From Streptomyces sp. R44 (GTDB lineage Bacteria; Actinomycetota; Actinomycetes; Streptomycetales; Streptomycetaceae), in contig NZ_CP163444.1 of NCBI RefSeq assembly GCF_041053105.1, positions 5,828,001 to 5,892,000 on the forward strand: a DNA stretch of 64,000 bases. Direction: 5' to 3'. The position numbers and the translations under genes were made by a program. Shown one piece after another: positions 1 through 64,000 of this stretch (its first letter is position 1; every line of letters begins with the position of its first letter). The notes below the pieces were generated by a model. The model ran no database searches, was not told where the DNA came from, and saw nothing but the letters and a program-made list of their open reading frames with translations.

Positions 1-62
1 AGACGTCTGACGGCAAGCTGCTCGGCGCGGACGCCCCTGCCGCCGTCAACGTCTCGAAGTGA
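1..62 (+). CDS. atpA: ATP synthase F1 subunit alpha, C-terminal end only
   Basis: Only the last 19 codons are inside the window. They read ...GKLLGADAPAAVNVSK and end in TGA at 60-62. The subunit alternates with beta in the F1 hexamer and carries the non-catalytic nucleotide sites. Identity rests mainly on position: atpG begins 20 bp downstream, in the usual alpha-gamma-beta-epsilon order. The tail itself is too short to identify alone. Confidence 0.8.
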   Translation, partial: TSDGKLLGADAPAAVNVSK

Positions 63-82
63 CGACGGAAGGGACCTGACTC

Positions 83-2442
<2,360 letters not shown>

Positions 2443-2457
2443 GCCTCGTGCTCGCCC

Positions 2458-2488
2458 GAGGGGGGCGGGACCCTGTCCCGTCCCCCTC
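2458..2488 (+). promoter_or_regulatory. Intra-operon hairpin between atpD and atpC
   Basis: A 14-bp stem (left arm 2458-2471, right arm 2475-2488, one G-U wobble, loop CCT) lies 16 nt after the atpD stop. No T tract follows, so it is more likely an mRNA-processing or 3'-stabilising structure than a terminator. It may set the beta:epsilon ratio; that role is inferred. Confidence 0.5.
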
Positions 2489-2555
2489 TCCACGCCCCCT
2501 AGAATTGACCCCAACACCCGGCACGACCGCCGGGTGGTGACCCGAGGAGCCACCC

Positions 2556-2930
2556 TTGGCTGCTGAGCTGCACGTCGAGCTGGTCGCCGCGGACCGGAGT
2601 GTCTGGTCCGGCGAGGCCACCCTGGTCATCGCGCGTACCACCTCCGGCGACATCGGCGTCATGCCCGGCCACCAGCCGCTGCTCGGTGTGCTGGAGTCGG
2701 GCCCGGTGACCATCCGTACGAGCGAGGGCGCGACCGTCGTCGCCGCCGTCCACGGCGGATTCATCTCGTTCGCCGACGACAAGCTGTCTCTGCTCGCGGA
2801 GATCTGCGAGCTGGCGGACGAGATCGACGCCCAGCGCGCCGAGCGCGCGCTGGAGCGTGCGAAGACGGACTCCGACGCCGCCGCCGAGCGGCGCGCCGAG
2901 GTCCGGCTGCGCGCGGTGTCCGTCCGCTGA
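2556..2930 (+). CDS. atpC: ATP synthase F1 subunit epsilon
   Basis: Small rotor subunit that binds gamma and can inhibit ATP hydrolysis. The 124-residue protein begins AAELHVELVAADRSVWSG, followed by the beta-sandwich motif GDIGVMPGHQPLLGVLESG typical of the family. A C-terminal helical hairpin (QRAERALERAKTDSDAAAERR) follows. The start is TTG at 2556, preceded by GAGGAG; no ATG or GTG lies in a sensible position. It is the last gene of the atp operon, separated from atpD by 113 bp that hold a hairpin. Confidence 0.95.
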   Translation: MAAELHVELVAADRSVWSGEATLVIARTTSGDIGVMPGHQPLLGVLESGPVTIRTSEGATVVAAVHGGFISFADDKLSLLAEICELADEIDAQRAERALERAKTDSDAAAERRAEVRLRAVSVR

Positions 2931-2953
2931 CGGTCCGCGCCGAGTAGTAGTGC

Positions 2954-3003
2954 CCTCAGCCGCGGCACGGTCCGGAATACTCCGGAGCGTGTCGCGGCTG
3001 AGG
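2954..3003 (+). terminator. Hairpin downstream of atpC
   Basis: An 11-bp perfect stem (2954-2964 with 2993-3003) encloses two TCCGGA palindromes at 2971 and 2981. It sits 23 bp after atpC and probably ends or processes the atp transcript. There is no T run. Confidence 0.5.
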
Positions 3004-3076
3004 CGATGCAGATGCAGGTTGTATTCGGTTCTGCCGGCGGTGCCGGCTACGGGACGCAGCGAGGAGGTCGGTGAAG

Positions 3077-3523
3077 ATGTTCCTCGCTCTGCTCGTGTGC
3101 GGCCTGGTCGTCGCACTGGTGGTGATCGGGCTCTTCGTCTTCGGCTTGCGCCGGAGACTGATCCAGCGCGCCGGCGGCACCTTCGACTGTTCGCTGCGCT
3201 GGAACATCCCCGACGAGCCGGATCCGACCGGCAAGGGCTGGGTGTACGGCGTCGCCCGCTACAGCGGTGACGAGATCGCCTGGTTCCGCGTCTTCTCGTA
3301 CGCGCCCCGCCCGCGCCGGGTCCTGGAGCGCTCGTCCATCGTGGCCCTGGAGCGCCGGATGCCGGAGGGCGAGGAGGAGCTCGCGCTGCTCTCCGACGCC
3401 GTGATCCAGCCCTGTATGTACGAGGGCGTCCGCCTGGAGCTCGCGATGAGCGAGGACGCCCGGACGGGTTTCATGGCCTGGCTGGAGGCGGCGCCTCCGG
3501 GCCAGAGGGTGAATGTCGCGTAG
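3077..3523 (+). CDS. DUF2550 family membrane protein
   Basis: Protein of about 148 residues with one N-terminal transmembrane helix (LALLVCGLVVALVVIGLFVFGL), then a basic stretch RRRLIQR and a cytoplasmic domain. This is the DUF2550 architecture habitually found just downstream of atpC in actinobacteria. Function is unknown. The ATG at 3077 lies 9 nt after GGAGG (3063-3067); an in-frame GTG at 3071 is only 3 nt away and less likely. A bidirectional terminator follows 16 bp after the stop. Confidence 0.85.
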   Translation: MFLALLVCGLVVALVVIGLFVFGLRRRLIQRAGGTFDCSLRWNIPDEPDPTGKGWVYGVARYSGDEIAWFRVFSYAPRPRRVLERSSIVALERRMPEGEEELALLSDAVIQPCMYEGVRLELAMSEDARTGFMAWLEAAPPGQRVNVA

Positions 3524-3539
3524 GTTTTCCGGGACATGA

Positions 3540-3576
3540 AGAAGCGGGGACGGCGTGCTGCGCCGTCCCCGCTTCT
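3540..3576. terminator. Bidirectional terminator between DUF2550 gene and chitinase
   Basis: A perfect 16-bp stem (3540-3555 with 3561-3576, loop TGCTG) sits between two convergent genes. It is suited to ending both transcripts. Confidence 0.8.
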
Positions 3577-3584
3577 CGTTCTCG

Positions 3585-5432
3585 CTAGTTCAGGCCGGTG
3601 CTGATCGCGCCGACCAGCTCGCCGTTGCCGGTGTCACCGCTGAACTCCCAGAAGAACGCTCCGCCGAGGCCCTGGTTCTTGGCCCAGCTCATCTTCGAGT
3701 TCACGGTGGCGGGGGTGTCGTAGCTCCACCAGTTGGTGCCGCAGTGGGCGTACGCGGTGCCCGCGACGGTGCCGTTGGCCGGGCAGGAGTTCCTGAGGAC
3801 CTTGTAGTCCTCGATGCCCTGCTCGTACGTGCCCTGCGCGGGGCCGGTCGCCGTGCCGCCGGGGGCGGACTGGGTGACGCCGGTCCAGCCGCGGCCGTAG
3901 AAGCCGATGCCGAGCAGCAGCTTGTTGGCGGGGACGCCCTTCGCCTTGAACTTGGCGATCGCCTCGGCGGAGTTGAAGCCCGCCTGCGGGATGCCGGCGT
4001 ACGAGGTGAGCGGGGAGTGCGGGGCCGTCGGGCCCTGTGCCGCCCAGGCGCCGAAGAAGTCGTACGTCATGACGTTGAACCAGTTCATGTACTGCGCGGC
4101 GCCCGCGTAGTCGGCGGCGTCGATCTTGCCGCCGGCGGAGGCGTCCGCCGTGACGGCCGCGGTGACCAGGGCGTTGGCGCCGAACTTGGCGCGCATGGCC
4201 TGCATCATGTTCTTGAAGGAGGCCGCGCCGCTGGTGTCGCAGGACAGACCGCAGGCGTTGGGGTACTCCCAGTCCAGGTCGATGCCGTCGAAGACGTCGG
4301 CCCAGCGCGGGTCCTCGACCAGGTCGTAGCAGGACTGGGCGAAGGCGGCCGGGTTCTGCACGGCCTGGCCGAAGCCGCCGGACCAGGTCCAGCCGCCGAA
4401 GGACCACAGGATCTTGATGTTCGGGTAGGCCTTCTTCAGCTTGCGGAGCTGGTTGAAGTTGCCGCGCAGCGGCTGGTCCCAGGTGTCGGCGACGCCGTCG
4501 ACGGACTGGTCGGCGGTGTAGGCCTTGTCGTAGTCGGCGTAGGAGTCGCCGATGGTGCACTTGCCGCCGGTCACGTTGCCGAAGGCGTAGTTGATGTGGG
4601 TGATCTTGGACGCGGAGCCCGAGGTCACGATGTTCTTCACGTGGTAGTTGCGGCCGTAGACGCCCCAGTTGGTGAAGTAGCCCATCTTCACGGCGTTCGG
4701 GAGGGGCTGGCCGCCGCCTCCGCCGGTGGTGTGGACGGCGACCGGTCCCGCCGCGGGGCCGGTCTGGTCGATGGTGTCGCGGGCGACGACGGTGTACGAG
4801 TAGTCGGTGCCCGCGGTGAGGCCGCTGTCGGTGAAGGTGAGGCCGGTGGTGGTGGTCACCTTGGCGCCGTCGCGCAGCACGTCGTAGTTCTTGACGCCCT
4901 TGTCGTCGGTGGCCGCGGTCCAGGTGAGCTTCGCCGAGGTGTCGGTGATGGCCGAGGCGACCGGGGTGCCGGGGGCCGAGGGCGGGTTGTCGCCCGGCTG
5001 GGTGGTGCCGTCGCAGGGAGCGCCGTTGATCTTACAGTCGCTGGGTGCGCCGGAGCCGGTGCCGTTGTAACCGAAGGAGACGGAGGCGCCGGGGGCGAGG
5101 GTGCCGTTCCAGCCGACGTTCTTGGCGGTCCAGTGGGTGCCGGAGCTGGTGACCGTGGCGTCCCAGGCGGAGGTGACGGCGGTGCCGGAGGGGTAGTCCC
5201 ACTCGACGGTCCAGGAGCTGATGGTGGTGGTGCCGGTGTTCTTGATGGTCCAGTTGGCGCCGAAGCCGGTGCCCCAGTCCTGGGTCTTGGTGTAGGTCGC
5301 GGTGGCCGAGGCGGCCGCTTCGGCGGGGGAGGCGAGGCCGACCATGGCGGCCAGCGGCAGGATCAGGGCGGTCAGTCCGGCGGCGGTCCGGTGTCTGAAC
5401 CCTGCTCTGCGCGTCGGTGCTTGAGTGCTCAA
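3585..5432 (-). CDS. Secreted GH18 chitinase with CBM2 and fibronectin III domains
   Basis: Extracellular endo-acting chitin hydrolase, 615 residues. In order: a signal peptide with basic N-region RRAGFRHR and cleavage near ASPAEA-A (about residue 40); a family 2 carbohydrate-binding module (about 41-140); a fibronectin type III domain (about 150-235); a glycine linker; and a GH18 barrel from about residue 245. The barrel carries the catalytic DxxDxDxE signature FDGIDLDWEYP. The start is TTG at 5432, 6 nt after GGAG; no better initiator precedes the signal peptide. Expression probably follows chitin or N-acetylglucosamine supply through the operator pair at 5506-5538. It is monocistronic. Confidence 0.96.
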   Translation of the reverse strand: MSTQAPTRRAGFRHRTAAGLTALILPLAAMVGLASPAEAAASATATYTKTQDWGTGFGANWTIKNTGTTTISSWTVEWDYPSGTAVTSAWDATVTSSGTHWTAKNVGWNGTLAPGASVSFGYNGTGSGAPSDCKINGAPCDGTTQPGDNPPSAPGTPVASAITDTSAKLTWTAATDDKGVKNYDVLRDGAKVTTTTGLTFTDSGLTAGTDYSYTVVARDTIDQTGPAAGPVAVHTTGGGGGQPLPNAVKMGYFTNWGVYGRNYHVKNIVTSGSASKITHINYAFGNVTGGKCTIGDSYADYDKAYTADQSVDGVADTWDQPLRGNFNQLRKLKKAYPNIKILWSFGGWTWSGGFGQAVQNPAAFAQSCYDLVEDPRWADVFDGIDLDWEYPNACGLSCDTSGAASFKNMMQAMRAKFGANALVTAAVTADASAGGKIDAADYAGAAQYMNWFNVMTYDFFGAWAAQGPTAPHSPLTSYAGIPQAGFNSAEAIAKFKAKGVPANKLLLGIGFYGRGWTGVTQSAPGGTATGPAQGTYEQGIEDYKVLRNSCPANGTVAGTAYAHCGTNWWSYDTPATVNSKMSWAKNQGLGGAFFWEFSGDTGNGELVGAISTGLN

Positions 5433-5496
5433 CGGTGCTCCTCAAGTTGCGGACGGACAAGGTGGGGGTGGTCCGTGAAGATGCGCGCGCCCCGCG

Positions 5497-5538
5497 AGCG
5501 TAGGAAGGTCTGGACCAATCGTCAAGAGGTCCAGACCA
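5497..5538 (-). promoter_or_regulatory. Chitinase promoter with paired 12-bp direct-repeat operators
   Basis: On the minus strand two repeats, TGGTCTGGACCT (5538-5527) and TGGTCCAGACCT (5517-5506), flank a -35 element TTGACG (5525-5520). A -10 element TACGCT (5502-5497) follows at exactly 17 bp. Twin 12-bp repeats of this type overlapping the -35 are the classic control region of Streptomyces chitinase genes and resemble the TGGTCTAGACCA core of DasR sites. Which regulator binds here is inferred. Confidence 0.85.
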
Positions 5539-5555
5539 GCGTCGGCAAAGTTCTT

Positions 5556-6194
5556 CTAAACCCCCAACTCCTGTGCCAGGACGGCGGCTTGGACGCGGCC
5601 CCGCAGCTCCAGCTTGCCGAGCACCTTGCTGACATGCGTCTTCACCGTCGCCTCCGCCATGTCCAGACGGACCGCGATCTCCGCGTTCGAAAGACCCAGG
5701 CCGAGCGCCGACAGCACCTCCCGCTCACGGGGCGTCAGCACGTCCAGTACGGAGGAGTCCGCCACCGGACGGCTCGGGGCCGCGAACTCCGCGATCAGCC
5801 GCCGCGTCACCGCCGGGGCGATCAGGCCCTCGCCGCGCCCCACCGTCCGCACCGCCGTGATCAGGTCCTTCGCCTCCGTGTCCTTCAGCAGGAAGCCGGC
5901 GGCCCCGGCCCGCAGCGCCCCGAAGACGTATTCGTCGAGGTCGAAGGTCGTCAGGACGAGCACGTCGGCGAGCCCCTCCGACACCACCTGACGGGTCGCC
6001 GTCACCCCGTCCATCCGGGGCATCTGCACATCCATCAGGACCAGGTCCGGGCGCAGTTCGCGCGCCAGCTCCACCGCCCGCTCGCCGTCCGCCGCCTCGC
6101 CGACCACCTCGATGTCCGGCGCGCTGCCCAGGATCAGCACGAGCCCCGCCCGTACCGCCGACTGGTCCTCGGCCACGACCACCCGGATCGTCAT
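5556..6194 (-). CDS. NarL/FixJ-type response regulator
   Basis: DNA-binding response regulator of 212 residues. The receiver domain (about 1-120) has acidic pocket E9-D10, phosphoacceptor D55 in LVLMD55VQMP, the conserved T in VLTTFD and K in FLLKDTE. The C-terminal LuxR-type HTH reads LTPREREVLSALGLGLSNAEIA...VKTHVSKVLGKL. The ATG at 6194 overlaps the TGA of the kinase gene by 4 bp (ATGA), so the pair is co-translated. The target regulon is unknown. The gene ends about 30 bp from the chitinase operators, so a link to chitin use is possible but unsupported. Confidence 0.93.
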   Translation of the reverse strand: MTIRVVVAEDQSAVRAGLVLILGSAPDIEVVGEAADGERAVELARELRPDLVLMDVQMPRMDGVTATRQVVSEGLADVLVLTTFDLDEYVFGALRAGAAGFLLKDTEAKDLITAVRTVGRGEGLIAPAVTRRLIAEFAAPSRPVADSSVLDVLTPREREVLSALGLGLSNAEIAVRLDMAEATVKTHVSKVLGKLELRGRVQAAVLAQELGV

Positions 6195-7387
6195 GCGTTC
6201 CCCGCCTTCTCGTCCGCGGGCAGCACGGCCCGCACCTGCCAGACCGCTCCCGCGGCCGCCGCCCGGAACTCCCCGCCGAGCAGCTCCGCGCGCTCCCGCA
6301 TCCCCACCAGACCCGAACCCGTCCCGGGCGCCGAAGGCCCCGGCCGCCTCCCGCACGGCGAGTCGACGGCCACGGTCAGGAGCCCGTCGCCGCGGCCGAC
6401 CCGTACGGTGACCGTACCGGGGGAGGCGTGCTTCACCGCGTTGGTCAGGGACTCCTGCACGATCCTGTACGCGGCGAGCTCCACCGGCGCCGGCAGGGCG
6501 GCTCCGTCCGCGGGCCGGGTGTCCTCCAGGACGAACTCCAGGCCGCCGGACGAACCGTTCGTACGGGCCCGGGCGAGCAGGCCGTCCAGCGCGTCGAGGG
6601 TCGGCACCGCCCCCGGTTCCGCGTCCCCGCCGCTGTCCCGGAGCAGCCCGATGAGCCGCCGCATCTCGGAGAGGCCCGCCACGCTGTTCTCCCGGATGAC
6701 CGTCAGCGCCTGCCGGGTGGTGGCCGGTTCGTCGAGGGAGAGCGCCGCCGTGGAGTGGATCGCGATCGCCGACAGGTGGTTCGCCACCATGTCGTGCAGC
6801 TCGCGCGCCATCCGCGCCCGCTCGGCCACCACCGCCTGCGCCCGGTCCATCTCGGCGAGCAGCGCGGTCTGTTCGGCCCGCAGCCGGGCGGCGTCCGCCG
6901 CCTCGCGGTGATTGCGGACGATCGCGCCCGTGATCGCGGGGAGGAAGGAGATCATTCCGGTGAGCACGCCGACGAGGAGCGCGATCGCGTTCTGCCACCA
7001 GATCAGGAAGACCGCTGTCACCGCGACCGTGATCAGGCCCGTCGTGTACGGGATGCGGCGTGCGGACGCGGGCGTGCCGTAGACGACGGCCGCGTAGACC
7101 ACGTCCGTGAACATCAGGACCGTCGCCAGGCTCCCGTTGGTGAACTGGTCGGCGACGATCGCGAGGGTGCCGACGATCAGAGCGGTCTGGGGGGCGGCGC
7201 GGCGCACGGCCTCCGACCCGGCCATCACGGTCAGCGGGATCAGTGTCGCCCAGCGCTGCCCGAAGACGTGGTCGCCCGTCACGTACAGCCCGAACCACCA
7301 CAGGATCAGGCCGCCGACGAGACCGGTGGCGGCGATGAACAGGTCCATGCGGTGCGGGCGGGGGAGTGTCACGTACTCATCCAACAT
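6191..7387 (-). CDS. Two-component sensor histidine kinase (HisKA_3 type)
   Basis: Membrane sensor of 398 residues. The N-terminal half has about five hydrophobic helices (LFIAATGLVGGLILWWFGLYV, ALIVGTLAIVAD, LITVAVTAVFLIWW and others). A coiled linker leads to the dimerisation helix ERARMARELHDMVANH with phosphoacceptor H198, then a HATPase domain with N box QESLTNAVKHA and GSGLVGMRERAELLGG. It phosphorylates the adjacent NarL-type regulator. The start at 7387 is uncertain because GAGGAGGT lies far upstream; ATG 7348 is an alternative. The signal is not evident. Confidence 0.92.
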   Translation of the reverse strand: MLDEYVTLPRPHRMDLFIAATGLVGGLILWWFGLYVTGDHVFGQRWATLIPLTVMAGSEAVRRAAPQTALIVGTLAIVADQFTNGSLATVLMFTDVVYAAVVYGTPASARRIPYTTGLITVAVTAVFLIWWQNAIALLVGVLTGMISFLPAITGAIVRNHREAADAARLRAEQTALLAEMDRAQAVVAERARMARELHDMVANHLSAIAIHSTAALSLDEPATTRQALTVIRENSVAGLSEMRRLIGLLRDSGGDAEPGAVPTLDALDGLLARARTNGSSGGLEFVLEDTRPADGAALPAPVELAAYRIVQESLTNAVKHASPGTVTVRVGRGDGLLTVAVDSPCGRRPGPSAPGTGSGLVGMRERAELLGGEFRAAAAGAVWQVRAVLPADEKAGNA

Positions 7388-7524
7388 GCCGCACCGGGCC
7401 GGGACCTCCTCGCCCGGGCCGATCCGTCCCTCCGTCGAAGGATGTAGACGCGGTTCCTCACCGGCGACGACGAACCGGGCCCGGTGCCACGGGACGCTGA
7501 AGGGGTACCGAAAGGGGAACCGCC

Positions 7525-8145
7525 GTGATCGTCACGCTGATCGTGCTCTGCGAGGTGGGCTTCTGGGTCCTGCTGGCCGCCGGCCTCGCCACCCGCTACC
7601 TCCTGAAGATGCCCCGCGCGGGCCTGGCGCTGCTGCTGTGCGAGCCGGTCCTGGAGGTCGTGCTCCTCGTCGCCACCGCGATCGACCTCAAGAACGGTGC
7701 CGACCCCAGCTGGGAGCACGGCCTCGCCGCGCTCTACATCGGCTACACCGTCGGACACGGCCACCGCACCGTGAAGTGGCTCGACGGCCACGCCGCCCAC
7801 CGCCTCGGCGGCGGCCCGCCGCCCCCGAAGCCGCCGAGGTACGGGATGGCGCGCGCCCGCCACGAGGGCGCGATCTGGGTGGGCACGCTGGTCGGCGCGG
7901 CGGTCGCCACGGCCCTGCTGCTCCTCGCCGTCCGGTACGTCGGCGGGGACGGGAACACCGACAGCCTGTGGAGCTGGATGTACGCCGCGTGGCGGGCCGT
8001 CGCCATCCACGGTCTGATCGCGCTCAGCTACCTCGTCTGGCAGAAGAAGGACCCGGGGGCCGGTTCAGCGGTCGCCTCCGGGGACCCAGAGCACGTCCCC
8101 GACCTCCTTGTTCGCGGTGCGGGCAAGAATGAAGAGCAGGTCTGA
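7525..8145 (+). CDS. Uncharacterised membrane protein
   Basis: A 206-residue protein I do not recognise as a named family. It has two N-terminal hydrophobic segments (VTLIVLCEVGFWVLLAAGLA and a stretch around LALLLCEPVLEVVLLVATAI), a central polar, proline-rich loop, and two later segments (IWVGTLVGAAVATALLLLAV, AVAIHGLIALSYLVW). The GTG at 7525 follows AAAGGGG. Its last 81 bp run antisense to the 3' end of the adenosyltransferase gene, so the C-terminal 27 residues are poorly constrained. It is divergent from the sensor kinase. Confidence 0.75.
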   Translation: MIVTLIVLCEVGFWVLLAAGLATRYLLKMPRAGLALLLCEPVLEVVLLVATAIDLKNGADPSWEHGLAALYIGYTVGHGHRTVKWLDGHAAHRLGGGPPPPKPPRYGMARARHEGAIWVGTLVGAAVATALLLLAVRYVGGDGNTDSLWSWMYAAWRAVAIHGLIALSYLVWQKKDPGAGSAVASGDPEHVPDLLVRGAGKNEEQV

Positions 8146-8637
8146 CAGCCGGTTGAGGTAGGTGGCGGTCAGGGCGTTCATCGTCTCGCCGTGCACCTCC
8201 AGGGCCGCCCAGGTGGAGCGCTCCGCCCGCCGGACCACCGTGCACGCCTGGTGCAGCAGGGCCGCACCGGGCGTGCCGCCCGGAAGGATGAAGGAGCGCA
8301 GCTTGTCGAGCCGCTCCAGGAAGCGGTCGCAGTCGGCCTCCAGCTTGTCGACGTAGCTCTGCTCGACGCGCAGCGGCGGGTACTCGGGGTTCTCCACCAC
8401 CGGCGTGCACAGGTCCGCGCCCACGTCGAAGAGGTCGTTCTGGATCCGGACGAGGACCTTCACGAGCTCCTCGTCCAGCTGCCCGAGGGCGATGGCCGTC
8501 CCGATGGCGGCGTTGGCCTCGTTGGCATCGGCGTAGGCCGAGATCCGCAGATCCGTCTTGGCGGTCCGGCTCATGTCGCCGAGCGCCGTGGTGCCCTTGT
8601 CGCCGGTACGGGTGTAGATACGCGTCAGATTGACCAT
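8065..8637 (-). CDS. PduO-type cob(I)alamin adenosyltransferase
   Basis: Transfers the 5'-deoxyadenosyl group of ATP to cob(I)alamin, making adenosylcobalamin. The 190-residue protein opens with the diagnostic ATP-binding motif TRIYTRTGDKGTTALGD, and later has the conserved helix ARSTCRRAE-equivalent ACTVVRRAERSTWAAL and LNRLSDLLFILAR. It is the PduO/MMAB fold, although Streptomyces annotations often call it CobO. It could supply the cofactor of the isobutyryl-CoA mutase encoded at 43.2 kb. It stands alone and overlaps the convergent membrane-protein gene by 81 bp. Confidence 0.93.
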   Translation of the reverse strand: MVNLTRIYTRTGDKGTTALGDMSRTAKTDLRISAYADANEANAAIGTAIALGQLDEELVKVLVRIQNDLFDVGADLCTPVVENPEYPPLRVEQSYVDKLEADCDRFLERLDKLRSFILPGGTPGAALLHQACTVVRRAERSTWAALEVHGETMNALTATYLNRLSDLLFILARTANKEVGDVLWVPGGDR

Positions 8638-8650
8638 GGGTCCAGCCTAG

Positions 8651-9400
8651 TTACGCACCGGCGCTCCGGAACGTGCGTGTGCCGACCGTCACGGCGAGCG
8701 CCGTGAGTCCGAGGGCGACGAGCACCCCGTACAGCATCGCCGGCGTCGTGTAGTGGCCGATGTACGCCTCCCGGACCGCGTCCACCAGATAGCGGAACGG
8801 CATGAGGTGCGAGACCACGTCGAGCCAGCCGGGGGCGAGGGCCATCGGCAGCATCAGGCCGGAGAGCAGCATCGCCGGCATCGCGAGCGTGTTGATCGCG
8901 GGTCCGAACTCCTGCGGGGTGCGCAGCTTCAGGGCGAGCGCGTACGAGAGGGAGGCGAGGGCTGCGGAGAGCAGGGCGACGAAGGCGAAGCCGACGAGGA
9001 TCCCGGCGACGGGGGCCCGCAGGCCCATGGGGATCGCCACCAGGACGAGCAGGACGGCCTGGAGGACGAAGAGCGCGGCGTCCCGCAGGACCCGGCCGAG
9101 GAGCAGGGCGAGGCGGCTGATCGGGGTGACCCGCATCCGGTCGAACACGCCCCAGTTCTTCTCCATGATGATCGAGAAGCCGGCGAACGAGGCGCCGAAG
9201 AGGCCGAGCTGGAGCAGCAGGCCGGGGACGAGGATCTGCCAGGAGTCGCCTTCGCGGCCCAGCGGGAGGCCGGTGAGCAGCGGCCCGAAGAAGAGCAGGT
9301 AGAGCAGCGGCATCAGGGCGCCGAAGAAGATCTGGAAGGGGGAGCGCAGGGTCTGTCGGGCGTAGCGCCCGAAGAGCAGCGCGGTGTCGCGGAACAGCAT
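8651..9400 (-). CDS. ABC-2 type export permease (DrrB-like)
   Basis: Membrane half of an ABC exporter, 249 residues with about six hydrophobic helices (for example FFGALMPLLYLLFFGPLL, FVLQAVLLVLVAIPMGL, LGLTALAVTVGTRTF). It contains the ABC-2 family stretch TLAMPAMLLSGLMLPMALAPGWL and MPFRYLVDAVR. ATG 9400 is 7-8 nt from AGGAG; GTG 9403 is an in-frame alternative. It follows the ATPase gene by 10 bp and forms one operon with it. The substrate is unknown; related DrrAB pairs export hydrophobic drugs or lipids. Confidence 0.92.
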   Translation of the reverse strand: MLFRDTALLFGRYARQTLRSPFQIFFGALMPLLYLLFFGPLLTGLPLGREGDSWQILVPGLLLQLGLFGASFAGFSIIMEKNWGVFDRMRVTPISRLALLLGRVLRDAALFVLQAVLLVLVAIPMGLRAPVAGILVGFAFVALLSAALASLSYALALKLRTPQEFGPAINTLAMPAMLLSGLMLPMALAPGWLDVVSHLMPFRYLVDAVREAYIGHYTTPAMLYGVLVALGLTALAVTVGTRTFRSAGA

Positions 9401-9410
9401 CACGGGTCTC

Positions 9411-10184
<774 letters not shown>

Positions 10185-10206
10185 GACGACCACAAAAACA
10201 GAGTCA

Positions 10207-10276
10207 CTGAAATTTTGCAACGTCACCAAAAATTCAGAGGCACCGAAGTTTCAGGGAGCCTAGGATTGCCTAGGAT
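10207..10276. promoter_or_regulatory. Divergent TetR operator and leaderless tetR promoter
   Basis: An unusually AT-rich patch holds an inverted repeat CTGAAATTTTG (10207-10217) / CAAAAATTCAG (10227-10237), with one mismatch and a 9-bp spacer. A further half-site AAGTTTCAG lies at 10247-10255. TAGGAT at 10271-10276 ends 6 nt before the ATG of the TetR gene, the spacing expected for a leaderless start. The site probably lets the TetR protein repress both itself and the ABC exporter. Confidence 0.65.
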
Positions 10277-10282
10277 GGGTCC

Positions 10283-10921
10283 ATGGCCGAGGGACTCAGG
10301 GAACGCAAGAAGCGCGAGACGAAGCAGCGGATCTCGGACATCGCGACCGGGCTCTTCCTGGAGCACGGCTTCGTCGCCGTGACCGTCGCGGACGTCGCCG
10401 AGGCGGCGGACGTCTCCGTCAACACCGTCTACAACTACTTCCCGGCGAAGGAGGACCTCTTCCTCGACCGGATGGACGGCGTCACCCAGCGCCTCGCCCG
10501 GATGATCCGGGGCCGCGACCGGGGCGAGTCCGCCGCCCAGGCGGTCCTGCGGGAGCTGCGCCAGGACATCGGGGCCGTGTCACCCGCGTACGGACTCATG
10601 GACGGCTTCGACCGCTTCATGCACGTCATCGAGCACGCGCCCACGCTCAAGGCCCGCCTCTTCCATCTGCGGGAACAGGTCCAGGAGGCCGTCGTGGCCA
10701 CCCTGCGCGAGGAGACCGGCGCGGCCGCCGACGACCCGCTGCCGCTGCTCGTCGGCGGCCAGCTCGCCTGGATCGAGAGCGCCGTCGTCGGCTACATCAC
10801 CGGCGAGATGACCGCCGGACGCAAGGCGACCGCCGTCTCCCGCGAGGCCCTCGTCCTCCTCGACGAGATCGAGGAGCTGCTCGGCGAGAAGGTCCTGACG
10901 TACGCGGTGCGCGAAGGCTGA
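10283..10921 (+). CDS. TetR family transcriptional regulator
   Basis: A 212-residue repressor-type protein. The N-terminal HTH reads RKKRETKQRISDIATGLFLEHG, then VTVADVAEAADVSVNTVYNYFPAKEDL, followed by a variable ligand-binding helical domain. It is divergent from the DrrAB-like exporter, with a palindrome between, which is the typical arrangement for a drug- or lipid-responsive repressor of an efflux pump. No ribosome site precedes the ATG; TAGGAT 6 nt upstream suggests a leaderless mRNA. The ligand is unknown. Its stop codon lies inside a 41-bp tandem duplication. Confidence 0.92.
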   Translation: MAEGLRERKKRETKQRISDIATGLFLEHGFVAVTVADVAEAADVSVNTVYNYFPAKEDLFLDRMDGVTQRLARMIRGRDRGESAAQAVLRELRQDIGAVSPAYGLMDGFDRFMHVIEHAPTLKARLFHLREQVQEAVVATLREETGAAADDPLPLLVGGQLAWIESAVVGYITGEMTAGRKATAVSREALVLLDEIEELLGEKVLTYAVREG

Positions 10922-10997
10922 GCCCGTTCGCGCACCGCGACCTCAGGGTGTCGGGCGGCTGAGCCCGTTCGCGCACCGCGACCTCAAGCCGTCAGGC
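10916..10997. repeat. 41-bp tandem duplication at the 3' end of the tetR gene
   Basis: Two head-to-tail copies (10916-10956 and 10957-10997) begin GGCTGAGCCCGTTCGCGCAC. They are identical for about the first 30 bases and diverge slightly at the end. The first copy contains the tetR stop codon; the second overlaps the last codons of the convergent cysteine desulfurase gene. Confidence 0.85.
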
Positions 10998-12143
10998 GGC
11001 CGCTCGCGCCGCCGGGCCCGAGACGCCCGCCGCCAGCGCGCGGGCCGCGCGGACCGCGTCCTCCTCCGTGGTGAAGCGCCCGAAGCCCACCCGGATGCTG
11101 CCCCGGATCCGCTCCGGCGCCAGACCGGCCGCCGTCAGGACGTGCGAGGGCTCCTGCGCCGAGCTGTTGCACGCCGACCCGGTCGACACGGCGATGTCCG
11201 TGACCTCCAGGAGCAGCTGCTGGGCGTCCGTGCCCTCGAAGGACAGGTTCACCGCGTGCGGCAGGAATCCCGGACCCGTACCGCTGTTCAGCGTGTACGG
11301 CACGAGCTCGGCGAGCGTCGCCAGGAACCGCTCCCGGAGCCCGGCGAGCCGCACCGCCTCCTCCGCCCGGCCCGTCGCGAGGACGCCGACGGCCGCGCCC
11401 AGACCGATGACGGCGGCCGTGTTGACCGTGCCCGCCCGCAGCCCGCGCTCCTGACCGCCGCCGTGCAGCAGCGGTGCGAGCGGGGCCCGGTCCGACAGGC
11501 CGTTGGACACGTACAGCACGCCGATGCCCTTCGGGCCGTAGATCTTGTGCCCGGAGAAGGTGAGCAGGTCCACCCCGAGCGCCCGGACGTCGACGGGCAA
11601 CGAGCCCACGCCCTGCGTGGCGTCGCAGTGCAGCGGCACCCCGGCCGCACGCGTGACCGCGCCGATCTCCGCCACCGGCTGGATGGTGGAGAGCTCGTTG
11701 TTCGCCAGCATCACCGAGACCAGCGCGGTGTCCGGCCGCAGCGCCGCCGCGACCCGGTCCGCCGAGACGCGGCCCTGGCGGTCCACGGGCAGCACGGTCA
11801 CCTCGTGTCCGGCCGCCCGCAGCGAACGGCAGCTGTCCAGTACGGACTTGTGCTCCACGGCCGTCGTCACCACATGGCGGCGCTCGCCGGGCGTGACGAC
11901 CCCCTTGACGGCGAGGTTGTTGCCCTCGGTCGCACCGGACGTGAAGTAGATCTCGCTGCGCGCCGCCCCGATCAGCCGGGCGACGGCCCCGCGCGCCCGC
12001 TCCACCTCGCGGAAGGCGCGGATGCCGGCCGCGTGCGGGCTGGAGGGATTGGCGAAGCAGTGGGTGGCGGCGAAGCTCATCGCCTCGACGACCGCGGGGT
12101 CCGCCGGGGTGGTCGCCTGGTGGTCGAGATAGATCGTGGCCAT
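10992..12143 (-). CDS. Cysteine desulfurase (NifS/IscS family)
   Basis: PLP enzyme that takes sulfur from L-cysteine as an enzyme-bound persulfide, releasing alanine. The 383 residues contain H98 (AVEHKS), D174 of HCDATQ, PLP lysine K200 in FSGHKIYGPKG, QERGLRAGTVNTA, and the mobile loop STGSACNSSAQEPSHVL with persulfide cysteine C325. No iscU, thiI or mnmA is next to it. Instead it is the third gene of an operon with an EamA exporter and an unknown Cys-containing protein, 35 bp after the latter. A dedicated sulfur-handling role is therefore more likely than housekeeping Fe-S assembly (inference). Confidence 0.93.
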   Translation of the reverse strand: MATIYLDHQATTPADPAVVEAMSFAATHCFANPSSPHAAGIRAFREVERARGAVARLIGAARSEIYFTSGATEGNNLAVKGVVTPGERRHVVTTAVEHKSVLDSCRSLRAAGHEVTVLPVDRQGRVSADRVAAALRPDTALVSVMLANNELSTIQPVAEIGAVTRAAGVPLHCDATQGVGSLPVDVRALGVDLLTFSGHKIYGPKGIGVLYVSNGLSDRAPLAPLLHGGGQERGLRAGTVNTAAVIGLGAAVGVLATGRAEEAVRLAGLRERFLATLAELVPYTLNSGTGPGFLPHAVNLSFEGTDAQQLLLEVTDIAVSTGSACNSSAQEPSHVLTAAGLAPERIRGSIRVGFGRFTTEEDAVRAARALAAGVSGPAARAAA

Positions 12144-12178
12144 ACCTGTACTCCCGTCAGAAGACTGTCCGAGGTCCG

Positions 12179-12943
12179 TCAGAAGTCGTACGCGGTGTAG
12201 GGCAGGGCGATCGGATCGGCGCAGGCCGCGTCCGCGAAGACGAGGACGATCTCCTCGTCGGCGTCCGCCTGGGTGCGGAGGTAGATCTCGGCGCCCTTGG
12301 TCACCTTGTCCCGGTCGGCGAGCGAGTTGATGTCGACGACGTGGCGGCGGGCGCAGTCCGGGAAGGCGGCCCGCAGCCGGGCGAAGTAGCGGGCGAAGTA
12401 CTCGGCGACGATGAGCGGGCAGCGCGGGACGACGTGGTCGTCCTTGACGGTGCCGGCGAGCACCTTCGCGTACCGGCGGGAGCGGAAGAGGATCTCGTCG
12501 CCCTCCAGGACGAACAGCGGATGTTCCGCCGGTTCGCGCAGCCGGCGCTTCATGGCGCGGGCGGCGCGATTGCGCAGGGTGCGCTCGCGGGTGACGGTGA
12601 AGGAGGTCCCGGCGTCGGCCGCGACGGCGGTGAGCGGGGAGACGTCGGCCGGCGCGGAGGGGGCGGCCGGCAGCGTACAGACCTCGTCGGAACAGGACAT
12701 GCCGAGGTCGTTGACGATGACGTCGTAGACCACCTTGTTGCCGCGGTGCAATCGGCGGGCGGCGGCGCCGGTCTCCTGGGCCAGGGCGAAGGAGCTCAGG
12801 GAGAACTCCCCGATGCCGGCGGCCGTTTCGAAGTAGCCGCCCGCGACCAGTAACGCCGAGCGGCTACCGAGGTCGACGGTCTCCAGGAGGGGTTCGACGC
12901 GGGGCGGGAGGCTGCGGGTCCGGGGGGTGGCGAGGGTGTTCAA
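12179..12943 (-). CDS. Uncharacterised protein of the EamA-cysteine desulfurase operon
   Basis: A 254-residue soluble protein that I cannot assign to a family. It has no signal peptide or membrane helix. The conserved-looking core reads HPLFVLEGDEILFRSRRYAK, followed by PRCPLIVAEYFARYFARL and HVVDINSLADRDKVTKGAEIYL. Cysteines are at 84, 89, 175, 197 and 241; the CSDEVC pair could hold a metal or accept a persulfide. The start is TTG 12943, 7 nt after GGAG and overlapping the exporter stop as TTGA, so translation is coupled. It could be a sulfur acceptor for the desulfurase encoded next; this is a guess from context. Confidence 0.7.
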   Translation of the reverse strand: MNTLATPRTRSLPPRVEPLLETVDLGSRSALLVAGGYFETAAGIGEFSLSSFALAQETGAAARRLHRGNKVVYDVIVNDLGMSCSDEVCTLPAAPSAPADVSPLTAVAADAGTSFTVTRERTLRNRAARAMKRRLREPAEHPLFVLEGDEILFRSRRYAKVLAGTVKDDHVVPRCPLIVAEYFARYFARLRAAFPDCARRHVVDINSLADRDKVTKGAEIYLRTQADADEEIVLVFADAACADPIALPYTAYDF

Positions 12944-13857
12944 CGGTGCACTCCGTTCTTCCGGGACGGGGATCGGTCGGATGACGCGGGGGGTGTGCCG
13001 GGCGGGGCGGCCGAGGAGGGCACGGCCGTGCCGACGGCCGCCGTCACCACGCAGAGCACGGCGGCCCACTGGGCGGGGGAGAGGTGCTCGCCGAGCAGGA
13101 CGAGGCCCACCAGGGCCGCGATGACCGGCTCCACCGTGGACAGCACGGCGAAGACCCGGGGCGGCATCCGGCGCAGGGCGGCGAACTCCAGCGAGAAGGG
13201 GATGACCGTCGTCAGGACCGCGACCGCGAGCGCGGCCCCGAGCACCCCCGGCCGCAGGAGGACGTCGAGGGAGGGCAGGCCGAGCGCGGGGGCGGTGGGC
13301 AGGGCGAGGACGGCGGCGATCGTCAGGCCGAGGGCCAGGCCGGAACGGCCCGGGACCGCGCGGCCCACCCGGGCGCCGAGCAGGATGTATCCGGTGAGGG
13401 CGGCGCCGGTGAGCAGGCTCGCGGCGAGGCCGACCGGATCGTCCATGCCCCGCGTCCCGCCGAGCACGAGCAGGCCGGCGGCCGCGACCGCGACCCAGAG
13501 CCGGTCCACGGCGCGGCGCGAGGTGAGCGCGGCGAGCAGCAGCGGCCCGCTGAACTCCAGGGTCACCACGACACCGAGCGGCAGCCGGGAGGTGGCCTCG
13601 TAGAAGGCGAACTGCATGACGGTGAAGACGGCCCCGTAGGGGAGCAGGAGTCGCCAGTGGGTGCGCAGGAGCCGTGGCGCGGGCCGGGACAGCAGACAGA
13701 GCAGGGTGGCGGCGATGAGCAGCCGCAGCAGGGTCGCGCCCGTCGGTCCGGTCTCCTCGAACAGTCTTTTGGCGAAGGCGGATCCGAACTGCAGGCTGAC
13801 CATGCCGGTGAGGAGCAGCAGCGGGGCGGGAGCGGCTCCCAGGGCGTGCGGGCGCAT
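12940..13857 (-). CDS. EamA/DMT family exporter
   Basis: Integral membrane transporter of 305 residues with about ten hydrophobic helices arranged as two EamA repeats (LLLLTGMVSLQFGSAFAKRL..., then LVGLVLLGEHLSPAQWAAVLCVVTAAVG). E. coli EamA (YdeD) exports cysteine pathway metabolites, which fits the cysteine desulfurase in the same operon, but DMT proteins have many substrates. The ATG at 13857 follows GGAGAGGAGG. It is the first gene of the operon, under the ATACCCC...GGGGTAT palindrome. Confidence 0.85.
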   Translation of the reverse strand: MRPHALGAAPAPLLLLTGMVSLQFGSAFAKRLFEETGPTGATLLRLLIAATLLCLLSRPAPRLLRTHWRLLLPYGAVFTVMQFAFYEATSRLPLGVVVTLEFSGPLLLAALTSRRAVDRLWVAVAAAGLLVLGGTRGMDDPVGLAASLLTGAALTGYILLGARVGRAVPGRSGLALGLTIAAVLALPTAPALGLPSLDVLLRPGVLGAALAVAVLTTVIPFSLEFAALRRMPPRVFAVLSTVEPVIAALVGLVLLGEHLSPAQWAAVLCVVTAAVGTAVPSSAAPPGTPPASSDRSPSRKNGVHR

Positions 13858-13905
13858 GACGGCACCTCCTCTCCAGGCGTCGGCCGCCGGACGGATGCCG
13901 AAGAC

Positions 13906-13925
13906 TCTATACCCCCTAGGGGTAT
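13906..13925 (-). promoter_or_regulatory. CsoR/CstR-like operator overlapping the -10 of the EamA operon
   Basis: A perfect inverted repeat ATACCCC (13909-13915), CTA, GGGGTAT (13919-13925) sits 52 bp upstream of the exporter start. Read leftward, TATAGA (13911-13906) is a plausible -10 element overlapped by the palindrome. G/C tracts flanked by AT in this arrangement are characteristic of CsoR-family sites, including the persulfide sensor CstR. The regulator is not encoded nearby. Confidence 0.6.
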
Positions 13926-14087
13926 GGCGCGATCGTATGGGGTGTCAGGGGGCCTTCAGGGGGTGTCGTGAGTGTGACGTCCGTCAAAGAGGGCGTGACG
14001 CGCATTACTTCGCGGTCACATGGCGCCCCCCGACCGCTAATCTCCGCCGGAGAGCAGAAGTGAACAGGTGTGGAGGGGTGGAAGATC

Positions 14088-14936
14088 GTGGCCAAGAAGC
14101 TTGCCGTCATCGGGGCCGGACTCATGGGATCCGGCATCGCACAGGTCTCGGCACAGGCGGGCTGGGACGTCGTCCTGCGTGACGTCACCGACGCCGCCCT
14201 GACCCGCGGCACCGACGGCATCAAGGCGTCGTACGAGAAGTTCGTCGCCAAGGGCAAGCTCGCCGCCGAGGACGCCGAGGCCGCGCTCGGCCGGATCACC
14301 GCCACCACCGAGCTCGACGCCGTCGCCGACGCGGACGTCGTCGTCGAGGCCGTCTTCGAGAACCTCGACGTCAAGCACGAGATCTTCCGCTCGCTCGACA
14401 AGATCGCCAAGGACGGCGCGGTCCTCGCCTCCAACACCTCCGCGATCCCGATCACCAAGATCGCCGCGGTGACCGAGCGGCCCGAGGCCGTCGTCGGCGT
14501 CCACTTCTTCTCGCCCGTGCCGATGATGCAGCTCGTCGAGCTGGTCCGCGGCTACAAGACGAGCGACGAGACCCTCGCCACCGCCCGCGCCTTCGCCGAG
14601 TCCGTCGGCAAGACCTGCATCGTCGTCAACCGCGACGTCGCCGGCTTCGTCACCACCCGCCTCATCTCGGCCCTCGTCGTCGAGGCCGCCAAGCTCCACG
14701 AGTCGGGCGTCGCCACCGCCGAGGACATCGACATCGCCTGCAAGCTCGGCTTCGGGCACGCCATGGGCCCGCTCGCCACCGCCGACCTCACCGGCATCGA
14801 CATCCTGGTGAACGCGGCCAACAACATCTACACCGAGTCCCAGGACGAGAAGTTCGCGCCGCCGGAGCTGATGCGCCGGATGGTGGACGCGGGTGACATC
14901 GGCCGCAAGAGCGGGCAGGGCTTCTACAAGTACTGA
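14088..14936 (+). CDS. 3-hydroxybutyryl-CoA dehydrogenase
   Basis: NAD(P)-dependent oxidoreductase interconverting acetoacetyl-CoA and 3-hydroxybutyryl-CoA, a soluble single-domain-pair enzyme of 282 residues. The Rossmann motif AVIGAGLMGSGIAQ is at the N-terminus. GVHFFSPVPMMQLVELV holds the catalytic histidine-containing H-F-F-x-P motif. The C-terminal dimerisation domain begins with GFVTTRLISALVVEAAKL and has GFGHAMGPLATADLTG. GTG 14088 follows GGAAG at the right distance; an upstream in-frame start at 14070 lacks a site. It could act with the thiolase at 31.8 kb in butyrate or ethylmalonyl-type pathways. Confidence 0.94.
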   Translation: MAKKLAVIGAGLMGSGIAQVSAQAGWDVVLRDVTDAALTRGTDGIKASYEKFVAKGKLAAEDAEAALGRITATTELDAVADADVVVEAVFENLDVKHEIFRSLDKIAKDGAVLASNTSAIPITKIAAVTERPEAVVGVHFFSPVPMMQLVELVRGYKTSDETLATARAFAESVGKTCIVVNRDVAGFVTTRLISALVVEAAKLHESGVATAEDIDIACKLGFGHAMGPLATADLTGIDILVNAANNIYTESQDEKFAPPELMRRMVDAGDIGRKSGQGFYKY

Positions 14937-15062
14937 GCCGCGCCCGCCACCCCGCCTCACTCCGTGGGGTGAATTTCGGTATCGGTTCGCTGACAAGGCG
15001 CAACGTATCTGCCGGTGCGGCAGTCAGTTGTTGCGAAGACGGAGCACTCTCGGGGAGCGCAT

Positions 15063-15386
15063 ATGCACATCAGGGGCGACCACGTCGAGCTGGTCGTCGG
15101 GGGCCGCCTCGACGTCCGCAGCGCGGCGGACGCCCGTACGGTCCTGCACTCGGCCGTCGACGACGGAGTCGGCGACCTGGTGCTCGACCTGACCGGCCTC
15201 GACTCCTGGGACGCGACAGGACTCGGCGTCATCATGGGCGCCCACCGCAGGGCCGGCCGGTGCGGCCGGCGCCTCGTCCTGCGCGGGGTGCCGCCGCAGA
15301 TGCAGCGGCTCCTCGTCGCCACCCGGCTGCACCGCATCCTCGCCATCGAGGGCGGCCTCGCCCTGGAGTCGCTGCCCCGGGTATGA
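15063..15386 (+). CDS. STAS-domain anti-sigma factor antagonist-like protein
   Basis: A 107-residue single STAS domain: MHIRGDHVELVVGGRLDVRSAADARTVLH, then VLDLTGLDSWDATGLGVIMGAHR. The stretch DATGLGV aligns with the phosphorylatable Ser/Thr loop of SpoIIAA-type antagonists, with Thr as acceptor. It probably binds an anti-sigma kinase or another partner. No sigma or anti-sigma gene is adjacent; the next gene is a P-loop membrane protein. ATG 15063 follows GGGGAG, and a longer GTG start at 15015 is less likely. Confidence 0.85.
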   Translation: MHIRGDHVELVVGGRLDVRSAADARTVLHSAVDDGVGDLVLDLTGLDSWDATGLGVIMGAHRRAGRCGRRLVLRGVPPQMQRLLVATRLHRILAIEGGLALESLPRV

Positions 15387-15603
15387 CCCCCGGGGTGCCC
15401 GCCAGGTGTGAAGCAGCTGTGAGAACCAGGCGTCACACCCAATCCTCACAAGACCGTGACGTCTTGGTCTCGGGGGCACCCCGCCTGTTCCCGACCGCCT
15501 GACCACGGTCTAGGGTTCGGTCGCCCGCACATTGACGGACCCGTCTGCACATGGGACGGACCCACCGGCGGGCACCGGACACCGCTTCTTGGGGGCTTGC
15601 ACC

Positions 15604-18186
15604 ATGGACCCGATCAACCCTGGGTCGGAGGAGTACGGTCACGACACCGAGGGCGAGGAGGCCCGCCAGGGCCGTGGCGTGCCCGCTCCGACGCCCGCGC
15701 GTGCCCGCGTCGTCCGGCTCGTCTCCGGCGAACTGCTCCTCACCGTCAACCCCGTCGACGGCAGCGAGATCGAACCCTGCCCGCCCGGGCAGGAACCGGA
15801 GGCCCCCCGCCCCCGCACCCCCGAGGAGCGCGCCGAGGCCGCCCGCGCCGTCGCCCCGCCCGTCCCGCCGGGCCCCGCCGCACCCGAGCTGCCCCTCCTC
15901 GAACGCCAGGAGGAGCGCGAGCGGCTCACCGGCATACTCCGCCAGGGCCGCTGCGCCCGCGTCGTCGGCGCCCCCGGATCCGGCCGCACCGCCCTCCTCG
16001 ACGCCGTCGCCGCCGACTGCGCCGGCCTGGCCCCCGACGGCGTCGTCCGCCTCTCCGGCCACCACCGCACCCCCACCGAGCTGCTCCACGAGCTGTTCAC
16101 CGCCGTCCGGTACGCCCCCGGGCAGCGCCCCGACCGGGCCGGCCTCCTCGCCCGGCTCCGGGACATCGGCGCCGTGGTCGTCGTCGACGACCTGGAATGC
16201 GGCGGCGCGGCCCTCGACGAACTCCTCGCCGCCGCCCCCGAGTGCGCCTTCCTCCTCGCCTCGGGACCCGACACCCCCGCCCCCTCCGCCGAGGCCCCCG
16301 TCGAGGAGGTCCTCCTCGCCGGCCTCGGCCGCGCCGCCGCCCTGGAGCTCCTGGAGAGCGCCGTCGGCCGCACCCTCACCGAGGAGGAGGCCAACTGGGC
16401 CGGCGACCTGTGGTTCGAGTCCGAAGGACTCCCGCTCCGCTTCGTCCAGGCCGGTGCCCTCCTCCGCCAGCGCGACCGGCTGCGCGTCACCCCCGCCGAG
16501 TTCGACGCCTTCGGCGCCCTCGAAGAGGCCTTCGGCCCCACCGACCCCACCGCGGCGGCCACCGTCGCGGCCGCCGCCTTCGACGGCATCGACGACCCCG
16601 ACGTCGAACTGCGCGAGATTCCGCTGCCCAGCCTCGGCGAAGGCGCCGCCCCCGCCGCGCTCCTCGCCTCCCGCCTCAGCCGCTCCGCCCAGACCGCCCT
16701 CCGCTTCGCCGTCGCCCTCGGCGGCGAGGTCCCGCACCAGGCCCACCTCCCGGCCCTCGTCGGCGACACCCACGCCGACGCCGCCCTCGGCGAACTCATG
16801 GCCTGCGGACTGCTCAGCCCGGTCGGCCCCCGCTACCGGCTCGCCACCGGAGTCCTCACCCAGCTCCTCGCCCACGGGTACGAGCACGAGGCCGCCGACC
16901 GCGCCCACACCATCGCCCAGCACTACGCCTGGTGGGCGTCCCACCCCTCCGTCACCCCCGAGCGGGCCACCGCCGAGGCCGACGCCTTGCTCGCCGCCCT
17001 CACCGCGCTGATCCCCGGCACCGGGGAGAGCGCCGCCGAGCACCGGTCCACCGCCGTCCTCCTCGCCCGCGCCGCCGCGCCCGCCTTCGCCGCCGGACTG
17101 CACTGGGGCGCCTGGGAGCGCGCCCTGCGCGCCGGACAGGAAGCCGCCCGGCTCGCCGGCGAGGTCGCCGAGGAGGCCTACTTCCACCACGAGCTCGGCG
17201 TCCTCGCGATCTGCGCCGGAAACCTGGAGCGGGCCCGCGCCGAGCTGGAGGCCTCCATCGGCCTGCGCGGGGTGCTCGCCGACAAGCGCGGCACCGTCGC
17301 CGGCCGCCGGGCCCTCGCCCTCGTCGCCGACCTCTCCGGAGAGCACGCCGCCGCACTCCGCGCCGAGGAGCCCCTCTCCCCGCCGCGCGGCACCCCCGCC
17401 CTGCGCGGCCCGGCCGCCCGCCCCGCCCTCCCGAGACCGGAGCCCGTCACGGCCCCGCTGCCCGGCGGGCCCGTCCGGACCCCGGCGACGCCCCCGGTCC
17501 CCGCGTTCCCCGACTTCGCCGACGCGGGCCCCACGCTCGTCACCCACACCGACACCGCCAAGAACGGCGACCGCCGCTCCGGCCTCAAGGGCGGCATCCT
17601 CAGCGGCGCCCGCCGCAACCTCGTCGCCGTCGGCGCGGGCGCGCTCCTCGTCGCCGTCCTCGGCACCGTCGTCACCCTCGGCGCCACCTCCGGCAACGGC
17701 GACAACCCGGCCGGCGACCGCGTCACCTCCGACAGCACCGCGAACGAGAGCGGCGGCTCCGACGGCCTCGACGCCGAGGAGCCCGCCGACGGCGAGGCCG
17801 ACCCGGCCGAGACCGGCCAGGCCACGCACTCGGACTCCCCGAGCCCCTCCGGCTCCGGCAGCGCGTCGCCGTCCGCCTCGACGGACCCGTCCGCATCCGG
17901 CTCTCCGTCGTCCTCGGGCAGCCCCTCGGCCACGACGGGAGCGCCGACGGCGACCACGGCACCGCCGACCGGACGCCCCACGACGACCGCGCCGCCGGCC
18001 ACGACCACCCCGCCGCCGAGGCCGACGACCACGACGCCGAAGCCGCCGACGACCACCCCCGCGCCGCCGACGACGACCCCGCCGACCACGACCCCGCCGC
18101 CGACGACCGCCCCTCCGGCGACCAGCGAGACCACGACCCTCGGCGCCCCCTCCGCCTCCGAGACCGCCACGGACTCGCCGGCCTGA
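15604..18186 (+). CDS. Large P-loop NTPase with transmembrane helix and Pro/Thr-rich external tail
   Basis: An 860-residue protein with a short N-terminal Arg-rich strand region (VVRLVSGELLLTVNPVDGSEIEPC). An AAA/STAND-like NTPase follows, with Walker A GAPGSGRT (122-129) and Walker B VVVVDD (191-196), then an alpha-helical region to about 600. One transmembrane helix NLVAVGAGALLVAVLGTVVTL lies near 673-693, followed by a 160-residue Ser/Thr/Pro-rich tail that would lie outside the cell. ATG 15604 comes 217 bp after the STAS gene. The NTPase could sense cytoplasmic state and act on the envelope, but no function is known. A terminator follows directly. Confidence 0.85.
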   Translation: MDPINPGSEEYGHDTEGEEARQGRGVPAPTPARARVVRLVSGELLLTVNPVDGSEIEPCPPGQEPEAPRPRTPEERAEAARAVAPPVPPGPAAPELPLLERQEERERLTGILRQGRCARVVGAPGSGRTALLDAVAADCAGLAPDGVVRLSGHHRTPTELLHELFTAVRYAPGQRPDRAGLLARLRDIGAVVVVDDLECGGAALDELLAAAPECAFLLASGPDTPAPSAEAPVEEVLLAGLGRAAALELLESAVGRTLTEEEANWAGDLWFESEGLPLRFVQAGALLRQRDRLRVTPAEFDAFGALEEAFGPTDPTAAATVAAAAFDGIDDPDVELREIPLPSLGEGAAPAALLASRLSRSAQTALRFAVALGGEVPHQAHLPALVGDTHADAALGELMACGLLSPVGPRYRLATGVLTQLLAHGYEHEAADRAHTIAQHYAWWASHPSVTPERATAEADALLAALTALIPGTGESAAEHRSTAVLLARAAAPAFAAGLHWGAWERALRAGQEAARLAGEVAEEAYFHHELGVLAICAGNLERARAELEASIGLRGVLADKRGTVAGRRALALVADLSGEHAAALRAEEPLSPPRGTPALRGPAARPALPRPEPVTAPLPGGPVRTPATPPVPAFPDFADAGPTLVTHTDTAKNGDRRSGLKGGILSGARRNLVAVGAGALLVAVLGTVVTLGATSGNGDNPAGDRVTSDSTANESGGSDGLDAEEPADGEADPAETGQATHSDSPSPSGSGSASPSASTDPSASGSPSSSGSPSATTGAPTATTAPPTGRPTTTAPPATTTPPPRPTTTTPKPPTTTPAPPTTTPPTTTPPPTTAPPATSETTTLGAPSASETATDSPA

Positions 18187-18204
18187 CCCCGTACGGGAAC
18201 GACG

Positions 18205-18239
18205 ACGGCCCCGGGCGCGCTCACCGCACCCGGGGCCGT
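18205..18239. terminator. Bidirectional terminator
   Basis: A perfect 11-bp stem ACGGCCCCGGG (18205-18215) / CCCGGGGCCGT (18229-18239) lies between the convergent P-loop gene and nucS. Confidence 0.8.
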
Positions 18240-18258
18240 ACTCGTACGCGTACGAGGA

Positions 18259-18930
18259 TCAGAACAGCCGCAGCTTGTCGTCCTCGATGCCGCGCAGCGC
18301 GTCGTAGTCGAGGACCACGCAGCCGATCCCGCGGTCCGTCGCGAGCACCCGGGCCTGCGGCTTGATCTCCTGGGCCGCGAAGACGCCCTTCACCGGCGCC
18401 AGGTGCGGGTCGCGGTTGAGCAGCTCCAGATAGCGGGTCAGCTGCTCGACGCCGTCGATCTCGCCGCGCCGCTTGATCTCCACCGCCACCGTCGCGCCGT
18501 CGGCGTCCCGGCACAGGATGTCCACCGGGCCGATCGCGGTCGGGTACTCGCGGCGGATCAGCGTGTAGCCCTCGCCGAGGGTCTCGATGCGGTCGGCGAG
18601 CAGCTCCTGGAGGTGCGCCTCGACGCCGTCCTTGATGAGACCCGGGTCCACGCCCAGCTCGTGCGAGGAGTCGTGGAGGATCTCCTCCATCGTGATGATC
18701 AGTTTCTCGCCCGCTTTGTTGATCACGGTCCAGATGCCCGCCTCACCCTCGACGCCTTCCTTCAGGGTGCACGGCGGCGACATCCAGTTGAGCGGTTTGT
18801 ACGCCCGGTCGTCCGCGTGGATGGAGACGCTGCCGTCTGCCTTGACCAGGATCAGACGGGGCGCGGAGGGCAGGTGGGCCGTGAGTCGACCCGCGTAGTC
18901 CACGGAGCAACGGGCAATGACGAGACGCAT
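18259..18930 (-). CDS. nucS: Mismatch-specific endonuclease NucS (EndoMS)
   Basis: Cuts both strands at mismatched base pairs and supplies the non-canonical mismatch repair of actinobacteria, which lack MutS/MutL. The 223-residue length matches family members. The N-terminal DNA-binding half begins [21 protein letters not shown]. The C-terminal nuclease half carries the RecB-like catalytic motif [31 protein letters not shown] (D, E and K of the PD-(D/E)xK core). ATG 18930 is preferred over an in-frame TTG at 18939. Monocistronic. Confidence 0.96.
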
Positions 18931-19180
18931 GGTCGCCAACGCTACAAGACGGGCGCTCTTCCGCGCGATTCGGGCATCGGCCCGGCACCCGATGGGGGCG
19001 GTCGTTGGCCGAACACCCGTCGGTTATCAGCCGGTTGTGTGCCCATTCTTCTGGTGCCGCCCGGACTGCGCGCTTACCGTGGAAGCTGGAGGTCGTCGTC
19101 CGTGCACGCAGCGTGGCGCACGGCCCGGCCTTCGTCCCTGCCCGCAAGACCCCGTCCGCGGGGTCGCGAGAGGAGAACCC

Positions 19181-19573
19181 ATGTCGCTCGACGTCTCACC
19201 GGCGCTGTTGGAACAGGCCGAGCGAGGCGAGGTCGACGAAGCCGACTTCGTCGACTGCGTCCGGACCTCCCTGCCCTACGCATGGGAGATGATCAGTTCT
19301 CTGGTGGCACAGCTGAAGGTCGACGGCGGAGAGTTCGCCGACAACCAGACGCCGCCGCCGAATGAGCAGGCACGTGGTCAGCTGCTGCGCGCGCTCGCGA
19401 GCGATGCCATTCGTGGTGCGCTGCAGCGGCATTTCGGGGTGCGTCTCGCCTTCCAGAACTGCCACCGCGTGGCGGTCTTCCCGCTGGACCCGGCGGTGGA
19501 CGAGCGGCTCGCCCGCTTCACGTCCGTACGGGGACAGCTGCTGAACCAGTCGCCGGAACTGCGCGACTGCTGA
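19181..19573 (+). CDS. SCO5389-type conserved protein
   Basis: A 130-residue soluble, acidic protein beginning MSLDVSPALLEQAERGEVDEADFVDCVRTSLPYAWEMISSL, with no signal peptide. The family is conserved in Streptomyces immediately beside nucS, divergently transcribed. Function is unknown. The ATG follows AGGAGA. The 250-bp divergent region to nucS contains no obvious palindrome. Confidence 0.85.
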   Translation: MSLDVSPALLEQAERGEVDEADFVDCVRTSLPYAWEMISSLVAQLKVDGGEFADNQTPPPNEQARGQLLRALASDAIRGALQRHFGVRLAFQNCHRVAVFPLDPAVDERLARFTSVRGQLLNQSPELRDC

Positions 19574-19682
19574 GACATGGTGCTGCCGCTCCGCATCGCG
19601 GGAGAAGGCGAACGATGCGAGCCGACGCGCATCGCCGCCGACAGGTGCAGGAGCGGCAGCACAGTCCCGGACGTGGCAGCCC

Positions 19683-20717
19683 TCACACCAGGAGCGGCAG
19701 GACCTCCGTGCCGAGCCGCCGCACGTTCTCCTCGGTCGCCGCGAGGTCGCCCGAGCCCTCCGCGAGCAGGGCGAAGCGCGTGATGCCCGTACGCTCCGCG
19801 GTCGCCGCGAGCCGGTCCGCCGCGCGCCGGGGCGTGCCCACCGGGTGCAGCCCGCACAGCAGCTCCGTGTACGCGACGGGATCCCGCATCGCCCGGTGCC
19901 GGCCGTCCACCGTCACATGCGCGTCGAGCCCCTGCTTCAGCCAGCCCGGCATCGCCTTCACCAGCGCCTCCGCCGCGTCCGCTCCCCGGTCCGCGAGCTG
20001 CGCCACTCCCGCCGAGACATGGCCGGCGCCGATCCGCGCGATCTCCTCCGTAGTCCGCCCGGCCTCCCGCGCGCACCGCGCCCAGGCCGCGACCATCTCG
20101 GCCTTCTCCTCGTCGCCGCAGTGCATGCCGAGCAGCATCGGCAGTCCGCGCTCCGCCGCGAGCTTCACGCTCTTCGGCGAGGTGCAGGCCACCACCACCT
20201 CGGGGGAGGCCGCGCCGCCGATCAGCTCGTCGGGGCGGGGCACCACCGGCACCTCACGGAAAGCGAATCGTTCCCCCTCGGCGCCGACCCGCGGCTCGGT
20301 GAGCCAGCGCAGCAACAGGTCGAGCGATTCGGGGAACCCCTTCTCGTACGCCTCCAGACCCGCGCCGAACACCTCCAGGTCGACCCACGGCCCGCCCCGG
20401 CCCACCCCGAGGGTGAACCTGCCGCCCGAGGTGAGGTGCAGCAGCGCCGCCTGCTCGCCGAGGGCGACCGGATGGACGGTCGGCAGCACGCTCACCGCCG
20501 TGCCGACCCGGAGCCGCCGGGTCCTGCCGAGGAGCAGCGCCGCCAGCGTCACGGCCGAGGGGCAGACCCCGTACGGCACGAAGTGGTGCTCGGCGAGCCA
20601 GACGGAGTCGAGCCCCGCCTCCTCGGCGACCTCGGCGGTCCGCACCGCCCGGTGCAGTGCCTCCCCCTGGCCCTGGCCCGGGAACTGGGCTGCCAGAACG
20701 AACGTACCCACGCGCAT
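19683..20717 (-). CDS. LLM-class (luciferase-like) flavin-dependent oxidoreductase
   Basis: A 344-residue TIM-barrel enzyme of the bacterial luciferase superfamily, using FMNH2 or F420. It shows MRVGTFVLAAQFPGQGQGEALHRAVRTAEVAEEAGLDSVWLAEHHF at the N-terminus (H-H-F of the AEHHF motif), TLAALLLGRTRRLRVGTAVSVLPTVHPVALGEQAALL, and GRFTLGVGRGGPWVDLEVFG. The substrate is unknown. ATG 20717 starts at the family-conserved MRVGTF; upstream in-frame sequence is low-quality and rejected. It stands alone, convergent with the preceding gene. Confidence 0.92.
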   Translation of the reverse strand: MRVGTFVLAAQFPGQGQGEALHRAVRTAEVAEEAGLDSVWLAEHHFVPYGVCPSAVTLAALLLGRTRRLRVGTAVSVLPTVHPVALGEQAALLHLTSGGRFTLGVGRGGPWVDLEVFGAGLEAYEKGFPESLDLLLRWLTEPRVGAEGERFAFREVPVVPRPDELIGGAASPEVVVACTSPKSVKLAAERGLPMLLGMHCGDEEKAEMVAAWARCAREAGRTTEEIARIGAGHVSAGVAQLADRGADAAEALVKAMPGWLKQGLDAHVTVDGRHRAMRDPVAYTELLCGLHPVGTPRRAADRLAATAERTGITRFALLAEGSGDLAATEENVRRLGTEVLPLLV

Positions 20718-20915
20718 CGCCTTCTGCCTCCTTGCGGCCGACGCGTATCTCCCCTCGCACTGGCACCAACGTCTGACACGTGCCAAAGGCAACGGCCGTT
20801 CATGAAGTTCTTGCGATTTTCGGCTAAGCCGTCCCGGGCGGGGCCCGGGGCACCGGGTGGCCCCCCGTAGGCTGGAGGGAACGGTCCGTGTTCCCAGACC
20901 CCGTGAGGTGTGCCC

Positions 20916-21242
20916 GTGTCCCCGCGTCACAACCGCTCCCGAGGCGGCGGTAAGCCCGAGCAGCAGGGCGACCACGGCGACCGGTACGGCGGTGCGCAGC
21001 GCACCGAGTCCTGGCAGGGCGAGGAGTGGTACGTCCGGCTCGTCGCCGGTGCGAGCGCCCCCGGCAAGCGCTACCGCTGCCCGGGCTGTGACCAGGAGAT
21101 CCCGTCCGGCGCCCCGCACGTCGTGGCCTGGCCCGAGTGGGGCGGAGTGGACGACCGCCGGCACTGGCACAAGGCCTGCTGGAACGCGAAGGACCGCCGC
21201 ACCAGCAGGGTGCAGCGGTCCCGCAACGCGCCGAGGTACTAG
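20916..21242 (+). CDS. Small zinc-ribbon-like protein
   Basis: A 108-residue basic protein: a disordered N-terminus (SPRHNRSRGGGKPEQQG), a tryptophan-rich strand TESWQGEEWYVRLVAG, then YRCPGCDQEIPSGAPHVVAWPE and HWHKACW. The CxxC and the later H/C pair look like a single Zn site. Streptomyces copies are often labelled ATP/GTP-binding protein, for which I see no P-loop. GTG 20916 lies 7 nt after GAGG; GTG 20910 is too close. Convergent with the ABC permease gene, separated by one base. Confidence 0.8.
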   Translation: MSPRHNRSRGGGKPEQQGDHGDRYGGAQRTESWQGEEWYVRLVAGASAPGKRYRCPGCDQEIPSGAPHVVAWPEWGGVDDRRHWHKACWNAKDRRTSRVQRSRNAPRY

Positions 21243-21243
21243 A

Positions 21244-22077
21244 TCACACGTCCCGGCTGTTCAGGGCGCCGAAGGCGCCGGCGAACGCGGCGGCCGTGAT
21301 CCCGAGCAGGATGAAGAGCGGCTCCCAGCCCGAGGGGCCGTCGTCGCCGAACGGCGGGTGGGTGCTGTAGAGCACGATCATCTGCGAGGGGATCGCGTAG
21401 GTCAGCAGGAACTCCCGCACCGACGTGAGCGCCTCGGAGAACATGAACATGGCGGCCACGAGCGGCAGCAGCAGCAGACCGATCATCACGGTGATCGCGC
21501 CCGCCGAGTGCCGGATGAGCGTGCCGATCGCCATCGAGAGCAGCCCGAGCGTCGCCAGGTAGGCGGCCGCTCCCACCGTCGCCCGCAGCCATTCCCCGGC
21601 CGTCGGCTCCGCCGCGTCCACCATGCCGACCTGGGCCGCCGCGACGAGCCCCGTGATCACCAAGGCGATCGAGAAGACCAGCAGGAAGAAGACGATCGCC
21701 TTCGCCGTGAGCACCCGGGCCCTGCTCGGGCAGGCCGTCAGGGTCGTACGGATCATGCCCGTGCCGTACTCGGAGGCGATCGTCAGCACGCCGAGGGTGA
21801 TCACGCAGATCGACGCCGGCAGCATCCCGAAGAAGCCGAAGCCGAGCGCGGACTCCTCGCCCATCGGGGCCTCGGAGGCGGCGGCGATGGCGGCGACACC
21901 GATCCCGATGCCGATCATCAGCAGGATCATCACCCCCAGCGTCCACATCGTCGACCGCACCGAGCGGATCTTCGTCCACTCGGAGGCGAGCGCGTCACCG
22001 AGGTGCGCGGCACGGACCGGGATGGGGGAGACGTAGGCCTGCGGCGCCGGGGCGTGGTGGGGAGCGGGGGCGGTCAT
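21244..22077 (-). CDS. ABC-2 type permease, first tandem system
   Basis: A 277-residue membrane subunit. After a short Pro/Ala-rich cytoplasmic head (MTAPAPHHAPAPQAYVSPIPV) comes the family motif LGDALASEWTKIRSVRSTMWTLGVM. Six hydrophobic helices follow, including VLTAKAIVFFLLVFSIALVITGLV and SAGAITVMIGLLLLPLVAAMFMF. The ATG overlaps the ATPase stop as ATGA. Paralogous to the permease at 23507-24286. The substrate is unknown. Confidence 0.93.
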   Translation of the reverse strand: MTAPAPHHAPAPQAYVSPIPVRAAHLGDALASEWTKIRSVRSTMWTLGVMILLMIGIGIGVAAIAAASEAPMGEESALGFGFFGMLPASICVITLGVLTIASEYGTGMIRTTLTACPSRARVLTAKAIVFFLLVFSIALVITGLVAAAQVGMVDAAEPTAGEWLRATVGAAAYLATLGLLSMAIGTLIRHSAGAITVMIGLLLLPLVAAMFMFSEALTSVREFLLTYAIPSQMIVLYSTHPPFGDDGPSGWEPLFILLGITAAAFAGAFGALNSRDV

Positions 22078-23363
22078 CGGGCGTCCTTCGGGGTGTCGCT
22101 CGGCTGCGGGAGGCCCGGCTGCGAAGCGGCCGGAGGGGCGTACGGACCCGGCGCGGGGGCCTGCGGGGCGGCGGGGGCGGCGTACGGACCGGGCGCGGGG
22201 GCCTGCGGGGCGGCGGGCGCGGCGTACGGACCCGGCGCGGGGGCCTGCTGCGGGGCGGCGGGCGCGGCGTACGGACCCGGCGCGGGGGCGTGGGGGCCCT
22301 GCGGAGCCCCGCCGTACGGGTTCTGCCCGGGCGGCGGCGGGGCGTACCAGCCCTGCTGCGGCACGTCCTGGACCGGCGGCTGCGGCGGCATCCCGTACCC
22401 CTGCTGTCCGGGGTGGACGGGCGGCTGGAGGTGGGCGAGACGGTCGTCGGTGGAGCGGTAGTCCACCGCGCCCTGCGTCAGCCGCATGTACGCCTCCTCC
22501 AGGGAGGCCTGGTGCGGGGACAGCTCCCAGAGCCGTACGTCCGCGCCGTGCGCCAGGTCGCTGATCCGCGGCAGCGGCAGGCCCGTGACCCGCAGCGCGC
22601 CGTCCGGCTCGGACAGCACCTGGCCGCCGGCCTCGATGAGCACCGAGGTCAGCTTCTCGCGCTGGGCCGGCTCGGTGCCCGGCGTCCGCACCCGGGCGAA
22701 GTCGGCGGAGTTCGCCGAGATGAAGTCCGTGACGCTCATGTCCGCGAGCAGCTGCCCCCGGCCGATCACGATCAGGTGGTCGGCCGTCAGCGCCATCTCG
22801 CTCATGAGGTGGCTGGAGACGAAGACCGTGCGGCCCTCGGCGGCCAGCTTCTTCATCAGGTTCCGCACCCAGAGGATGCCCTCGGGGTCCAGACCGTTGA
22901 CGGGCTCGTCGAAGAGCAGCACCTGCGGGTCGCCGAGGAGGGCCGCCGCGATGCCGAGCCGCTGGCCCATGCCGAGCGAGAAGCCCTTCGAGCGCCGCCG
23001 GGCGACGTCCTGGAGACCGACCACGCCGAGGACCTCGTCGACCCGCTGCGCCGGGATGCCGGCGAGCTGGGCGAGCGACAGCAGATGGCTGCGGGCGCTG
23101 CGGCCGCCGTGCACGGCCTTGGCGTCGAGGAGCGCGCCGACCTGCCGGGGCGCGTTCGGCAGCTGCCGGAACGGGTGGCCGCCGATCGTGACGTGACCCG
23201 CGGTGGGCCGGTCGAGGCCCAGGATCATGCGCATCGTCGTCGACTTGCCGGAGCCGTTGGGCCCCAGGAACCCGGTGACGACACCGGGCCTCACCTGGAA
23301 GGAAAGGTTGTACACGGCCGTCTTGGCGCCGTAGCGCTTCGTCAGGCCGACTGCCTCGATCAT
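22074..23363 (-). CDS. ABC ATP-binding protein with Pro/Ala-rich repeat tail
   Basis: A 429-residue protein whose first 310 residues are a standard ABC ATPase: Walker A GFLGPNGSGKSTTMRM, signature FSLGMGQRLGIAAAL, Walker B VLLFDEPVNGLDPEG, H-loop SSHLMSE. It differs from its neighbour paralogue by a roughly 120-residue C-terminal tail with about four near-identical copies of APAPGPYAAPAAPQ. The tail is probably disordered. It is the first gene of a two-gene operon with the permease. ATG 23363 is the family start MIEAVGLTKRYG. Confidence 0.94.
   Translation of the reverse strand: MIEAVGLTKRYGAKTAVYNLSFQVRPGVVTGFLGPNGSGKSTTMRMILGLDRPTAGHVTIGGHPFRQLPNAPRQVGALLDAKAVHGGRSARSHLLSLAQLAGIPAQRVDEVLGVVGLQDVARRRSKGFSLGMGQRLGIAAALLGDPQVLLFDEPVNGLDPEGILWVRNLMKKLAAEGRTVFVSSHLMSEMALTADHLIVIGRGQLLADMSVTDFISANSADFARVRTPGTEPAQREKLTSVLIEAGGQVLSEPDGALRVTGLPLPRISDLAHGADVRLWELSPHQASLEEAYMRLTQGAVDYRSTDDRLAHLQPPVHPGQQGYGMPPQPPVQDVPQQGWYAPPPPGQNPYGGAPQGPHAPAPGPYAAPAAPQQAPAPGPYAAPAAPQAPAPGPYAAPAAPQAPAPGPYAPPAASQPGLPQPSDTPKDAR
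22130..22285 (-). repeat. Short tandem repeats coding for APAPGPYAAPAAPQ
   Basis: Four imperfect copies of a roughly 45-bp unit (CGTACGGACCCGGCGCGGG and following) encode the proline-rich tail of the ABC ATPase. Copy number is likely to vary between strains. Confidence 0.8.
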
Positions 23364-23461
23364 TCTCCAGCCCCATCGACAGGTCGGTTCGCATCCATGT
23401 CGGGGCGTGGCGGCCTTCGGCCGGAGCCCCCCGTATGAGCTAGGAGCTTATCCAGCCGTTG

Positions 23462-23485
23462 ACGGTTCCGCCGAAGCGGAACCGT
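23462..23485. terminator. Hairpin between the two ABC systems
   Basis: A perfect 10-bp stem ACGGTTCCGC (23462-23471) / GCGGAACCGT (23476-23485), loop CGAA, lies 22 bp past the stop of the second permease gene. It probably separates the two leftward operons. Confidence 0.65.
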
Positions 23486-23506
23486 GATCCTCCGGTGCGC
23501 GCGGGG

Positions 23507-24286
23507 TCAGGCGTCGCGCTTCTTGATCACCAGATAGCCGCCGAGCAGCGAGGCCACCACCCAGAGCAGCATGATCCCGAGCCCGCCCCAGGGGCCGTAC
23601 GGCGCCTTCTCCGAGCCCATCGCGTCCGGCACCACCTGCATGATCTTGGAGCCGGCCTGGTCGGGGAAGTACTTGGCGACCTCCTTGGCCTTCGGGACCG
23701 CCGACAGGATCTGCGAGATCAGGAAGAAGAACGGCACCAGGATGCCGAGCGACAGCATCGAGGAGCGGAGCATCGTCGCCACGCCCATCGAGAAGATCGC
23801 GATCAGGCCCATGTAGAGGCCGCCGCCGACCACCGCGCGCAGCACGTTGTCCGCGCCCAGGTTCGTGCGGTGCTCGCCGAGCAGCGCCTGGCCGAGGAAG
23901 AAGGAGAGGAAGCTGGTCGCCAGGCCCACGACCAGGGCGAGCCCCCCGGCCACCGCGATCTTCGAGAAGAGGAAGGTCGCGCGCTGCGGCACGGCGGCCA
24001 GCGAGGTGCGGATCATGCCCGAGGAGTACTCGGTCCCCACCACCAGGACGCCGAAGACCACCATGGCCAGCTGGCCGAGGATCATCCCGGAGAAGCTGGC
24101 GAACGTCGGGTCGAAGGTGGCCCGCTCCACATCGCTGAGATCGTCGAACGTCGACTTGAACAGGGCGCACAGCGCCGCGCTCATCGCCACCGTGACGAGA
24201 AGGGCGCTCGCGAGGGTCCAGACGGTCGACGACACCGTCCGGATCTTGGTCCACTCGGACTGGAGGACCGCGGATGCCGCTGCCAT
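23507..24286 (-). CDS. ABC-2 type permease, second tandem system
   Basis: A 259-residue membrane subunit beginning MAAASAVLQSEWTKIRTVSSTVWTL, the same EWTKIR entry motif as its paralogue. Helices include LLVTVAMSAALCALF, GLALVVGLATSFLSFFLG and GLGIMLLWVVASLLGGYLVI. It starts 3 bp after the ATPase stop. Both tandem systems appear to stem from one duplication, and the substrate is unknown. Confidence 0.92.
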   Translation of the reverse strand: MAAASAVLQSEWTKIRTVSSTVWTLASALLVTVAMSAALCALFKSTFDDLSDVERATFDPTFASFSGMILGQLAMVVFGVLVVGTEYSSGMIRTSLAAVPQRATFLFSKIAVAGGLALVVGLATSFLSFFLGQALLGEHRTNLGADNVLRAVVGGGLYMGLIAIFSMGVATMLRSSMLSLGILVPFFFLISQILSAVPKAKEVAKYFPDQAGSKIMQVVPDAMGSEKAPYGPWGGLGIMLLWVVASLLGGYLVIKKRDA

Positions 24287-24289
24287 CGT

Positions 24290-25258
24290 TCAGGCTCCCT
24301 CGGAGGTCGTGCCCCACCGGGGGCCGGGCGCCGCGGCGCCGCTGTGTACGTCGGTGCCGTGCGCGTGGTACTCCACCGCGCCGGCCGTCATCTGCATGAA
24401 CGCTTCTTCCAGGGAGGCGCGCTGGGCGCTCAGCTCGTGCAGCACCAGCCCGTTCTCCGCCGCCAGCTCGCCCAGCTTCTCGGTCGTCGCCCCGTCCACC
24501 TCAAGGGTCCCGTTGCCCGCCTCGATCACGACAAAACCGTTGGCGTGGAGCACGTCCCGCAGTCGTTCCTGCTGTGGAGAGCGCATCCGCACATAACTCC
24601 GGGAATTCTGCTGGATGAAATCCGCCATCGACGTGTCGGCCAGCAGTTTTCCCTGCCCGATCACGATCAGATGATCGGCCGTCAGCGCCATTTCACTCAT
24701 CAGATGGCTGGAAACGAAGATCGTCCGGCCCTCGGCCGCCAACGCCTTCATCAGATTGCGGATCCAGTGAATTCCCTCGGGGTCCAGACCATTGACGGGT
24801 TCGTCGAACATCAGGATCTCGGGATCGCCGAGGAGCGCCGACGCGATGCCGAGACGCTGCCCCATGCCGAGGGAGAACCCCTTCGACTTCTTCTTCGCGA
24901 CCGGCGTCAGACCCACCAGGTCCAGCACCTCGCCCACCCGGCTCGCCGGGATGCGGTTGGACTGCGCCAGACACAGCAGGTTGTTGTACGCGGAGCGGCC
25001 GCCGTGCATCGCCTTGGCGTCGAGCAGCGCCCCGATGTACTTCAGCGGCTCGGCCAGGTCCCGGTAGTGCTTGCCGTCGATCCGGACCGTCCCGCTCGTC
25101 GGGTTGTCCAGGTCGAGCATCATCCGCATCGTCGTCGACTTGCCCGCCCCGTTCGGCCCGAGGAAGCCGGTGACCACGCCGGGGCGGACCTGGAAGGAGA
25201 GATGGTCGACCGCGGTCTTCGTCCCGTACCTCTTCGTCAGGCCCTCAAGCTCGATCAT
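24290..25258 (-). CDS. ABC ATP-binding protein, second tandem system
   Basis: A 322-residue ATPase with Walker A GFLGPNGAGKSTTMRMM, signature FSLGMGQRLGIASAL and Walker B ILMFDEPVNGLDPEG. The region GRTIFVSSHLMSEMALTADHLIVIG is nearly identical to the paralogue 2 kb away. It lacks the proline-rich tail. ATG 25258 matches MIELEGLTKRYGTKTAV. Operon with the following permease. Confidence 0.94.
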   Translation of the reverse strand: MIELEGLTKRYGTKTAVDHLSFQVRPGVVTGFLGPNGAGKSTTMRMMLDLDNPTSGTVRIDGKHYRDLAEPLKYIGALLDAKAMHGGRSAYNNLLCLAQSNRIPASRVGEVLDLVGLTPVAKKKSKGFSLGMGQRLGIASALLGDPEILMFDEPVNGLDPEGIHWIRNLMKALAAEGRTIFVSSHLMSEMALTADHLIVIGQGKLLADTSMADFIQQNSRSYVRMRSPQQERLRDVLHANGFVVIEAGNGTLEVDGATTEKLGELAAENGLVLHELSAQRASLEEAFMQMTAGAVEYHAHGTDVHSGAAAPGPRWGTTSEGA

Positions 25259-25280
25259 GCGCACCAACCTACGGGTACGC

Positions 25281-25314
25281 AAAACCCCCCGCCACCGGAA
25301 TGACGGAGGGTCTT
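25281..25314. terminator. Terminator of filP
   Basis: An imperfect stem on the minus strand (ACCCTCCGTCA paired with TGGCGGGGGG) is followed by TTTT, just past the filP stop. On the plus strand the structure is followed by TCTTT. It resembles a classical intrinsic terminator. Confidence 0.7.
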
Positions 25315-25328
25315 TCTGCGTCAGGTGC

Positions 25329-26264
25329 TTACCGGGACTGCTGGGCCGGGACGCCGGCCGTGCGCTCGTCGTCGATCGGGGAGCCGGCCGCCGCCACCGC
25401 GGCACCGGTCAGCGTCGCCAGCATCTCGCGGACGTTGGTCAGCTGCGCGTTGATGGAGTCGCGGCGGTTCGTCAGCGCCGCGAGCTCGCGCTCCGATTCC
25501 GAACGGATCCGGTCGGCCTTGGCGTTCGCGTCGGCCACGATGTCCTCGGCCTGGCGCTGCGCGGTCTCCACCGTCTGACGGGCCCGGCGCTCCGCGTCCG
25601 TGCGCAGCTTCTCGGCCTCCAGGCGGAGCTGCTCGGCGCGGTGCTCGATCTCCGCGAGGCGCTTCTCGGCCTTGGCCTGGCGCGAGGCCAGGTCCCGCTC
25701 CGACTGCTCGCGGCGCTTCGCCAGGTTCGTCTCGAAGTCCGCGGCGGCCTGGGCGGCCTTGGCGCGGGTCTCCTCGAAGAGGGCGTCCGCCTCCTCACGC
25801 TTCGACTGCGCGTCCTTCTGCGCCTCGGCGCGCAGCGAGTTGGCCTCGCCCTGCGCCTTCTCGACGATCCGGACGCCCTCGTCCTCGGCCTTGGCCTTCC
25901 GCTCGGCCGCGAAGGACTCCGCGTCGTTGCGCACCTGCTGGGCGGCCGACTCGGCCAGCTCGCGGTGCTGCTCGGCGGCGCGACGGGCCTCCTCACGCAG
26001 GTCCTTCGCCTCCTCCTCGGCGAGCCGCAGGATCTTCTCGACGCGGGCGCCGAGACCGGCGTACGACGGCTCCGCGTCGGTGACCTGCGCCTGGGCGTTC
26101 TGCGTCTCGAGGTGGAGTTCCTCGATGCGCTTCTCCAGCGAGGTGATGCGGGACAGGGCGCTGTCGCGGTCGGCCACGAGCTTGGTAATGCGGTCGTCCA
26201 CCTGACCGCGGTCGTAACCGCGCCGCACGAGCTCGAAGCCGAAGGGGGAGGAAGTGTCGCTCAT
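25329..26264 (-). CDS. filP: Coiled-coil cytoskeletal protein FilP
   Basis: An intermediate-filament-like protein that in S. coelicolor forms filaments behind hyphal tips, gives mechanical rigidity and interacts with DivIVA and Scy. The 311 residues start with a DivIVA-like segment FELVRRGYDRGQVDDRITKLVADRDSAL. A nearly continuous Glu/Ala/Arg-rich coiled coil runs to about residue 280, with a short Ala-rich tail. The length matches S. coelicolor FilP (about 310). It lies downstream of scy with a 114-bp gap, as in other streptomycetes. Older annotations call it a cellulose-binding protein. Confidence 0.95.
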   Translation of the reverse strand: MSDTSSPFGFELVRRGYDRGQVDDRITKLVADRDSALSRITSLEKRIEELHLETQNAQAQVTDAEPSYAGLGARVEKILRLAEEEAKDLREEARRAAEQHRELAESAAQQVRNDAESFAAERKAKAEDEGVRIVEKAQGEANSLRAEAQKDAQSKREEADALFEETRAKAAQAAADFETNLAKRREQSERDLASRQAKAEKRLAEIEHRAEQLRLEAEKLRTDAERRARQTVETAQRQAEDIVADANAKADRIRSESERELAALTNRRDSINAQLTNVREMLATLTGAAVAAAGSPIDDERTAGVPAQQSR

Positions 26265-26378
26265 GGGGTTCCTGTCGAATGAGACCGGTGAGGTGTTAGA
26301 GGGAATCCTAGGGGCCGAAGCGGCGTGTCATCGAGCGTATGCCCGTTTGATCTGGAGAATGTCCAGCCTTTTGAGTGG

Positions 26379-29300
26379 CTAGCCGTCCTGGGACTTGCCA
26401 CCCGTACGAGTGGACCCCGACGACGCACCCGCCTTGACCCCGTCCTTTCCGGCGGACGGCGTCTCGAAAGACTCCAACGCCTCCAGGACGTCCTGGACAC
26501 GGGAGATCTCGGCATTGATGTCCTTGCGACGCCGCGTCAGCGTTTCCAGCTCGCGCTGTCCTTCCGCGACGGTCTTCTCCGCCTCGGCCGCGGCCTCCGC
26601 ACGGATCCGCTCGGCCTCCGCCTTGATGGCCTCGGCCTCCGCGGTCAGCGAGGCCTTCTTCTGCTCGGCCTCCTTCAGGAGCCCCTCCGCCTTGCGGACC
26701 GCGGCGATGCGGACCTTGCTCGCCTCCGAACTCGCCTCGGAGACCAGCTCCTTCGCCTTCTCCTCCGCCTCGGCGCGCTGCTCCTCGGCCGCCTTCACCA
26801 GCTTGTCGACGCGCTCGCCGGCCGTCTTCATCTGCTCGGCCGACTCGCGCCGCGCCCGCTCGTGCAGCTCCTCGATCTCGCCCTCGATCCGGCCCCGCAG
26901 CTCCTCGGCCCGCTCCCTTATGGCGGTCGCGTCGCTGCGCGCCCCGACCAGGAGCTCGTCCGCGTCCGTACGGGCCTGCTCCACCAGCGAGTTGCCCTCG
27001 ACGGTCGCCTCGGCGACGATCCGCTCGGCCTCCTTGCGGGCCGCGCCGACCATCGTGTCCGCCTGCGACTCGGCCTCCGTGGTGGCGCGCAGCGCCTCCT
27101 CCTGGGCCTTGGCGACGAGCTGGTCGGCCTGCTCGGCCGCGTCCGAACGCTTCCGCGCCCCGGCCTCGCGGGCCTCGTCGAGGGTCCGGTCGGCCTCCTC
27201 GCGGGCCTCGGCGCGCATCTGCTCGGCCGCGGCCGCGGCGTCGGCCTTCACCCGCTCCGACTCGGTACGGATCCGCTCGGCGTCCCGCAGGGCCTCGGCG
27301 ATCGCCTCGGCGCCCTCGGCGCGCAGCCGCTCGGCCTCCTCCGCGGCGGCGTCGACCGTACGGCCGGCCTCGGCGCGGGCGTCGGCGCCGACCGAATCGG
27401 CCAGCTCGGCCGCCTCGTTCACGATCCGCTCGGCCTCGGCGGTCGCCTCGCCGACGAGGGCGTCGGCCTGTCCGGCGGCGTCCGCACGGCGCTGGTCGGC
27501 GGCCTTGCGGGCTTCGTCCAGGAGCTGGTCGGCATCGGCCAGCGCGGCGTTGCGCAGGGCCTGCGCGTGCGCCTCGCCGTCGGCCTTGACCTGCTCGGCC
27601 TCCGCGCGCAGCCGCTGGGAGTCCTGCTCGGTCGTCTCGCGCAGCTCGGCGGCCTCGGCCGCGATCCGCTCGGCCTCGGCGGTGGCCTCGCCGATGAGGG
27701 TGTCGGCCTGCTCGGCGGCGTCGGTGCGGCGCTTGTCGGCGGCCTTGCGGGCCTCGTCGAGGACCTGCTCGCCCTCGGCGCGGGCCTCGGCGCGCAGTGC
27801 CTCGGCCTGTGCCTCGCCGTCGGCCTTGGCCTGCTCGGCCTCGGCCCGCAGGCGCGCCGCGTCCTGTTCGGTCGTCTCCATGAGCTCGACCGCCTCGGCG
27901 GTGAGCCGCTCGGCCTCGGCGGTGGCCTCGCCGATGAGGGTGTCGGCCTGCTCGGCGGCGTCGGTGCGCCGCTTGTCGGCGGCCTTGCGGGCCTCGTCGA
28001 GGACCTGCTCGCCCTCGGCGCGGGCCTCCGCGCGCAGTGCCTCGGCCTGCGCCTCGCCGTCGGCCTTGGCCTGCTCGGCCTCGGCCCGCAGCGCGGCGGC
28101 CTCGGCACCGATCCGCGCGGCCTCGGCGGTCGCCTCGCCGACGAGCGTGTCGGCCTGCTCGGCGGCGTCCGCGCGCCGCTTGTCCGCGGCCTGCCGGGCC
28201 TCGTCGAGGACCTGCTCCGCCTCGGCGGCGATCCGCTCGGCCTCGGCACGTGCCTCGCCGACGGTCGTCTCGGCGCGCTCGGCGGCCTCCGAACGGATCC
28301 GGTTCGCGTCCTCCCGGGCGTCCGCCCGGGTGCGGGCCGCGTCCTGTTCGGCCGAGGCCAGCGCGTCCGTCGCCTCGGTCCGTACCCGCTGGGCGTACTC
28401 GGCGGTGTCCGCCCGCAGCTTCTCCGCCTCGGCGAGCGCGTCCGTGACCGTCCGCTCCGCCAGTGCCTTCGCGGCCTCCGACTCCTCCTGGGCACGCGCC
28501 CGTGTGGCGGCGGCGTCCTCGGTCGCCCGCTCCCGCTCCTCGTACGCGTCGGAGCGGACCCGGTCCGCCTCCTCCTGCGCCTCGGTCCGCGTCCGCTCGG
28601 CCGCGTGCTCGGCGGCGGAGCGCAGCCCGGCGATCTCCTCCTCGGCCTGCTCGCGCAGACCGGCCACCGAGTCACGCACCTCCTGGGCGGCTCGCGAGGC
28701 CGCGGTGACCATCTCGGTCGCCCGCGCGTCCGCCTCCTCGACCAGGCGCTGCGCCTCGGTCTGCGCGTCCTCGACCCGCTTGCGGGCGGCCGCGAGGAGC
28801 TCCTCGGACTGCTCCCGGGCGTGCTCACGCTCCCGGCCGGCCTCGGAACGGGCCGACTCCAGGGTCTCCTCGGCCTCCCGGCGGCGCCGGACGGCCTCCT
28901 CCTGCGCGGCGGCGAGCGCCTCGGCGGCCTCGGCGGCGACCCGCTCGGCGGCGGCGCCGGCCTCGGCCCGCATCCGGTCGGCGGACTCCTGGGCCTCCGA
29001 CTTCAGCCGCTCGGCCTCCTCGGACGCCTCCGTGCGCAGCCGTACCGCCGCGGACTCGGCCTCGGTACGCGCGGTGGACGCATCCGCCGAGGCCTCGGCG
29101 CGCAGCCGCTCGGCCTCCTGCTCGGCCTGCTCCTGGAGGGTACGGATCCGCTCGGCGGCCTCCGTCCGCAGCCGCTCGGTCTCCTCGGCGGCCTCGCGCC
29201 GGATCCGCTCGCCCTCGGCCCGCGCGTCGGTGAGCTCCTCGCCGGCGGCCGCGACCTTCGCCTCGGCGTCGGTGTGCAGCCGGGTCAGCTCCTCGGCGGC

Positions 29301-31016
29301 CTCCGCGCGGCGCGCCTCGGCGGCCCGCTCGGCGTCCGCCCGCAGTCCGGCGGCGGCCTCCTCGGCCGCGGTCCTCACCGACTCGGCCTGCTCCTCGGCC
29401 TCGGCGCGCAGCCGCTCGGCCTCGGCGCGGGTGCGCTCCAGGGTCTCCTCGGCCTGGGTGCGGAGCGTCTGGGCGCGCTCCATCGCCTCCGACTTGACCC
29501 GCTCGCTCTCGGCGCCGGCCTTGGCGCGCTGCTCCTCGGCGTCCGTACGGGCCTTGGTGAGGAGCTCCTCGGCGGTCTTCGCCGCCTCCTCGATCTGCTG
29601 GAGGGCCTCGCGGCGGGCCTCGGAGCGGATCCGCTCGCCCTCGTCGATGGCCTCGGCGCGCAGCTGTTCGGCCTCGCCGCGCAGCCGACGGGCCTCCTCC
29701 TGGAGCTCGACCGTCTTGGCGCGGTACTCCTTGGTGTCGTCCTTGGCCGAGCCGAGCAGTTCGTCGGCCTGCTCCCCGGCCTCGGCGCGCAGCCGGTCCG
29801 CCTCGGTCTCGGCCTCGCGGCGGACCCGCTCGGCCTCCTCGGCGGCCTTGCGGGTGGTCTCCCGGGCGTCCTCGGAGGCCTTGGTGAGCATCTCCTCGGC
29901 GCTGCGGGCGGCCTTGGCGAGGGCGGCGGCGGAGTCCTCTGCGGCGGCCGTGACGGCCTTCTCGGAGGCCTCGGTGACGAGCTTCTCCGCCTGGGCGGTC
30001 GCCTCGCGGAGCTTCTCCTCGGCCTCGGCCTTGAGGGCCTCGGCCTCCTTGGTGGCCTCGCCGACGAGGCGGGCGATCTCCGTCTTGGCGGTGCGGGTGC
30101 GCTGCTCGTTGACCGACTCGGCGGAGGCCAGCTGCTTGGCGGCGGTCTCCTTGGCCTCGGTGAGGGCCTTCTCGGCCTCGGCGCGGGCGAGCCGGAGCTT
30201 CTCGTCGGCCTCCTGCATGCGCTGTTCGGCGGCGCGGGAGAGCTCGGTGGCCTGGCGGCGGGCCTGGTCGGTCTCGGCGGCGGTGGTCGAGCGGAGCTGC
30301 TCGGCGTGGCTGGTGGCCTCCTGCGCCTGGCTGGAGGCGGCGCCGATGAGCCGCTCGGCGTCCTTGCGGGCGCGCAGCAGAATCGCTTCGGCCTCGGCAC
30401 GGGCGGCCTCGGCCTCGGCGCCGACGCGGCGGCTGGTCTCCTCGGCGAGCCGGGTGGCCTCGGCGCGGGCGGCGGCGAGCGACTGCTCGGCCTCCGCGCG
30501 GGACTCCTCCATCAGGCGGCGGGCCTGGGACTCGGTGCGGGCGCGCAGCTGTTCGGCCCAGGCGACGTTCTCGTTGACGTGCGCCTCGACGGTCTGGCGG
30601 CGCTCGTTCAGCTCCTGGTCGAGCTGCTGGCGGCGCTGGACGGCCTCGTTGTGCAGCTCGGCCTGGAGCCGGGCCTGGTGCTCGGCGTGCTCCTGGAGGA
30701 TGCGCTGGGTCTGGGCGCGGGCCTCGCGCAGCTCGCGCTCGGCGTCCTGGCGGAGCTGCTCGGCCTGCGCCTGCGCGTTCCGCAGCAACTGCTCGGCCTG
30801 GTAGCCGATGTCGGCGCTGTCGTACGCCGGCCGGGAGGCGATGGTGCGGCGCGCCTCGTGGAGCTTGGCGCGCAAGACCTCGACCTGGTAGCCCAGGTCC
30901 TCGGCATGCTGGACGGCCTTCTCGCGTTCGGTCTTCAGCCGGTCCATCTCGGCTTCGAACCTGGCGAGATGGTCGTCTTCAGCTCGGTGGCTCTCCTGGC
31001 GTTCGTAGCCCCGCAC
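26379..31016 (-). CDS. scy: Polarisome coiled-coil scaffold Scy
   Basis: Organises the hyphal tip with DivIVA and FilP and controls sites of polar growth and branching. The 1545-residue protein opens with MRGYERQESHRAEDDHLARFEAEMDRLKTEREKAVQHAEDLGYQVEVLRAKL. It then runs as one long Ala/Glu/Arg coiled coil (AEAERI-type register) to a C-terminal segment with RRKDINAEISRVQDVLEAL. It is longer than S. coelicolor Scy, which I recall as about 1326 residues. Part of the excess is an 80-residue tandem repeat around 27.5-28.1 kb. The start is GTG 31016; no ATG is in frame nearby. Confidence 0.95.
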   Translation of the reverse strand: MRGYERQESHRAEDDHLARFEAEMDRLKTEREKAVQHAEDLGYQVEVLRAKLHEARRTIASRPAYDSADIGYQAEQLLRNAQAQAEQLRQDAERELREARAQTQRILQEHAEHQARLQAELHNEAVQRRQQLDQELNERRQTVEAHVNENVAWAEQLRARTESQARRLMEESRAEAEQSLAAARAEATRLAEETSRRVGAEAEAARAEAEAILLRARKDAERLIGAASSQAQEATSHAEQLRSTTAAETDQARRQATELSRAAEQRMQEADEKLRLARAEAEKALTEAKETAAKQLASAESVNEQRTRTAKTEIARLVGEATKEAEALKAEAEEKLREATAQAEKLVTEASEKAVTAAAEDSAAALAKAARSAEEMLTKASEDARETTRKAAEEAERVRREAETEADRLRAEAGEQADELLGSAKDDTKEYRAKTVELQEEARRLRGEAEQLRAEAIDEGERIRSEARREALQQIEEAAKTAEELLTKARTDAEEQRAKAGAESERVKSEAMERAQTLRTQAEETLERTRAEAERLRAEAEEQAESVRTAAEEAAAGLRADAERAAEARRAEAAEELTRLHTDAEAKVAAAGEELTDARAEGERIRREAAEETERLRTEAAERIRTLQEQAEQEAERLRAEASADASTARTEAESAAVRLRTEASEEAERLKSEAQESADRMRAEAGAAAERVAAEAAEALAAAQEEAVRRRREAEETLESARSEAGREREHAREQSEELLAAARKRVEDAQTEAQRLVEEADARATEMVTAASRAAQEVRDSVAGLREQAEEEIAGLRSAAEHAAERTRTEAQEEADRVRSDAYEERERATEDAAATRARAQEESEAAKALAERTVTDALAEAEKLRADTAEYAQRVRTEATDALASAEQDAARTRADAREDANRIRSEAAERAETTVGEARAEAERIAAEAEQVLDEARQAADKRRADAAEQADTLVGEATAEAARIGAEAAALRAEAEQAKADGEAQAEALRAEARAEGEQVLDEARKAADKRRTDAAEQADTLIGEATAEAERLTAEAVELMETTEQDAARLRAEAEQAKADGEAQAEALRAEARAEGEQVLDEARKAADKRRTDAAEQADTLIGEATAEAERIAAEAAELRETTEQDSQRLRAEAEQVKADGEAHAQALRNAALADADQLLDEARKAADQRRADAAGQADALVGEATAEAERIVNEAAELADSVGADARAEAGRTVDAAAEEAERLRAEGAEAIAEALRDAERIRTESERVKADAAAAAEQMRAEAREEADRTLDEAREAGARKRSDAAEQADQLVAKAQEEALRATTEAESQADTMVGAARKEAERIVAEATVEGNSLVEQARTDADELLVGARSDATAIRERAEELRGRIEGEIEELHERARRESAEQMKTAGERVDKLVKAAEEQRAEAEEKAKELVSEASSEASKVRIAAVRKAEGLLKEAEQKKASLTAEAEAIKAEAERIRAEAAAEAEKTVAEGQRELETLTRRRKDINAEISRVQDVLEALESFETPSAGKDGVKAGASSGSTRTGGKSQDG
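27560..28260 (-). repeat. 240-bp tandem repeats inside scy
   Basis: The segment TCGGTGCGGCGCTTGTCGGC at 27721 recurs at 27961 with one change, a 240-bp period coding for 80 residues (LRAEAEQAKADGEAQAEALR...). Two copies are nearly identical and flanking copies are more diverged. The 80-residue length keeps the heptad/hendecad coiled-coil register. Confidence 0.9.
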
Positions 31017-31230
31017 TGCGCGGTCCCATCCTTCCCCGAAGCTCTTCGAGCAGGGGAGACCCCAACCCTGGTCGCAACTCCTACGAGCACGCCCTCACGG
31101 CCGAGGACGGACCCCCGGGGAATCGTGGCAGATCGGACGACCCCGACATCCCGACTTCGGTGCCGCACGGAGCGGCCCCGACCGGCCCCGGCCCGGAGTC
31201 GCCCACTCTACCGGGCCAGGAATCCGGAGG

Positions 31231-31683
31231 TCAGTGCTCCGCTGAGGAGTGGTCAGCGGACGGCTCGGCCGAGGTGACCAGTTCCGTGAGGACGCCGTGG
31301 CAGTCCTTGGGGTGGAGGAAGGTGATCCGGGAGCCCATGGAGCCGATCCGCGGCTCGTCGTAGAGGACACGGACGCCCTTGCCGCGGATGGCCTCGGCAT
31401 CTCCGTCGACGTCCGCCGTGCCGAAGGCGATGTGGTGCACGCCCTCACCGTTCTTGGCGAGCCACTTGCCCACCGCCGAGTCCTCCCGGGTCGGCTCCAG
31501 GAGCTGGAGGTAGGAGGCCCCGCCGTCGTCGGTCCCGTTGATCTTGAGCATGGCCTCGCGGACGCCCTGCTCCTCGTTGACCTCGGAGTGGAAGACCTCG
31601 AACCCGTACGTGGCACGGTAGAACTCGACAGTTCTAGCCAGGTCGAAACAGGCGATCCCGATGTGGTCGATTCGCGTCAGCAT
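31231..31683 (-). CDS. mce: Methylmalonyl-CoA epimerase
   Basis: A metal-dependent VOC-fold enzyme converting (2S)- and (2R)-methylmalonyl-CoA, linking propionyl-CoA carboxylation to the B12 mutase. The 150 residues start [28 protein letters not shown] (metal ligand H7). They include [14 protein letters not shown] (second metal-histidine region) and [15 protein letters not shown] (family P-x-x-x-x-G-x-x-x-E motif). It is divergent from the thiolase and meaB genes of related function. Confidence 0.95.
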
Positions 31684-31820
31684 GGAACCAGTGCACCGCC
31701 GGAAAGGTGGTTACGCAACGTGCGCGCGATCACACCATCGGGCCGATGACCCGGCGCCGCACCGCTCAGTACATTGGCGGTAAACCCTCGTTCACTCCTC
31801 ATCCCAAGGGGCCGTGCCTC

Positions 31821-33023
31821 ATGTCTGGAACGACCGGTACCACCTCAGTGATCGTCGCGGGCGCCCGCACGCCCATGGGTCGCCTGCTCGGCTCGCTCAA
31901 GTCCTTCTCGGGCGCCGACCTCGGCGGCTTCGCCATCAAGGCCGCCCTGGACCGGGCCGGCATCGGCGGCGACCAGGTGCAGTACGTGATCATGGGCCAG
32001 GTGCTCCAGGCGGGCGCCGGGCAGATCCCCGCCCGTCAGGCCGCCGTGAAGGCCGGCATCCCGATGAACGTCCCCGCGCTCACCATCAACAAGGTGTGTC
32101 TGTCGGGTCTGGACGCCATCGCGCTCGCGGACCAGCTGATCCGCGCGGGTGAGTTCGACGTCGTCGTCGCCGGCGGCCAGGAGTCCATGACGAACGCCCC
32201 GCACCTGCTGCCGAAGTCCCGCGAGGGCTTCAAGTACGGCGCCATCGAGATGCTCGACGCCATGGCGTACGACGGTCTCACCGACGCCTTCGAGGGCATC
32301 GCCATGGGCGAGTCCACGGAGAAGCACAACACCCGCCTCGGCATCGGCCGCGAGGTGCAGGACGAGCTCGCCGCCCTCTCGCACCAGCGCGCCGCCGCCG
32401 CCCAGAAGAACGGCATCTTCGAGGCCGAGATCACCCCGGTCGAGATCCCGCAGCGCAAGGGCGAGCCGGTCGTCTTCGCCAAGGACGAGGGCATCCGCGC
32501 GGAGACCACCGTCGAGTCCCTCGGCAAGCTCCGCCCGGCCTTCACCAAGGACGGCACCATCACCGCCGGCACCGCCTCGCAGATCTCCGACGGCGCCGCC
32601 GCCGTGGTCGTGATGAGCAAGGCCAAGGCGCAGGAGCTGGGCCTGGAGTGGATCGCCGAGATCGGCGCCCACGGCAACGTGGCGGGCCCGGACAACTCCC
32701 TCCAGTCGCAGCCGTCCAACGCGATCCTGCACGCCCTCAAGAAGGAGGGCCTGGAGGTCTCCGACCTCGACCTGATCGAGATCAACGAGGCCTTCGCCGC
32801 CGTCTCGCACCAGTCCATGAAGGACCTCGGCGTCACCCCCGAAAAGGTGAACGTCAACGGTGGCGCCATCGCGCTCGGCCACCCGATCGGCATGTCCGGC
32901 GCCCGTCTGGTGCTGCACCTGGCCCTGGAGCTCAAGCGGCGCGGCGGCGGCGTCGGCGCGGCGGCCCTGTGCGGCGGCGGCGGCCAGGGCGACGCGCTCA
33001 TCGTCAAGGTCCCCGGCAAGTAG
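31821..33023 (+). CDS. Acetyl-CoA C-acetyltransferase (thiolase)
   Basis: Condenses two acetyl-CoA to acetoacetyl-CoA, or the reverse. The 400-residue enzyme has the nucleophile C93 in [11 protein letters not shown], the helix [13 protein letters not shown], the catalytic histidine in [16 protein letters not shown] and the second cysteine in [19 protein letters not shown] 31821 begins [20 protein letters not shown]. It is followed 24 bp later by meaB and is probably co-transcribed with it. Confidence 0.95.
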
Positions 33024-33047
33024 TCCTTCGGTCAAGGAGCAGCGCAC

Positions 33048-34004
33048 ATGGTGGACGTCCCCGAACTCGTCGCCCAGGCACGGGAGGGCAGGCCGCGGGC
33101 CGTGGCCCGGCTGATCTCGCTCGTGGAGGGGGCGTCCCCGCAGCTGCGCGAGGTGATGGCGGCGCTCGCGCCGCTCACCGGCGGCGCGTACGTGGTGGGC
33201 CTGACGGGCTCGCCGGGCGTGGGCAAGTCCACGTCGACGTCCGCGCTGGTCTCCGCGTACCGCCGGGCGGGCAAGCGGGTCGGCGTGCTCGCCGTCGACC
33301 CGTCCTCGCCGTTCAGCGGGGGAGCTCTCCTCGGCGACCGGGTCCGGATGTCGGAGCACGCCTCCGACCCGGGCGTCTACATCCGCTCCATGGCCACCCG
33401 CGGCCATCTGGGCGGGCTCGCCTGGTCCGCCCCGCAGGCCATCCGCGTCCTGGACGCGGCCGGCTGCGAGGTGATCCTGGTGGAGACCGTCGGCGTCGGG
33501 CAGTCCGAGGTGGAGATCGCCTCACAGGCCGACACCTCGGTGGTGCTCCTCGCGCCGGGCATGGGCGACGGGATCCAGGCCGCGAAGGCGGGCATCCTGG
33601 AGATCGGCGACGTGTACGTGGTGAACAAGGCCGACCGGGACGGTGCGGACGCCACCGCCCGGGAGCTCAACCACATGCTGGGCCTCGGCGAGGCGCGGGG
33701 CGCGGGCGACTGGCGGCCGCCGATCGTCAAGACGGTCGCGGCGCGCGGCGAGGGCATCGACGAGGTCGTGGAGGCGCTGGAGAAGCACCGCGCCTGGATG
33801 GAGGAGCACGGGGTCCTGGCGGAGCGCCGCCGGGCCCGTGCCGCGCGCGAGGTGGAGACCATCGCGGTCACCGCCCTGCGCGAGCGCATCGGCGACCTGC
33901 ACGGCGACCGGCGCCTGGACGCCCTCGCCGAGCGGATCACGGCGGGCGCCCTCGACCCGTACGCGGCCTCCGACGAGCTGGTCGCGAGACTGACCGGAAA
34001 CTGA
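33048..34004 (+). CDS. meaB: MeaB, GTPase chaperone of B12-dependent acyl-CoA mutase
   Basis: A G3E-family GTPase that protects and reloads adenosylcobalamin in methylmalonyl-CoA or isobutyryl-CoA mutase. The 318 residues contain Walker A GLTGSPGVGKSTSTSAL, switch VDPSSPFSGGALLGDRVRM, Walker B VILVETVGVGQSEVE and the specificity motif VNKADRDGA. It was formerly annotated as ArgK. The mutase genes for MCM are not in this window, but IcmA is encoded 9 kb downstream. A strong terminator follows. Confidence 0.95.
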   Translation: MVDVPELVAQAREGRPRAVARLISLVEGASPQLREVMAALAPLTGGAYVVGLTGSPGVGKSTSTSALVSAYRRAGKRVGVLAVDPSSPFSGGALLGDRVRMSEHASDPGVYIRSMATRGHLGGLAWSAPQAIRVLDAAGCEVILVETVGVGQSEVEIASQADTSVVLLAPGMGDGIQAAKAGILEIGDVYVVNKADRDGADATARELNHMLGLGEARGAGDWRPPIVKTVAARGEGIDEVVEALEKHRAWMEEHGVLAERRRARAAREVETIAVTALRERIGDLHGDRRLDALAERITAGALDPYAASDELVARLTGN

Positions 34005-34016
34005 CCCCCGGTACGG

Positions 34017-34057
34017 ACGAGAAGGGCCCCTCCGGTCACCGGAGGGGCCCTTCTCGT
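34017..34057. terminator. Strong bidirectional terminator
   Basis: A perfect inverted repeat with 20-bp arms (34017-34036 and 34038-34057) is centred on one base, between convergent meaB and the MarR gene. Confidence 0.9.
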
Positions 34058-34067
34058 CTCTGTCAGG

Positions 34068-34544
34068 TCACGGCTTGCCGCGGCGGCCGCGGAGCTGTTC
34101 GGCGATCGGCTTGAGGGACTCGTGGAGGTCGCCGAGGGCCTCGCCGCTGAGCTGGTCGATGAAGTGCCTGCGCACCGACTCGACGTGGTGCGGGGCGACC
34201 TTGCGCATGGTCTCCATGCCGTCGTCGGTCAGGACGGCGTAGAGCCCGCGCCGGTCGGACTCGCAGTTCTCGCGGCGTACGAGACCGGCGTTCTCCATGC
34301 GGGTGATCTGGTGGGAGAGCCGGCTCTTCGACTGGAGGGTGGCCGCGGCGAGGTCGCTCATGCGCAGCCGCCGTTCCGCCGACTCCGAGAGGTTCACCAG
34401 GATCTCGTAGTCGTTCATCGTCAGGCCGAAGGGCTGGAGGTCACGCTCCAGCTGGTACGTCAGCATTCTCTGGACGTCCAGGAACGTGCGCCAGGCGCAC
34501 TGCTCGCCGTCGGTGAGCCAGGGGGTGGCCGTCTCGGTCTCCAT
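34068..34544 (-). CDS. MarR family transcriptional regulator
   Basis: A 158-residue winged-helix repressor-type protein. Its core is LTMNDYEILVNLSESAERRLRMSDLAAATLQSKSRLSHQITRMENAGLVRRENCESDRRGLYAVLTDDG, with the recognition helix SKSRLSHQITRME. There is no ribosome site. TAGAAT (34557-34552 on the minus strand) stands 6 nt before ATG 34544, which suggests a leaderless transcript. The target is unknown. Confidence 0.92.
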   Translation of the reverse strand: METETATPWLTDGEQCAWRTFLDVQRMLTYQLERDLQPFGLTMNDYEILVNLSESAERRLRMSDLAAATLQSKSRLSHQITRMENAGLVRRENCESDRRGLYAVLTDDGMETMRKVAPHHVESVRRHFIDQLSGEALGDLHESLKPIAEQLRGRRGKP

Positions 34545-34684
34545 ATATGGATTCTACCTAAGAAGTTGAATACTTGACGAAGTCTGGGGTGTGACGCCGC
34601 GCACCGCGTCGGGGTGTCCTGGCCTCCAGGGTGTCAGGCACCCGGGGCAGACGTTCGAGGACGTCACACTCCGCAGACTACCGG

Positions 34685-35461
34685 CTACAGGCCGAAGCGA
34701 CGCTGGAGGTCGCCGAGCTGGCCGGGAAGGCGCGGTACCGAGCCGGGCATGCCCTGGCCGGAACCATGCCCACCGGGCACGCCCGGCTGCGCCGGCGGCG
34801 CGCCGACCGCCCGCTCCGCCATCAGCAGCTCCGTCGACTGGAGCAGTACCGTCCCCGCGCCGACGAACTCGAACTGGTGCTCCTCGCCCGAGGTGCCGCC
34901 GATCCCCGTCAGCGCACGGACGCCGCCCATCACGCCCGTCATGTAGCCGTGGTCGTAATGGTGACAGGGCGACGGGCAGTCCGCCCAGCCCACCAGCGCC
35001 TGCGGGTCCACCCGCATCGGCGGCTCCATGAACACCACCGGGCCGTTCGACGCCGCCACGAACTTGCCCGTGCCGATCAGCGTCACGAAGCCCGGCACGA
35101 TCGACTGCTTCAGCGCGAGCGTCGGCTGGTAGGCCAGCAGGTTCCCCGACCGGATCGTCAGATTGCCCTCGTCCAGGTCGTACGAGTTCACGTCGAAGGC
35201 CCGGTCCGCGAGCAGCATCTTCCCGCTGCCCTCCGCGACCACCCAGTCGCTCGCGTGCAGCGGCGAGTGGAAGGACGTCCGCACCAGCCGGTCGAGCCGC
35301 CCGTGCCCGATGCCGTTGAACTCGATCCGCCCGTAGTAGGCGATCATCTTCCCCTTCTGCAGGAACCACTGGGAGCCCTTGAGCTCCACGCAGAAGGTGT
35401 ACGGATTGACGTTGTCGTCCGACGGCAGGGAGTGCGGGTCGTGGATGACAGGGGTGCTCAC
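34685..35461 (-). CDS. AIM24 family protein, third of three paralogues
   Basis: A 258-residue beta-rich protein of the AIM24/TerD-adjacent fold. The motif FLQKGKMIAYYGRIEFNG and IRSGNLLAYQPTLALKQSI recur in all three paralogues. Unlike the other two it has a Gly/Pro-rich C-terminal tail (about residues 225-258). The GTG start overlaps the upstream stop as GTGA. Bacterial AIM24 proteins are of unknown role; the yeast homologue is mitochondrial and affects inner-membrane organisation. Confidence 0.88.
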   Translation of the reverse strand: MSTPVIHDPHSLPSDDNVNPYTFCVELKGSQWFLQKGKMIAYYGRIEFNGIGHGRLDRLVRTSFHSPLHASDWVVAEGSGKMLLADRAFDVNSYDLDEGNLTIRSGNLLAYQPTLALKQSIVPGFVTLIGTGKFVAASNGPVVFMEPPMRVDPQALVGWADCPSPCHHYDHGYMTGVMGGVRALTGIGGTSGEEHQFEFVGAGTVLLQSTELLMAERAVGAPPAQPGVPGGHGSGQGMPGSVPRLPGQLGDLQRRFGL

Positions 35462-36108
35462 AGCTTCTCCTCCGAGGCCTGGACGTACACCGCGCCGCTG
35501 CCGCTCAGCTCCAGCTGGAACGCCTCGCCCGAGCCGCGCCCCACCATGTCGCGCCAGCCCAGCGCCGTGGAGAGCTTGTTCCGCACGTCGCCGTGGTGCG
35601 CCACGTACGCCTGCGGGTCCACGTGGACCGGGCGGCCCGGGGTGATCGGCAGCTCGATGACGCCGCCGTGCGCCATGACGGCCACCGAGCCGTGGCCCTT
35701 CAGGGTGGTGGTGAACAGGCCCTGGCCGGTCACCTGGCCGCGGACCATGCCCATGACGCCGCCCTGCGAGCCCATGAACATCGTGCCCTGCTCCAGGGTC
35801 CCGTCGAAGGCGAGCAGCCGGTCGGCCTCCACGTACAGGGTGTCGCCCGTCAGCGCGATCACCTGGATGTGGTGGCCGCCGTGCCCGAACATCACCGTGC
35901 CGTTGCCCTCGACGGTCATCAGCGGGGTCGCCTCGCCGGCCACCCGGCGGCCGATCATCGACATCAGGCCGCCCTGACCGCCCGCCATGTTCGGCGTGAA
36001 ACTGACGTCGCCGCGGTACGCGAGCATCGCACCGCGCTGGCTGAACATCCGCTGCCCGGGGACGACGGTCGCCTCGACCATCTTCGAGTTGATCTCGCGG
36101 AACGGCAT
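35458..36108 (-). CDS. AIM24 family protein, second of three paralogues
   Basis: A 216-residue protein with the AIM24 pattern SQRGAMLAYRGDVSFTPN, VEADRLLAFDGTLEQGTMFMGSQGG and FTTTLKGHGSVAVMAHGGV. Glycine-rich beta-hairpins dominate. There is no signal peptide or transmembrane helix. ATG 36108 overlaps the stop of the first paralogue by one base, so the three genes form one translationally coupled operon. Confidence 0.9.
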   Translation of the reverse strand: MPFREINSKMVEATVVPGQRMFSQRGAMLAYRGDVSFTPNMAGGQGGLMSMIGRRVAGEATPLMTVEGNGTVMFGHGGHHIQVIALTGDTLYVEADRLLAFDGTLEQGTMFMGSQGGVMGMVRGQVTGQGLFTTTLKGHGSVAVMAHGGVIELPITPGRPVHVDPQAYVAHHGDVRNKLSTALGWRDMVGRGSGEAFQLELSGSGAVYVQASEEKL

Positions 36109-36746
36109 CAGACGTCACCCCCGATCGTGTTCCGCTCGCTCGGCTGGACGTAGACGAGCCCGTCGCCCTCGAAGCGGATCTGGAAGGCCTCGCCGCCGCC
36201 CTCGCCCATGAGGGTGCGGAAGGTCACCCCGGACTGGAAGTGCTGCTGGAGGTTGCCCTGGTGGGCGATGTACGCGCCGGGGTCCACCTGGAGCGGGTAC
36301 TGCGGGGTCACCCGCAGCACCACCGCCGGACCGTCCGACATGATCGCCGCCTGGCCCGTGCCCTCGACGGTCGTGGTGAAGAGGCCGTTGCCGGTGGCGC
36401 CGCCGCGCAGGCCCGTGAACGTGGTGCCGGTGCGCAGCCCCGCGTCGGTGCAGAGCAGATTGCTCGCCTCCACCCAGAGCTTGTCGCCGTGCAGGGAGAC
36501 GAGATTGATCTCGGAGGCCCGGTCGGCGAACCAGCAGGTCCCCTGCCCTCGTACCTCCATCACCTCCATCTGCTCACCCGTGAGCCGGCGGGTCACCATG
36601 CCGCGCAGGCCCTCACCGCCGCCGCTCATCTTCTTGAACGCCATCTGGCCGTCGTAGGCGACCATCGAGCCGTTCTTCGCCTTGACGGCGTCGCCGGTCA
36701 TGGAGACGGCGAGCACTTTGCTGCCTTGGAGTCGGAACGTTGCCAC
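36108..36746 (-). CDS. AIM24 family protein, first of three paralogues
   Basis: A 212-residue AIM24 protein: KAKNGSMVAYDGQMAFKKMSGGGEGLRGM, VEASNLLCTDAGLRTGTTFTGLRGG, FTTTVEGTGQAAIMSDG. It parallels the next gene segment by segment and was clearly produced by tandem duplication. The start is GTG 36746, the operon entry. The operon is divergent from the DUF3817 gene; the roughly 107-bp gap holds both promoters. Confidence 0.9.
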   Translation of the reverse strand: MATFRLQGSKVLAVSMTGDAVKAKNGSMVAYDGQMAFKKMSGGGEGLRGMVTRRLTGEQMEVMEVRGQGTCWFADRASEINLVSLHGDKLWVEASNLLCTDAGLRTGTTFTGLRGGATGNGLFTTTVEGTGQAAIMSDGPAVVLRVTPQYPLQVDPGAYIAHQGNLQQHFQSGVTFRTLMGEGGGEAFQIRFEGDGLVYVQPSERNTIGGDV

Positions 36747-36853
36747 CCGAGGAAGGTACTGGGCCCCCGGCTAAAGAGACAGCAAAGTCCCCGTGCACAA
36801 TGGACGGGCCCTTGTGCATCCGTTCACAAGATCGAACGAAGGTGACCCCCTCC

Positions 36854-37195
36854 GTGGACATCAAGACCGCTTCCTCCCTCCACCGGCTCCGGCTCGTCTC
36901 CGCGCCGGAGGCCGTCTCGTTCCTGCTCCTGCTGGTCTGCTCGGTGCTCAAGCGGACGACGGACTTCAACGCGGTGCCGGTCATGGGCGCGATCCACGGC
37001 ATCCTCTTCATCCTGTACGTCCTCTTCTGGCTGGACGCCTGGAACAGGACCAAGTGGAGCTTCGGCACCGCCGCCCTCTACTTCGTCCTCTCGGTGCTGC
37101 CCCTGGGCGGCTTCTACGCCGAGCGGAAGCTGAAGCGCGAGGCCGAGGACGCGGTCATCGCCTCCCGCGCCGCTCAGGAAGCGGTGAAGGCATGA
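36854..37195 (+). CDS. DUF3817 membrane protein (copy 1)
   Basis: A 113-residue protein with three hydrophobic helices: [31 protein letters not shown] and [17 protein letters not shown]. The pattern [14 protein letters not shown]...HGILFILYV...[12 protein letters not shown] defines DUF3817. A second, divergent copy lies at 42825. GTG 36854 is taken as start; GTG 36842 is possible, and the longer in-frame region from 36740 is rejected as intergenic. The stop overlaps the next ATG (ATGA). Confidence 0.85.
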
Positions 37196-37488
37196 TCGTC
37201 GCGTTCTCCGTCACCCCCCTCGGTGTGGGGGAGGAGGTCGGCGAGTACGTCGCCGACGCGGTCCGAGTGGTCCGTGAGTCCGGACTCCCGAACCGGACCG
37301 ACGCCATGTTCACGTCGATCGAGGGCGAGAGCTGGGACGAGGTCATGGACGTCGTCAAGCGCGCCGTCGCCGCCGTCGAGGCCCGTGCGCCGCGCGTGTC
37401 CGTGGTGATGAAGGTCGACATCCGTCCGGGCGTGACGGACGGACTGACCGCCAAGGTCGAGACGGTGGAGCGCCACCTGGGCGCCTGA
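37192..37488 (+). CDS. MTH1187/YqgV-type thiamine-binding protein
   Basis: A 98-residue ferredoxin-like domain protein of the former DUF77 family: [55 protein letters not shown]. Structures of relatives bind thiamine or its derivatives in a tetramer. It is co-translated with the DUF3817 membrane protein, which raises the possibility of a thiamine-related membrane partner (inference only). A terminator follows. Confidence 0.88.
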
Positions 37489-37504
37489 CGCCCCCGCTGT
37501 ACGC

Positions 37505-37543
37505 GAGAAGCCCCCGGTCCTGATCCAGGACCGGGGGCTTCTC
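37505..37543 (+). terminator. Intrinsic terminator
   Basis: A perfect 18-bp stem (37505-37522 with 37526-37543, loop ATC) followed by a TCTCTCC tract closes the DUF3817/thiamine-binding operon. Confidence 0.85.
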
Positions 37544-37556
37544 TCTCTCCCGCCGG

Positions 37557-37619
37557 TTGAGCGAGTGCTCAAAATCGGCTACCTTCCCTCCCTAGGCAGT
37601 TTTGAGCGGTCGCTCAAAA
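37557..37619 (+). promoter_or_regulatory. Promoter flanked by twin TetR operators
   Basis: A promoter TTGAGC (37557-37562), 17 bp, TACCTT (37580-37585) is bracketed by two palindromes sharing the TTGAGC/GCTCAA arms. One is at 37557-37572, over the -35. The other is a stronger one with 9-bp arms TTTTGAGCG/CGCTCAAAA at 37600-37619, over the start of transcription. The third gene of the operon encodes a TetR protein, so negative autoregulation is likely. Confidence 0.75.
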
Positions 37620-37644
37620 TGCTGGTCGAGCCGGGAGAAGAGCC

Positions 37645-38367
37645 ATGGGTCTCTACATCGAGACACGCGTGCGCGCGGATCTGGAGACGCTCTGGGAACG
37701 CACGCAGGAACCCGACCGCCACCAGCGGTGGGACCTGCGGTTCACGGAGATCTCCTACCTCCCGCGCGCCGAGGGCGAGCCCCAGCACTTCCGCTACGCG
37801 ACCCGCGTCCTGCCCTTCCTGGCCGTCGCCGGCACCGGTGTCTCCGCGGGGGAGCGCCACCGGGCCGGCGGCGACCGGGTCTCCGCCCTCCGGTTCGCCT
37901 CGCCGCACCCGCTCTCGCTCCTCGCCGAGGGCAGCGGGTACTGGCGGTACGTGCCCACCCCGGACGGCATCCGCTTCCTGACCGGATACGACTACCGGCC
38001 CCGCCGGGGCCGCCCCGGGAAGCTCGCCGACCGGCTCCTCCTCCGGCCCCTCATGGGCTGGGCCACCGCCTGGTCCTTCGACCGGCTGCGGCTCTGGTGC
38101 GAGGACGGGATCACCCCCGAGCGCTCCCGCGACCGCTGGCTCCTCGAACTCGCCGTCCGGATCCTGCTCGTGGCCGTGCCCTGGACCGCCACCGCCCTGC
38201 CGCTCGGGCTCGTGTCGTTCGCCGCCCTCCCGCTCACCGTCCTCGGGCTCGCCCTCGCCGTCCTCGTACCGCCGTCGTCGCGCGCGCCCGCGGCCCGGCG
38301 CTGTCTGCGCACCCCGCCCGCCCGCCACCGGGAGCCCCGGCTCCTCGCCACCCTGGAGCAGCCGTGA
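37645..38367 (+). CDS. SRPBCC-fold protein with C-terminal membrane segment
   Basis: A 240-residue protein. Its first about 150 residues have the START/SRPBCC lipid-pocket pattern (MGLYIETRVRADLETLWERTQEPDRHQRWDLRFTEISYLP). Two hydrophobic helices follow near 168-215 (AVRILLVAVPWTATALPLGLVSF, LPLTVLGLALAVLVPP). It probably binds a hydrophobic ligand at the membrane. It is the first gene of a coupled operon with a DUF4166 gene and tetR. ATG 37645 follows GGGAGAAG. Confidence 0.8.
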   Translation: MGLYIETRVRADLETLWERTQEPDRHQRWDLRFTEISYLPRAEGEPQHFRYATRVLPFLAVAGTGVSAGERHRAGGDRVSALRFASPHPLSLLAEGSGYWRYVPTPDGIRFLTGYDYRPRRGRPGKLADRLLLRPLMGWATAWSFDRLRLWCEDGITPERSRDRWLLELAVRILLVAVPWTATALPLGLVSFAALPLTVLGLALAVLVPPSSRAPAARRCLRTPPARHREPRLLATLEQP

Positions 38368-39047
38368 CCTCGATCTTCCGCACCGCCATGGGGGACGCCC
38401 AGTTCGAGCGGCTCCACCCCGAGCTCCAGCGGCGCTTCTCGGTCGGGCTCGCGAGCGGCGAGCTGTGCGTCGGCCGCGGCGTCATGGACCGGATCTGGCA
38501 CGGCAGGGCCTTCGTGAAGCCCTTCCTCGCGCTCGGCGGACTGCGGAACATCCTGCTGCCCCGCACCGGCCGCGACGTCCCCTTCACCATCGAGAACGTC
38601 CCGTACACCGACTCGTACGGACGGGAGACCGTCACCTTCGTCCGCACCTTCGCCCTGCCCGGCGGCCCCCGCCGCTTCGACGCCACCATGGTCCACAGCC
38701 CCGAGCGGGACTGCGTCCTCGACTACCTCGGCACCCACCAGCACCTCGCCAGCGACCTCCACCCGACCGCCCAGCCCGACGGCTCGCTCCTCATCACCTC
38801 CGGCGAGCACCGCTTCCGGGAGGGCCCGCTCGACGTCCGCGTCCCCGAACTCGTCGGCGGCCGGGCCGAGGTCCGCGAGTCCTTCGACGAGCGCACCGGC
38901 CGCTTCCGCATCGACGTCCGGGTGGTGAACCGCCACTTCGGCCCGCTCTTCGGCTACCACGGCTCGTTCACCGCCACCTACGCCGACGTACGCTCCCGGG
39001 GGGTGCGCGCGGGGCTGCGCCCGGTGCGCGAGGAGGTACGGGTGTGA
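38364..39047 (+). CDS. DUF4166 domain protein
   Basis: A 227-residue soluble protein. DUF4166 features include FERLHPELQRRFSVGLASGELCVGRGVMDRIW near the N-terminus and GRFRIDVRVVNRHFGPLFGYHGSFTATYADV at the C-terminus. Function is unknown; elsewhere the domain accompanies NAD-dependent epimerases or membrane proteins. GTG 38364 overlaps the upstream stop (GTGA), and its own stop overlaps the tetR start in the same way. Confidence 0.85.
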   Translation: MTSIFRTAMGDAQFERLHPELQRRFSVGLASGELCVGRGVMDRIWHGRAFVKPFLALGGLRNILLPRTGRDVPFTIENVPYTDSYGRETVTFVRTFALPGGPRRFDATMVHSPERDCVLDYLGTHQHLASDLHPTAQPDGSLLITSGEHRFREGPLDVRVPELVGGRAEVRESFDERTGRFRIDVRVVNRHFGPLFGYHGSFTATYADVRSRGVRAGLRPVREEVRV

Positions 39048-39718
39048 GCGGGCGGACCGCGGCGGGGGCGAAGGCGCAGGACGCCAGGAGCCAGGAGACC
39101 CGGGAGAAACTGCTCGACGGCGCCCTGCGCACGCTCGTCGAGCAGGGCATCACCAAGGCCTCCGCGCGCGCGATCGCGACCACCGCCGGGGTCAACCAGG
39201 CCCTGGTCTTCTACCACTTCGGCTCCGTCGACGAGCTGCTCTCCGCCGCCTGCCGGCACGGCGCCGAGCTGCGGGTGGCCCGCCACCGGGAGCGGCTGCG
39301 CTCCGTGTCCAGCCTCTCCGAACTGCTCGCCTTCGGGCGCGAGATGCACGAGGAGGAGCGGGACGCCGGCCATGTCGCCGTCCTCGGGCAGCTGCTCGCC
39401 GGCGCCCAGACCCACCCCCGGCTCGCCCCGGCCACGGCCGCCGGGCTCGACCTGTGGATCGCCGAGATCGAGGAGGTCCTCGTCCGCGTCCTCGCCGGGA
39501 CGCCGCTCGCCGAGTTCACCGACCCCGCCGGGCTCGCCCGCGCGGTCGCCGCCTCCTTCGTCGGGCTCGAACTCTACGAAGGGGTCGACCCGGCGGGCGC
39601 GGAGGCCGCGCTCACGGCGCTGGAGCAGCTCGGCGCCCTGATGGCCGCGGTCGAGGAGCTGAACCCGGTGGCGCGGAAGGCCGTCACGTACACGCTGCGG
39701 CGCCGTCTGGAGCCCTGA
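39044..39718 (+). CDS. TetR family regulator, probable autorepressor of the operon
   Basis: A 224-residue protein. The N-terminal HTH reads ETREKLLDGALRTLVEQGITKASARAIATTAGVNQALVFYHFGSVDELL, followed by a helical ligand domain. It is third in a GTGA-coupled operon whose promoter is flanked by two palindromes, so it most likely represses its own operon and responds to a ligand handled by the SRPBCC/DUF4166 proteins. It ends 3 bp before the convergent ArsR-type gene. Confidence 0.92.
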   Translation: MSGRTAAGAKAQDARSQETREKLLDGALRTLVEQGITKASARAIATTAGVNQALVFYHFGSVDELLSAACRHGAELRVARHRERLRSVSSLSELLAFGREMHEEERDAGHVAVLGQLLAGAQTHPRLAPATAAGLDLWIAEIEEVLVRVLAGTPLAEFTDPAGLARAVAASFVGLELYEGVDPAGAEAALTALEQLGALMAAVEELNPVARKAVTYTLRRRLEP

Positions 39719-39721
39719 GGC

Positions 39722-40714
39722 TCAGCCCGGATCGGGCTGCGACAGCGCGATGCCCAACGGCGTCCGCTCGTACAGCACCTGGTGGCCGTACCGGCGCGAG
39801 GTCAGCAGCCCCGCGTCCCGCAGCACCGTCAGATGCGCGGAGACCGACGAGGGCGCCCGGCCGAGGAGATGGGCCAGAGCCGTCGTCCCCATCGGCTCGG
39901 CCAGGGCGCACAGGACGTTCGCCCGCACCGGCCCGAGCAGCCGGGCCAGCGCCTCCGGCGTGCGGTCGCCGGCCTCCGACCAGAGCCCGCCGATCCCGCG
40001 CGCCGGATAGACCACCGTCGGCTGCCACGGCGGATCGAAGCCGCTCACCACGTCCGGCCAGGTGAAGACCGACGGCATCAGGACCAGACCCTGCCCGTCC
40101 AGCGGCCGGTCGTGCTCCCCGGGATAGTCCACCCGGAGCGTGGCCGTCTCCGCCGCCCAGTCGAAGGCCGGATGCAGTTCGCCGAGCAGCCGTTCGAGCC
40201 CGCCCTCCGCGAGCCGCCGCGAGTGGTACGCCACGTCCGCCTCCAGGAGCGCGCGCAGCCGAGGCCACTCGGGCGCGACCAGGGCCTCCCAGGCGTCCCG
40301 GAGCAGATCGGCGAGCCGGGCGACCGCGCCCGCGGGATCGGCGAGCACCCGGCGCCCCTCCGCCGTGTCCGCCGCACCCGGCGTCTCGGCGAGCGCCCGC
40401 TCGAAGTCGTCCAGGGCGAGCGCCGGGTCGGTGTCCCGTACGGCCGCGATCTCCTCCTCGATGGAGGCGGCGGGGCGGAGCGGGGGCGGATAGAGGAAGT
40501 CCGGGCTGTGCCCGCGCAGCGGCATCAGCAGCTGAAGCGGTGCGAGGTCGACCCCGCGGGCGGCGCCCGCGATCCGCCGCATCCACGGCAGGTGGTAGCC
40601 CTGCTTCTCGGGCCGCGCGAGGACCCGCACGGCGGAGTGCGTCTCCCAGAGCGGCGAGATCGCGAACCGGATCCGCAGCGGGTCGGCCTCGCCGAAACGC
40701 AGGTGGTACGGCAC
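39722..40714 (-). CDS. ArsR-type HTH regulator with N-terminal DUF5937-like domain
   Basis: A 330-residue regulator. The first about 240 residues are a conserved domain beginning MPYHLRFGEADPLRIRFAISPLWETHSAVRVLARP. The C-terminal winged helix is GPVRANVLCALAEPMGTTALAHLLGRAPSSVSAHLTVLRDAGLLTSRRYGHQVLYERT. No metal-binding cysteines are visible, so it is not a classical metal sensor. It is divergent from the MFS transporter gene (83 bp), which it may control. Confidence 0.88.
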   Translation of the reverse strand: MPYHLRFGEADPLRIRFAISPLWETHSAVRVLARPEKQGYHLPWMRRIAGAARGVDLAPLQLLMPLRGHSPDFLYPPPLRPAASIEEEIAAVRDTDPALALDDFERALAETPGAADTAEGRRVLADPAGAVARLADLLRDAWEALVAPEWPRLRALLEADVAYHSRRLAEGGLERLLGELHPAFDWAAETATLRVDYPGEHDRPLDGQGLVLMPSVFTWPDVVSGFDPPWQPTVVYPARGIGGLWSEAGDRTPEALARLLGPVRANVLCALAEPMGTTALAHLLGRAPSSVSAHLTVLRDAGLLTSRRYGHQVLYERTPLGIALSQPDPG

Positions 40715-40797
40715 GGGGCCCTCCGAGGGATGCGGCAGAACATTCGCCTGGAGCCGAAAGTCTAGGGCCCGGTAGCCGCGCCGGGCACGCTGCGTCC

Positions 40798-42153
40798 ATG
40801 CCCGAGAACACCACCCGGGCGCCGGCCACGGCGCCCGCGCCCGCCCCTGCCCCCGAACCGAGCGCCCCGCACGGCATCACCGCCGCCACCGCCACCGCCA
40901 CCGCCACCGCCACCGTTCCCGCTCCGGCGCCCGCTCCCGCGTCTCCCGGCTACCGTGCCGTCTTCGCCGTGCGGGAGTTCCGGTTCGTGTTCGTGGCGCA
41001 TCTGTTCTCGCTGCTCGGCGTCGTCGTCAGTGAGCTCGCGCTCACCGTGCTCGTGTACGACATGACACGGTCGCCGCTGCTCTCCTCACTCACCTTCGCG
41101 CTCGGCTTCCTGCCGTACCTCCTCGGCGGCACCCTCCTCGCCGGGCTCACCGACCGGCTTCCGCCCCGCCGGATCCTCGTCGTCTGCGACCTCGTCTGCG
41201 CCGGCTGCGTCGCGCTCATGGTCGTGCCCGCCACCCCCGTCGCCGTCCTGCTCGTCCTGCGCTGTGCCATCGCCGTCGTCTCGCCCGTCTTCAACGGCAC
41301 CCGCATGGCGACCCTGGCCGACATCCTCGGCGAGGGCGACCTCTTCGTGCTCGGGCGCTCGCTGCTGCGGATCGTGTCGCAGAGCGCCCTGCTCACCGGA
41401 TTCGCCGCCGGCGGCGTCCTCCTCACGGTCGTCCCGCCCCGCGGCGCCCTCGCCGTCACCACCGCCACCTTCCTCGCCTCCGCGCTGCTGCTGCGGCTCG
41501 GCACCGTCCGCCGGCCGGCCAGGGCGGGCGGCGAGACGAGCGGGCTCTCCGGAACCTGGGCCGTGCTGCGGAACCGGCGGGTGCGGGCCCTGATGCTGAT
41601 GTTCTGGGTGCCGCCGCTCTTCGCCGTCGTCCCCGAGGCCCTCGCCGCCCCCTACGCCGACGAGATCGACGTCTCCACCGCCGCCCTCGGCCTCCTCATG
41701 TGCGCCCTGCCCGTCGGGACGATCGCGGGCGAGCTCTTCGCCGGATCGTTCCTCTCCGCCGCGACCCGCTCCCGGATCGTGCTGCCGCTCGCCGTCACCG
41801 GCGTCCTGCCGTACCTCCTGTACGGCCCCCGGCCCGGCGTCGCCCTCGCGGCCGTCGCCCTCTTCCTGGCCGGCGCCACCGGCGCGTACACCCTCGGTCT
41901 GGACGCCTGGTTCGTCGAGGCGGTGCCCGAGGAGCAGCGGGGGAGGGCCATGACGCTGATGTCGGCGGGCATGATGACCGTCCAGGGCGTCGGCATGGCC
42001 GGGGCGGGGATCGCCGCCGAGTTCGCCCCCGTCCACACGGTCGTGGCCGGTTCCGGCGTCGTCGGCACGCTCTGCCTCCTCGCCGCCGCCGCCGAGCTGC
42101 GGGCGACGGGGGGCGGTGGCCCGCGCGGCGACCGAAAGGCGAGACGGGGCTGA
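40798..42153 (+). CDS. MFS transporter
   Basis: A 451-residue major facilitator with about 12 hydrophobic helices after a 50-residue low-complexity Ala/Pro/Thr head. The head is encoded partly by a (GCCACC)n run near 40885-40915. The membrane region begins FRFVFVAHLFSLLGVVVSELALTVLVYDMTRSPLLSSL, with the MFS loop DRLPPRRILVVCDL. The family resembles macrolide-type efflux MFS proteins. The substrate is unknown. It is divergent from a DUF5937-like regulator. ATG 40798 has no strong ribosome site. Confidence 0.9.
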   Translation: MPENTTRAPATAPAPAPAPEPSAPHGITAATATATATATVPAPAPAPASPGYRAVFAVREFRFVFVAHLFSLLGVVVSELALTVLVYDMTRSPLLSSLTFALGFLPYLLGGTLLAGLTDRLPPRRILVVCDLVCAGCVALMVVPATPVAVLLVLRCAIAVVSPVFNGTRMATLADILGEGDLFVLGRSLLRIVSQSALLTGFAAGGVLLTVVPPRGALAVTTATFLASALLLRLGTVRRPARAGGETSGLSGTWAVLRNRRVRALMLMFWVPPLFAVVPEALAAPYADEIDVSTAALGLLMCALPVGTIAGELFAGSFLSAATRSRIVLPLAVTGVLPYLLYGPRPGVALAAVALFLAGATGAYTLGLDAWFVEAVPEEQRGRAMTLMSAGMMTVQGVGMAGAGIAAEFAPVHTVVAGSGVVGTLCLLAAAAELRATGGGGPRGDRKARRG

Positions 42154-42178
42154 CCGGCATATGACCAGTCGGTATGGT
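42150..42178 (+). promoter_or_regulatory. Leaderless promoter of the MarR gene
   Basis: CTGACC (42150-42155), 17 bp, TATGGT (42173-42178) ends 6 nt before GTG 42185. The MarR mRNA would therefore start at or near its first codon. The -35 overlaps the MFS stop codon. Confidence 0.6.
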
Positions 42179-42184
42179 CGACGG

Positions 42185-42694
42185 GTGCCGAAGCCGCTCA
42201 GTCTCCCCTTCGACCCCATCGCCCGAGCCGACGAACTCTGGCAGAAGCGCTGGGGCCCGGTCCCCTCGATGGCCGCGATCACCTCGATCATGCGCGCCCA
42301 CCAGATCCTCCTCGCGGAGGTCGACGCCGTGGTCAAGCCGTACGGGCTGACCTTCGCGCGGTACGAGGCCCTGGTCCTGCTCACCTTCTCCAAGGCCGGT
42401 GAGCTGCCGATGTCGAAGATCGGCGAGCGGCTCATGGTCCACCCCACGTCCGTGACGAACACGGTGGACCGGCTCGTGAAGTCCGGTCTCGTCGCCAAGC
42501 GCCCCAACCCCAACGACGGGCGCGGAACCCTCGCCTCCATCACCGAGAAGGGCCGCGAGGTCGTCGAGGCCGCGACCCGCGACCTGATGGAGATGGACTT
42601 CGGGCTCGGCGCGTACGACGCCGAGGAGTGCGCCGAGATCTTCGCCCTCCTGCGCCCCCTCCGGGTCGCCGCGCACGACTTCGACGAGGGGTAG
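42185..42694 (+). CDS. MarR family transcriptional regulator
   Basis: A 169-residue winged-helix protein. Its core is LTFARYEALVLLTFSKAGELPMSKIGERLMVHPTSVTNTVDRLVKSGLVAKRPNPNDGRGTLASITEKGREV. The recognition helix HPTSVTNTVDRLV and wing DGRG are typical. GTG 42185 is preferred because a promoter ends 6 nt upstream; ATG 42161 would place the -10 inside the coding region. It reads toward the DUF3817 and icmA genes. Confidence 0.9.
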   Translation: MPKPLSLPFDPIARADELWQKRWGPVPSMAAITSIMRAHQILLAEVDAVVKPYGLTFARYEALVLLTFSKAGELPMSKIGERLMVHPTSVTNTVDRLVKSGLVAKRPNPNDGRGTLASITEKGREVVEAATRDLMEMDFGLGAYDAEECAEIFALLRPLRVAAHDFDEG

Positions 42695-42715
42695 GCTTCG
42701 TCGCGGGTCAGTCCG

Positions 42716-42805
42716 CCGCTCCCCGCCGATGCGGGGATGGTCCCCTCCTTTGGGTCCTGGTGTGCGGTACCACACCCTGCTCCCCGCGGCAGCGGGGATT
42801 TTTCG
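42716..42805 (+). CRISPR. Possible one-spacer type I-E-like CRISPR remnant
   Basis: A 29-nt unit at 42716-42744 (CCGCTCCCCGCCGATGCGG then GGATGGTCCC) recurs in degenerate form at 42777-42805. Twenty-one of 29 positions are identical and the period is exactly 61 nt. The 32-nt interval (42745-42776) fits a type I-E spacer, and the CTCCCCGC-loop-GCGGGGAT core ending GGTCCC is typical of actinobacterial type I-E repeats. No cas gene is in the window. Alternative: two terminator-like hairpins, since the second is followed by ATTTTT. Confidence 0.4.
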
Positions 42806-42824
42806 GGCGGTTACGCTCGTAGCC

Positions 42825-43157
42825 ATGAAATCCAGCGTGCTGACCCGCTACCGCGTCATGGCGTACGTGACCGCGGTCATGCTCCTCATCCTTTGTGCCT
42901 GCATGGTCGCCAAGTACGGCTTCGGCGTCGGCGAGGACCTGACCTTCGCGGTCTCCCAGCTTCACGGCGTCCTCTACATCATCTACCTCGTGGTCGCCTT
43001 CGACCTGGGCTCCAAGGCCAAGTGGCCCTTCGGCAAGCTGATCTGGATCTTGATCAGCGGCACCATCCCGACCGCCGCGTTCTTCGTCGAGCGCAAGGTC
43101 GTCGCCGAGACGCTTCCGCTGGTCAGCGGCGCGCAGACGGCCCCGGTCAACGCCTGA
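42825..43157 (+). CDS. DUF3817 membrane protein (copy 2)
   Basis: A 110-residue protein with three hydrophobic segments (MAYVTAVMLLILCACMVAKYGFG, LHGVLYIIYLVVAFDL, LIWILISGTIPTAAFFVERKV). It shows the DUF3817 signature RYRVMAYVTAVML...LHGVLYIIY...IPTAAFFVERK. It is related to the copy at 36854 but not co-located with a thiamine-binding gene. TACGCT at 42812-42817 ends 7 nt before the ATG, so a leaderless start is plausible. A terminator follows. Confidence 0.88.
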   Translation: MKSSVLTRYRVMAYVTAVMLLILCACMVAKYGFGVGEDLTFAVSQLHGVLYIIYLVVAFDLGSKAKWPFGKLIWILISGTIPTAAFFVERKVVAETLPLVSGAQTAPVNA

Positions 43158-43164
43158 GCAGTCA

Positions 43165-43189
43165 CCCCCGCACTGATGTGCGGGGGTTT
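43165..43189 (+). terminator. Intrinsic terminator
   Basis: CCCCCGCAC (43165-43173), loop TGAT, GTGCGGGGG (43178-43186), then TTT. It ends the DUF3817 transcript. Confidence 0.8.
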
Positions 43190-43199
43190 GCCATCGACA

Positions 43200-43221
43200 T
43201 TTACTAGGACGTCCTAGTAAA
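43200..43221. promoter_or_regulatory. Perfect 22-bp palindromic operator upstream of icmA
   Basis: TTTACTAGGAC (43200-43210) is followed directly by its exact complement GTCCTAGTAAA (43211-43221). The site lies 8 bp before the icmA start and after a TTGCCA -35-like element (43188-43193). It is a likely TetR-type operator; the TetR gene just past icmA is the obvious candidate. Confidence 0.7.
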
Positions 43222-43229
43222 TTCGAAGC

Positions 43230-44930
43230 ATGGACGCTGACGCCATCGAGGAAGGCCGCCGACGCTGGCAGGCCCGTTACGACAAGGCCCGCAAGCGGGA
43301 CGCCGACTTCACCACGCTCTCCGGCGACGCCGTCGAGCCGGTCTACGGGCCCCGGCCCGGCGACACCTACGAGGGGTTCGAGCGCATCGGCTGGCCCGGC
43401 GAGTACCCCTTCACCCGGGGACTCCACCCGACCGGCTACCGGGGCAGGACCTGGACCATCCGCCAGTTCGCCGGCTTCGGCAACGCCGAGCAGACCAACG
43501 AGCGCTACAAGATGATCCTGGCCGCCGGCGGCGGCGGCCTCTCCGTCGCCTTCGACATGCCCACCCTCATGGGCCGCGACTCGGACGACCCCCGCTCCCT
43601 CGGCGAGGTCGGCCACTGCGGCGTCGCCATCGACTCCGCCGCCGACATGGAGGTCCTCTTCAAGGACATCCCGCTCGGGGACGTCACCACCTCCATGACG
43701 ATCTCCGGGCCCGCCGTCCCGGTCTTCTGCATGTACCTGGTCGCCGCCGAGCGCCAGGGCGTCGACCCGGGCGTCCTCAACGGCACGCTCCAGACGGACA
43801 TCTTCAAGGAGTACATCGCGCAGAAGGAGTGGCTCTTCGAGCCCGAGCCCCATCTGCGCCTCATCGGCGACCTGATGGAGCACTGCGCGGCGAACATCCC
43901 CGCGTACAAGCCGCTCTCGGTCTCCGGCTACCACATCCGCGAGGCAGGCGCGACGGCCGCGCAGGAGCTGGCGTACACCCTCGCCGACGGCTTCGGCTAC
44001 GTGGAGCTCGGCCTCTCCCGCGGCCTCGACGTCGACGTCTTCGCCCCCGGCCTCTCCTTCTTCTTCGACGCGCACCTCGACTTCTTCGAGGAGATCGCCA
44101 AGTTCCGCGCCGCCCGCCGGATCTGGGCCCGCTGGATGAAGGAGGTCTACGGCGCCAGGACCGACAAGGCCCAGTGGCTCCGCTTCCACACCCAGACCGC
44201 CGGTGTCTCCCTCACCGCCCAGCAGCCGTACAACAACGTCGTACGGACCGCGGTCGAGGCCCTCTCCGCCGTCCTCGGCGGCACCAACTCCCTCCACACC
44301 AACGCCCTCGACGAGACCCTCGCGCTCCCCAGCGAGCAGGCCGCCGAGATCGCGCTCCGCACCCAGCAGGTGCTGATGGAGGAGACCGGCGTCGCCAACG
44401 TCGCCGACCCGCTGGGCGGTTCCTGGTACGTCGAGCAGCTCACCGACCGCATCGAGGCCGACGCCGAGAAGATCTTCGACCAGATCAAGGAGCGCGGCCG
44501 CCGCGCCCACCCGGACGGGCAGCACCCCATCGGCCCGATCACCTCCGGCATCCTGCGCGGCATCGAGGACGGCTGGTTCACCGGCGAGATCGCCGAGTCC
44601 GCCTTCCAGTACCAGCGGTCCCTGGAGAAGGGCGACAAGCGGGTCGTCGGCGTCAACGTCCACCACGGCTCCGTCACCGGCGACCTGGAGATCCTGCGCG
44701 TCAGCCACGAGGTCGAGTGGGAGCAGGTCCGCGTCCTCGGCGAGCGCAAGGGACGCCGCGACGACGCCAAGGTCCGCGCCTCCATCGACGCGATGCTGGC
44801 CGCCGCCCGCGACGGCTCGAACATGATCGCCCCCATGCTGGAGGCCGTCCGCGCCGAGGCCACCCTCGGCGAGATCTGCGACGCCCTGCGCGACGAGTGG
44901 GGCGTCTACACGGAGCCCCCGGGCTTCTAG
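43230..44930 (+). CDS. icmA: Isobutyryl-CoA mutase large subunit
   Basis: Adenosylcobalamin-dependent subunit that isomerises isobutyryl-CoA and n-butyryl-CoA, connecting valine catabolism with butyryl-CoA supply for polyketides. At 566 residues it has the substrate-binding barrel but no C-terminal B12 domain, which in ICM resides on the separate small subunit IcmB (not in this window). The residues that separate ICM from methylmalonyl-CoA mutase are present: F80 in RQFAGFGNAEQTN and Q198 in KEYIAQKEW, where MCM has Tyr and Arg. ATG 43230 begins MDADAIEEGRRRWQ. It is controlled by a palindrome just upstream. Confidence 0.95.
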   Translation: MDADAIEEGRRRWQARYDKARKRDADFTTLSGDAVEPVYGPRPGDTYEGFERIGWPGEYPFTRGLHPTGYRGRTWTIRQFAGFGNAEQTNERYKMILAAGGGGLSVAFDMPTLMGRDSDDPRSLGEVGHCGVAIDSAADMEVLFKDIPLGDVTTSMTISGPAVPVFCMYLVAAERQGVDPGVLNGTLQTDIFKEYIAQKEWLFEPEPHLRLIGDLMEHCAANIPAYKPLSVSGYHIREAGATAAQELAYTLADGFGYVELGLSRGLDVDVFAPGLSFFFDAHLDFFEEIAKFRAARRIWARWMKEVYGARTDKAQWLRFHTQTAGVSLTAQQPYNNVVRTAVEALSAVLGGTNSLHTNALDETLALPSEQAAEIALRTQQVLMEETGVANVADPLGGSWYVEQLTDRIEADAEKIFDQIKERGRRAHPDGQHPIGPITSGILRGIEDGWFTGEIAESAFQYQRSLEKGDKRVVGVNVHHGSVTGDLEILRVSHEVEWEQVRVLGERKGRRDDAKVRASIDAMLAAARDGSNMIAPMLEAVRAEATLGEICDALRDEWGVYTEPPGF

Positions 44931-44949
44931 GCCTGCCTGACCCCGCAGA

Positions 44950-44989
44950 CGGCAGGGGCGGTACGGGAACTCCCGTACCGCCCCTGCCG
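44950..44989. terminator. Bidirectional terminator between icmA and tetR
   Basis: A perfect inverted repeat with 19-bp arms (44950-44968 and 44971-44989), centred on AC, between convergent genes. Confidence 0.9.
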
Positions 44990-45000
44990 CGTCCTCCCGC

Positions 45001-45633
45001 TCAGCCGGCCGCCGCCGCGGCGCCCAGACCGCCCATCAGGAGCGCCGACAGGCGGCCCGCCCAGGGGCCGTCGACCGGCTCGGCGCTGACCAGTGCCCGG
45101 TGCACGACCGCGCCCGCCACGACGTCGAAGATCAGGTCGTCGGTGGCGTCCACGGCCACGGGGTCGAGGTGGTGCGGGAGTTCACCGCGCTGCTGCGCCC
45201 GCTCGCGGCCCGCCAGGACCAGCCGCTTCTGCCGGTCGACTATGGAGGCGCGGATGCGCTCGCGCAGCGGCTCGTCCCGGGTCGACTCGGCCACCACGGC
45301 CATCAGGGCGGTCTTCGTCTCGGGCCGTTCGAGGAGGGCCGCGAACTGCAGCACCACATGCTCGATGTCGGCCTGGAGGGAACCCAGGTCGGGCAGTTCG
45401 AGTTCGTCGAAGAGGACGGCGACGGCGTCCACGACGAGCTCGTTCTTGTTGGCCCAGCGGCGGTAGAGCGTCGTCTTCGCAACGCCGGCGCGGCCGGCCA
45501 CGTCCCCCATCGTGAGCTTGGACCAGCCAAGCTCGACCAGGGCCGCGCGGGTGGCCTCCAGGATGGCCGTGTCGGCCTCCGTGGAGCGGGGGCGCCCGGT
45601 ACGGCCGTTGCGGGGGTTCGTGCGCTTACACAT
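45001..45633 (-). CDS. TetR family transcriptional regulator
   Basis: A 210-residue protein. The HTH reads GRPRSTEADTAILEATRAALVELGWSKLTMGDVAGRAGVAKTTLYRRWANKNELVVDAV, followed by a TetR_C_11-like ligand domain (LGSLQADIEHVVLQFAALLERPETKTALMAVVAESTRD). It is convergent with icmA. It may be the repressor acting at the icmA palindrome and at the GGTATACC element in its own upstream region. ATG 45633 lacks a ribosome site, and TATGGT lies 8 nt before it. Confidence 0.9.
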   Translation of the reverse strand: MCKRTNPRNGRTGRPRSTEADTAILEATRAALVELGWSKLTMGDVAGRAGVAKTTLYRRWANKNELVVDAVAVLFDELELPDLGSLQADIEHVVLQFAALLERPETKTALMAVVAESTRDEPLRERIRASIVDRQKRLVLAGRERAQQRGELPHHLDPVAVDATDDLIFDVVAGAVVHRALVSAEPVDGPWAGRLSALLMGGLGAAAAAG

Positions 45634-45964
45634 GGAAAGCGACCATACCCGCCGGTAGGTATACCGCCAGAGGCCGGTGATGTGAGGCAGTTCACCGTGC
45701 GGATCCCGCTCGCGCCCTCCCGCCGGATCCTTCCGCGGAGTTACGCTACGACCTGTAGCGAAAGGCATTGAGCGGCCTGAGCGACAACCAACAGAGTGCC
45801 GGGTGGGGACCCGGCGCGGAAGACGGCACCGGGTGGGGACCCGGCGCCGCCGAAGACGAGGAACCGTGTCGTCCACGCGTCTCGCACACCGGCGGGAGAT
45901 GCGCGGACGGCACGGTTCAGCCATGGCTTACCGGTTACGCGCGCGGAAGGGGGAGGATGTATCC
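45634..45964 (+). other. Leader and divergent promoter region of tetR and the YbbN gene
   Basis: A gene-free stretch. Near the left end, GGTATACC (45658-45665) next to CATACCCGCC is a probable TetR site. CGCTAC (45744-45749) / GTAGCG (45755-45760) is a small palindrome covering a TACGCT -10-like element. Two tandem hairpins, CCGGGT-GGGG-ACCCGG, sit at 45799-45814 and 45829-45844 with a 30-bp period, in what would be the YbbN 5' leader. Arg-rich in-frame extensions of YbbN here look non-coding. Confidence 0.5.
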
Positions 45965-46936
45965 ATGCAGCCCCGAAACATGTCCATGAGCGGCGTCGTC
46001 GACCTCGCCGCGGTGAAGGCGGCCGGAGAGGCCAAGGCGAAGGCGGAGCAGGCGCGCGCCGAAGCCGCCCGGCAGGGTGGTTCCGCCGCCGTACCCCCGT
46101 CGGCCCTGGTGATCGACGTCGACGAGGCCGGCTTCGAGCGCGATGTGCTCCAGCGCTCGGCCGAGGTCCCGGTCGTCCTCGACTTCTGGGCCGAGTGGTG
46201 CGAGCCGTGCAAGCAGCTCGGCCCCCTCCTGGAGCGTCTGGCCGTCGATTACAACGGCCGCTTCCTGCTCGCGAAGATCGACGTCGACGCCAACCAGATG
46301 CTGATGCAGCAGTTCGGCATCCAGGGAATTCCGGCCGTTTTCGCGGTGGTCGCCGGTCAGGCGCTGCCGCTGTTCCAGGGTGCGGTGCCCGAGGCGCAGA
46401 TCCGGGAGACCCTCGACGAGCTGATCCGGATCGGCGAGGAGCGCTTCGGTCTCACCGGCATCGTCGTGGACGCGGACGCGGACGCCGACGCCTCGGCCCC
46501 CGCCGCGCGGCCGGCCGGTCCGTACGACGCCCTCCTCGAAGCGGCCATGTCCGCGCTCGACGCGGGTGACCTCGCGGGTGCGGTCCAGGCGTACAAGAAC
46601 GTGCTCGCCGACGACCCGGCCCACCCGGAGGCGAAGCTCGGCCTGGCGCAGGCCGAACTGCTCGCCCGGGTGCAGGATCTGGACCCCGGTGCCGTCCGGA
46701 AGAACGCGGCCGACAACCCGGCCGACGTGACCGCGCAGATCGCCGCCGCCGACCTCGATCTGGTGGGCGGTCATGTGCAGGACGCCTTCGGCCGTCTCGT
46801 GGAGACCGTGCGCCGCACGGCGGGCGAGGACCGGAACGCGGCGCGGCTTCGCCTCCTGGAACTGTTCGAGGTGATCGGCGCCGACGACCCGCGCGTGACG
46901 GCGGCCCGGCAGGCCCTCGCCCGGGTGCTGTTCTAG
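45965..46936 (+). CDS. YbbN/CnoX-like thioredoxin-TPR protein
   Basis: A 323-residue co-chaperone-type protein. After an Ala/Lys-rich head (about 1-45) comes a thioredoxin domain (about 50-155) with active site C79-E-P-C82 in FWAEWCEPCKQLGPLLERL and the cis-proline loop IQGIPAVFAV. An Asp/Ala linker leads to TPR-like helices (ALLEAAMSALDAGDLAGAVQAYKNVLADDPAHPEAKLGLAQAELL). E. coli CnoX holds substrates under oxidative stress and hands them to chaperonin. ATG 45965 follows GGGGGAGG. Confidence 0.92.
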   Translation: MQPRNMSMSGVVDLAAVKAAGEAKAKAEQARAEAARQGGSAAVPPSALVIDVDEAGFERDVLQRSAEVPVVLDFWAEWCEPCKQLGPLLERLAVDYNGRFLLAKIDVDANQMLMQQFGIQGIPAVFAVVAGQALPLFQGAVPEAQIRETLDELIRIGEERFGLTGIVVDADADADASAPAARPAGPYDALLEAAMSALDAGDLAGAVQAYKNVLADDPAHPEAKLGLAQAELLARVQDLDPGAVRKNAADNPADVTAQIAAADLDLVGGHVQDAFGRLVETVRRTAGEDRNAARLRLLELFEVIGADDPRVTAARQALARVLF

Positions 46937-47528
46937 TTCCCCGGGTGGGCCGGATCGTCTGACGATTTGGCAGCAGGGTGACAAATCGCGGCCGCGCTTT
47001 ACCAAAACTTGGTAATCGCGGCCGCTGTTACTTGCAGTAAATCGAACCCGGCGTTCTGTCCGCATTCATCCGATGATCTCCTGACATTCCCTGTCGCTCG
47101 AACGTACCCAGAGTGCCCGTTCGGTCCCGGCCCGCCATGGCGTGGTTATCCAGCCGTTACTAGCCAGTAACGAACCCCCTTGTGCGGGGGCCCGGAATGG
47201 ACCACGATCGGCGACGCTCGGTCCGAACCGCAGCACCCCGGCAACCAACCGGGAGCGCGGCGAGGGTCCCCACCGAGTGGACCGGTGTTCCGGCACCGGT
47301 CGTGGACAGGGGGGTTCCCGCTCTCATCGGAACGGGGCCTGTCCAATCAGGTCGTGCCCCAAGGCGCGCCCATGGTTGTCGCTCGGGGGTGATCGCCGGT
47401 GATTCGGACGCGCGTCGCGCCGCCTGATGCCTCGGCGCTCTCCTTCCCGAGGACGTAGCTCTTCTCCCATCCCAGGGTGGCCCCCCGGGGTCCCTCCGGA
47501 GATGTACGTCCGAGAAGGAGGAATTCTC
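46937..47528 (+). other. 592-bp non-coding leader of the DUF6230/DUF6114 operon
   Basis: No credible gene: three overlapping short frames near 47142-47427 have poor codon bias. The left part has a direct repeat of AATCGCGGCCGC (30-bp period, near 46984 and 47014) and three TTAC palindromes. These are TTACCAA-AAC-TTGGTAA (46999-47015), TTACT-TGC-AGTAA (47028-47040) and GTTACT-AGCC-AGTAAC (47156-47171). The right part is GC-rich and ends in a strong AAGGAGG before the first gene. Confidence 0.6.
46999..47171. promoter_or_regulatory. Three TTAC-N-GTAA palindromes, candidate operators
   Basis: The three inverted repeats at 46999-47015, 47028-47040 and 47156-47171 share TTAC/GTAA ends with 3-9 bases between. 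This is the shape of TetR- or GntR-type sites. They lie upstream of the exported-protein operon. The regulator is not identified. Confidence 0.5.
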
Positions 47529-48194
47529 ATGAAGTCCCAGGTTCGTGGCGGGACCAGATGGAAGCGGTTCGCCGTCGTCATGGTCCCGAGCGTGGCCGCG
47601 ACGGCCGCGATCGGTGTCGGCCTCGCCCAGGGCGCGCTCGCCGCGTCCTTCAGCATCTCCGGCCAGGAATTCAAGGTTAAGGCCAACAGCCTCGTCGGTA
47701 CGGACTTCGTCCAGTACGGCAGCGTGGACGCGGGCAAGGACCTCGAGGGCAAGGACTTCGCCGCCCCGGTGGCCGTGTCCGGCTTCTCCGAGGCCTGGAT
47801 CACCAACATGTGCCAGTCGGTCGTCACGCCGAAGGTGCCGTTCATCGGTGACGTCACCCTCCGCCTGGAGGCCGGCACCGACGCCGTCAAGACCGGCAAG
47901 GACGAGGACAAGGTCTACGCGAAGGGCATCTACCTCGATGTCTCCGAGCTCAAGGCCGACGCCGAGTTCAGCAACATCGACATCGGCGTCGCCGCCGGTG
48001 CCCTCCCGAAGTCGCCGGGCAAGCCGGGCATCCAGCCCAACACCAAGGCCAACCCGTACGGCTTCGGCCAGCGCGCCGAGCAGGCCACGCTGAACAACGT
48101 GCAGCAGAAGGCCTGGGCCACCACGGCCGGCACCTTCAAGCTCCCCGACCTGCACCTGTCGCTGCACCGGGGCACGGACGCCGAGTGCTACTAG
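47529..48194 (+). CDS. DUF6230 family exported protein
   Basis: A 221-residue protein with an N-terminal signal or anchor segment (KRFAVVMVPSVAATAAIGVGLAQGALAASF, cleavage near ALA-A). A beta-rich extracellular domain starts FSISGQEFKVKANSLVGTDFVQYGSVD. Only two cysteines, in NMCQSVV and at the C-terminal AECY, could pair. Homologues have been loosely labelled cholesterol esterase, for which no catalytic motif is seen. The ATG follows the near-perfect ribosome site AGAAGGAGG. First of three co-directional genes. Confidence 0.85.
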   Translation: MKSQVRGGTRWKRFAVVMVPSVAATAAIGVGLAQGALAASFSISGQEFKVKANSLVGTDFVQYGSVDAGKDLEGKDFAAPVAVSGFSEAWITNMCQSVVTPKVPFIGDVTLRLEAGTDAVKTGKDEDKVYAKGIYLDVSELKADAEFSNIDIGVAAGALPKSPGKPGIQPNTKANPYGFGQRAEQATLNNVQQKAWATTAGTFKLPDLHLSLHRGTDAECY

Positions 48195-48231
48195 GACCGG
48201 CCGGTCCCTGAGGACCGTTCCGTCCGGAGGG

Positions 48232-48256
48232 GTGGGGCCGTCGTGTGCGGTCCCAC
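48232..48256 (+). promoter_or_regulatory. Hairpin between DUF6230 and DUF6114 genes
   Basis: GTGGGGCCG (48232-48240) pairs with CGGTCCCAC (48248-48256) with one G-U pair. It may attenuate read-through from the abundant first cistron into the second. Confidence 0.4.
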
Positions 48257-48313
48257 CCGCCAGGTCCCTTCTCTTCATCTTTCTCAGCAACACCGCTTCC
48301 AGGGAGCTGTTCC

Positions 48314-48895
48314 ATGAGCGCCGAGTACCCCGCCTCCCGCGAAGTCCCCAAAAAGGAGAACCGGTTCAAGGTCTGGCGGCAGACCCGGCCCTTCTGGGCG
48401 GGACTGCTCACCATGATCGGCGGCGTACCGATCGCCTACCTCCCGTACGGGGACATGCGGCTCGGCAACGTCACGCTCGCCATGCAGACGACCGCCGGAG
48501 CCGGAGCGCTGATCATCGGCGTCCTGCTGATCACGCTCGGACTGACGATGTGGTTCCAGCCCGTCGTCCGGGTCTTCGCGGGCATCGCGTCGATCGTCCT
48601 GGCACTCGTCTCCATCCCGGTGTCGAACTTCGGCGGCCTCGTCATCGGATTCCTGTTCGCCCTCGTAGGCGGCGGCATGTCCGCCGCCTGGGCCCCCGCG
48701 CCCCCGGTCGAGGAGACCAAGGACGCAGAGCACGACGGTTGGACGGAGGCCTCGGACGAGGCCGGAGCGGAGTCCGCGACCGAGCCCGCGACGGAGGTCG
48801 TGCCCACGGCCGCGGTCCCGGAGCAGCGCGAGGCGGAGCACCGGGCGACCGAAACGACGATCGACGCCAACGGCGGGAGGAACAGTGCGGGGTGA
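48314..48895 (+). CDS. DUF6114 membrane protein
   Basis: A 193-residue protein with four hydrophobic helices (FWAGLLTMIGGVPIAYLPYG, AGALIIGVLLITLGLTMWF, FAGIASIVLALVSIPVS, GGLVIGFLFALVGGGMSAAWAP). It ends in a 70-residue acidic, disordered cytoplasmic tail. The family is restricted to actinobacteria and usually pairs with DUF6230. ATG 48314 is chosen; the longer frame from 48245 crosses a hairpin. It overlaps the next gene by 11 bp. Confidence 0.85.
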   Translation: MSAEYPASREVPKKENRFKVWRQTRPFWAGLLTMIGGVPIAYLPYGDMRLGNVTLAMQTTAGAGALIIGVLLITLGLTMWFQPVVRVFAGIASIVLALVSIPVSNFGGLVIGFLFALVGGGMSAAWAPAPPVEETKDAEHDGWTEASDEAGAESATEPATEVVPTAAVPEQREAEHRATETTIDANGGRNSAG

Positions 48896-50162
48896 CGAGA
48901 CTCAGTCGGCGCTCGCGAAGGAGGGCCCGCGGCACGCGGCCCCGCGCAAGTCGCTGCTGAACAGGATCCAGGGCCCCGCCGGGAAGGCGATGGCGCTCGC
49001 GGCCATGCCGACCGCGGTCTTCGTGGGCATGGGCCTGACGCCCAGACTCGCCCTCGCGGACGACAAGGAGATCCCCTTCGCCCCCGGCCCCTGCGTGACG
49101 CGCTCCGACGAGCCGACGGCGGAGGCCTCGGAGACGCCGAAGACCGGCGAGAGCACCAAGCCCGCCGCCACGGTGCGGCCGACGGACACCCCCTCGGTCC
49201 CCGCCACGCCGTCCGCCACCGCGACGCCGGCCGCCACCCCGACGCCCACGGCGACCGGACAGACGGCCGCGCCGCAGACGCAGACGCAGGCCAAGAGCGC
49301 TCCCGCGCCCACGGCCAGCCCCACGCCGACGGCGTCCAAGAACCCGCTGGACCCGCTGGGCCTGGGCGACGCCCTGAAGGACCTCTTCGGAGGCACGGAC
49401 AAGCCGACGGCCACGCCGACGACGGCGGCGCCGACGACGCCGGCCCCGCAGCAGACCGAGGCCCCCGACGCGACGCCGTCCACCGGAACCCCGGCCCCGA
49501 CCGCCTCCGCCTCCACGAAGCCGAAGACGGCGACGGACCCGGCCACGGAGCGGACGAAGACGGCGATCGAGAAGGCCGCCGAGAAGGCCGGTGCCGCGGT
49601 CGAGGAGCTCCCGGAGAGCGCCAAGGGCCTCGACGCCAAGAAGGACACGGACATACCCGACGGGGCCAAGCCCCGCTTCCCGTGCCCCGAACTCGACGCG
49701 CAGGCGCTCGCCGACGCCGAGCTGGAGCCCGGCGTCCCGCTGCTGCCGGACGAGCCGTGGCGTCTGGAGAGCTCGCTGCTCACCCTGAACGGCCTGAAGT
49801 ACCACGGCATCGTCGAGGTGAAGACCGGCAGCGGCAAGATCAAGAAGGTGCTCAAGTTCACCGCGTCCTCGGTGGACATCAAGGACCTGCACCAGCTGAC
49901 GGAACACTCCGAGGGCCGCACCGGTCACGTCCGCTCCGACAGGGGATCGACCTCGACCATCCGCAACGGCACGGTGACGATGTACACGGAGGAGCTGAAG
50001 GGCAACCTCTTCGGCCTCATCCCGATCACCTTCGGCCCCGAGTCCCCGCCCCCCCTCGACGTCCCGTTCGCCTTCTTCACCAACGTGAAGCTCAAGCAGG
50101 CGGGTCAGTTCGGCGGCACCCTCAAGGTCCCGGGCCTCCGCAACACGATCGAGGCCGGCTGA
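48885..50162 (+). CDS. Secreted Pro/Thr-rich protein of the DUF6230/DUF6114 operon
   Basis: A 425-residue protein with a long signal sequence (KAMALAAMPTAVFVGMGLTPRLALA-DDK). A roughly 170-residue Thr/Pro/Ala linker follows (PTPTATGQTAAPQTQTQ and similar), then an amphipathic helix TERTKTAIEKAAEKAGAAVEELPESAKGL. The C-terminal beta-rich domain (about 260-425) begins RFPCPELDAQALADAELEPGVPLLPDEPWRLESSLLTLNGLKYHGIVEV. No enzyme motif is seen. It could be a surface lipid- or wall-associated protein. GTG 48885 overlaps the DUF6114 stop, so the genes are coupled. Confidence 0.8.
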   Translation: MRGDETQSALAKEGPRHAAPRKSLLNRIQGPAGKAMALAAMPTAVFVGMGLTPRLALADDKEIPFAPGPCVTRSDEPTAEASETPKTGESTKPAATVRPTDTPSVPATPSATATPAATPTPTATGQTAAPQTQTQAKSAPAPTASPTPTASKNPLDPLGLGDALKDLFGGTDKPTATPTTAAPTTPAPQQTEAPDATPSTGTPAPTASASTKPKTATDPATERTKTAIEKAAEKAGAAVEELPESAKGLDAKKDTDIPDGAKPRFPCPELDAQALADAELEPGVPLLPDEPWRLESSLLTLNGLKYHGIVEVKTGSGKIKKVLKFTASSVDIKDLHQLTEHSEGRTGHVRSDRGSTSTIRNGTVTMYTEELKGNLFGLIPITFGPESPPPLDVPFAFFTNVKLKQAGQFGGTLKVPGLRNTIEAG

Positions 50163-50188
50163 CCCCCGTACCACTCCGGGAGCCGCAC

Positions 50189-50231
50189 ACGACGAAGCCC
50201 CCGTCCGTACCGGACGGGGGCTTCGTCGTGC
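50189..50231. terminator. Bidirectional terminator before pyk
   Basis: A perfect 20-bp stem (50189-50208 with 50212-50231, loop TAC) separates the exported-protein operon from convergent pyk. Confidence 0.9.
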
Positions 50232-50232
50232 G

Positions 50233-51663
50233 TCAGGCGTGCTCGCCGCCGCCGAGGTGGTGGACGCGGACCATGTTGGTCGTGCCGGGGACGCCGGGGG
50301 GCGAGCCGGCGGTGATGATCATGGTGTCGCCCGCGTTGTGGCGCTGGAGCTTGAGGAGCTCGGCGTCCACGAGGTCGACCATGGCGTCCGTGTTGTCCAC
50401 GAACGGGACCAGGAAGGACTCCACGCCCCAGCTCAGGGTGAGCTGGTTGCGGGTGCCCTCGTCCGTCGTGAAGGCGAGGATCGGCTGCTGCGTGCGGTAG
50501 CGGGAGAGACGGCGGGCCGTGTCGCCGGACTGCGTGAAGGCGATCAGCGCCTTGCCGTCCAGGAAGTCCGCGATCTCGCAGGCCGCGCGGGCCACCGAGC
50601 CGCCCTGGGTGCGCGGCTTCTTGCCCGGGACCAGCGGCTGGAGGCCCTTGGAGAGCAGCTCCTCCTCGGCCGCGGCGACGATCTTCGACATCGTCTTCAC
50701 GGTCTCGATCGGGTACGCGCCGACCGAGGACTCGGCCGACAGCATGACCGCGTCCGCGCCGTCCAGGATCGCGTTGGCGACGTCGCTCGCCTCGGCGCGG
50801 GTCGGCCGCGAGTTGGTGATCATCGACTCCATCATCTGGGTGGCGACGATGACCGGCTTCGCGTTGCGGCGGCACATCTCCACGAGGCGCTTCTGCACCA
50901 TCGGGACCTTCTCCAGCGGGTACTCCACGGCGAGGTCGCCACGGGCCACCATGACCGCGTCGAAGGCGGCGACGACATCGGCCATGTTCTCCACGGCCTG
51001 CGGCTTCTCGACCTTGGCGATGACGGGGACCCGGCGGCCCTCCTCGTCCATCACCTTGTGGACGTCCTTGACGTCGTCGGCGTCGCGGACGAAGGACAGG
51101 GCGACCATGTCGCAGCCCATCCGCAGGGCGAAGCGGAGGTCGTCGACGTCCTTCTCCGACAGGGCCGGGACGTTCACGGCCGCGCCGGGCAGGTTGATGC
51201 CCTTGTGGTCGGAGATGACACCGCCCTCGACGACGATCGTCTTGACGCGGGGCCCGTCGACCTCGACGACCCGCAGCTCGACGTTGCCGTCGTTGATGAG
51301 GACCTGGTCGCCCTTGGAGACGTCGCCGGGCAGACCCTTGTAGGTGGTGCCGCAGATCGACTTGTCGCCCGGGACGTCGTCGGTGGTGATGGTGAACTCG
51401 TCACCGCGCACCAGCTCGACCGGTCCCTCGGCGAAGGTCTCCAGACGGATCTTCGGGCCCTGGAGGTCGGCGAGGACGCCGACGGCGCGCCCGATGTCCG
51501 CGGAGACCTGCCGGAGGCGGTCGTACCGCTCCTGGTGCTCCGCCTGGGACCCGTGGCTGAAGTTGAATCGGGCCACGTTCATACCGGCCTCGATGAGAGC
51601 CTTCAGCTGCTCATACGAGTCGACGGCGGGGCCCAGCGTGCAGACGATTTTGGAACGGCGCAT
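50233..51663 (-). CDS. pyk: Pyruvate kinase
   Basis: Last step of glycolysis, phosphoenolpyruvate plus ADP to pyruvate plus ATP. The 476 residues start MRRSKIVCTLGPAVDSYEQLKALIEAGMNVARFNFSHG. They include the substrate motif VMVARGDLAVEYPLEKVPMVQK with metal-binding E/D, and SRPTRAEASDVANAILDGADAVMLSAESS. The C-terminal domain is shorter than in allosteric PEP-domain-extended forms. ATG 51663 is preferred over upstream in-frame codons. A palindrome CGGAATATTCCG lies 30 bp upstream. Confidence 0.97.
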   Translation of the reverse strand: MRRSKIVCTLGPAVDSYEQLKALIEAGMNVARFNFSHGSQAEHQERYDRLRQVSADIGRAVGVLADLQGPKIRLETFAEGPVELVRGDEFTITTDDVPGDKSICGTTYKGLPGDVSKGDQVLINDGNVELRVVEVDGPRVKTIVVEGGVISDHKGINLPGAAVNVPALSEKDVDDLRFALRMGCDMVALSFVRDADDVKDVHKVMDEEGRRVPVIAKVEKPQAVENMADVVAAFDAVMVARGDLAVEYPLEKVPMVQKRLVEMCRRNAKPVIVATQMMESMITNSRPTRAEASDVANAILDGADAVMLSAESSVGAYPIETVKTMSKIVAAAEEELLSKGLQPLVPGKKPRTQGGSVARAACEIADFLDGKALIAFTQSGDTARRLSRYRTQQPILAFTTDEGTRNQLTLSWGVESFLVPFVDNTDAMVDLVDAELLKLQRHNAGDTMIITAGSPPGVPGTTNMVRVHHLGGGEHA

Positions 51664-51692
51664 GAGGCGGATCCTATCGGTTTGTTTCACTG

Positions 51693-51704
51693 CGGAATAT
51701 TCCG
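51693..51704. promoter_or_regulatory. Palindrome upstream of pyk
   Basis: A perfect 12-bp palindrome CGGAATATTCCG between ackA and pyk, 30 bp before the pyk start, in an AT-richer patch. It is a possible operator or part of the pyk promoter. Confidence 0.4.
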
Positions 51705-51745
51705 TCTGGCGGAAAGTACAAATGGGCGCGGGCCCGCTCAGGCGT

Positions 51746-52975
51746 TCACTCGTTCGAGCTCGCTTCGTCCAGAACGAGCGCGTAACTCTGCCGCGCGATC
51801 TCCAGCTCCTCGTCCGTCGGCACCACCGCGACCGCCACCCGCGCGTACACCGGCGAGATGATCCGGGCCTCGTCGGAACGCACCGCGTTGAGGTCCGCGT
51901 CCACCGCGAGCCCCAGCTCCTCCAGGCCCGCGATCGCAGCCTCCCGCACCGGCGCCGCGTTCTCGCCGACCCCCGCCGTGAACGCCACCGCGTCCACCCG
52001 GCCGAGCACCGCGTAGTACGCGCCGATGTACTTCTTCAGGCGGTGGATGTAGATGTCGAAGGCGAGCGCCGCCCGCTCGTCGCCCTCGTCGATCCGCCGG
52101 CGGATCTCCCGCATGTCGTTGTCGCCGCAGAGCCCCACCAGACCGGACTTCTTGTTCAGGAGCACGTCGATCTCGTCCGCCGACATCCCCGCCACCCGCT
52201 TGAGGTGGAAGGTCACCGCCGGATCGATGTCGCCCGAGCGGGTGCCCATGACCAGGCCCTCCAGCGGCGTCAGGCCCATCGAGGTGTCCACGCACCGGCC
52301 GCCCCGCACCGCCGAGGCCGAGGCGCCGTTGCCCAGGTGCAGCACGATCACGTTCACCTCCTCCGGCTCCTTCCCGAGCAGCCGCGCCGTCTCCCGCGAG
52401 ACGTACGCGTGCGAGGTGCCGTGGAAGCCGTACCGGCGGATGCGGTGCGCGTCGGCGGTCTCCACGTCGATCGCGTACCGCGCCGCAGACTCCGGCATCG
52501 TGGTGTGGAAGGCGGTGTCGAAGACCGCCACCTGCGGCAGGTCGGGGCGCAGCGACATGGCCGTACGGATGCCGATGAGGTTCGCCGGGTTGTGCAGCGG
52601 CGCCACCGGCACCAGCCGCTCGATCTCCGCGAGCACCTCCTCGTCGATGACCGTCGGCTCGGTGAACCGGAGGCCGCCGTGCACCACCCGGTGGCCGATC
52701 GCCGCCAACTCGGGGGAGTCCAGGCCCAGACCGTCCGCCGCCAGTTCCTCGGCGACCGCCTTCAGCGCGGCCGCGTGGTCGGCGATCGGCCCGTTCTTCT
52801 CGCGCTTCCCGGCACCGCCGCCCTGGAGCGGGGTGTGCACGAGCCGGGAGGTCTCCTCGCCGATCCGCTCGACGAGCCCCTGCGCCAGGCGGCGGTCGTC
52901 CTTCATGTCGAGCAGCTGGTACTTCACCGACGAGGAGCCGGAGTTGAGGACCAGTACACGGGTGGGGGTCGTCAT
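51746..52975 (-). CDS. ackA: Acetate kinase
   Basis: Interconverts acetyl phosphate plus ADP and acetate plus ATP. The 409-residue ASKHA enzyme has the first phosphate loop RVLVLNSGSSSVKYQLLD, IGHRVVHGGLRF, the catalytic-Asp strand VAVFDTAFHTTMPESA, HLGNGASASAVRGGRCVDTSMGLTPLEGLVMGTRSGD and FTAGVGENA. It is downstream of pta with an ATGA overlap, the standard order of the acetate overflow/assimilation pathway. Confidence 0.97.
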   Translation of the reverse strand: MTTPTRVLVLNSGSSSVKYQLLDMKDDRRLAQGLVERIGEETSRLVHTPLQGGGAGKREKNGPIADHAAALKAVAEELAADGLGLDSPELAAIGHRVVHGGLRFTEPTVIDEEVLAEIERLVPVAPLHNPANLIGIRTAMSLRPDLPQVAVFDTAFHTTMPESAARYAIDVETADAHRIRRYGFHGTSHAYVSRETARLLGKEPEEVNVIVLHLGNGASASAVRGGRCVDTSMGLTPLEGLVMGTRSGDIDPAVTFHLKRVAGMSADEIDVLLNKKSGLVGLCGDNDMREIRRRIDEGDERAALAFDIYIHRLKKYIGAYYAVLGRVDAVAFTAGVGENAAPVREAAIAGLEELGLAVDADLNAVRSDEARIISPVYARVAVAVVPTDEELEIARQSYALVLDEASSNE

Positions 52976-55065
52976 GCCGGAAGCTCCTGACCCTGCGAGG
53001 GGACCTGGGACTGGATCGCCGTGATGGCGACCGTGTTGACGATGTCGCTGACGAGCGCGCCGCGCGAGAGGTCGTTCACGGGCTTGCGCAGACCCTGGAG
53101 CACCGGGCCGACGGCCACGGCGCCGGCCGAACGCTGCACGGCCTTGTAGGTGTTGTTGCCGGTGTTGAGGTCCGGGAAGATCAGCACGGTCGCCTGGCCC
53201 GCCACCTCCGAACCCGGCAGCTTCGTCGCCGCGACGGAGGGCTCGACGGCCGCGTCGTACTGGATCGGGCCCTCGATCCGCAGCTCCGGACGCGCCTCGC
53301 GGACCAGCTTCGTCGCCTCCCGCACCTTGTCGACGTCGACGCCCGAGCCCGAGGTGCCCGTGGAGTACGACAGCATCGCGATCCGCGGCTCCACGCCGAA
53401 GCGGGCCGCGGTGGCCGCCGACTGGGCGGCGATGTCCGCGAGCTGCTCGGCGTCCGGGTCCGGGTTGACCGCGCAGTCGCCGTACACGAGCACCTTGTCG
53501 GCGAGGCACATGAAGAACACCGAGGAGACGATCGAGGCGTCCGGCTTCGTCTTGATGATCTCGAAGGCCGGCCGGATGGTCGCCGCCGTGGAGTGCACGG
53601 ACCCCGAGACCATCCCGTCGGCCAGACCCTCCTGGACCATCAGGGTGCCGAAGTAGTTCACGTCCGAGACGACGTCGTACGCGAGCTCGACGGTGACGCC
53701 CTTGTGGGCCCGCAGCGCCGCGTACTGCTCGGCGAAGGCGTCGCGCAGCTCCGAGGTCTGCGGGTCGATCAGCTGCGTGTCGCCCAGGTTCACGCTCAGG
53801 TCGGCGGCCTTCTTGCGGATGACCTCGACGTCGCCGAGCAGCGTCAGGTCGCAGACGTCACGGCGGATCAGCACGTCGGCGGCGCGCAGCACCCGCTCCT
53901 CGGTGCCCTCGGGGAGCACCACGCGCCGCCGGTCGGCCCGCGCCTGTTCCAGCAGCTCGTGCTCGAACATCATCGGGGTGACCCGGCCGCTGCGCGCGAC
54001 CGAGACCCGCTTGAGGAGGTCGGCGGTGTCCACGTGCCGCTCGAAGAGACCGAGGGCGGTCTCCGCCTTGCGCGGGGTGGCGGCGTTCAGCTTGCCTTCG
54101 AGCGCGAACAGTTCGGCGGCGGTCGGGAAGCTGTTGCCGGGCACGGAGATGACCGGGGTGCCGGGCGCGAGGCGGGCCGCCAGGGTCAGGATCTCCTCGC
54201 TGGGCCGCTCGTTCAGGGTGAGGAGCACGCCCGCGATCGGCGGGGTGCCGGCCGAGTGCGCGGCGAGCGCGCCGACCACCAGATCGGCCCGGTCCCCGGG
54301 GGTGACGACCAGACAGCCCGGGGTCAGCGCCTTCAGGAAGTTCGGCAGCATCGCGCCGCCGAAGACGAAGTCCAGCGCGTCCCGGGCGAGGCCCGCGTCG
54401 TCGCCGAGGACGACGGAGGCGCCGAGCGCGTGGGTGATCTGGGCGACGGTCGGCGCGGCGAGCGCCGGCTCGTCGGGCAGGACGTAGCAGGGCACGGGGA
54501 GCCGGGCCGCGAGCCGCTCGGCGATCGCCTCGCGGTCCTCGCCGGCCACCCGGTTGACGACCATCGCGAGGACGTCGCAGCCGAGCCCGTCGTACGCCCG
54601 GAAGGCGTTGCGCGCCTCGGCCCGTACGGACTCGGCGGGCTGGCCCTTGCCGCCGACCACGGGGATGACGGAGGCACCGAACTCGTTGGCGAGGCGCGCG
54701 TTGAGCGCGAGCTCGTCGGGGAGCTGGGTGTCGGCGAAGTCGGTGCCGAGGACGAGGACGACCTCGTAGTCGCGGGCGACGGCGTGGAAGCGGTCGACGA
54801 GCCGGGACACCAGCTCGTCGGTGCCCCGCTCGGCCTGGAGCGCGGAGGCCTCGTGGTAGTCCATGCCGTACACCGACGAGGGGTCCTGCGTGAGCCGGTA
54901 GCGGGCGCGCAGCAGGTCGAAGAGCCGGTCGGGACGGTGGTGCACGAGTGGCCGGAAGACTCCCACCCGGTCCACCTGGCGGGTGAGGAGCTCCATGACT
55001 CCCAGCTCGACGACCTGGCGGCCGTCTCCGCGGTCGATCCCGGTCACGTACACGCTGCGCGTCAC
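52972..55065 (-). CDS. pta: Phosphate acetyltransferase (long form)
   Basis: Makes acetyl phosphate from acetyl-CoA. At 697 residues it is the long form: an N-terminal P-loop-like BioD/CobB-type domain (MTRSVYVTGIDRGDGRQVVELGVMELLTRQVDRVGVFRPLV), a central DRTGG-type domain (about 215-340), and the C-terminal catalytic PTA_PTB domain from about residue 370 (MMFEHELLEQARADRRRVVLPEGTEERVLRAADVLI). The latter contains GLADGMVSGSVHSTAATIRPAFEIIKT and DADTSGS-like YSTGTSGSGVDVDKV. The N-terminal loop lacks the canonical GKT lysine. ATG 55065. Confidence 0.96.
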   Translation of the reverse strand: MTRSVYVTGIDRGDGRQVVELGVMELLTRQVDRVGVFRPLVHHRPDRLFDLLRARYRLTQDPSSVYGMDYHEASALQAERGTDELVSRLVDRFHAVARDYEVVLVLGTDFADTQLPDELALNARLANEFGASVIPVVGGKGQPAESVRAEARNAFRAYDGLGCDVLAMVVNRVAGEDREAIAERLAARLPVPCYVLPDEPALAAPTVAQITHALGASVVLGDDAGLARDALDFVFGGAMLPNFLKALTPGCLVVTPGDRADLVVGALAAHSAGTPPIAGVLLTLNERPSEEILTLAARLAPGTPVISVPGNSFPTAAELFALEGKLNAATPRKAETALGLFERHVDTADLLKRVSVARSGRVTPMMFEHELLEQARADRRRVVLPEGTEERVLRAADVLIRRDVCDLTLLGDVEVIRKKAADLSVNLGDTQLIDPQTSELRDAFAEQYAALRAHKGVTVELAYDVVSDVNYFGTLMVQEGLADGMVSGSVHSTAATIRPAFEIIKTKPDASIVSSVFFMCLADKVLVYGDCAVNPDPDAEQLADIAAQSAATAARFGVEPRIAMLSYSTGTSGSGVDVDKVREATKLVREARPELRIEGPIQYDAAVEPSVAATKLPGSEVAGQATVLIFPDLNTGNNTYKAVQRSAGAVAVGPVLQGLRKPVNDLSRGALVSDIVNTVAITAIQSQVPSQGQELPA

Positions 55066-55370
55066 GCCGTCGTCTCCTGTCCAGTCCTGCGGAAGGGGCC
55101 GAGCGGTGCCCTCGCGGCACCTTTGCGCGGCCCGTGCGTCAATCGACAGTGCTCAGAAAGCCCCGATAGGGCGGCATTACCCCCTTGACAATACCCCCGC
55201 CACTGGTTAGGTCGCCCGCCGGACGAAGGGCCTCCGAAGCCGGGACGAAAGGCCTCCCCGGGGCCGCCCGGAGGGACGCGCGGACGGGCGACGAGCGCGC
55301 CCGTCAGGCGGACCGTGTGAGAATTGCGGTGGCTCACAACGGACCGCGACCGAGCAGGAGACACAGCACG
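55066..55370 (+). other. Divergent promoter region of pta and pfkA
   Basis: A gene-free stretch of 305 bp between divergent genes. It holds a consensus -35 TTGACA (55185-55190) with TTAGGT/TAGGTC 16-17 bp downstream (55207-55213), reading toward pfkA with a roughly 150-nt leader. Imperfect GC hairpins fill the rest. No small gene is recognised. Confidence 0.6.
55185..55213 (+). promoter_or_regulatory. Probable pfkA promoter
   Basis: TTGACA at 55185-55190 matches the vegetative -35 consensus. The -10 is TAGGTC (55208-55213, 17-bp spacer) or TTAGGT (16-bp). Confidence 0.6.
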
Positions 55371-56396
55371 ATGCGCATCGGAGTTCTCACCGCAGGCGGC
55401 GACTGCCCCGGCCTGAACGCAGTGATCCGGTCGGTCGTGCACCGGGCCGTCACCCACTACGGCGACGAGGTCATCGGCTTCGAGGACGGCTACGCGGGCC
55501 TCCTCGACGGCCGCTACCGCCCCCTCGACCTCAACGCCGTCAGCGGCATCCTCGCCCGCGGCGGCACCATCCTCGGCTCCTCCCGCCTGGAGCGCGACCG
55601 CTTCCGCGCGGCCTGCGACAACGCCAAGGAGCTCATCGAGAAGAGCGGCTTCGACGCGCTCGTCCCGATCGGCGGCGAGGGCACCCTCACCGCCGCCCGG
55701 ATGCTCCACGAGGCCGGCGTGCCGGTCGTCGGCGTCCCCAAGACCATCGACAACGACATCTCCTCCACCGACCGCACCTTCGGCTTCGACACCGCGGTCG
55801 GCGTCGCCACCGAGGCCATGGACCGCCTCAAGACCACCGCCGAGTCCCACCAGCGTGTGATGGTCGTCGAGGTGATGGGCCGGCACGCCGGCTGGATCGC
55901 CCTGGAGTCCGGCATGGCCGGCGGCGCGCACGGCATCTGCCTCCCCGAGCGGCCCTTCGACCCGGCCGACCTGGTCAAGATGGTCGAGGAGCGCTTCTCC
56001 CGCGGCAAGAAGTTCGCCGTCATCTGTGTCGCCGAGGGCGCCCACCCCGCCGCCGGCACGATGGACTACGACAAGGGCGAGATCGACCAGTTCGGCCACG
56101 AGCGCTTCCAGGGCATCGGCACGGCCCTCGCGTACGAACTGGAGCGCCGCCTCGGCAAGGAGGCCCGCCCCGTCATCCTCGGCCACGTCCAGCGCGGCGG
56201 CACACCGACCGCGTACGACCGGGTGCTCGCCACCCGCTTCGGCTGGCACGCGGTGGAGGCCGTGCACCGCGGTGACTTCGGCCGGATGACGGCGCTGCGC
56301 GGCACGAACGTCGAGATGGTGCCGCTGGCGGAGGCCGTGACCCAGCTGAAGACGGTCCCGGAGGACCGCATGCGCGAGGCGGAGTCGGTGTTCTAG
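55371..56396 (+). CDS. pfkA: ATP-dependent 6-phosphofructokinase
   Basis: Phosphorylates fructose 6-phosphate to the 1,6-bisphosphate. The 341 residues show GVLTAGGDCPGLNAVIR, GGEGT at 101-105 and PKTIDNDI at 123-130. Gly104 with Lys124 is the combination seen in Streptomyces ATP-using enzymes of the mixed subgroup; pyrophosphate-dependent relatives carry Asp104. Substrate-binding VEVMGRHAGWIALESG and HVQRGGTPTAYDR are intact. ATG 55371. Divergent from pta. A hairpin terminator lies 120 bp after the stop. Confidence 0.96.
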   Translation: MRIGVLTAGGDCPGLNAVIRSVVHRAVTHYGDEVIGFEDGYAGLLDGRYRPLDLNAVSGILARGGTILGSSRLERDRFRAACDNAKELIEKSGFDALVPIGGEGTLTAARMLHEAGVPVVGVPKTIDNDISSTDRTFGFDTAVGVATEAMDRLKTTAESHQRVMVVEVMGRHAGWIALESGMAGGAHGICLPERPFDPADLVKMVEERFSRGKKFAVICVAEGAHPAAGTMDYDKGEIDQFGHERFQGIGTALAYELERRLGKEARPVILGHVQRGGTPTAYDRVLATRFGWHAVEAVHRGDFGRMTALRGTNVEMVPLAEAVTQLKTVPEDRMREAESVF

Positions 56397-56516
56397 AGGG
56401 TTCCGGAGGGCCCGGAACGACGTGGACCCGGCCCGAACGGCCCGGTCCTCCGGCCCCTCCTCCGGCCCCTCCGCCCCGATCCCTCCCGGATCCGCTCCGG
56501 GACCCCCGCACGACCC

Positions 56517-56557
56517 GAGTGGCCCCGACCTCCCCCCGTGGACGGTCGGGGCCACTC
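56517..56557 (+). terminator. Hairpin terminator of pfkA
   Basis: A perfect 14-bp stem GAGTGGCCCCGACC (56517-56530) / GGTCGGGGCCACTC (56544-56557) lies about 120 bp after pfkA. A second weaker stem CCGGCAT/ATGCCGG follows near 56570-56595. Confidence 0.65.
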
Positions 56558-56684
56558 CGCCGTGCCCGGCATCACCCCCGGGGAAATGCCGGATTCCACT
56601 CTTGAGCCCCGGCGCGCGATCAACAAGGCTTGGGGCCTGTCCCGGACACGTCCCAACCCTGTCCGGCCGAGGGGGGAGACGCGG

Positions 56685-57668
56685 ATGACGCCGGGGGAGC
56701 ACGCTCCTGATCCACGGGAGGCACGGAGCCCCGCCGAGTTCCTCGGGCGCCTCCAGGCCCTCAAGGACTGGTCGGGCCTGACCTACCGCGAGCTGTCGGC
56801 GCGGGCGGAGGCGAGCGGCGACGTCCTGCCCCGCTCCACCGTGGCGAACATGCTGTCCCGCCCGACCCTGCCCCGCGAGGAGCTCCTCGCCGCCTTCGCC
56901 CGCGCGTGCGGGCTCGCACCGGGCGAGGCGGAGGACTGGCGGACGGTACGGAACCAGCTCGCGGCAAGGGGGGTGTACGAGGCGGGCCCGGCGGCCACGG
57001 GCCCGGCCGCCGCCGAGGATCCCGGAGCACCGCCCACCTGGCCCGTCGCCCCCGAGGCCGCACGACCCGGCGAGCCACGGCCCGGGCCCCGGTCCCGGAT
57101 ACGGCGCGGACTCGTCGCGGCCGTCGCGCTCGCCGGGCTCGCGCTCGCCGGAGTCAGCGTCGTCGCCTTCCTGAAGGACGGTCACGCCGGGCACCCGCCC
57201 CGCACCCCCACCGCCCCCGCCGCCGGGGACGTCCGCATCCGGGTGACCGGCACCGACTTCTGCCTCGGCGAGCGGCGCGGCACCCGGACCGGCCAGATCC
57301 ACCAGCTGCCGTGCGCCGCCGCGGGCGTCCCGGGCTACTCGCTCGCGGAGCTGGGCGGCGGCCGGTGGAGGATCGTCTCGCACCACCCCGACTTCGGCCC
57401 CGGCTGCTCCGGCATACCCTCCGGCGGCCGGATACCCGGCGCCGCGTACGAGGACTCCGAGTGCGGCGACCCGACCCGCGTCGAGTCCTTCACCCTGGAG
57501 GCGTACGGCACCCCCGTCGAGGGCTACCGGATCGTCCCGGTGGACTCGGCGACCCCCGGCAGCTGCGTCACCGTCGTCGGCGACCACTCGGCGGCCTGGT
57601 CCCGGCTCGCCCAGGCGCCGTGCGCACCGGACGCGGCGGGCCAGCTCTTCGACTTCGACCGGGACTAG
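56685..57668 (+). CDS. HTH-transmembrane-extracellular domain protein
   Basis: A 327-residue protein of unknown function. A cytoplasmic helix-turn-helix-like domain (about 15-95: FLGRLQALKDWSGLTYRELSARAEASGDVLPRSTVANMLSRP) is followed by a Pro-rich linker and one transmembrane helix (about 142-162, LVAAVALAGLALAGVSVVAFL). An outer domain (about 180-327) has six cysteines in C-x-G contexts (TDFCLGE, HQLPCAAAG, GPGCSGI, DSECGD, GSCVTV, APCAPD), reminiscent of a beta-trefoil fold. ATG 56685 follows GGGGGGAGA. It overlaps the convergent phosphatase gene by 4 bp. Confidence 0.8.
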   Translation: MTPGEHAPDPREARSPAEFLGRLQALKDWSGLTYRELSARAEASGDVLPRSTVANMLSRPTLPREELLAAFARACGLAPGEAEDWRTVRNQLAARGVYEAGPAATGPAAAEDPGAPPTWPVAPEAARPGEPRPGPRSRIRRGLVAAVALAGLALAGVSVVAFLKDGHAGHPPRTPTAPAAGDVRIRVTGTDFCLGERRGTRTGQIHQLPCAAAGVPGYSLAELGGGRWRIVSHHPDFGPGCSGIPSGGRIPGAAYEDSECGDPTRVESFTLEAYGTPVEGYRIVPVDSATPGSCVTVVGDHSAAWSRLAQAPCAPDAAGQLFDFDRD

Positions 57669-58405
57669 TCGATCTCCACCAGACGTGCCCGGAGCGCCGT
57701 CACCACCGCCGGGTCGAGACCGACGTGCCCGGTCACGTACCCGTACACCGAGCCGTACCGCTCGCGCAGGTCCGCGAGGAACAGCCGGATGATGTCGGCG
57801 GGTGCCCGGCCGTAGCCCGGCCAGCGCGGTTCCCGGCCCGGGTGCGTGGCCTTCCAGTCGTCGACCAGACGCTCCGTGGCCAGTTCGGTCAGCGCGAAGT
57901 CCGCGAGGATCTCCTCGTCGGAGACCTCCAGGAGGCCGAGGACGACGGCCGCGAGCAGACCCGTACGGTCCTTCCCGGACGCGCAGTGGAAGACGAGCGG
58001 CTCCTCGGCGGCGGCGATCAGCTCCAGGGCCGCGCGGAGCTCCGCGGCCCCGTCCTCGGCGACCTCGGCGAAGCGGTCGGCGAGGTAGCGCCACGGGTCG
58101 AGGGCGGGGTCGATCGCCTCCTGGTCGTAGGGGCGGTGCTCGATGGAGAGGTTGTGCCAGGAGACCTCCTCGGCCTCCGGAAGGCGGCCCTTGCCGGCGA
58201 TCTCCCACGGGTAGCGCAGGTCGATCACCGTGGCCACGCCCAGCGCGCGGAAGCGCTCCAGGTCGGCCGGGCCGGCGTCCGCGAGCTTGCCGAGGGAGTC
58301 GGAGCGGTAGAGGGTCTCCCACCGCACGGTCCCGCCGCCGGCGGTCCGATAGCCGCCCAGATCGCGGAAGTTGTGGAGTCGGTCGAAGGATATGTGTCGT
58401 CTCAC
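57665..58405 (-). CDS. Tyrosine-type protein phosphatase
   Basis: A 246-residue phosphatase of the PtpB/IphP-like family. The P-loop is HCASGKDRTGLLAAVVLGLL (C-x5-R with the K-D-R-T-G signature). The N-terminal family motif is LHNFRDLGGYRTAGGGTVRWETLYRSDSL, and a mobile lid carries VIDLRYPWE. Such enzymes act on phosphotyrosine proteins or phosphoinositide-like substrates. GTG 58405 is chosen because TACATT ends 6 nt upstream (leaderless); GTG 58429 is an alternative. It probably lies in one transcription unit with the HTH gene upstream. Confidence 0.9.
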   Translation of the reverse strand: MRRHISFDRLHNFRDLGGYRTAGGGTVRWETLYRSDSLGKLADAGPADLERFRALGVATVIDLRYPWEIAGKGRLPEAEEVSWHNLSIEHRPYDQEAIDPALDPWRYLADRFAEVAEDGAAELRAALELIAAAEEPLVFHCASGKDRTGLLAAVVLGLLEVSDEEILADFALTELATERLVDDWKATHPGREPRWPGYGRAPADIIRLFLADLRERYGSVYGYVTGHVGLDPAVVTALRARLVEID

Positions 58406-58432
58406 GGCGCCAATGTACGGGGGCTTCACCGG

Positions 58433-59104
58433 TTACGGACCGACCGCCGCCCAGAAGTGGCCGTTGATCCCGTCCAGATAGGCGCGCCCCTCGTCGCCGG
58501 TCGCCCCGGAGGCGCCCCAACTGCTGGTCGCGGCCATCCGCGCGTGGTACTCGGTGTGGAGCTCCCGGAGCGCGTCCTCCACGATCCGCCTGGGCAGCGG
58601 CACCAGCTTCACCGCCGGCTTCACATACGCCTGCCAGCGGGTCGTCGCCGCGTCGCGCAGCAGCTCGGCGAGGGGCTCGTCGCCGCCGGTCGCGGTGATC
58701 AGGGCACGCGGGCCGAGACCGAGCGCCTCGGCGAGGGCGAGCATCTGGCGTTCGTTGCCGCGCCAGCGGCCCTCGTCCTCCATCCGCTGGAACGCGGTGG
58801 GCGACACACCCGTCCGCCGGGCCAGCTCCTCGACGGAGAGACCGCGCGCCACCCGGTGCTCGCGCAGGCTGGTGGGCGCGGCGATCAGTTCCGCGGGGGA
58901 GCACCACAGGACGCCCGCGAGGGCGGTGAGCTCCTGCTCGCCCGGGACCGCGAGGCCGCGCTCCCAGGCGGCCACGGTCTCGGGGTCGACGAAGAGGCCG
59001 TACTGCGCCCGCAGGCCGTAGGCGACATGACCGGGAGTCATGCCGAGGGCCTCGCGGAGACGGCGTGCGGCACGGGCGTCGAAGGGAGGGGAGGGTGGGT
59101 GCAC
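58433..59104 (-). CDS. XRE-family regulator with two HTH modules
   Basis: A 223-residue DNA-binding protein. Two helix-turn-helix units are visible: REALGMTPGHVAYGLRAQYGLFVDPETVAAWERG (about 16-50) and REHRVARGLSVEELARRTGVSPTAFQRMEDEGRW (about 81-115). A C-terminal helical domain follows (about 145-223, ATTRWQAYVKPAVKLVPLPRRIVEDALRELHTEYHARM). GTG 59104. It sits 3-27 bp upstream of the phosphatase gene and may regulate it. Confidence 0.87.
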   Translation of the reverse strand: MHPPSPPFDARAARRLREALGMTPGHVAYGLRAQYGLFVDPETVAAWERGLAVPGEQELTALAGVLWCSPAELIAAPTSLREHRVARGLSVEELARRTGVSPTAFQRMEDEGRWRGNERQMLALAEALGLGPRALITATGGDEPLAELLRDAATTRWQAYVKPAVKLVPLPRRIVEDALRELHTEYHARMAATSSWGASGATGDEGRAYLDGINGHFWAAVGP

Positions 59105-59205
59105 CCGGTCACGGTAGGTACCAACAGTGAGGGCTGGCTACGGTGCGTTCCCCCAACGTGCGTCGTCGTAGGAACATGGGAACCGGTGGGTAACCGCGGG
59201 GTCGC

Positions 59206-59895
59206 TCAGCGCGCCCGGCCGTCGAGCCAGCGGTACTGGAGCTCGGGCCGCCCGATCTGACCGTACTGCGGGGCGCGCACGGCGCGGCCCTCGGTGACCA
59301 GGTGTTCCAGATAGCGGCGCGCGGTGATCCGGGAGATCCCGACGGCCGTGCCGGCCTCGGCGGCCGTGAGCCCCGCGGGGGTCGCGCGGAGGGTACGGGT
59401 GACCGCTTCGAGCGTCGGGGCGCTCAGCCCCTTGGGGAGCGTCGCGGGGTGCGGGGCCCGGAGCGTGGCGAGCGCCCGGTCCACCTCGTCCTGCCCGGAG
59501 GCCTCCCCGGCGGCCGCCCGGAACTCGGCGTACCGGACGAGCCGGTCCCGGAGCGTCGCGAAGGCGAAGGGCTTCAGGACGTACTGGACCACTCCGAGGG
59601 ACACGCCCTCGCGGACGATCGCCAGGTCGCGTGCGGAGGTCACGGCGATGACGTCGGCGGAGTGCCCGGCGGCCCGCAGGGCGCGGAGGAGCTGGAGGCC
59701 GTGGCCGTCGGGCAGATAGAGGTCGAGCAGGATCAGGTCGACCGGTGTCCGGTCGAGGATCCGCACGGCGGCGGCCCGCGAGTGCGCGACCCCGACGACC
59801 TGGAAGCCCTCGACGCGCCCGGCGTAGAGCGCGTGCGCGTCGGCCGCGACGGGATCGTCCTCGACGACCAGGACACGCAGCGGAGCCGTACTCAC
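59206..59895 (-). CDS. DctR/CitB-family response regulator
   Basis: A 229-residue regulator. The receiver domain has D13-D14, phosphoacceptor D58 in LILLDLYLPDGHG, TSARD and QYVLKPF. A C-terminal winged helix reads LTAAEAGTAVGISRITARRYLEHLVTEGRAVRAPQYGQIGRPELQYRW. This layout is typical of regulators of C4-dicarboxylate and citrate uptake. GTG 59895 overlaps the kinase stop (GTGA). Its likely target is dctA, divergently encoded beyond the kinase. Confidence 0.94.
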   Translation of the reverse strand: MSTAPLRVLVVEDDPVAADAHALYAGRVEGFQVVGVAHSRAAAVRILDRTPVDLILLDLYLPDGHGLQLLRALRAAGHSADVIAVTSARDLAIVREGVSLGVVQYVLKPFAFATLRDRLVRYAEFRAAAGEASGQDEVDRALATLRAPHPATLPKGLSAPTLEAVTRTLRATPAGLTAAEAGTAVGISRITARRYLEHLVTEGRAVRAPQYGQIGRPELQYRWLDGRAR

Positions 59896-61547
59896 GCGCT
59901 CACCTCCTCTTCCGCTCCGGTGGCACCGGGGCCCCCGCCGTCCGGGGCCGGCGGCACCGGCTCCGGCAGCGGCAGCCGTACGGTGAACTGGGCGCCGCCC
60001 TCCGCCGCGTCCGCGACGTCCAGGGTGCCCCTGGCGCGGGTGACCGCCTGGCCCACCAGGGCGAGGCCGAGGCCGCGGCCGGGGCCACGGGTGGACCAGC
60101 CGCGCCCGAGGACCGCCTCCCGGTCGGCGGGGCGGACGCCCGGGCCGCTGTCGCCGACCCGGAGCAGCAGCTCCCCGTCGCCCGCGCGGGCCGCGACGGT
60201 GACCGTCACGCGCGCGTGCGGGGTCCCGCCGGCCGCCTCCACCGCGTTGTCGATGAGGTTGCCGAGGATCGTCACCAGGTCCCGCGAGGGCAGCGCCGCC
60301 GGCACCCGGCCGTCGTCGATGCGGCTGTCCTCGGTGAGGACCAGCTCCACGCCCCGCTCGTTGGCCTGCGCCGCCTTGCCGAGCAGCAGCGCCGCCAGGA
60401 CGGGTTCGCCGACGGCGTCGACGACCCGGTCGGTGAGCGCCTGGGCGAGCTCCAGCTCCGCCGTCGCGAACTCCACCGCCTCGGCCACCCGGCCCAGTTC
60501 GATGAGCGAGACGACCGTGTGCAGCCGGTTCGCCGCCTCGTGGGCCTGCGAGCGGAGCGCCTCCGTGAAGCCACGCTCGGAGTCCAGCTCGCCGGCGAGC
60601 GCCTGGAGTTCGGTGCGGTCCCGGAGCGTGACGACGGTGCCGCGCCGCTCCCCGCCCACGACCGGGCGGGTGCTGACCACGAGGACCCGGTCGGCCGTCA
60701 GATGGGTCTCGTCGACGCGCGGCTCCGAGGAGAGCAGCGCGCCGGTCAGGGAGGCGGGCAGGCCGAGCTCCGCGGCCGGCCGGCCGACGACGCCCTCGTC
60801 CAGGGCGAGGAGCTCCCGGGCGCCGTCGTTGATGAGGGCGATCCGCCGCCGTCCGTCGAGCATCACGAGCCCTTCCCGCACGGCGTGCAGCGCGGCCTCG
60901 TGGTAGTCGTGCATCCGGCTCAGCTCGGTGGCGTTCATGCCGTGCGTGTGGCGGCGGAGGCGCGCGTTCACGACGTACGTGCCCGCGCCGCCGAGCGCGA
61001 GCGCCGCGCCCGCCATCCCGAGCAGGGCGGTCACCTGCTCCCGTACCTGCTCGCTGATCTTGTCGATCGTGATGCCCGCGCTGACCAGGGCGACGACCCG
61101 GCCGCCGTCGAAGACGGGCGCCACCGTCCGCACGGAGGGGCCGAGGACGCCCAGGTGCGTCTCCGAGTAGAACCGGCCCTGCCGGGCCTCCGCTATGTGA
61201 CCGAGGTACGTGCGGCCGATCTGCGCCGGCTCCGGGTGCGTCCAGCGGGTGCCGTCCGGGGCCATGATCACCACGAAGGCGACGCCGGCGTGGCGCCGCA
61301 GCGACTCGGCGTACGGCTGGAGGGCGGCCGTCGGGTCGGCGGAGCGGGCGGCGGCGACGACGGACGGGGAGTCGGCGACGGCGGCGGCGGTCGCCGTGGC
61401 CTGGCGCCGCGCGGTCTCCTCGGCCTGCTCCCGGTCCGTGAGGTACGCGAACACCGCGCACCCCGCCACGACGACGGCCACGAGGACGACCTGCATCGCG
61501 AAGAGCTGGCCGGCGAGGCTGCGGGGGCGGGGGAGGGGGAAACGCAT
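59892..61547 (-). CDS. DctS/CitA-type sensor histidine kinase
   Basis: A 551-residue membrane kinase. Transmembrane helix 1 (about 12-37), periplasmic PDC/Cache sensor (about 38-175, with SLRRHAGVAFVVIMAPDGTRWTHPEPAQIGR), transmembrane helix 2 (about 174-195), cytoplasmic PAS domain (about 205-310), phosphoacceptor H336 in RSQAHEAANRLHTVVSLIELG, and HATPase (NLIDNAVEAAGG, GDSGPGV, GRGLGLALV). The Cache sensor is the family's C4-dicarboxylate or citrate receptor. ATG 61547. Confidence 0.95.
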   Translation of the reverse strand: MRFPLPRPRSLAGQLFAMQVVLVAVVVAGCAVFAYLTDREQAEETARRQATATAAAVADSPSVVAAARSADPTAALQPYAESLRRHAGVAFVVIMAPDGTRWTHPEPAQIGRTYLGHIAEARQGRFYSETHLGVLGPSVRTVAPVFDGGRVVALVSAGITIDKISEQVREQVTALLGMAGAALALGGAGTYVVNARLRRHTHGMNATELSRMHDYHEAALHAVREGLVMLDGRRRIALINDGARELLALDEGVVGRPAAELGLPASLTGALLSSEPRVDETHLTADRVLVVSTRPVVGGERRGTVVTLRDRTELQALAGELDSERGFTEALRSQAHEAANRLHTVVSLIELGRVAEAVEFATAELELAQALTDRVVDAVGEPVLAALLLGKAAQANERGVELVLTEDSRIDDGRVPAALPSRDLVTILGNLIDNAVEAAGGTPHARVTVTVAARAGDGELLLRVGDSGPGVRPADREAVLGRGWSTRGPGRGLGLALVGQAVTRARGTLDVADAAEGGAQFTVRLPLPEPVPPAPDGGGPGATGAEEEVSA

Positions 61548-61667
61548 GCGGGTAAGTGTGCACGTGGGAACGTGCGCGGGCGGCACCTCGTTCCCGAATC
61601 GTGCCCTTGCCCGCCGGGGTCCGTCGTCGGGGCCGTCGTTTCGGCCGTGAACGAAACGTACGCAACC

Positions 61668-61696
61668 GTGACCCGGGTCACAGGCTGATGGATAGT
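61668..61696 (+). promoter_or_regulatory. dctA promoter with CRP-like palindrome
   Basis: GTGACCCGGGTCAC (61668-61681) fits the GTGA-N6-TCAC pattern of CRP-family sites. Its left half coincides with a -35-like GTGACC, 17 bp before GATAGT (61691-61696). Control by a CRP-like protein or by the adjacent response regulator is inferred. Confidence 0.5.
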
Positions 61697-61745
61697 CGCG
61701 GAGGTCCACCGGGACGTGGACACCCATCAGCACGAGGAGGACCCC

Positions 61746-63095
61746 GTGGCCGCACGCCGGGACCGCACCCACTATCTGTATCTGGCCGTCATCGGCGCCG
61801 TACTGCTCGGCATCACGGTCGGGTTCCTGGCGCCGGGCGTCGCCGTGGAGCTCAAGCCGCTCGGCACCGGGTTCGTCAACCTGATCAAGATGATGATCTC
61901 GCCGATCATCTTCTGCACGATCGTGCTCGGCGTCGGATCGGTACGGAAGGCCGCGAAGGTCGGCGCCGTCGGCGGCCTCGCCCTCGGCTACTTCCTCGTG
62001 ATGTCGACCGTCGCACTCGCGATCGGTCTGCTCGTCGGCAACCTCCTGGAGCCCGGCTCCGGGCTCCACCTCACCAAGGAGATCGCCGAGGCGGGCGCGC
62101 AGCAGGCCGAGGGCGCGAGCGAGTCGACCCCGGACTTCCTGCTGGGGATCATCCCGAAGACCCTCGTCTCGGCCTTCACGGAGGGCGAGGTCCTCCAGAC
62201 GCTCCTCGTCGCCCTCCTCGCCGGCTTCGCGCTCCAGGCGATGGGCAAGGCCGGAGAGCCGGTCCTCCGAGGGATCGGGCACATCCAGAAGCTCGTCTTC
62301 CGCATCCTCGGCATGATCATGTGGGCCGCTCCGGTCGGCGCGTTCGGCGCGATCGCGGCGGTCGTGGGCGCGACCGGGGCCGCGGCCCTGAAGTCGCTGG
62401 CCGTCATCATGATCGGCTTCTACGTGACCTGCGGGCTCTTCGTGTTCGTGGTCCTCGGCGCGCTGCTCCGGCTGATCGCGGGCATCAACATCTGGTCGCT
62501 CCTGAAGTACCTCGGCCGCGAGTTCCTGCTGATCCTCTCGACGTCCTCCTCGGAGTCCGCGCTGCCCCGGCTGATCGCGAAGATGGAGCACCTGGGGGTC
62601 AGCAAGCCGGTCGTCGGCATCACCGTGCCGACCGGGTACTCCTTCAACCTCGACGGCACCGCGATCTACCTGACGATGGCCTCGCTGTTCACCGCCGAGG
62701 CGATGGGGAACCCGCTCTCGATCGGTGAGCAGATCTCGCTCCTCGTCTTCATGATCATCGCCTCGAAGGGCGCGGCGGGGGTCACCGGCGCGGGCCTCGC
62801 CACCCTCGCGGGCGGCCTCCAGTCGCACCGGCCCGAGCTGGTCGACGGGGTGGGCCTGATCGTCGGCATCGACCGCTTCATGAGCGAGGCGCGCGCCCTC
62901 ACGAACTTCGCGGGGAACGCGGTGGCGACGGTGCTCGTCGGCACGTGGACCAAGGAGATCGACAAGGCGCGGGCGGCGGAGGTGCTGGCGGGGCGGGTCC
63001 CGTTCGACGAGAAGACGCTGGTGGACGACCATGCGGCGGCGCTGCCGGACCAGCGTACGGAGGAGGGCGAGGAGAAGGCCCGAGCGGGCGTCTGA
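61746..63095 (+). CDS. dctA: C4-dicarboxylate:cation symporter DctA
   Basis: A DAACS-family carrier for succinate, fumarate and malate. The 449 residues have about eight transmembrane helices and two re-entrant loops. Signature stretches are PLGTGFVNLIKMMISPIIFCTIVLGVGSV, the serine-rich loop ILSTSSSESALPRL, the cation-binding GYSFNLDGTAIYLTMASLF and a C-terminal RFMSEARALTNFAGNAVATVLV. GTG 61746, 5 nt after GGAGG, is preferred to GTG 61716. Divergent from the DctSR-like pair that probably controls it. Confidence 0.96.
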   Translation: MAARRDRTHYLYLAVIGAVLLGITVGFLAPGVAVELKPLGTGFVNLIKMMISPIIFCTIVLGVGSVRKAAKVGAVGGLALGYFLVMSTVALAIGLLVGNLLEPGSGLHLTKEIAEAGAQQAEGASESTPDFLLGIIPKTLVSAFTEGEVLQTLLVALLAGFALQAMGKAGEPVLRGIGHIQKLVFRILGMIMWAAPVGAFGAIAAVVGATGAAALKSLAVIMIGFYVTCGLFVFVVLGALLRLIAGINIWSLLKYLGREFLLILSTSSSESALPRLIAKMEHLGVSKPVVGITVPTGYSFNLDGTAIYLTMASLFTAEAMGNPLSIGEQISLLVFMIIASKGAAGVTGAGLATLAGGLQSHRPELVDGVGLIVGIDRFMSEARALTNFAGNAVATVLVGTWTKEIDKARAAEVLAGRVPFDEKTLVDDHAAALPDQRTEEGEEKARAGV

Positions 63096-63455
63096 CCTCG
63101 CCCCCCGTGTGGGCCCGCGTCCGGGTGGACGTCGCCCACGCGCCGTGTGGGCAATCGTCCCGCTGGGGCGGGACGGGTGGGCACACGGGACGGCGCGCTC
63201 AGTGGCGCCTCCGCGTTCCGCGCCCTGACCCGCACCACGAGTGCGCCGTCACCAGGGTGCGGGTCAAGGCGCGGCAAGCCTTGGCCCGGCAAGGGCGCCG
63301 TCCGCTGTGCCCACCCGTTCCGCCCCTTGCGGAACGCCTGCCCACAACGGGGGTGGGCACCGCCCCGGCGGAACGCCTGCCCACAACGGGGGGCACGTGG
63401 GCCCACAACAGACCCCGGGTCCCGGGTCTTGAGCCGGATCCGGGCCTCGGAGAGG
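63096..63455. repeat. REP-like repeat-rich intergenic region
   Basis: No gene is seen. The region is packed with GTGGGCA/TGCCCAC-type elements. A 25-bp direct repeat GCGGAACGCCTGCCCACAAC... occurs at 63329-63353 and 63368-63392 (39-bp period). An inverted repeat CGTTCCGC/GCGGAACG straddles 63316-63335. TGTGGGCAATCGTCCCGC, also with inverted segments, is near 63142. Such elements are widespread in Streptomyces intergenic DNA, as far as I recall. Confidence 0.6.
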
Positions 63456-63484
63456 AGGGCGGCCCCCATCGAGGGGGCCGCCCT
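63456..63484. terminator. Terminator of the aldo/keto reductase gene
   Basis: A perfect 12-bp stem AGGGCGGCCCCC (63456-63467) / GGGGGCCGCCCT (63473-63484), loop ATCGA, ends 10 bp from the reductase stop. Confidence 0.8.
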
Positions 63485-63493
63485 TCCGCCTCG

Positions 63494-64000
63494 TCAGACG
63501 CCCGACAGTTCCGCCAGCTCCTCCGGCGAGAGCGCCAGCGCCCCCGCTCCCGCCGAGTCCCGCACCGTCTCCGGCCGGCTCGCGCCCGGGATCGGCAGGA
63601 CCGTCGGCGAGCGGGAGAGCAGCCAGGCGAGGGCGACCTGCTGCGGGCTGACCCCCCGCACCCGCGCCACCCGGTGGAAGGCGCCGAACTGCGGGTCCTC
63701 CTCCAGGGCCGACGCCCCGTCCAGGGAGCTGCGCGAGATCCCGCCCAGCGGGCTCCACGGCAGGAAGGCGAGCCCGAGCTCCGCGCAGAGCCGCAGCTCC
63801 GCCTCGCTGTCCCGCACCGCCGGGGAGTACCGGTTCTGTACGGAGACCAGCCGGTCGCCCAGGATGTCGCGGGCCAGCAGGATCTGCGGGGCGTCGACGT
63901 TCGAGATGCCCGCCAGGCGGATCGTGCCCGCGTCCAGCAACTCCCGTACCGCTCCCAGCGATTCCGCGTACGGCACCCCCGGGTCCGGCTTGTGCAGCTG
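63494..64000 (-). CDS. Aldo/keto reductase, C-terminal part (cut by window edge)
   Basis: About 168 residues are inside the window and the frame continues off the right end (...QLHKPDPGVPYAESLGAVRELLDAGTIRLAGISN). The C-terminal half of the NADPH-binding TIM barrel is clear: VSVQNRYSPAVRDSEAELRLCAELGLAFLPWSPLGGI and QVALAWLLSRSPTVLPIPGASRPETVRDSAGA. The catalytic Asp/Tyr/Lys lie outside the window. The substrate is unknown. Confidence 0.93.
   Translation of the reverse strand, partial: QLHKPDPGVPYAESLGAVRELLDAGTIRLAGISNVDAPQILLARDILGDRLVSVQNRYSPAVRDSEAELRLCAELGLAFLPWSPLGGISRSSLDGASALEEDPQFGAFHRVARVRGVSPQQVALAWLLSRSPTVLPIPGASRPETVRDSAGAGALALSPEELAELSGV

Follow-up and report, generated by a model that had tools for sequence, protein, structure and literature searches.

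A candidate copper-induced sulfur-transfer and export operon in Streptomyces sp. R44

We analyzed by computation a 64,000-nt window of the Streptomyces sp. R44 genome, whose coordinates are used throughout, and identified a three-gene operon that we read as a copper-induced sulfur-transfer and export module, at a probability of roughly 0.45. On the complementary strand, the operon encodes an EamA/DMT-family exporter of 305 aa (12940-13857), a 254-aa protein that matches no Pfam or NCBIfam family (12179-12943), and a NifS/IscS-type cysteine desulfurase of 383 aa (10992-12143). The EamA stop codon and the TTG start of the second gene overlap in a TTGA (12940-12943), this start agrees with homologue lengths, and a 35-bp gap separates the second gene from the desulfurase gene; the layout is exactly as described in an earlier, sequence-only reading of this DNA. 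No further biosynthetic gene accompanies the three in the Streptomyces unit, and the operon is rare in the genus (7 of 392 genomes).

The putative operator is a perfect palindrome, ATACCCCCTAGGGGTAT (ATACCCC-CTA-GGGGTAT), located at 13909-13925 over the likely -10 element. It matches exactly the site that had been reported before the operon, and it is the only one in the window with two or fewer mismatches, compared to 0.08 expected from shuffles. Across the genome, 16 matches were found at this threshold, including 3 exact ones, against 2 for a reversed-pattern control. The search for additional copies that had been proposed thus yielded two further exact sites, both at copZ/copA copper-efflux loci (a model identified both CopA proteins and one CopZ; the second CopZ was recognized by eye). 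In all 10 upstream regions that were aligned, comprising that of R44 and those of the nine other Streptomyces examined, the operator was present with 0 or 1 mismatch. It was absent from all 27 related loci that lack the operon, a count that leaves out one of ten tetR matches, located 1.35 kb off.

The spacing of the palindrome corresponds to TAC-X9-GTA (ATACC-n7-GGTAT), with flanked G tracts. The copper CsoR sites of the S. lividans regulon (csoR, copZA1, and copZA2) have the same TAC-X9-GTA spacing and G tracts, and the likeness extends to a pair of copper-type CsoR genes and the same site at copZ/copA (PMC3902906). The S. lividans sites named in that paper control csoR and copper efflux, however, whereas the site analyzed here precedes a sulfur-transfer-like operon. 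The persulfide-sensing ScCsoR of S. coelicolor has the operator ATACC-n6-GGTAT (PMC7533328). No n6-type site was detected in the window at one or fewer mismatches; one with a single mismatch was found at the genome's own CstR-like gene. The CsoR-family gene sought by the sequence-only reading exists in several forms, as R44 carries two copper-type CsoR genes and this CstR-like gene, whose product lacks the ligand histidine (aligned by eye) and scores 43.5 bits to the copper model. Because of the exact copies at copZ/copA, the n7 spacing, and the conservation in Streptomyces, our preferred reading of the palindrome is a copper CsoR operator and not a persulfide (CstR-type) one. Of the CsoR/CstR-like operator originally suggested, the CsoR family assignment was right, but persulfide control was not supported, the spacing being n7 and not n6.

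We compared the 254-aa protein with its relatives in an alignment of 55 family proteins. Cys84 (codon at 12692-12694) and Cys89 (12677-12679), both encoded on the complementary strand like the rest of the gene, were each present in 54 proteins, the 55th being gapped, and Cys175 (12419-12421; motif PRCPLI) was present in all 55. Five cysteines had been singled out at first, and all five are at the positions given, but only these three are conserved; C197 and C241 occur in 37/55 and 38/55 proteins, respectively. Further invariant polar residues (D79, E120, N125, R126, D210, K213, and E219) suggest an active site. Neither the HIGH motif, at whose aligned place the family reads mostly G-[IV]-[GD]-x, nor KMSK (pattern K[ML]S[KTRS]), nor the PP-loop SGGxDS was found in any of the 55 proteins, and therefore ATP use by the 254-aa protein is not predicted. 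Relatives were not found among viral contigs or phage records. A PDB sequence search returned one match, ribosomal L29 (E 0.18), and PADLOC returned TniQ (E 0.043); both were taken as chance.

Structure prediction, which had been recommended for this protein, gave models with a Rossmann-type class I aminoacyl-tRNA synthetase (aaRS) catalytic domain, closest to ArgRS. The TM-scores of the best Foldseek rows were modest (0.41 to 0.54), and for a second model CysRS ranked ahead of ArgRS. Compared to the ArgRS catalytic domain, the 254-aa protein shows ∼10% identity and lacks HIGH, KMSK, and an anticodon domain. Alignment of the 254-aa family to ArgRS sets with hhalign was not significant (probability about 1% or less; sets of 3 and then 22 rows, of which the larger was chosen with simple patterns and may contain one wrong row), and we therefore claim the predicted kinship with ArgRS at the fold level only. 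No PP-loop sulfurtransferase was among the best 50 structural matches listed, which leaves room for such kinship; NAD synthetase, itself a PP-loop protein, was among those from Foldseek.

The desulfurase (PF00266, 259.9 bits) contains the PLP lysine (Lys200, codon at 11544-11546) and the catalytic cysteine (Cys325, 11169-11171) of the class V aminotransferase fold, both on the complementary strand and at the positions noted earlier. It scored below the equivalog cutoffs of NifS (388 bits) and DndA (366 bits) and exceeded the cutoff of no named NCBIfam equivalog (NifS, IscS, or DndA). Its PADLOC scores to SspA (448 bits) and DndA (447 bits) led us to consider Dnd/Ssp phosphorothioation defense, which appears unlikely from the three operon genes: the operon has no partner (DndBCDE or SspBCD), and PADLOC found nothing of the Dnd/Ssp type in the other two operon proteins. 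The exporter was above the cutoff for the EamA domain (PF00892, 68.3 bits). It had been proposed to export cysteine metabolites, an assignment not borne out by its best NCBIfam model, RhtA, at 175.3 bits against a cutoff of 354.

Examination of other genomes, also suggested at the outset, gave a mixed picture. The trio is kept together in Streptantibioticus (locus L018) in a different neighborhood; at a second locus from this genus (L017) the EamA gene looks decayed. Despite the presence of the genes, the palindrome is missing from both Streptantibioticus loci, at up to 4 mismatches in the 1.4 to 1.7 kb scanned. In Pseudoalteromonas, a distant relative of the 254-aa protein (P0058) adjoins a cysteine desulfurase, and the pair is located near cueR-copA behind a CueR-type promoter, which would imply copper control by a regulator unrelated to CsoR. 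A first scan of this locus with a general CueR consensus gave no site at P0058, and the later pattern was partly shaped on the P0058 site itself; a further pattern, though shorter, is likewise not free of overlap with that site. No EamA match was found in this Pseudoalteromonas neighborhood. An aminotransferase gene accompanies the pair, and divergently oriented genes encode VioA-like, ThDP, and BBE-type enzymes; these neighbors look biosynthetic. The pairing of a 254-aa-type protein with a cysteine desulfurase thus occurs in two phyla, with copper-type promoter sequences in both.

These features can be assembled into a model. A copper CsoR would occupy the palindrome at the -10 until Cu(I) binding made it leave, so that the three genes would be made at high copper. 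The NifS-type enzyme would take sulfur from cysteine as a persulfide, and the 254-aa protein would receive it at or through C84-x4-C89 and C175, a tri-Cys set that could act as a persulfide relay or as a metal or Fe-S site in which one position is open. The 254-aa protein would then put the sulfur into a small substrate, and the EamA-type transporter would export the resulting molecule, most probably a thiolated compound that binds copper. Several observations weigh against this model: the missing operator in Streptantibioticus, the modest and purely structural fold match, the missing EamA match in Pseudoalteromonas, and the lack of a NifS-like gene in the 9 kb read around a very distant relative (P0060). 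More tentatively, the family may represent aaRS-derived, non-PP-loop, tri-Cys sulfurtransferases that, with a dedicated desulfurase, make an exported copper-binding thio-metabolite and whose copper control was recruited separately by CsoR in Actinomycetota and by CueR in Gammaproteobacteria.

Other explanations share parts of this evidence. NifS-type enzymes serve Fe-S assembly, and the desulfurase and tri-Cys protein might rebuild copper-destroyed Fe-S clusters or supply sulfide, with EamA removing excess amino acid and no new molecule being made. Such a repair role would fit that general function of NifS-type enzymes, the copper-type operator, and the lack of further biosynthetic genes in Streptomyces; we regard it as unlikely, since the other two operon genes encode neither a scaffold nor Suf/Isc proteins, the Pseudoalteromonas pair sits among biosynthetic-looking enzymes, and the operon is rare. 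It is somewhat harder to credit that the 254-aa protein is a nonenzymatic sulfur acceptor or copper/sulfide binder, a detoxification sink on which NifS-derived sulfide precipitates or masks Cu(I). The three invariant cysteines, the loss of HIGH and KMSK, and the copper-type control would agree with this, but the many invariant polar residues suggest an active site, and the EamA exporter would be left unexplained.

We consider two further proposals improbable. One, put forward in the sequence-only reading, is a persulfide or cysteine-stress module with a CstR-like repressor. The sulfur theme of that proposal is borne out, and the genome does encode a CstR-like protein that lacks the ligand histidine, but the operator spacing is n7 rather than n6 (PMC7533328), exact copies of the palindrome are at copper genes, and Pseudoalteromonas has a CueR-type promoter with cueR-copA. 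The other takes the 254-aa protein for an MshC-like enzyme working on its own, an aminoacyl-adenylating enzyme or ligase by which an amino acid would be activated for coupling while the NifS sulfur is used elsewhere; the absence of HIGH and KMSK patterns from the entire family alignment speaks against it.

No described system of this make-up was found in the open literature with the words chosen, in agreement with the sequence-only reading, to which none was known. The 6-thioguanine operons tgsA-F of Staphylococcus chromogenes and ycf of Erwinia amylovora likewise combine a cysteine desulfurase, a Rossmann-type nucleotide-hydrolase-fold protein, and a small-molecule efflux membrane protein, but TgsB is TtuA-like, whereas the operon described here lacks PP-loop and NUDIX genes (no NUDIX match in any of its three genes) and has a copper-type operator (PMC7994395). 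In Streptomyces thiotetronate biosynthesis, a NifS-like desulfurase is similarly paired with a sulfur transferase (stuS/stuJ); StuJ is a thiouridylase-like enzyme, unlike the 254-aa protein (PMC5518548). LarE of Thermotoga maritima, for which sulfur can come from IscS, and TtuA are [4Fe-4S] tri-Cys sulfur insertases that, like the 254-aa protein, have two close conserved cysteines and one distant; they carry an SGGXDS PP-loop and CxxC-C, whereas the 254-aa protein has no PP-loop, a C-x4-C...C arrangement whose spacing is not the CxxC found in known tri-Cys Fe-S sulfurtransferases, and a predicted fold closest to class I aaRSs (PMC9283937).

If the copper-induced module is real, a family without a Pfam or NCBIfam match joins sulfur-incorporation chemistry, and a tRNA-synthetase-type fold is used without its ATP motifs. 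It would suggest a new route for sulfur into a small molecule at high copper in a soil bacterium, and it would predict a copper-responsive sulfur metabolite in Streptomyces, not known before, that could be sought by mass spectrometry.

More remote matches were also recovered. One, in genome G1392, is a genuine relative although a distant one, with 31% identity to P0058 across 137 aa; of the 40 genomes of its class that were searched, no other gave such a match. Another, from the phylum search (G1117; E 3.6e-4, with an internal stop), lies on the opposite strand of a dihydrolipoamide-dehydrogenase-like ORF and was taken as chance. A very distant relative, P0060, has no NifS-like gene alongside in the 9 kb read; a ThiS-like gene is located nearby.

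The three-gene operon behind a palindrome, as described in the sequence-only reading, was confirmed. Three genes run leftward on the minus strand from 13857 to 10992: an EamA-type exporter (305 aa, 12940-13857), an unknown 254-aa protein (12179-12943), whose TTG start codon shares the sequence TTGA with the EamA stop codon, and a cysteine desulfurase of NifS type (383 aa, 10992-12143). Their coordinates and catalytic residues were correct on re-examination, and the perfect palindrome ATACCCC-CTA-GGGGTAT was matched exactly at 13909-13925. At the nifS/tetR junction, two copies of TGAGGTCGCGGTGCGCGAACGGGCTCAGCC form a direct repeat (10916-10986).

We scanned the whole genome, a single contig of 8.9 Mb, for the palindrome with up to two mismatches and obtained 16 places, versus 2 for the reversed-pattern control. 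Three copies were exact, the window site included, and each of the other two lay at a copZ-copA locus (family models identified the two CopA proteins and one CopZ; the second CopZ was named by eye). A csoR gene (locus L027) has a one-mismatch site upstream. The genome encodes three CsoR-family proteins, which were scored against the copper RicR model (cut-off 175). Two reached 144 and 128 bits; the third, which is CstR-like, reached 43.5 bits and, in an alignment made by eye, lacks a histidine that the other two share and to which the ligand rule for this family applies. As presented in the S. lividans study, copper CsoR sites have TAC-X9-GTA in common, and the tabulated construct copZA1-GTA up contains all 17 bases of the window palindrome, with a single base changed in the native copZA1 site (PMC3902906). 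The persulfide-sensing ScCsoR of S. coelicolor is described as binding ATACC-n6-GGTAT, one base shorter inside (PMC7533328). The window palindrome has n7 spacing, and no n6 site with one mismatch or fewer was found anywhere in the window; an n6-type site with one mismatch lies instead at the genome's CstR-like gene. Given this, the n7 spacing and the copies at copZ-copA, we assign the palindrome to copper CsoR as its predicted operator. The rival reading, a persulfide or cysteine-stress module under a CsoR/CstR-like operator, is thus judged less likely than copper control; the observation on which it was built stands.

The palindrome was retained with 0 to 1 mismatch in 9/9 other Streptomyces loci examined (L011-L016 and L040-L042, a subset of the Streptomyces proteins of the family), with variable centre and flanks. 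At the neighbouring dehydrogenase gene, compared across 29 relatives' loci, the operon was present in two, this genome (0 mismatches in the palindrome) and G397 (1 mismatch). In the other 27 no match to the operon occurred over the stretch read, and the closest palindrome-like site carried 3 to 6 mismatches; nine of them are empty at the operon's place, with the tetR neighbour 135-196 bp from the dehydrogenase gene. The palindrome is thus kept where the operon is present and lacks a close match where it is absent, indicating that the site travels with the operon. Counting against this, two Streptantibioticus loci with the genes in another neighbourhood had no site with four or fewer mismatches in the 1.4-1.7 kb scanned. 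In one of these, from Streptantibioticus parmotrematis (L017:731-1460), the EamA match falls in two pieces in different frames (48-49% identity) and the gene looks decayed; the 254-aa protein gene and nifS are open, and transposase-like genes lie nearby (by eye).

When a plasmid collection was searched with the Paenarthrobacter homologue, a single record matched, from Pseudoalteromonas sp. NC201 at 27.4% identity; its 1.24-Mb replicon is termed a chromid in the genome paper (PMC6706680). On this replicon the gene for the relative, P0058, precedes those for a NifS-type enzyme and a class I/II aminotransferase, and these genes face cueR and copA (CueR model, 154.4 bits; cut-off 147.4). A general CueR consensus scan did not pick the P0058 promoter. 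The form seen at copA, TTGACCTTACC-N5-GG, occurs exactly three times in 24.7 kb versus 0.03 expected, once before P0058 and twice in the region preceding copA, and the P0058 site, as read from its sequence, presumably has a 19-bp spacer, as CueR promoters do. Together with the Streptomyces palindrome, this places the pair of this protein and NifS behind copper-type promoters in two phyla, with unrelated regulators, which is the strongest argument for a copper-related function. Divergent from P0058, genes for VioA-like oxidase, indolepyruvate-decarboxylase-like (ThDP) and berberine-bridge-type enzymes (L073:5935-11327; named from best but sub-cut-off NCBIfam scores and Pfam) possibly form a biosynthetic cluster.

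The operon joins a cysteine desulfurase and an exporter to a protein of Rossmann type (HUP) that has conserved cysteines, a plan also known from the sulfur-incorporation units stuS/stuJ (PMC5518548) and tgsA/tgsB/tgsD (PMC7994395), and from LarE, in which a [4Fe-4S] cluster is reported to be bound by three cysteines and supplied by IscS (PMC9283937). By analogy, sulfur would pass from the NifS-type enzyme to the 254-aa protein, which would thiolate a small substrate, and EamA would export the product. The 254-aa protein has no HIGH, KMSK or PP-loop motif, so ATP use by it is not predicted. Copper control suggests that this product may be a copper-binding compound; fluopsin of Pseudomonas is one such product. 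Rival explanations are the repair of Fe-S clusters during copper stress, a sink for sulfide or copper, an adenylating ligase, and the persulfide module of the sequence-only reading. Taken as a whole, the operon is a new variation on known sulfur-transfer units; the family of its 254-aa protein had no match in the Pfam and NCBIfam libraries searched, and no system of this make-up was described among the papers that the literature searches listed.

The family was found in 7/392 genomes of the genus, 4/394 of the family-rank sample, 1/394 of the class and 3/396 of the phylum (this genome, one distant relative and one match read as chance); the samples overlap and each contains this genome. Protein searches, which score only candidates sharing most words with the query, gave named matches mostly in Streptomyces and added homologues in Saccharopolyspora, Paenarthrobacter, Arthrobacter and Pseudarthrobacter. 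A far relative in a low-GC Actinomycetota assembly (P0060, L112:2407-3153; 31% over 137 aa to P0058) adjoins aldehyde ferredoxin oxidoreductase (AOR), MttB-like and ThiS-like genes. Inspection by eye of the ORFs in the 9 kb read there revealed no recognisable NifS, so the pairing with NifS may not extend to every member of the wider family.

Other CsoR-type sites were seen in this genome. Two, with one mismatch each (L028, G000:C1:4783425 and 4783461), precede a DHA2-type efflux gene and then a methionine-gamma-lyase-like gene; the two genes score just or well short of the models' cut-offs. They would form another sulfur-metabolism unit, one that copper may control. A two-mismatch site (L029, G000:C1:1874995) lies near a gene that we take, by eye, to resemble the mycothiol ligase MshC. 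One-mismatch sites lie upstream of a histidine-rich membrane protein with no NCBIfam match (L025, G000:C1:2425926) and of a gene judged by eye to be AhpD-like (L024, G000:C1:1310021).
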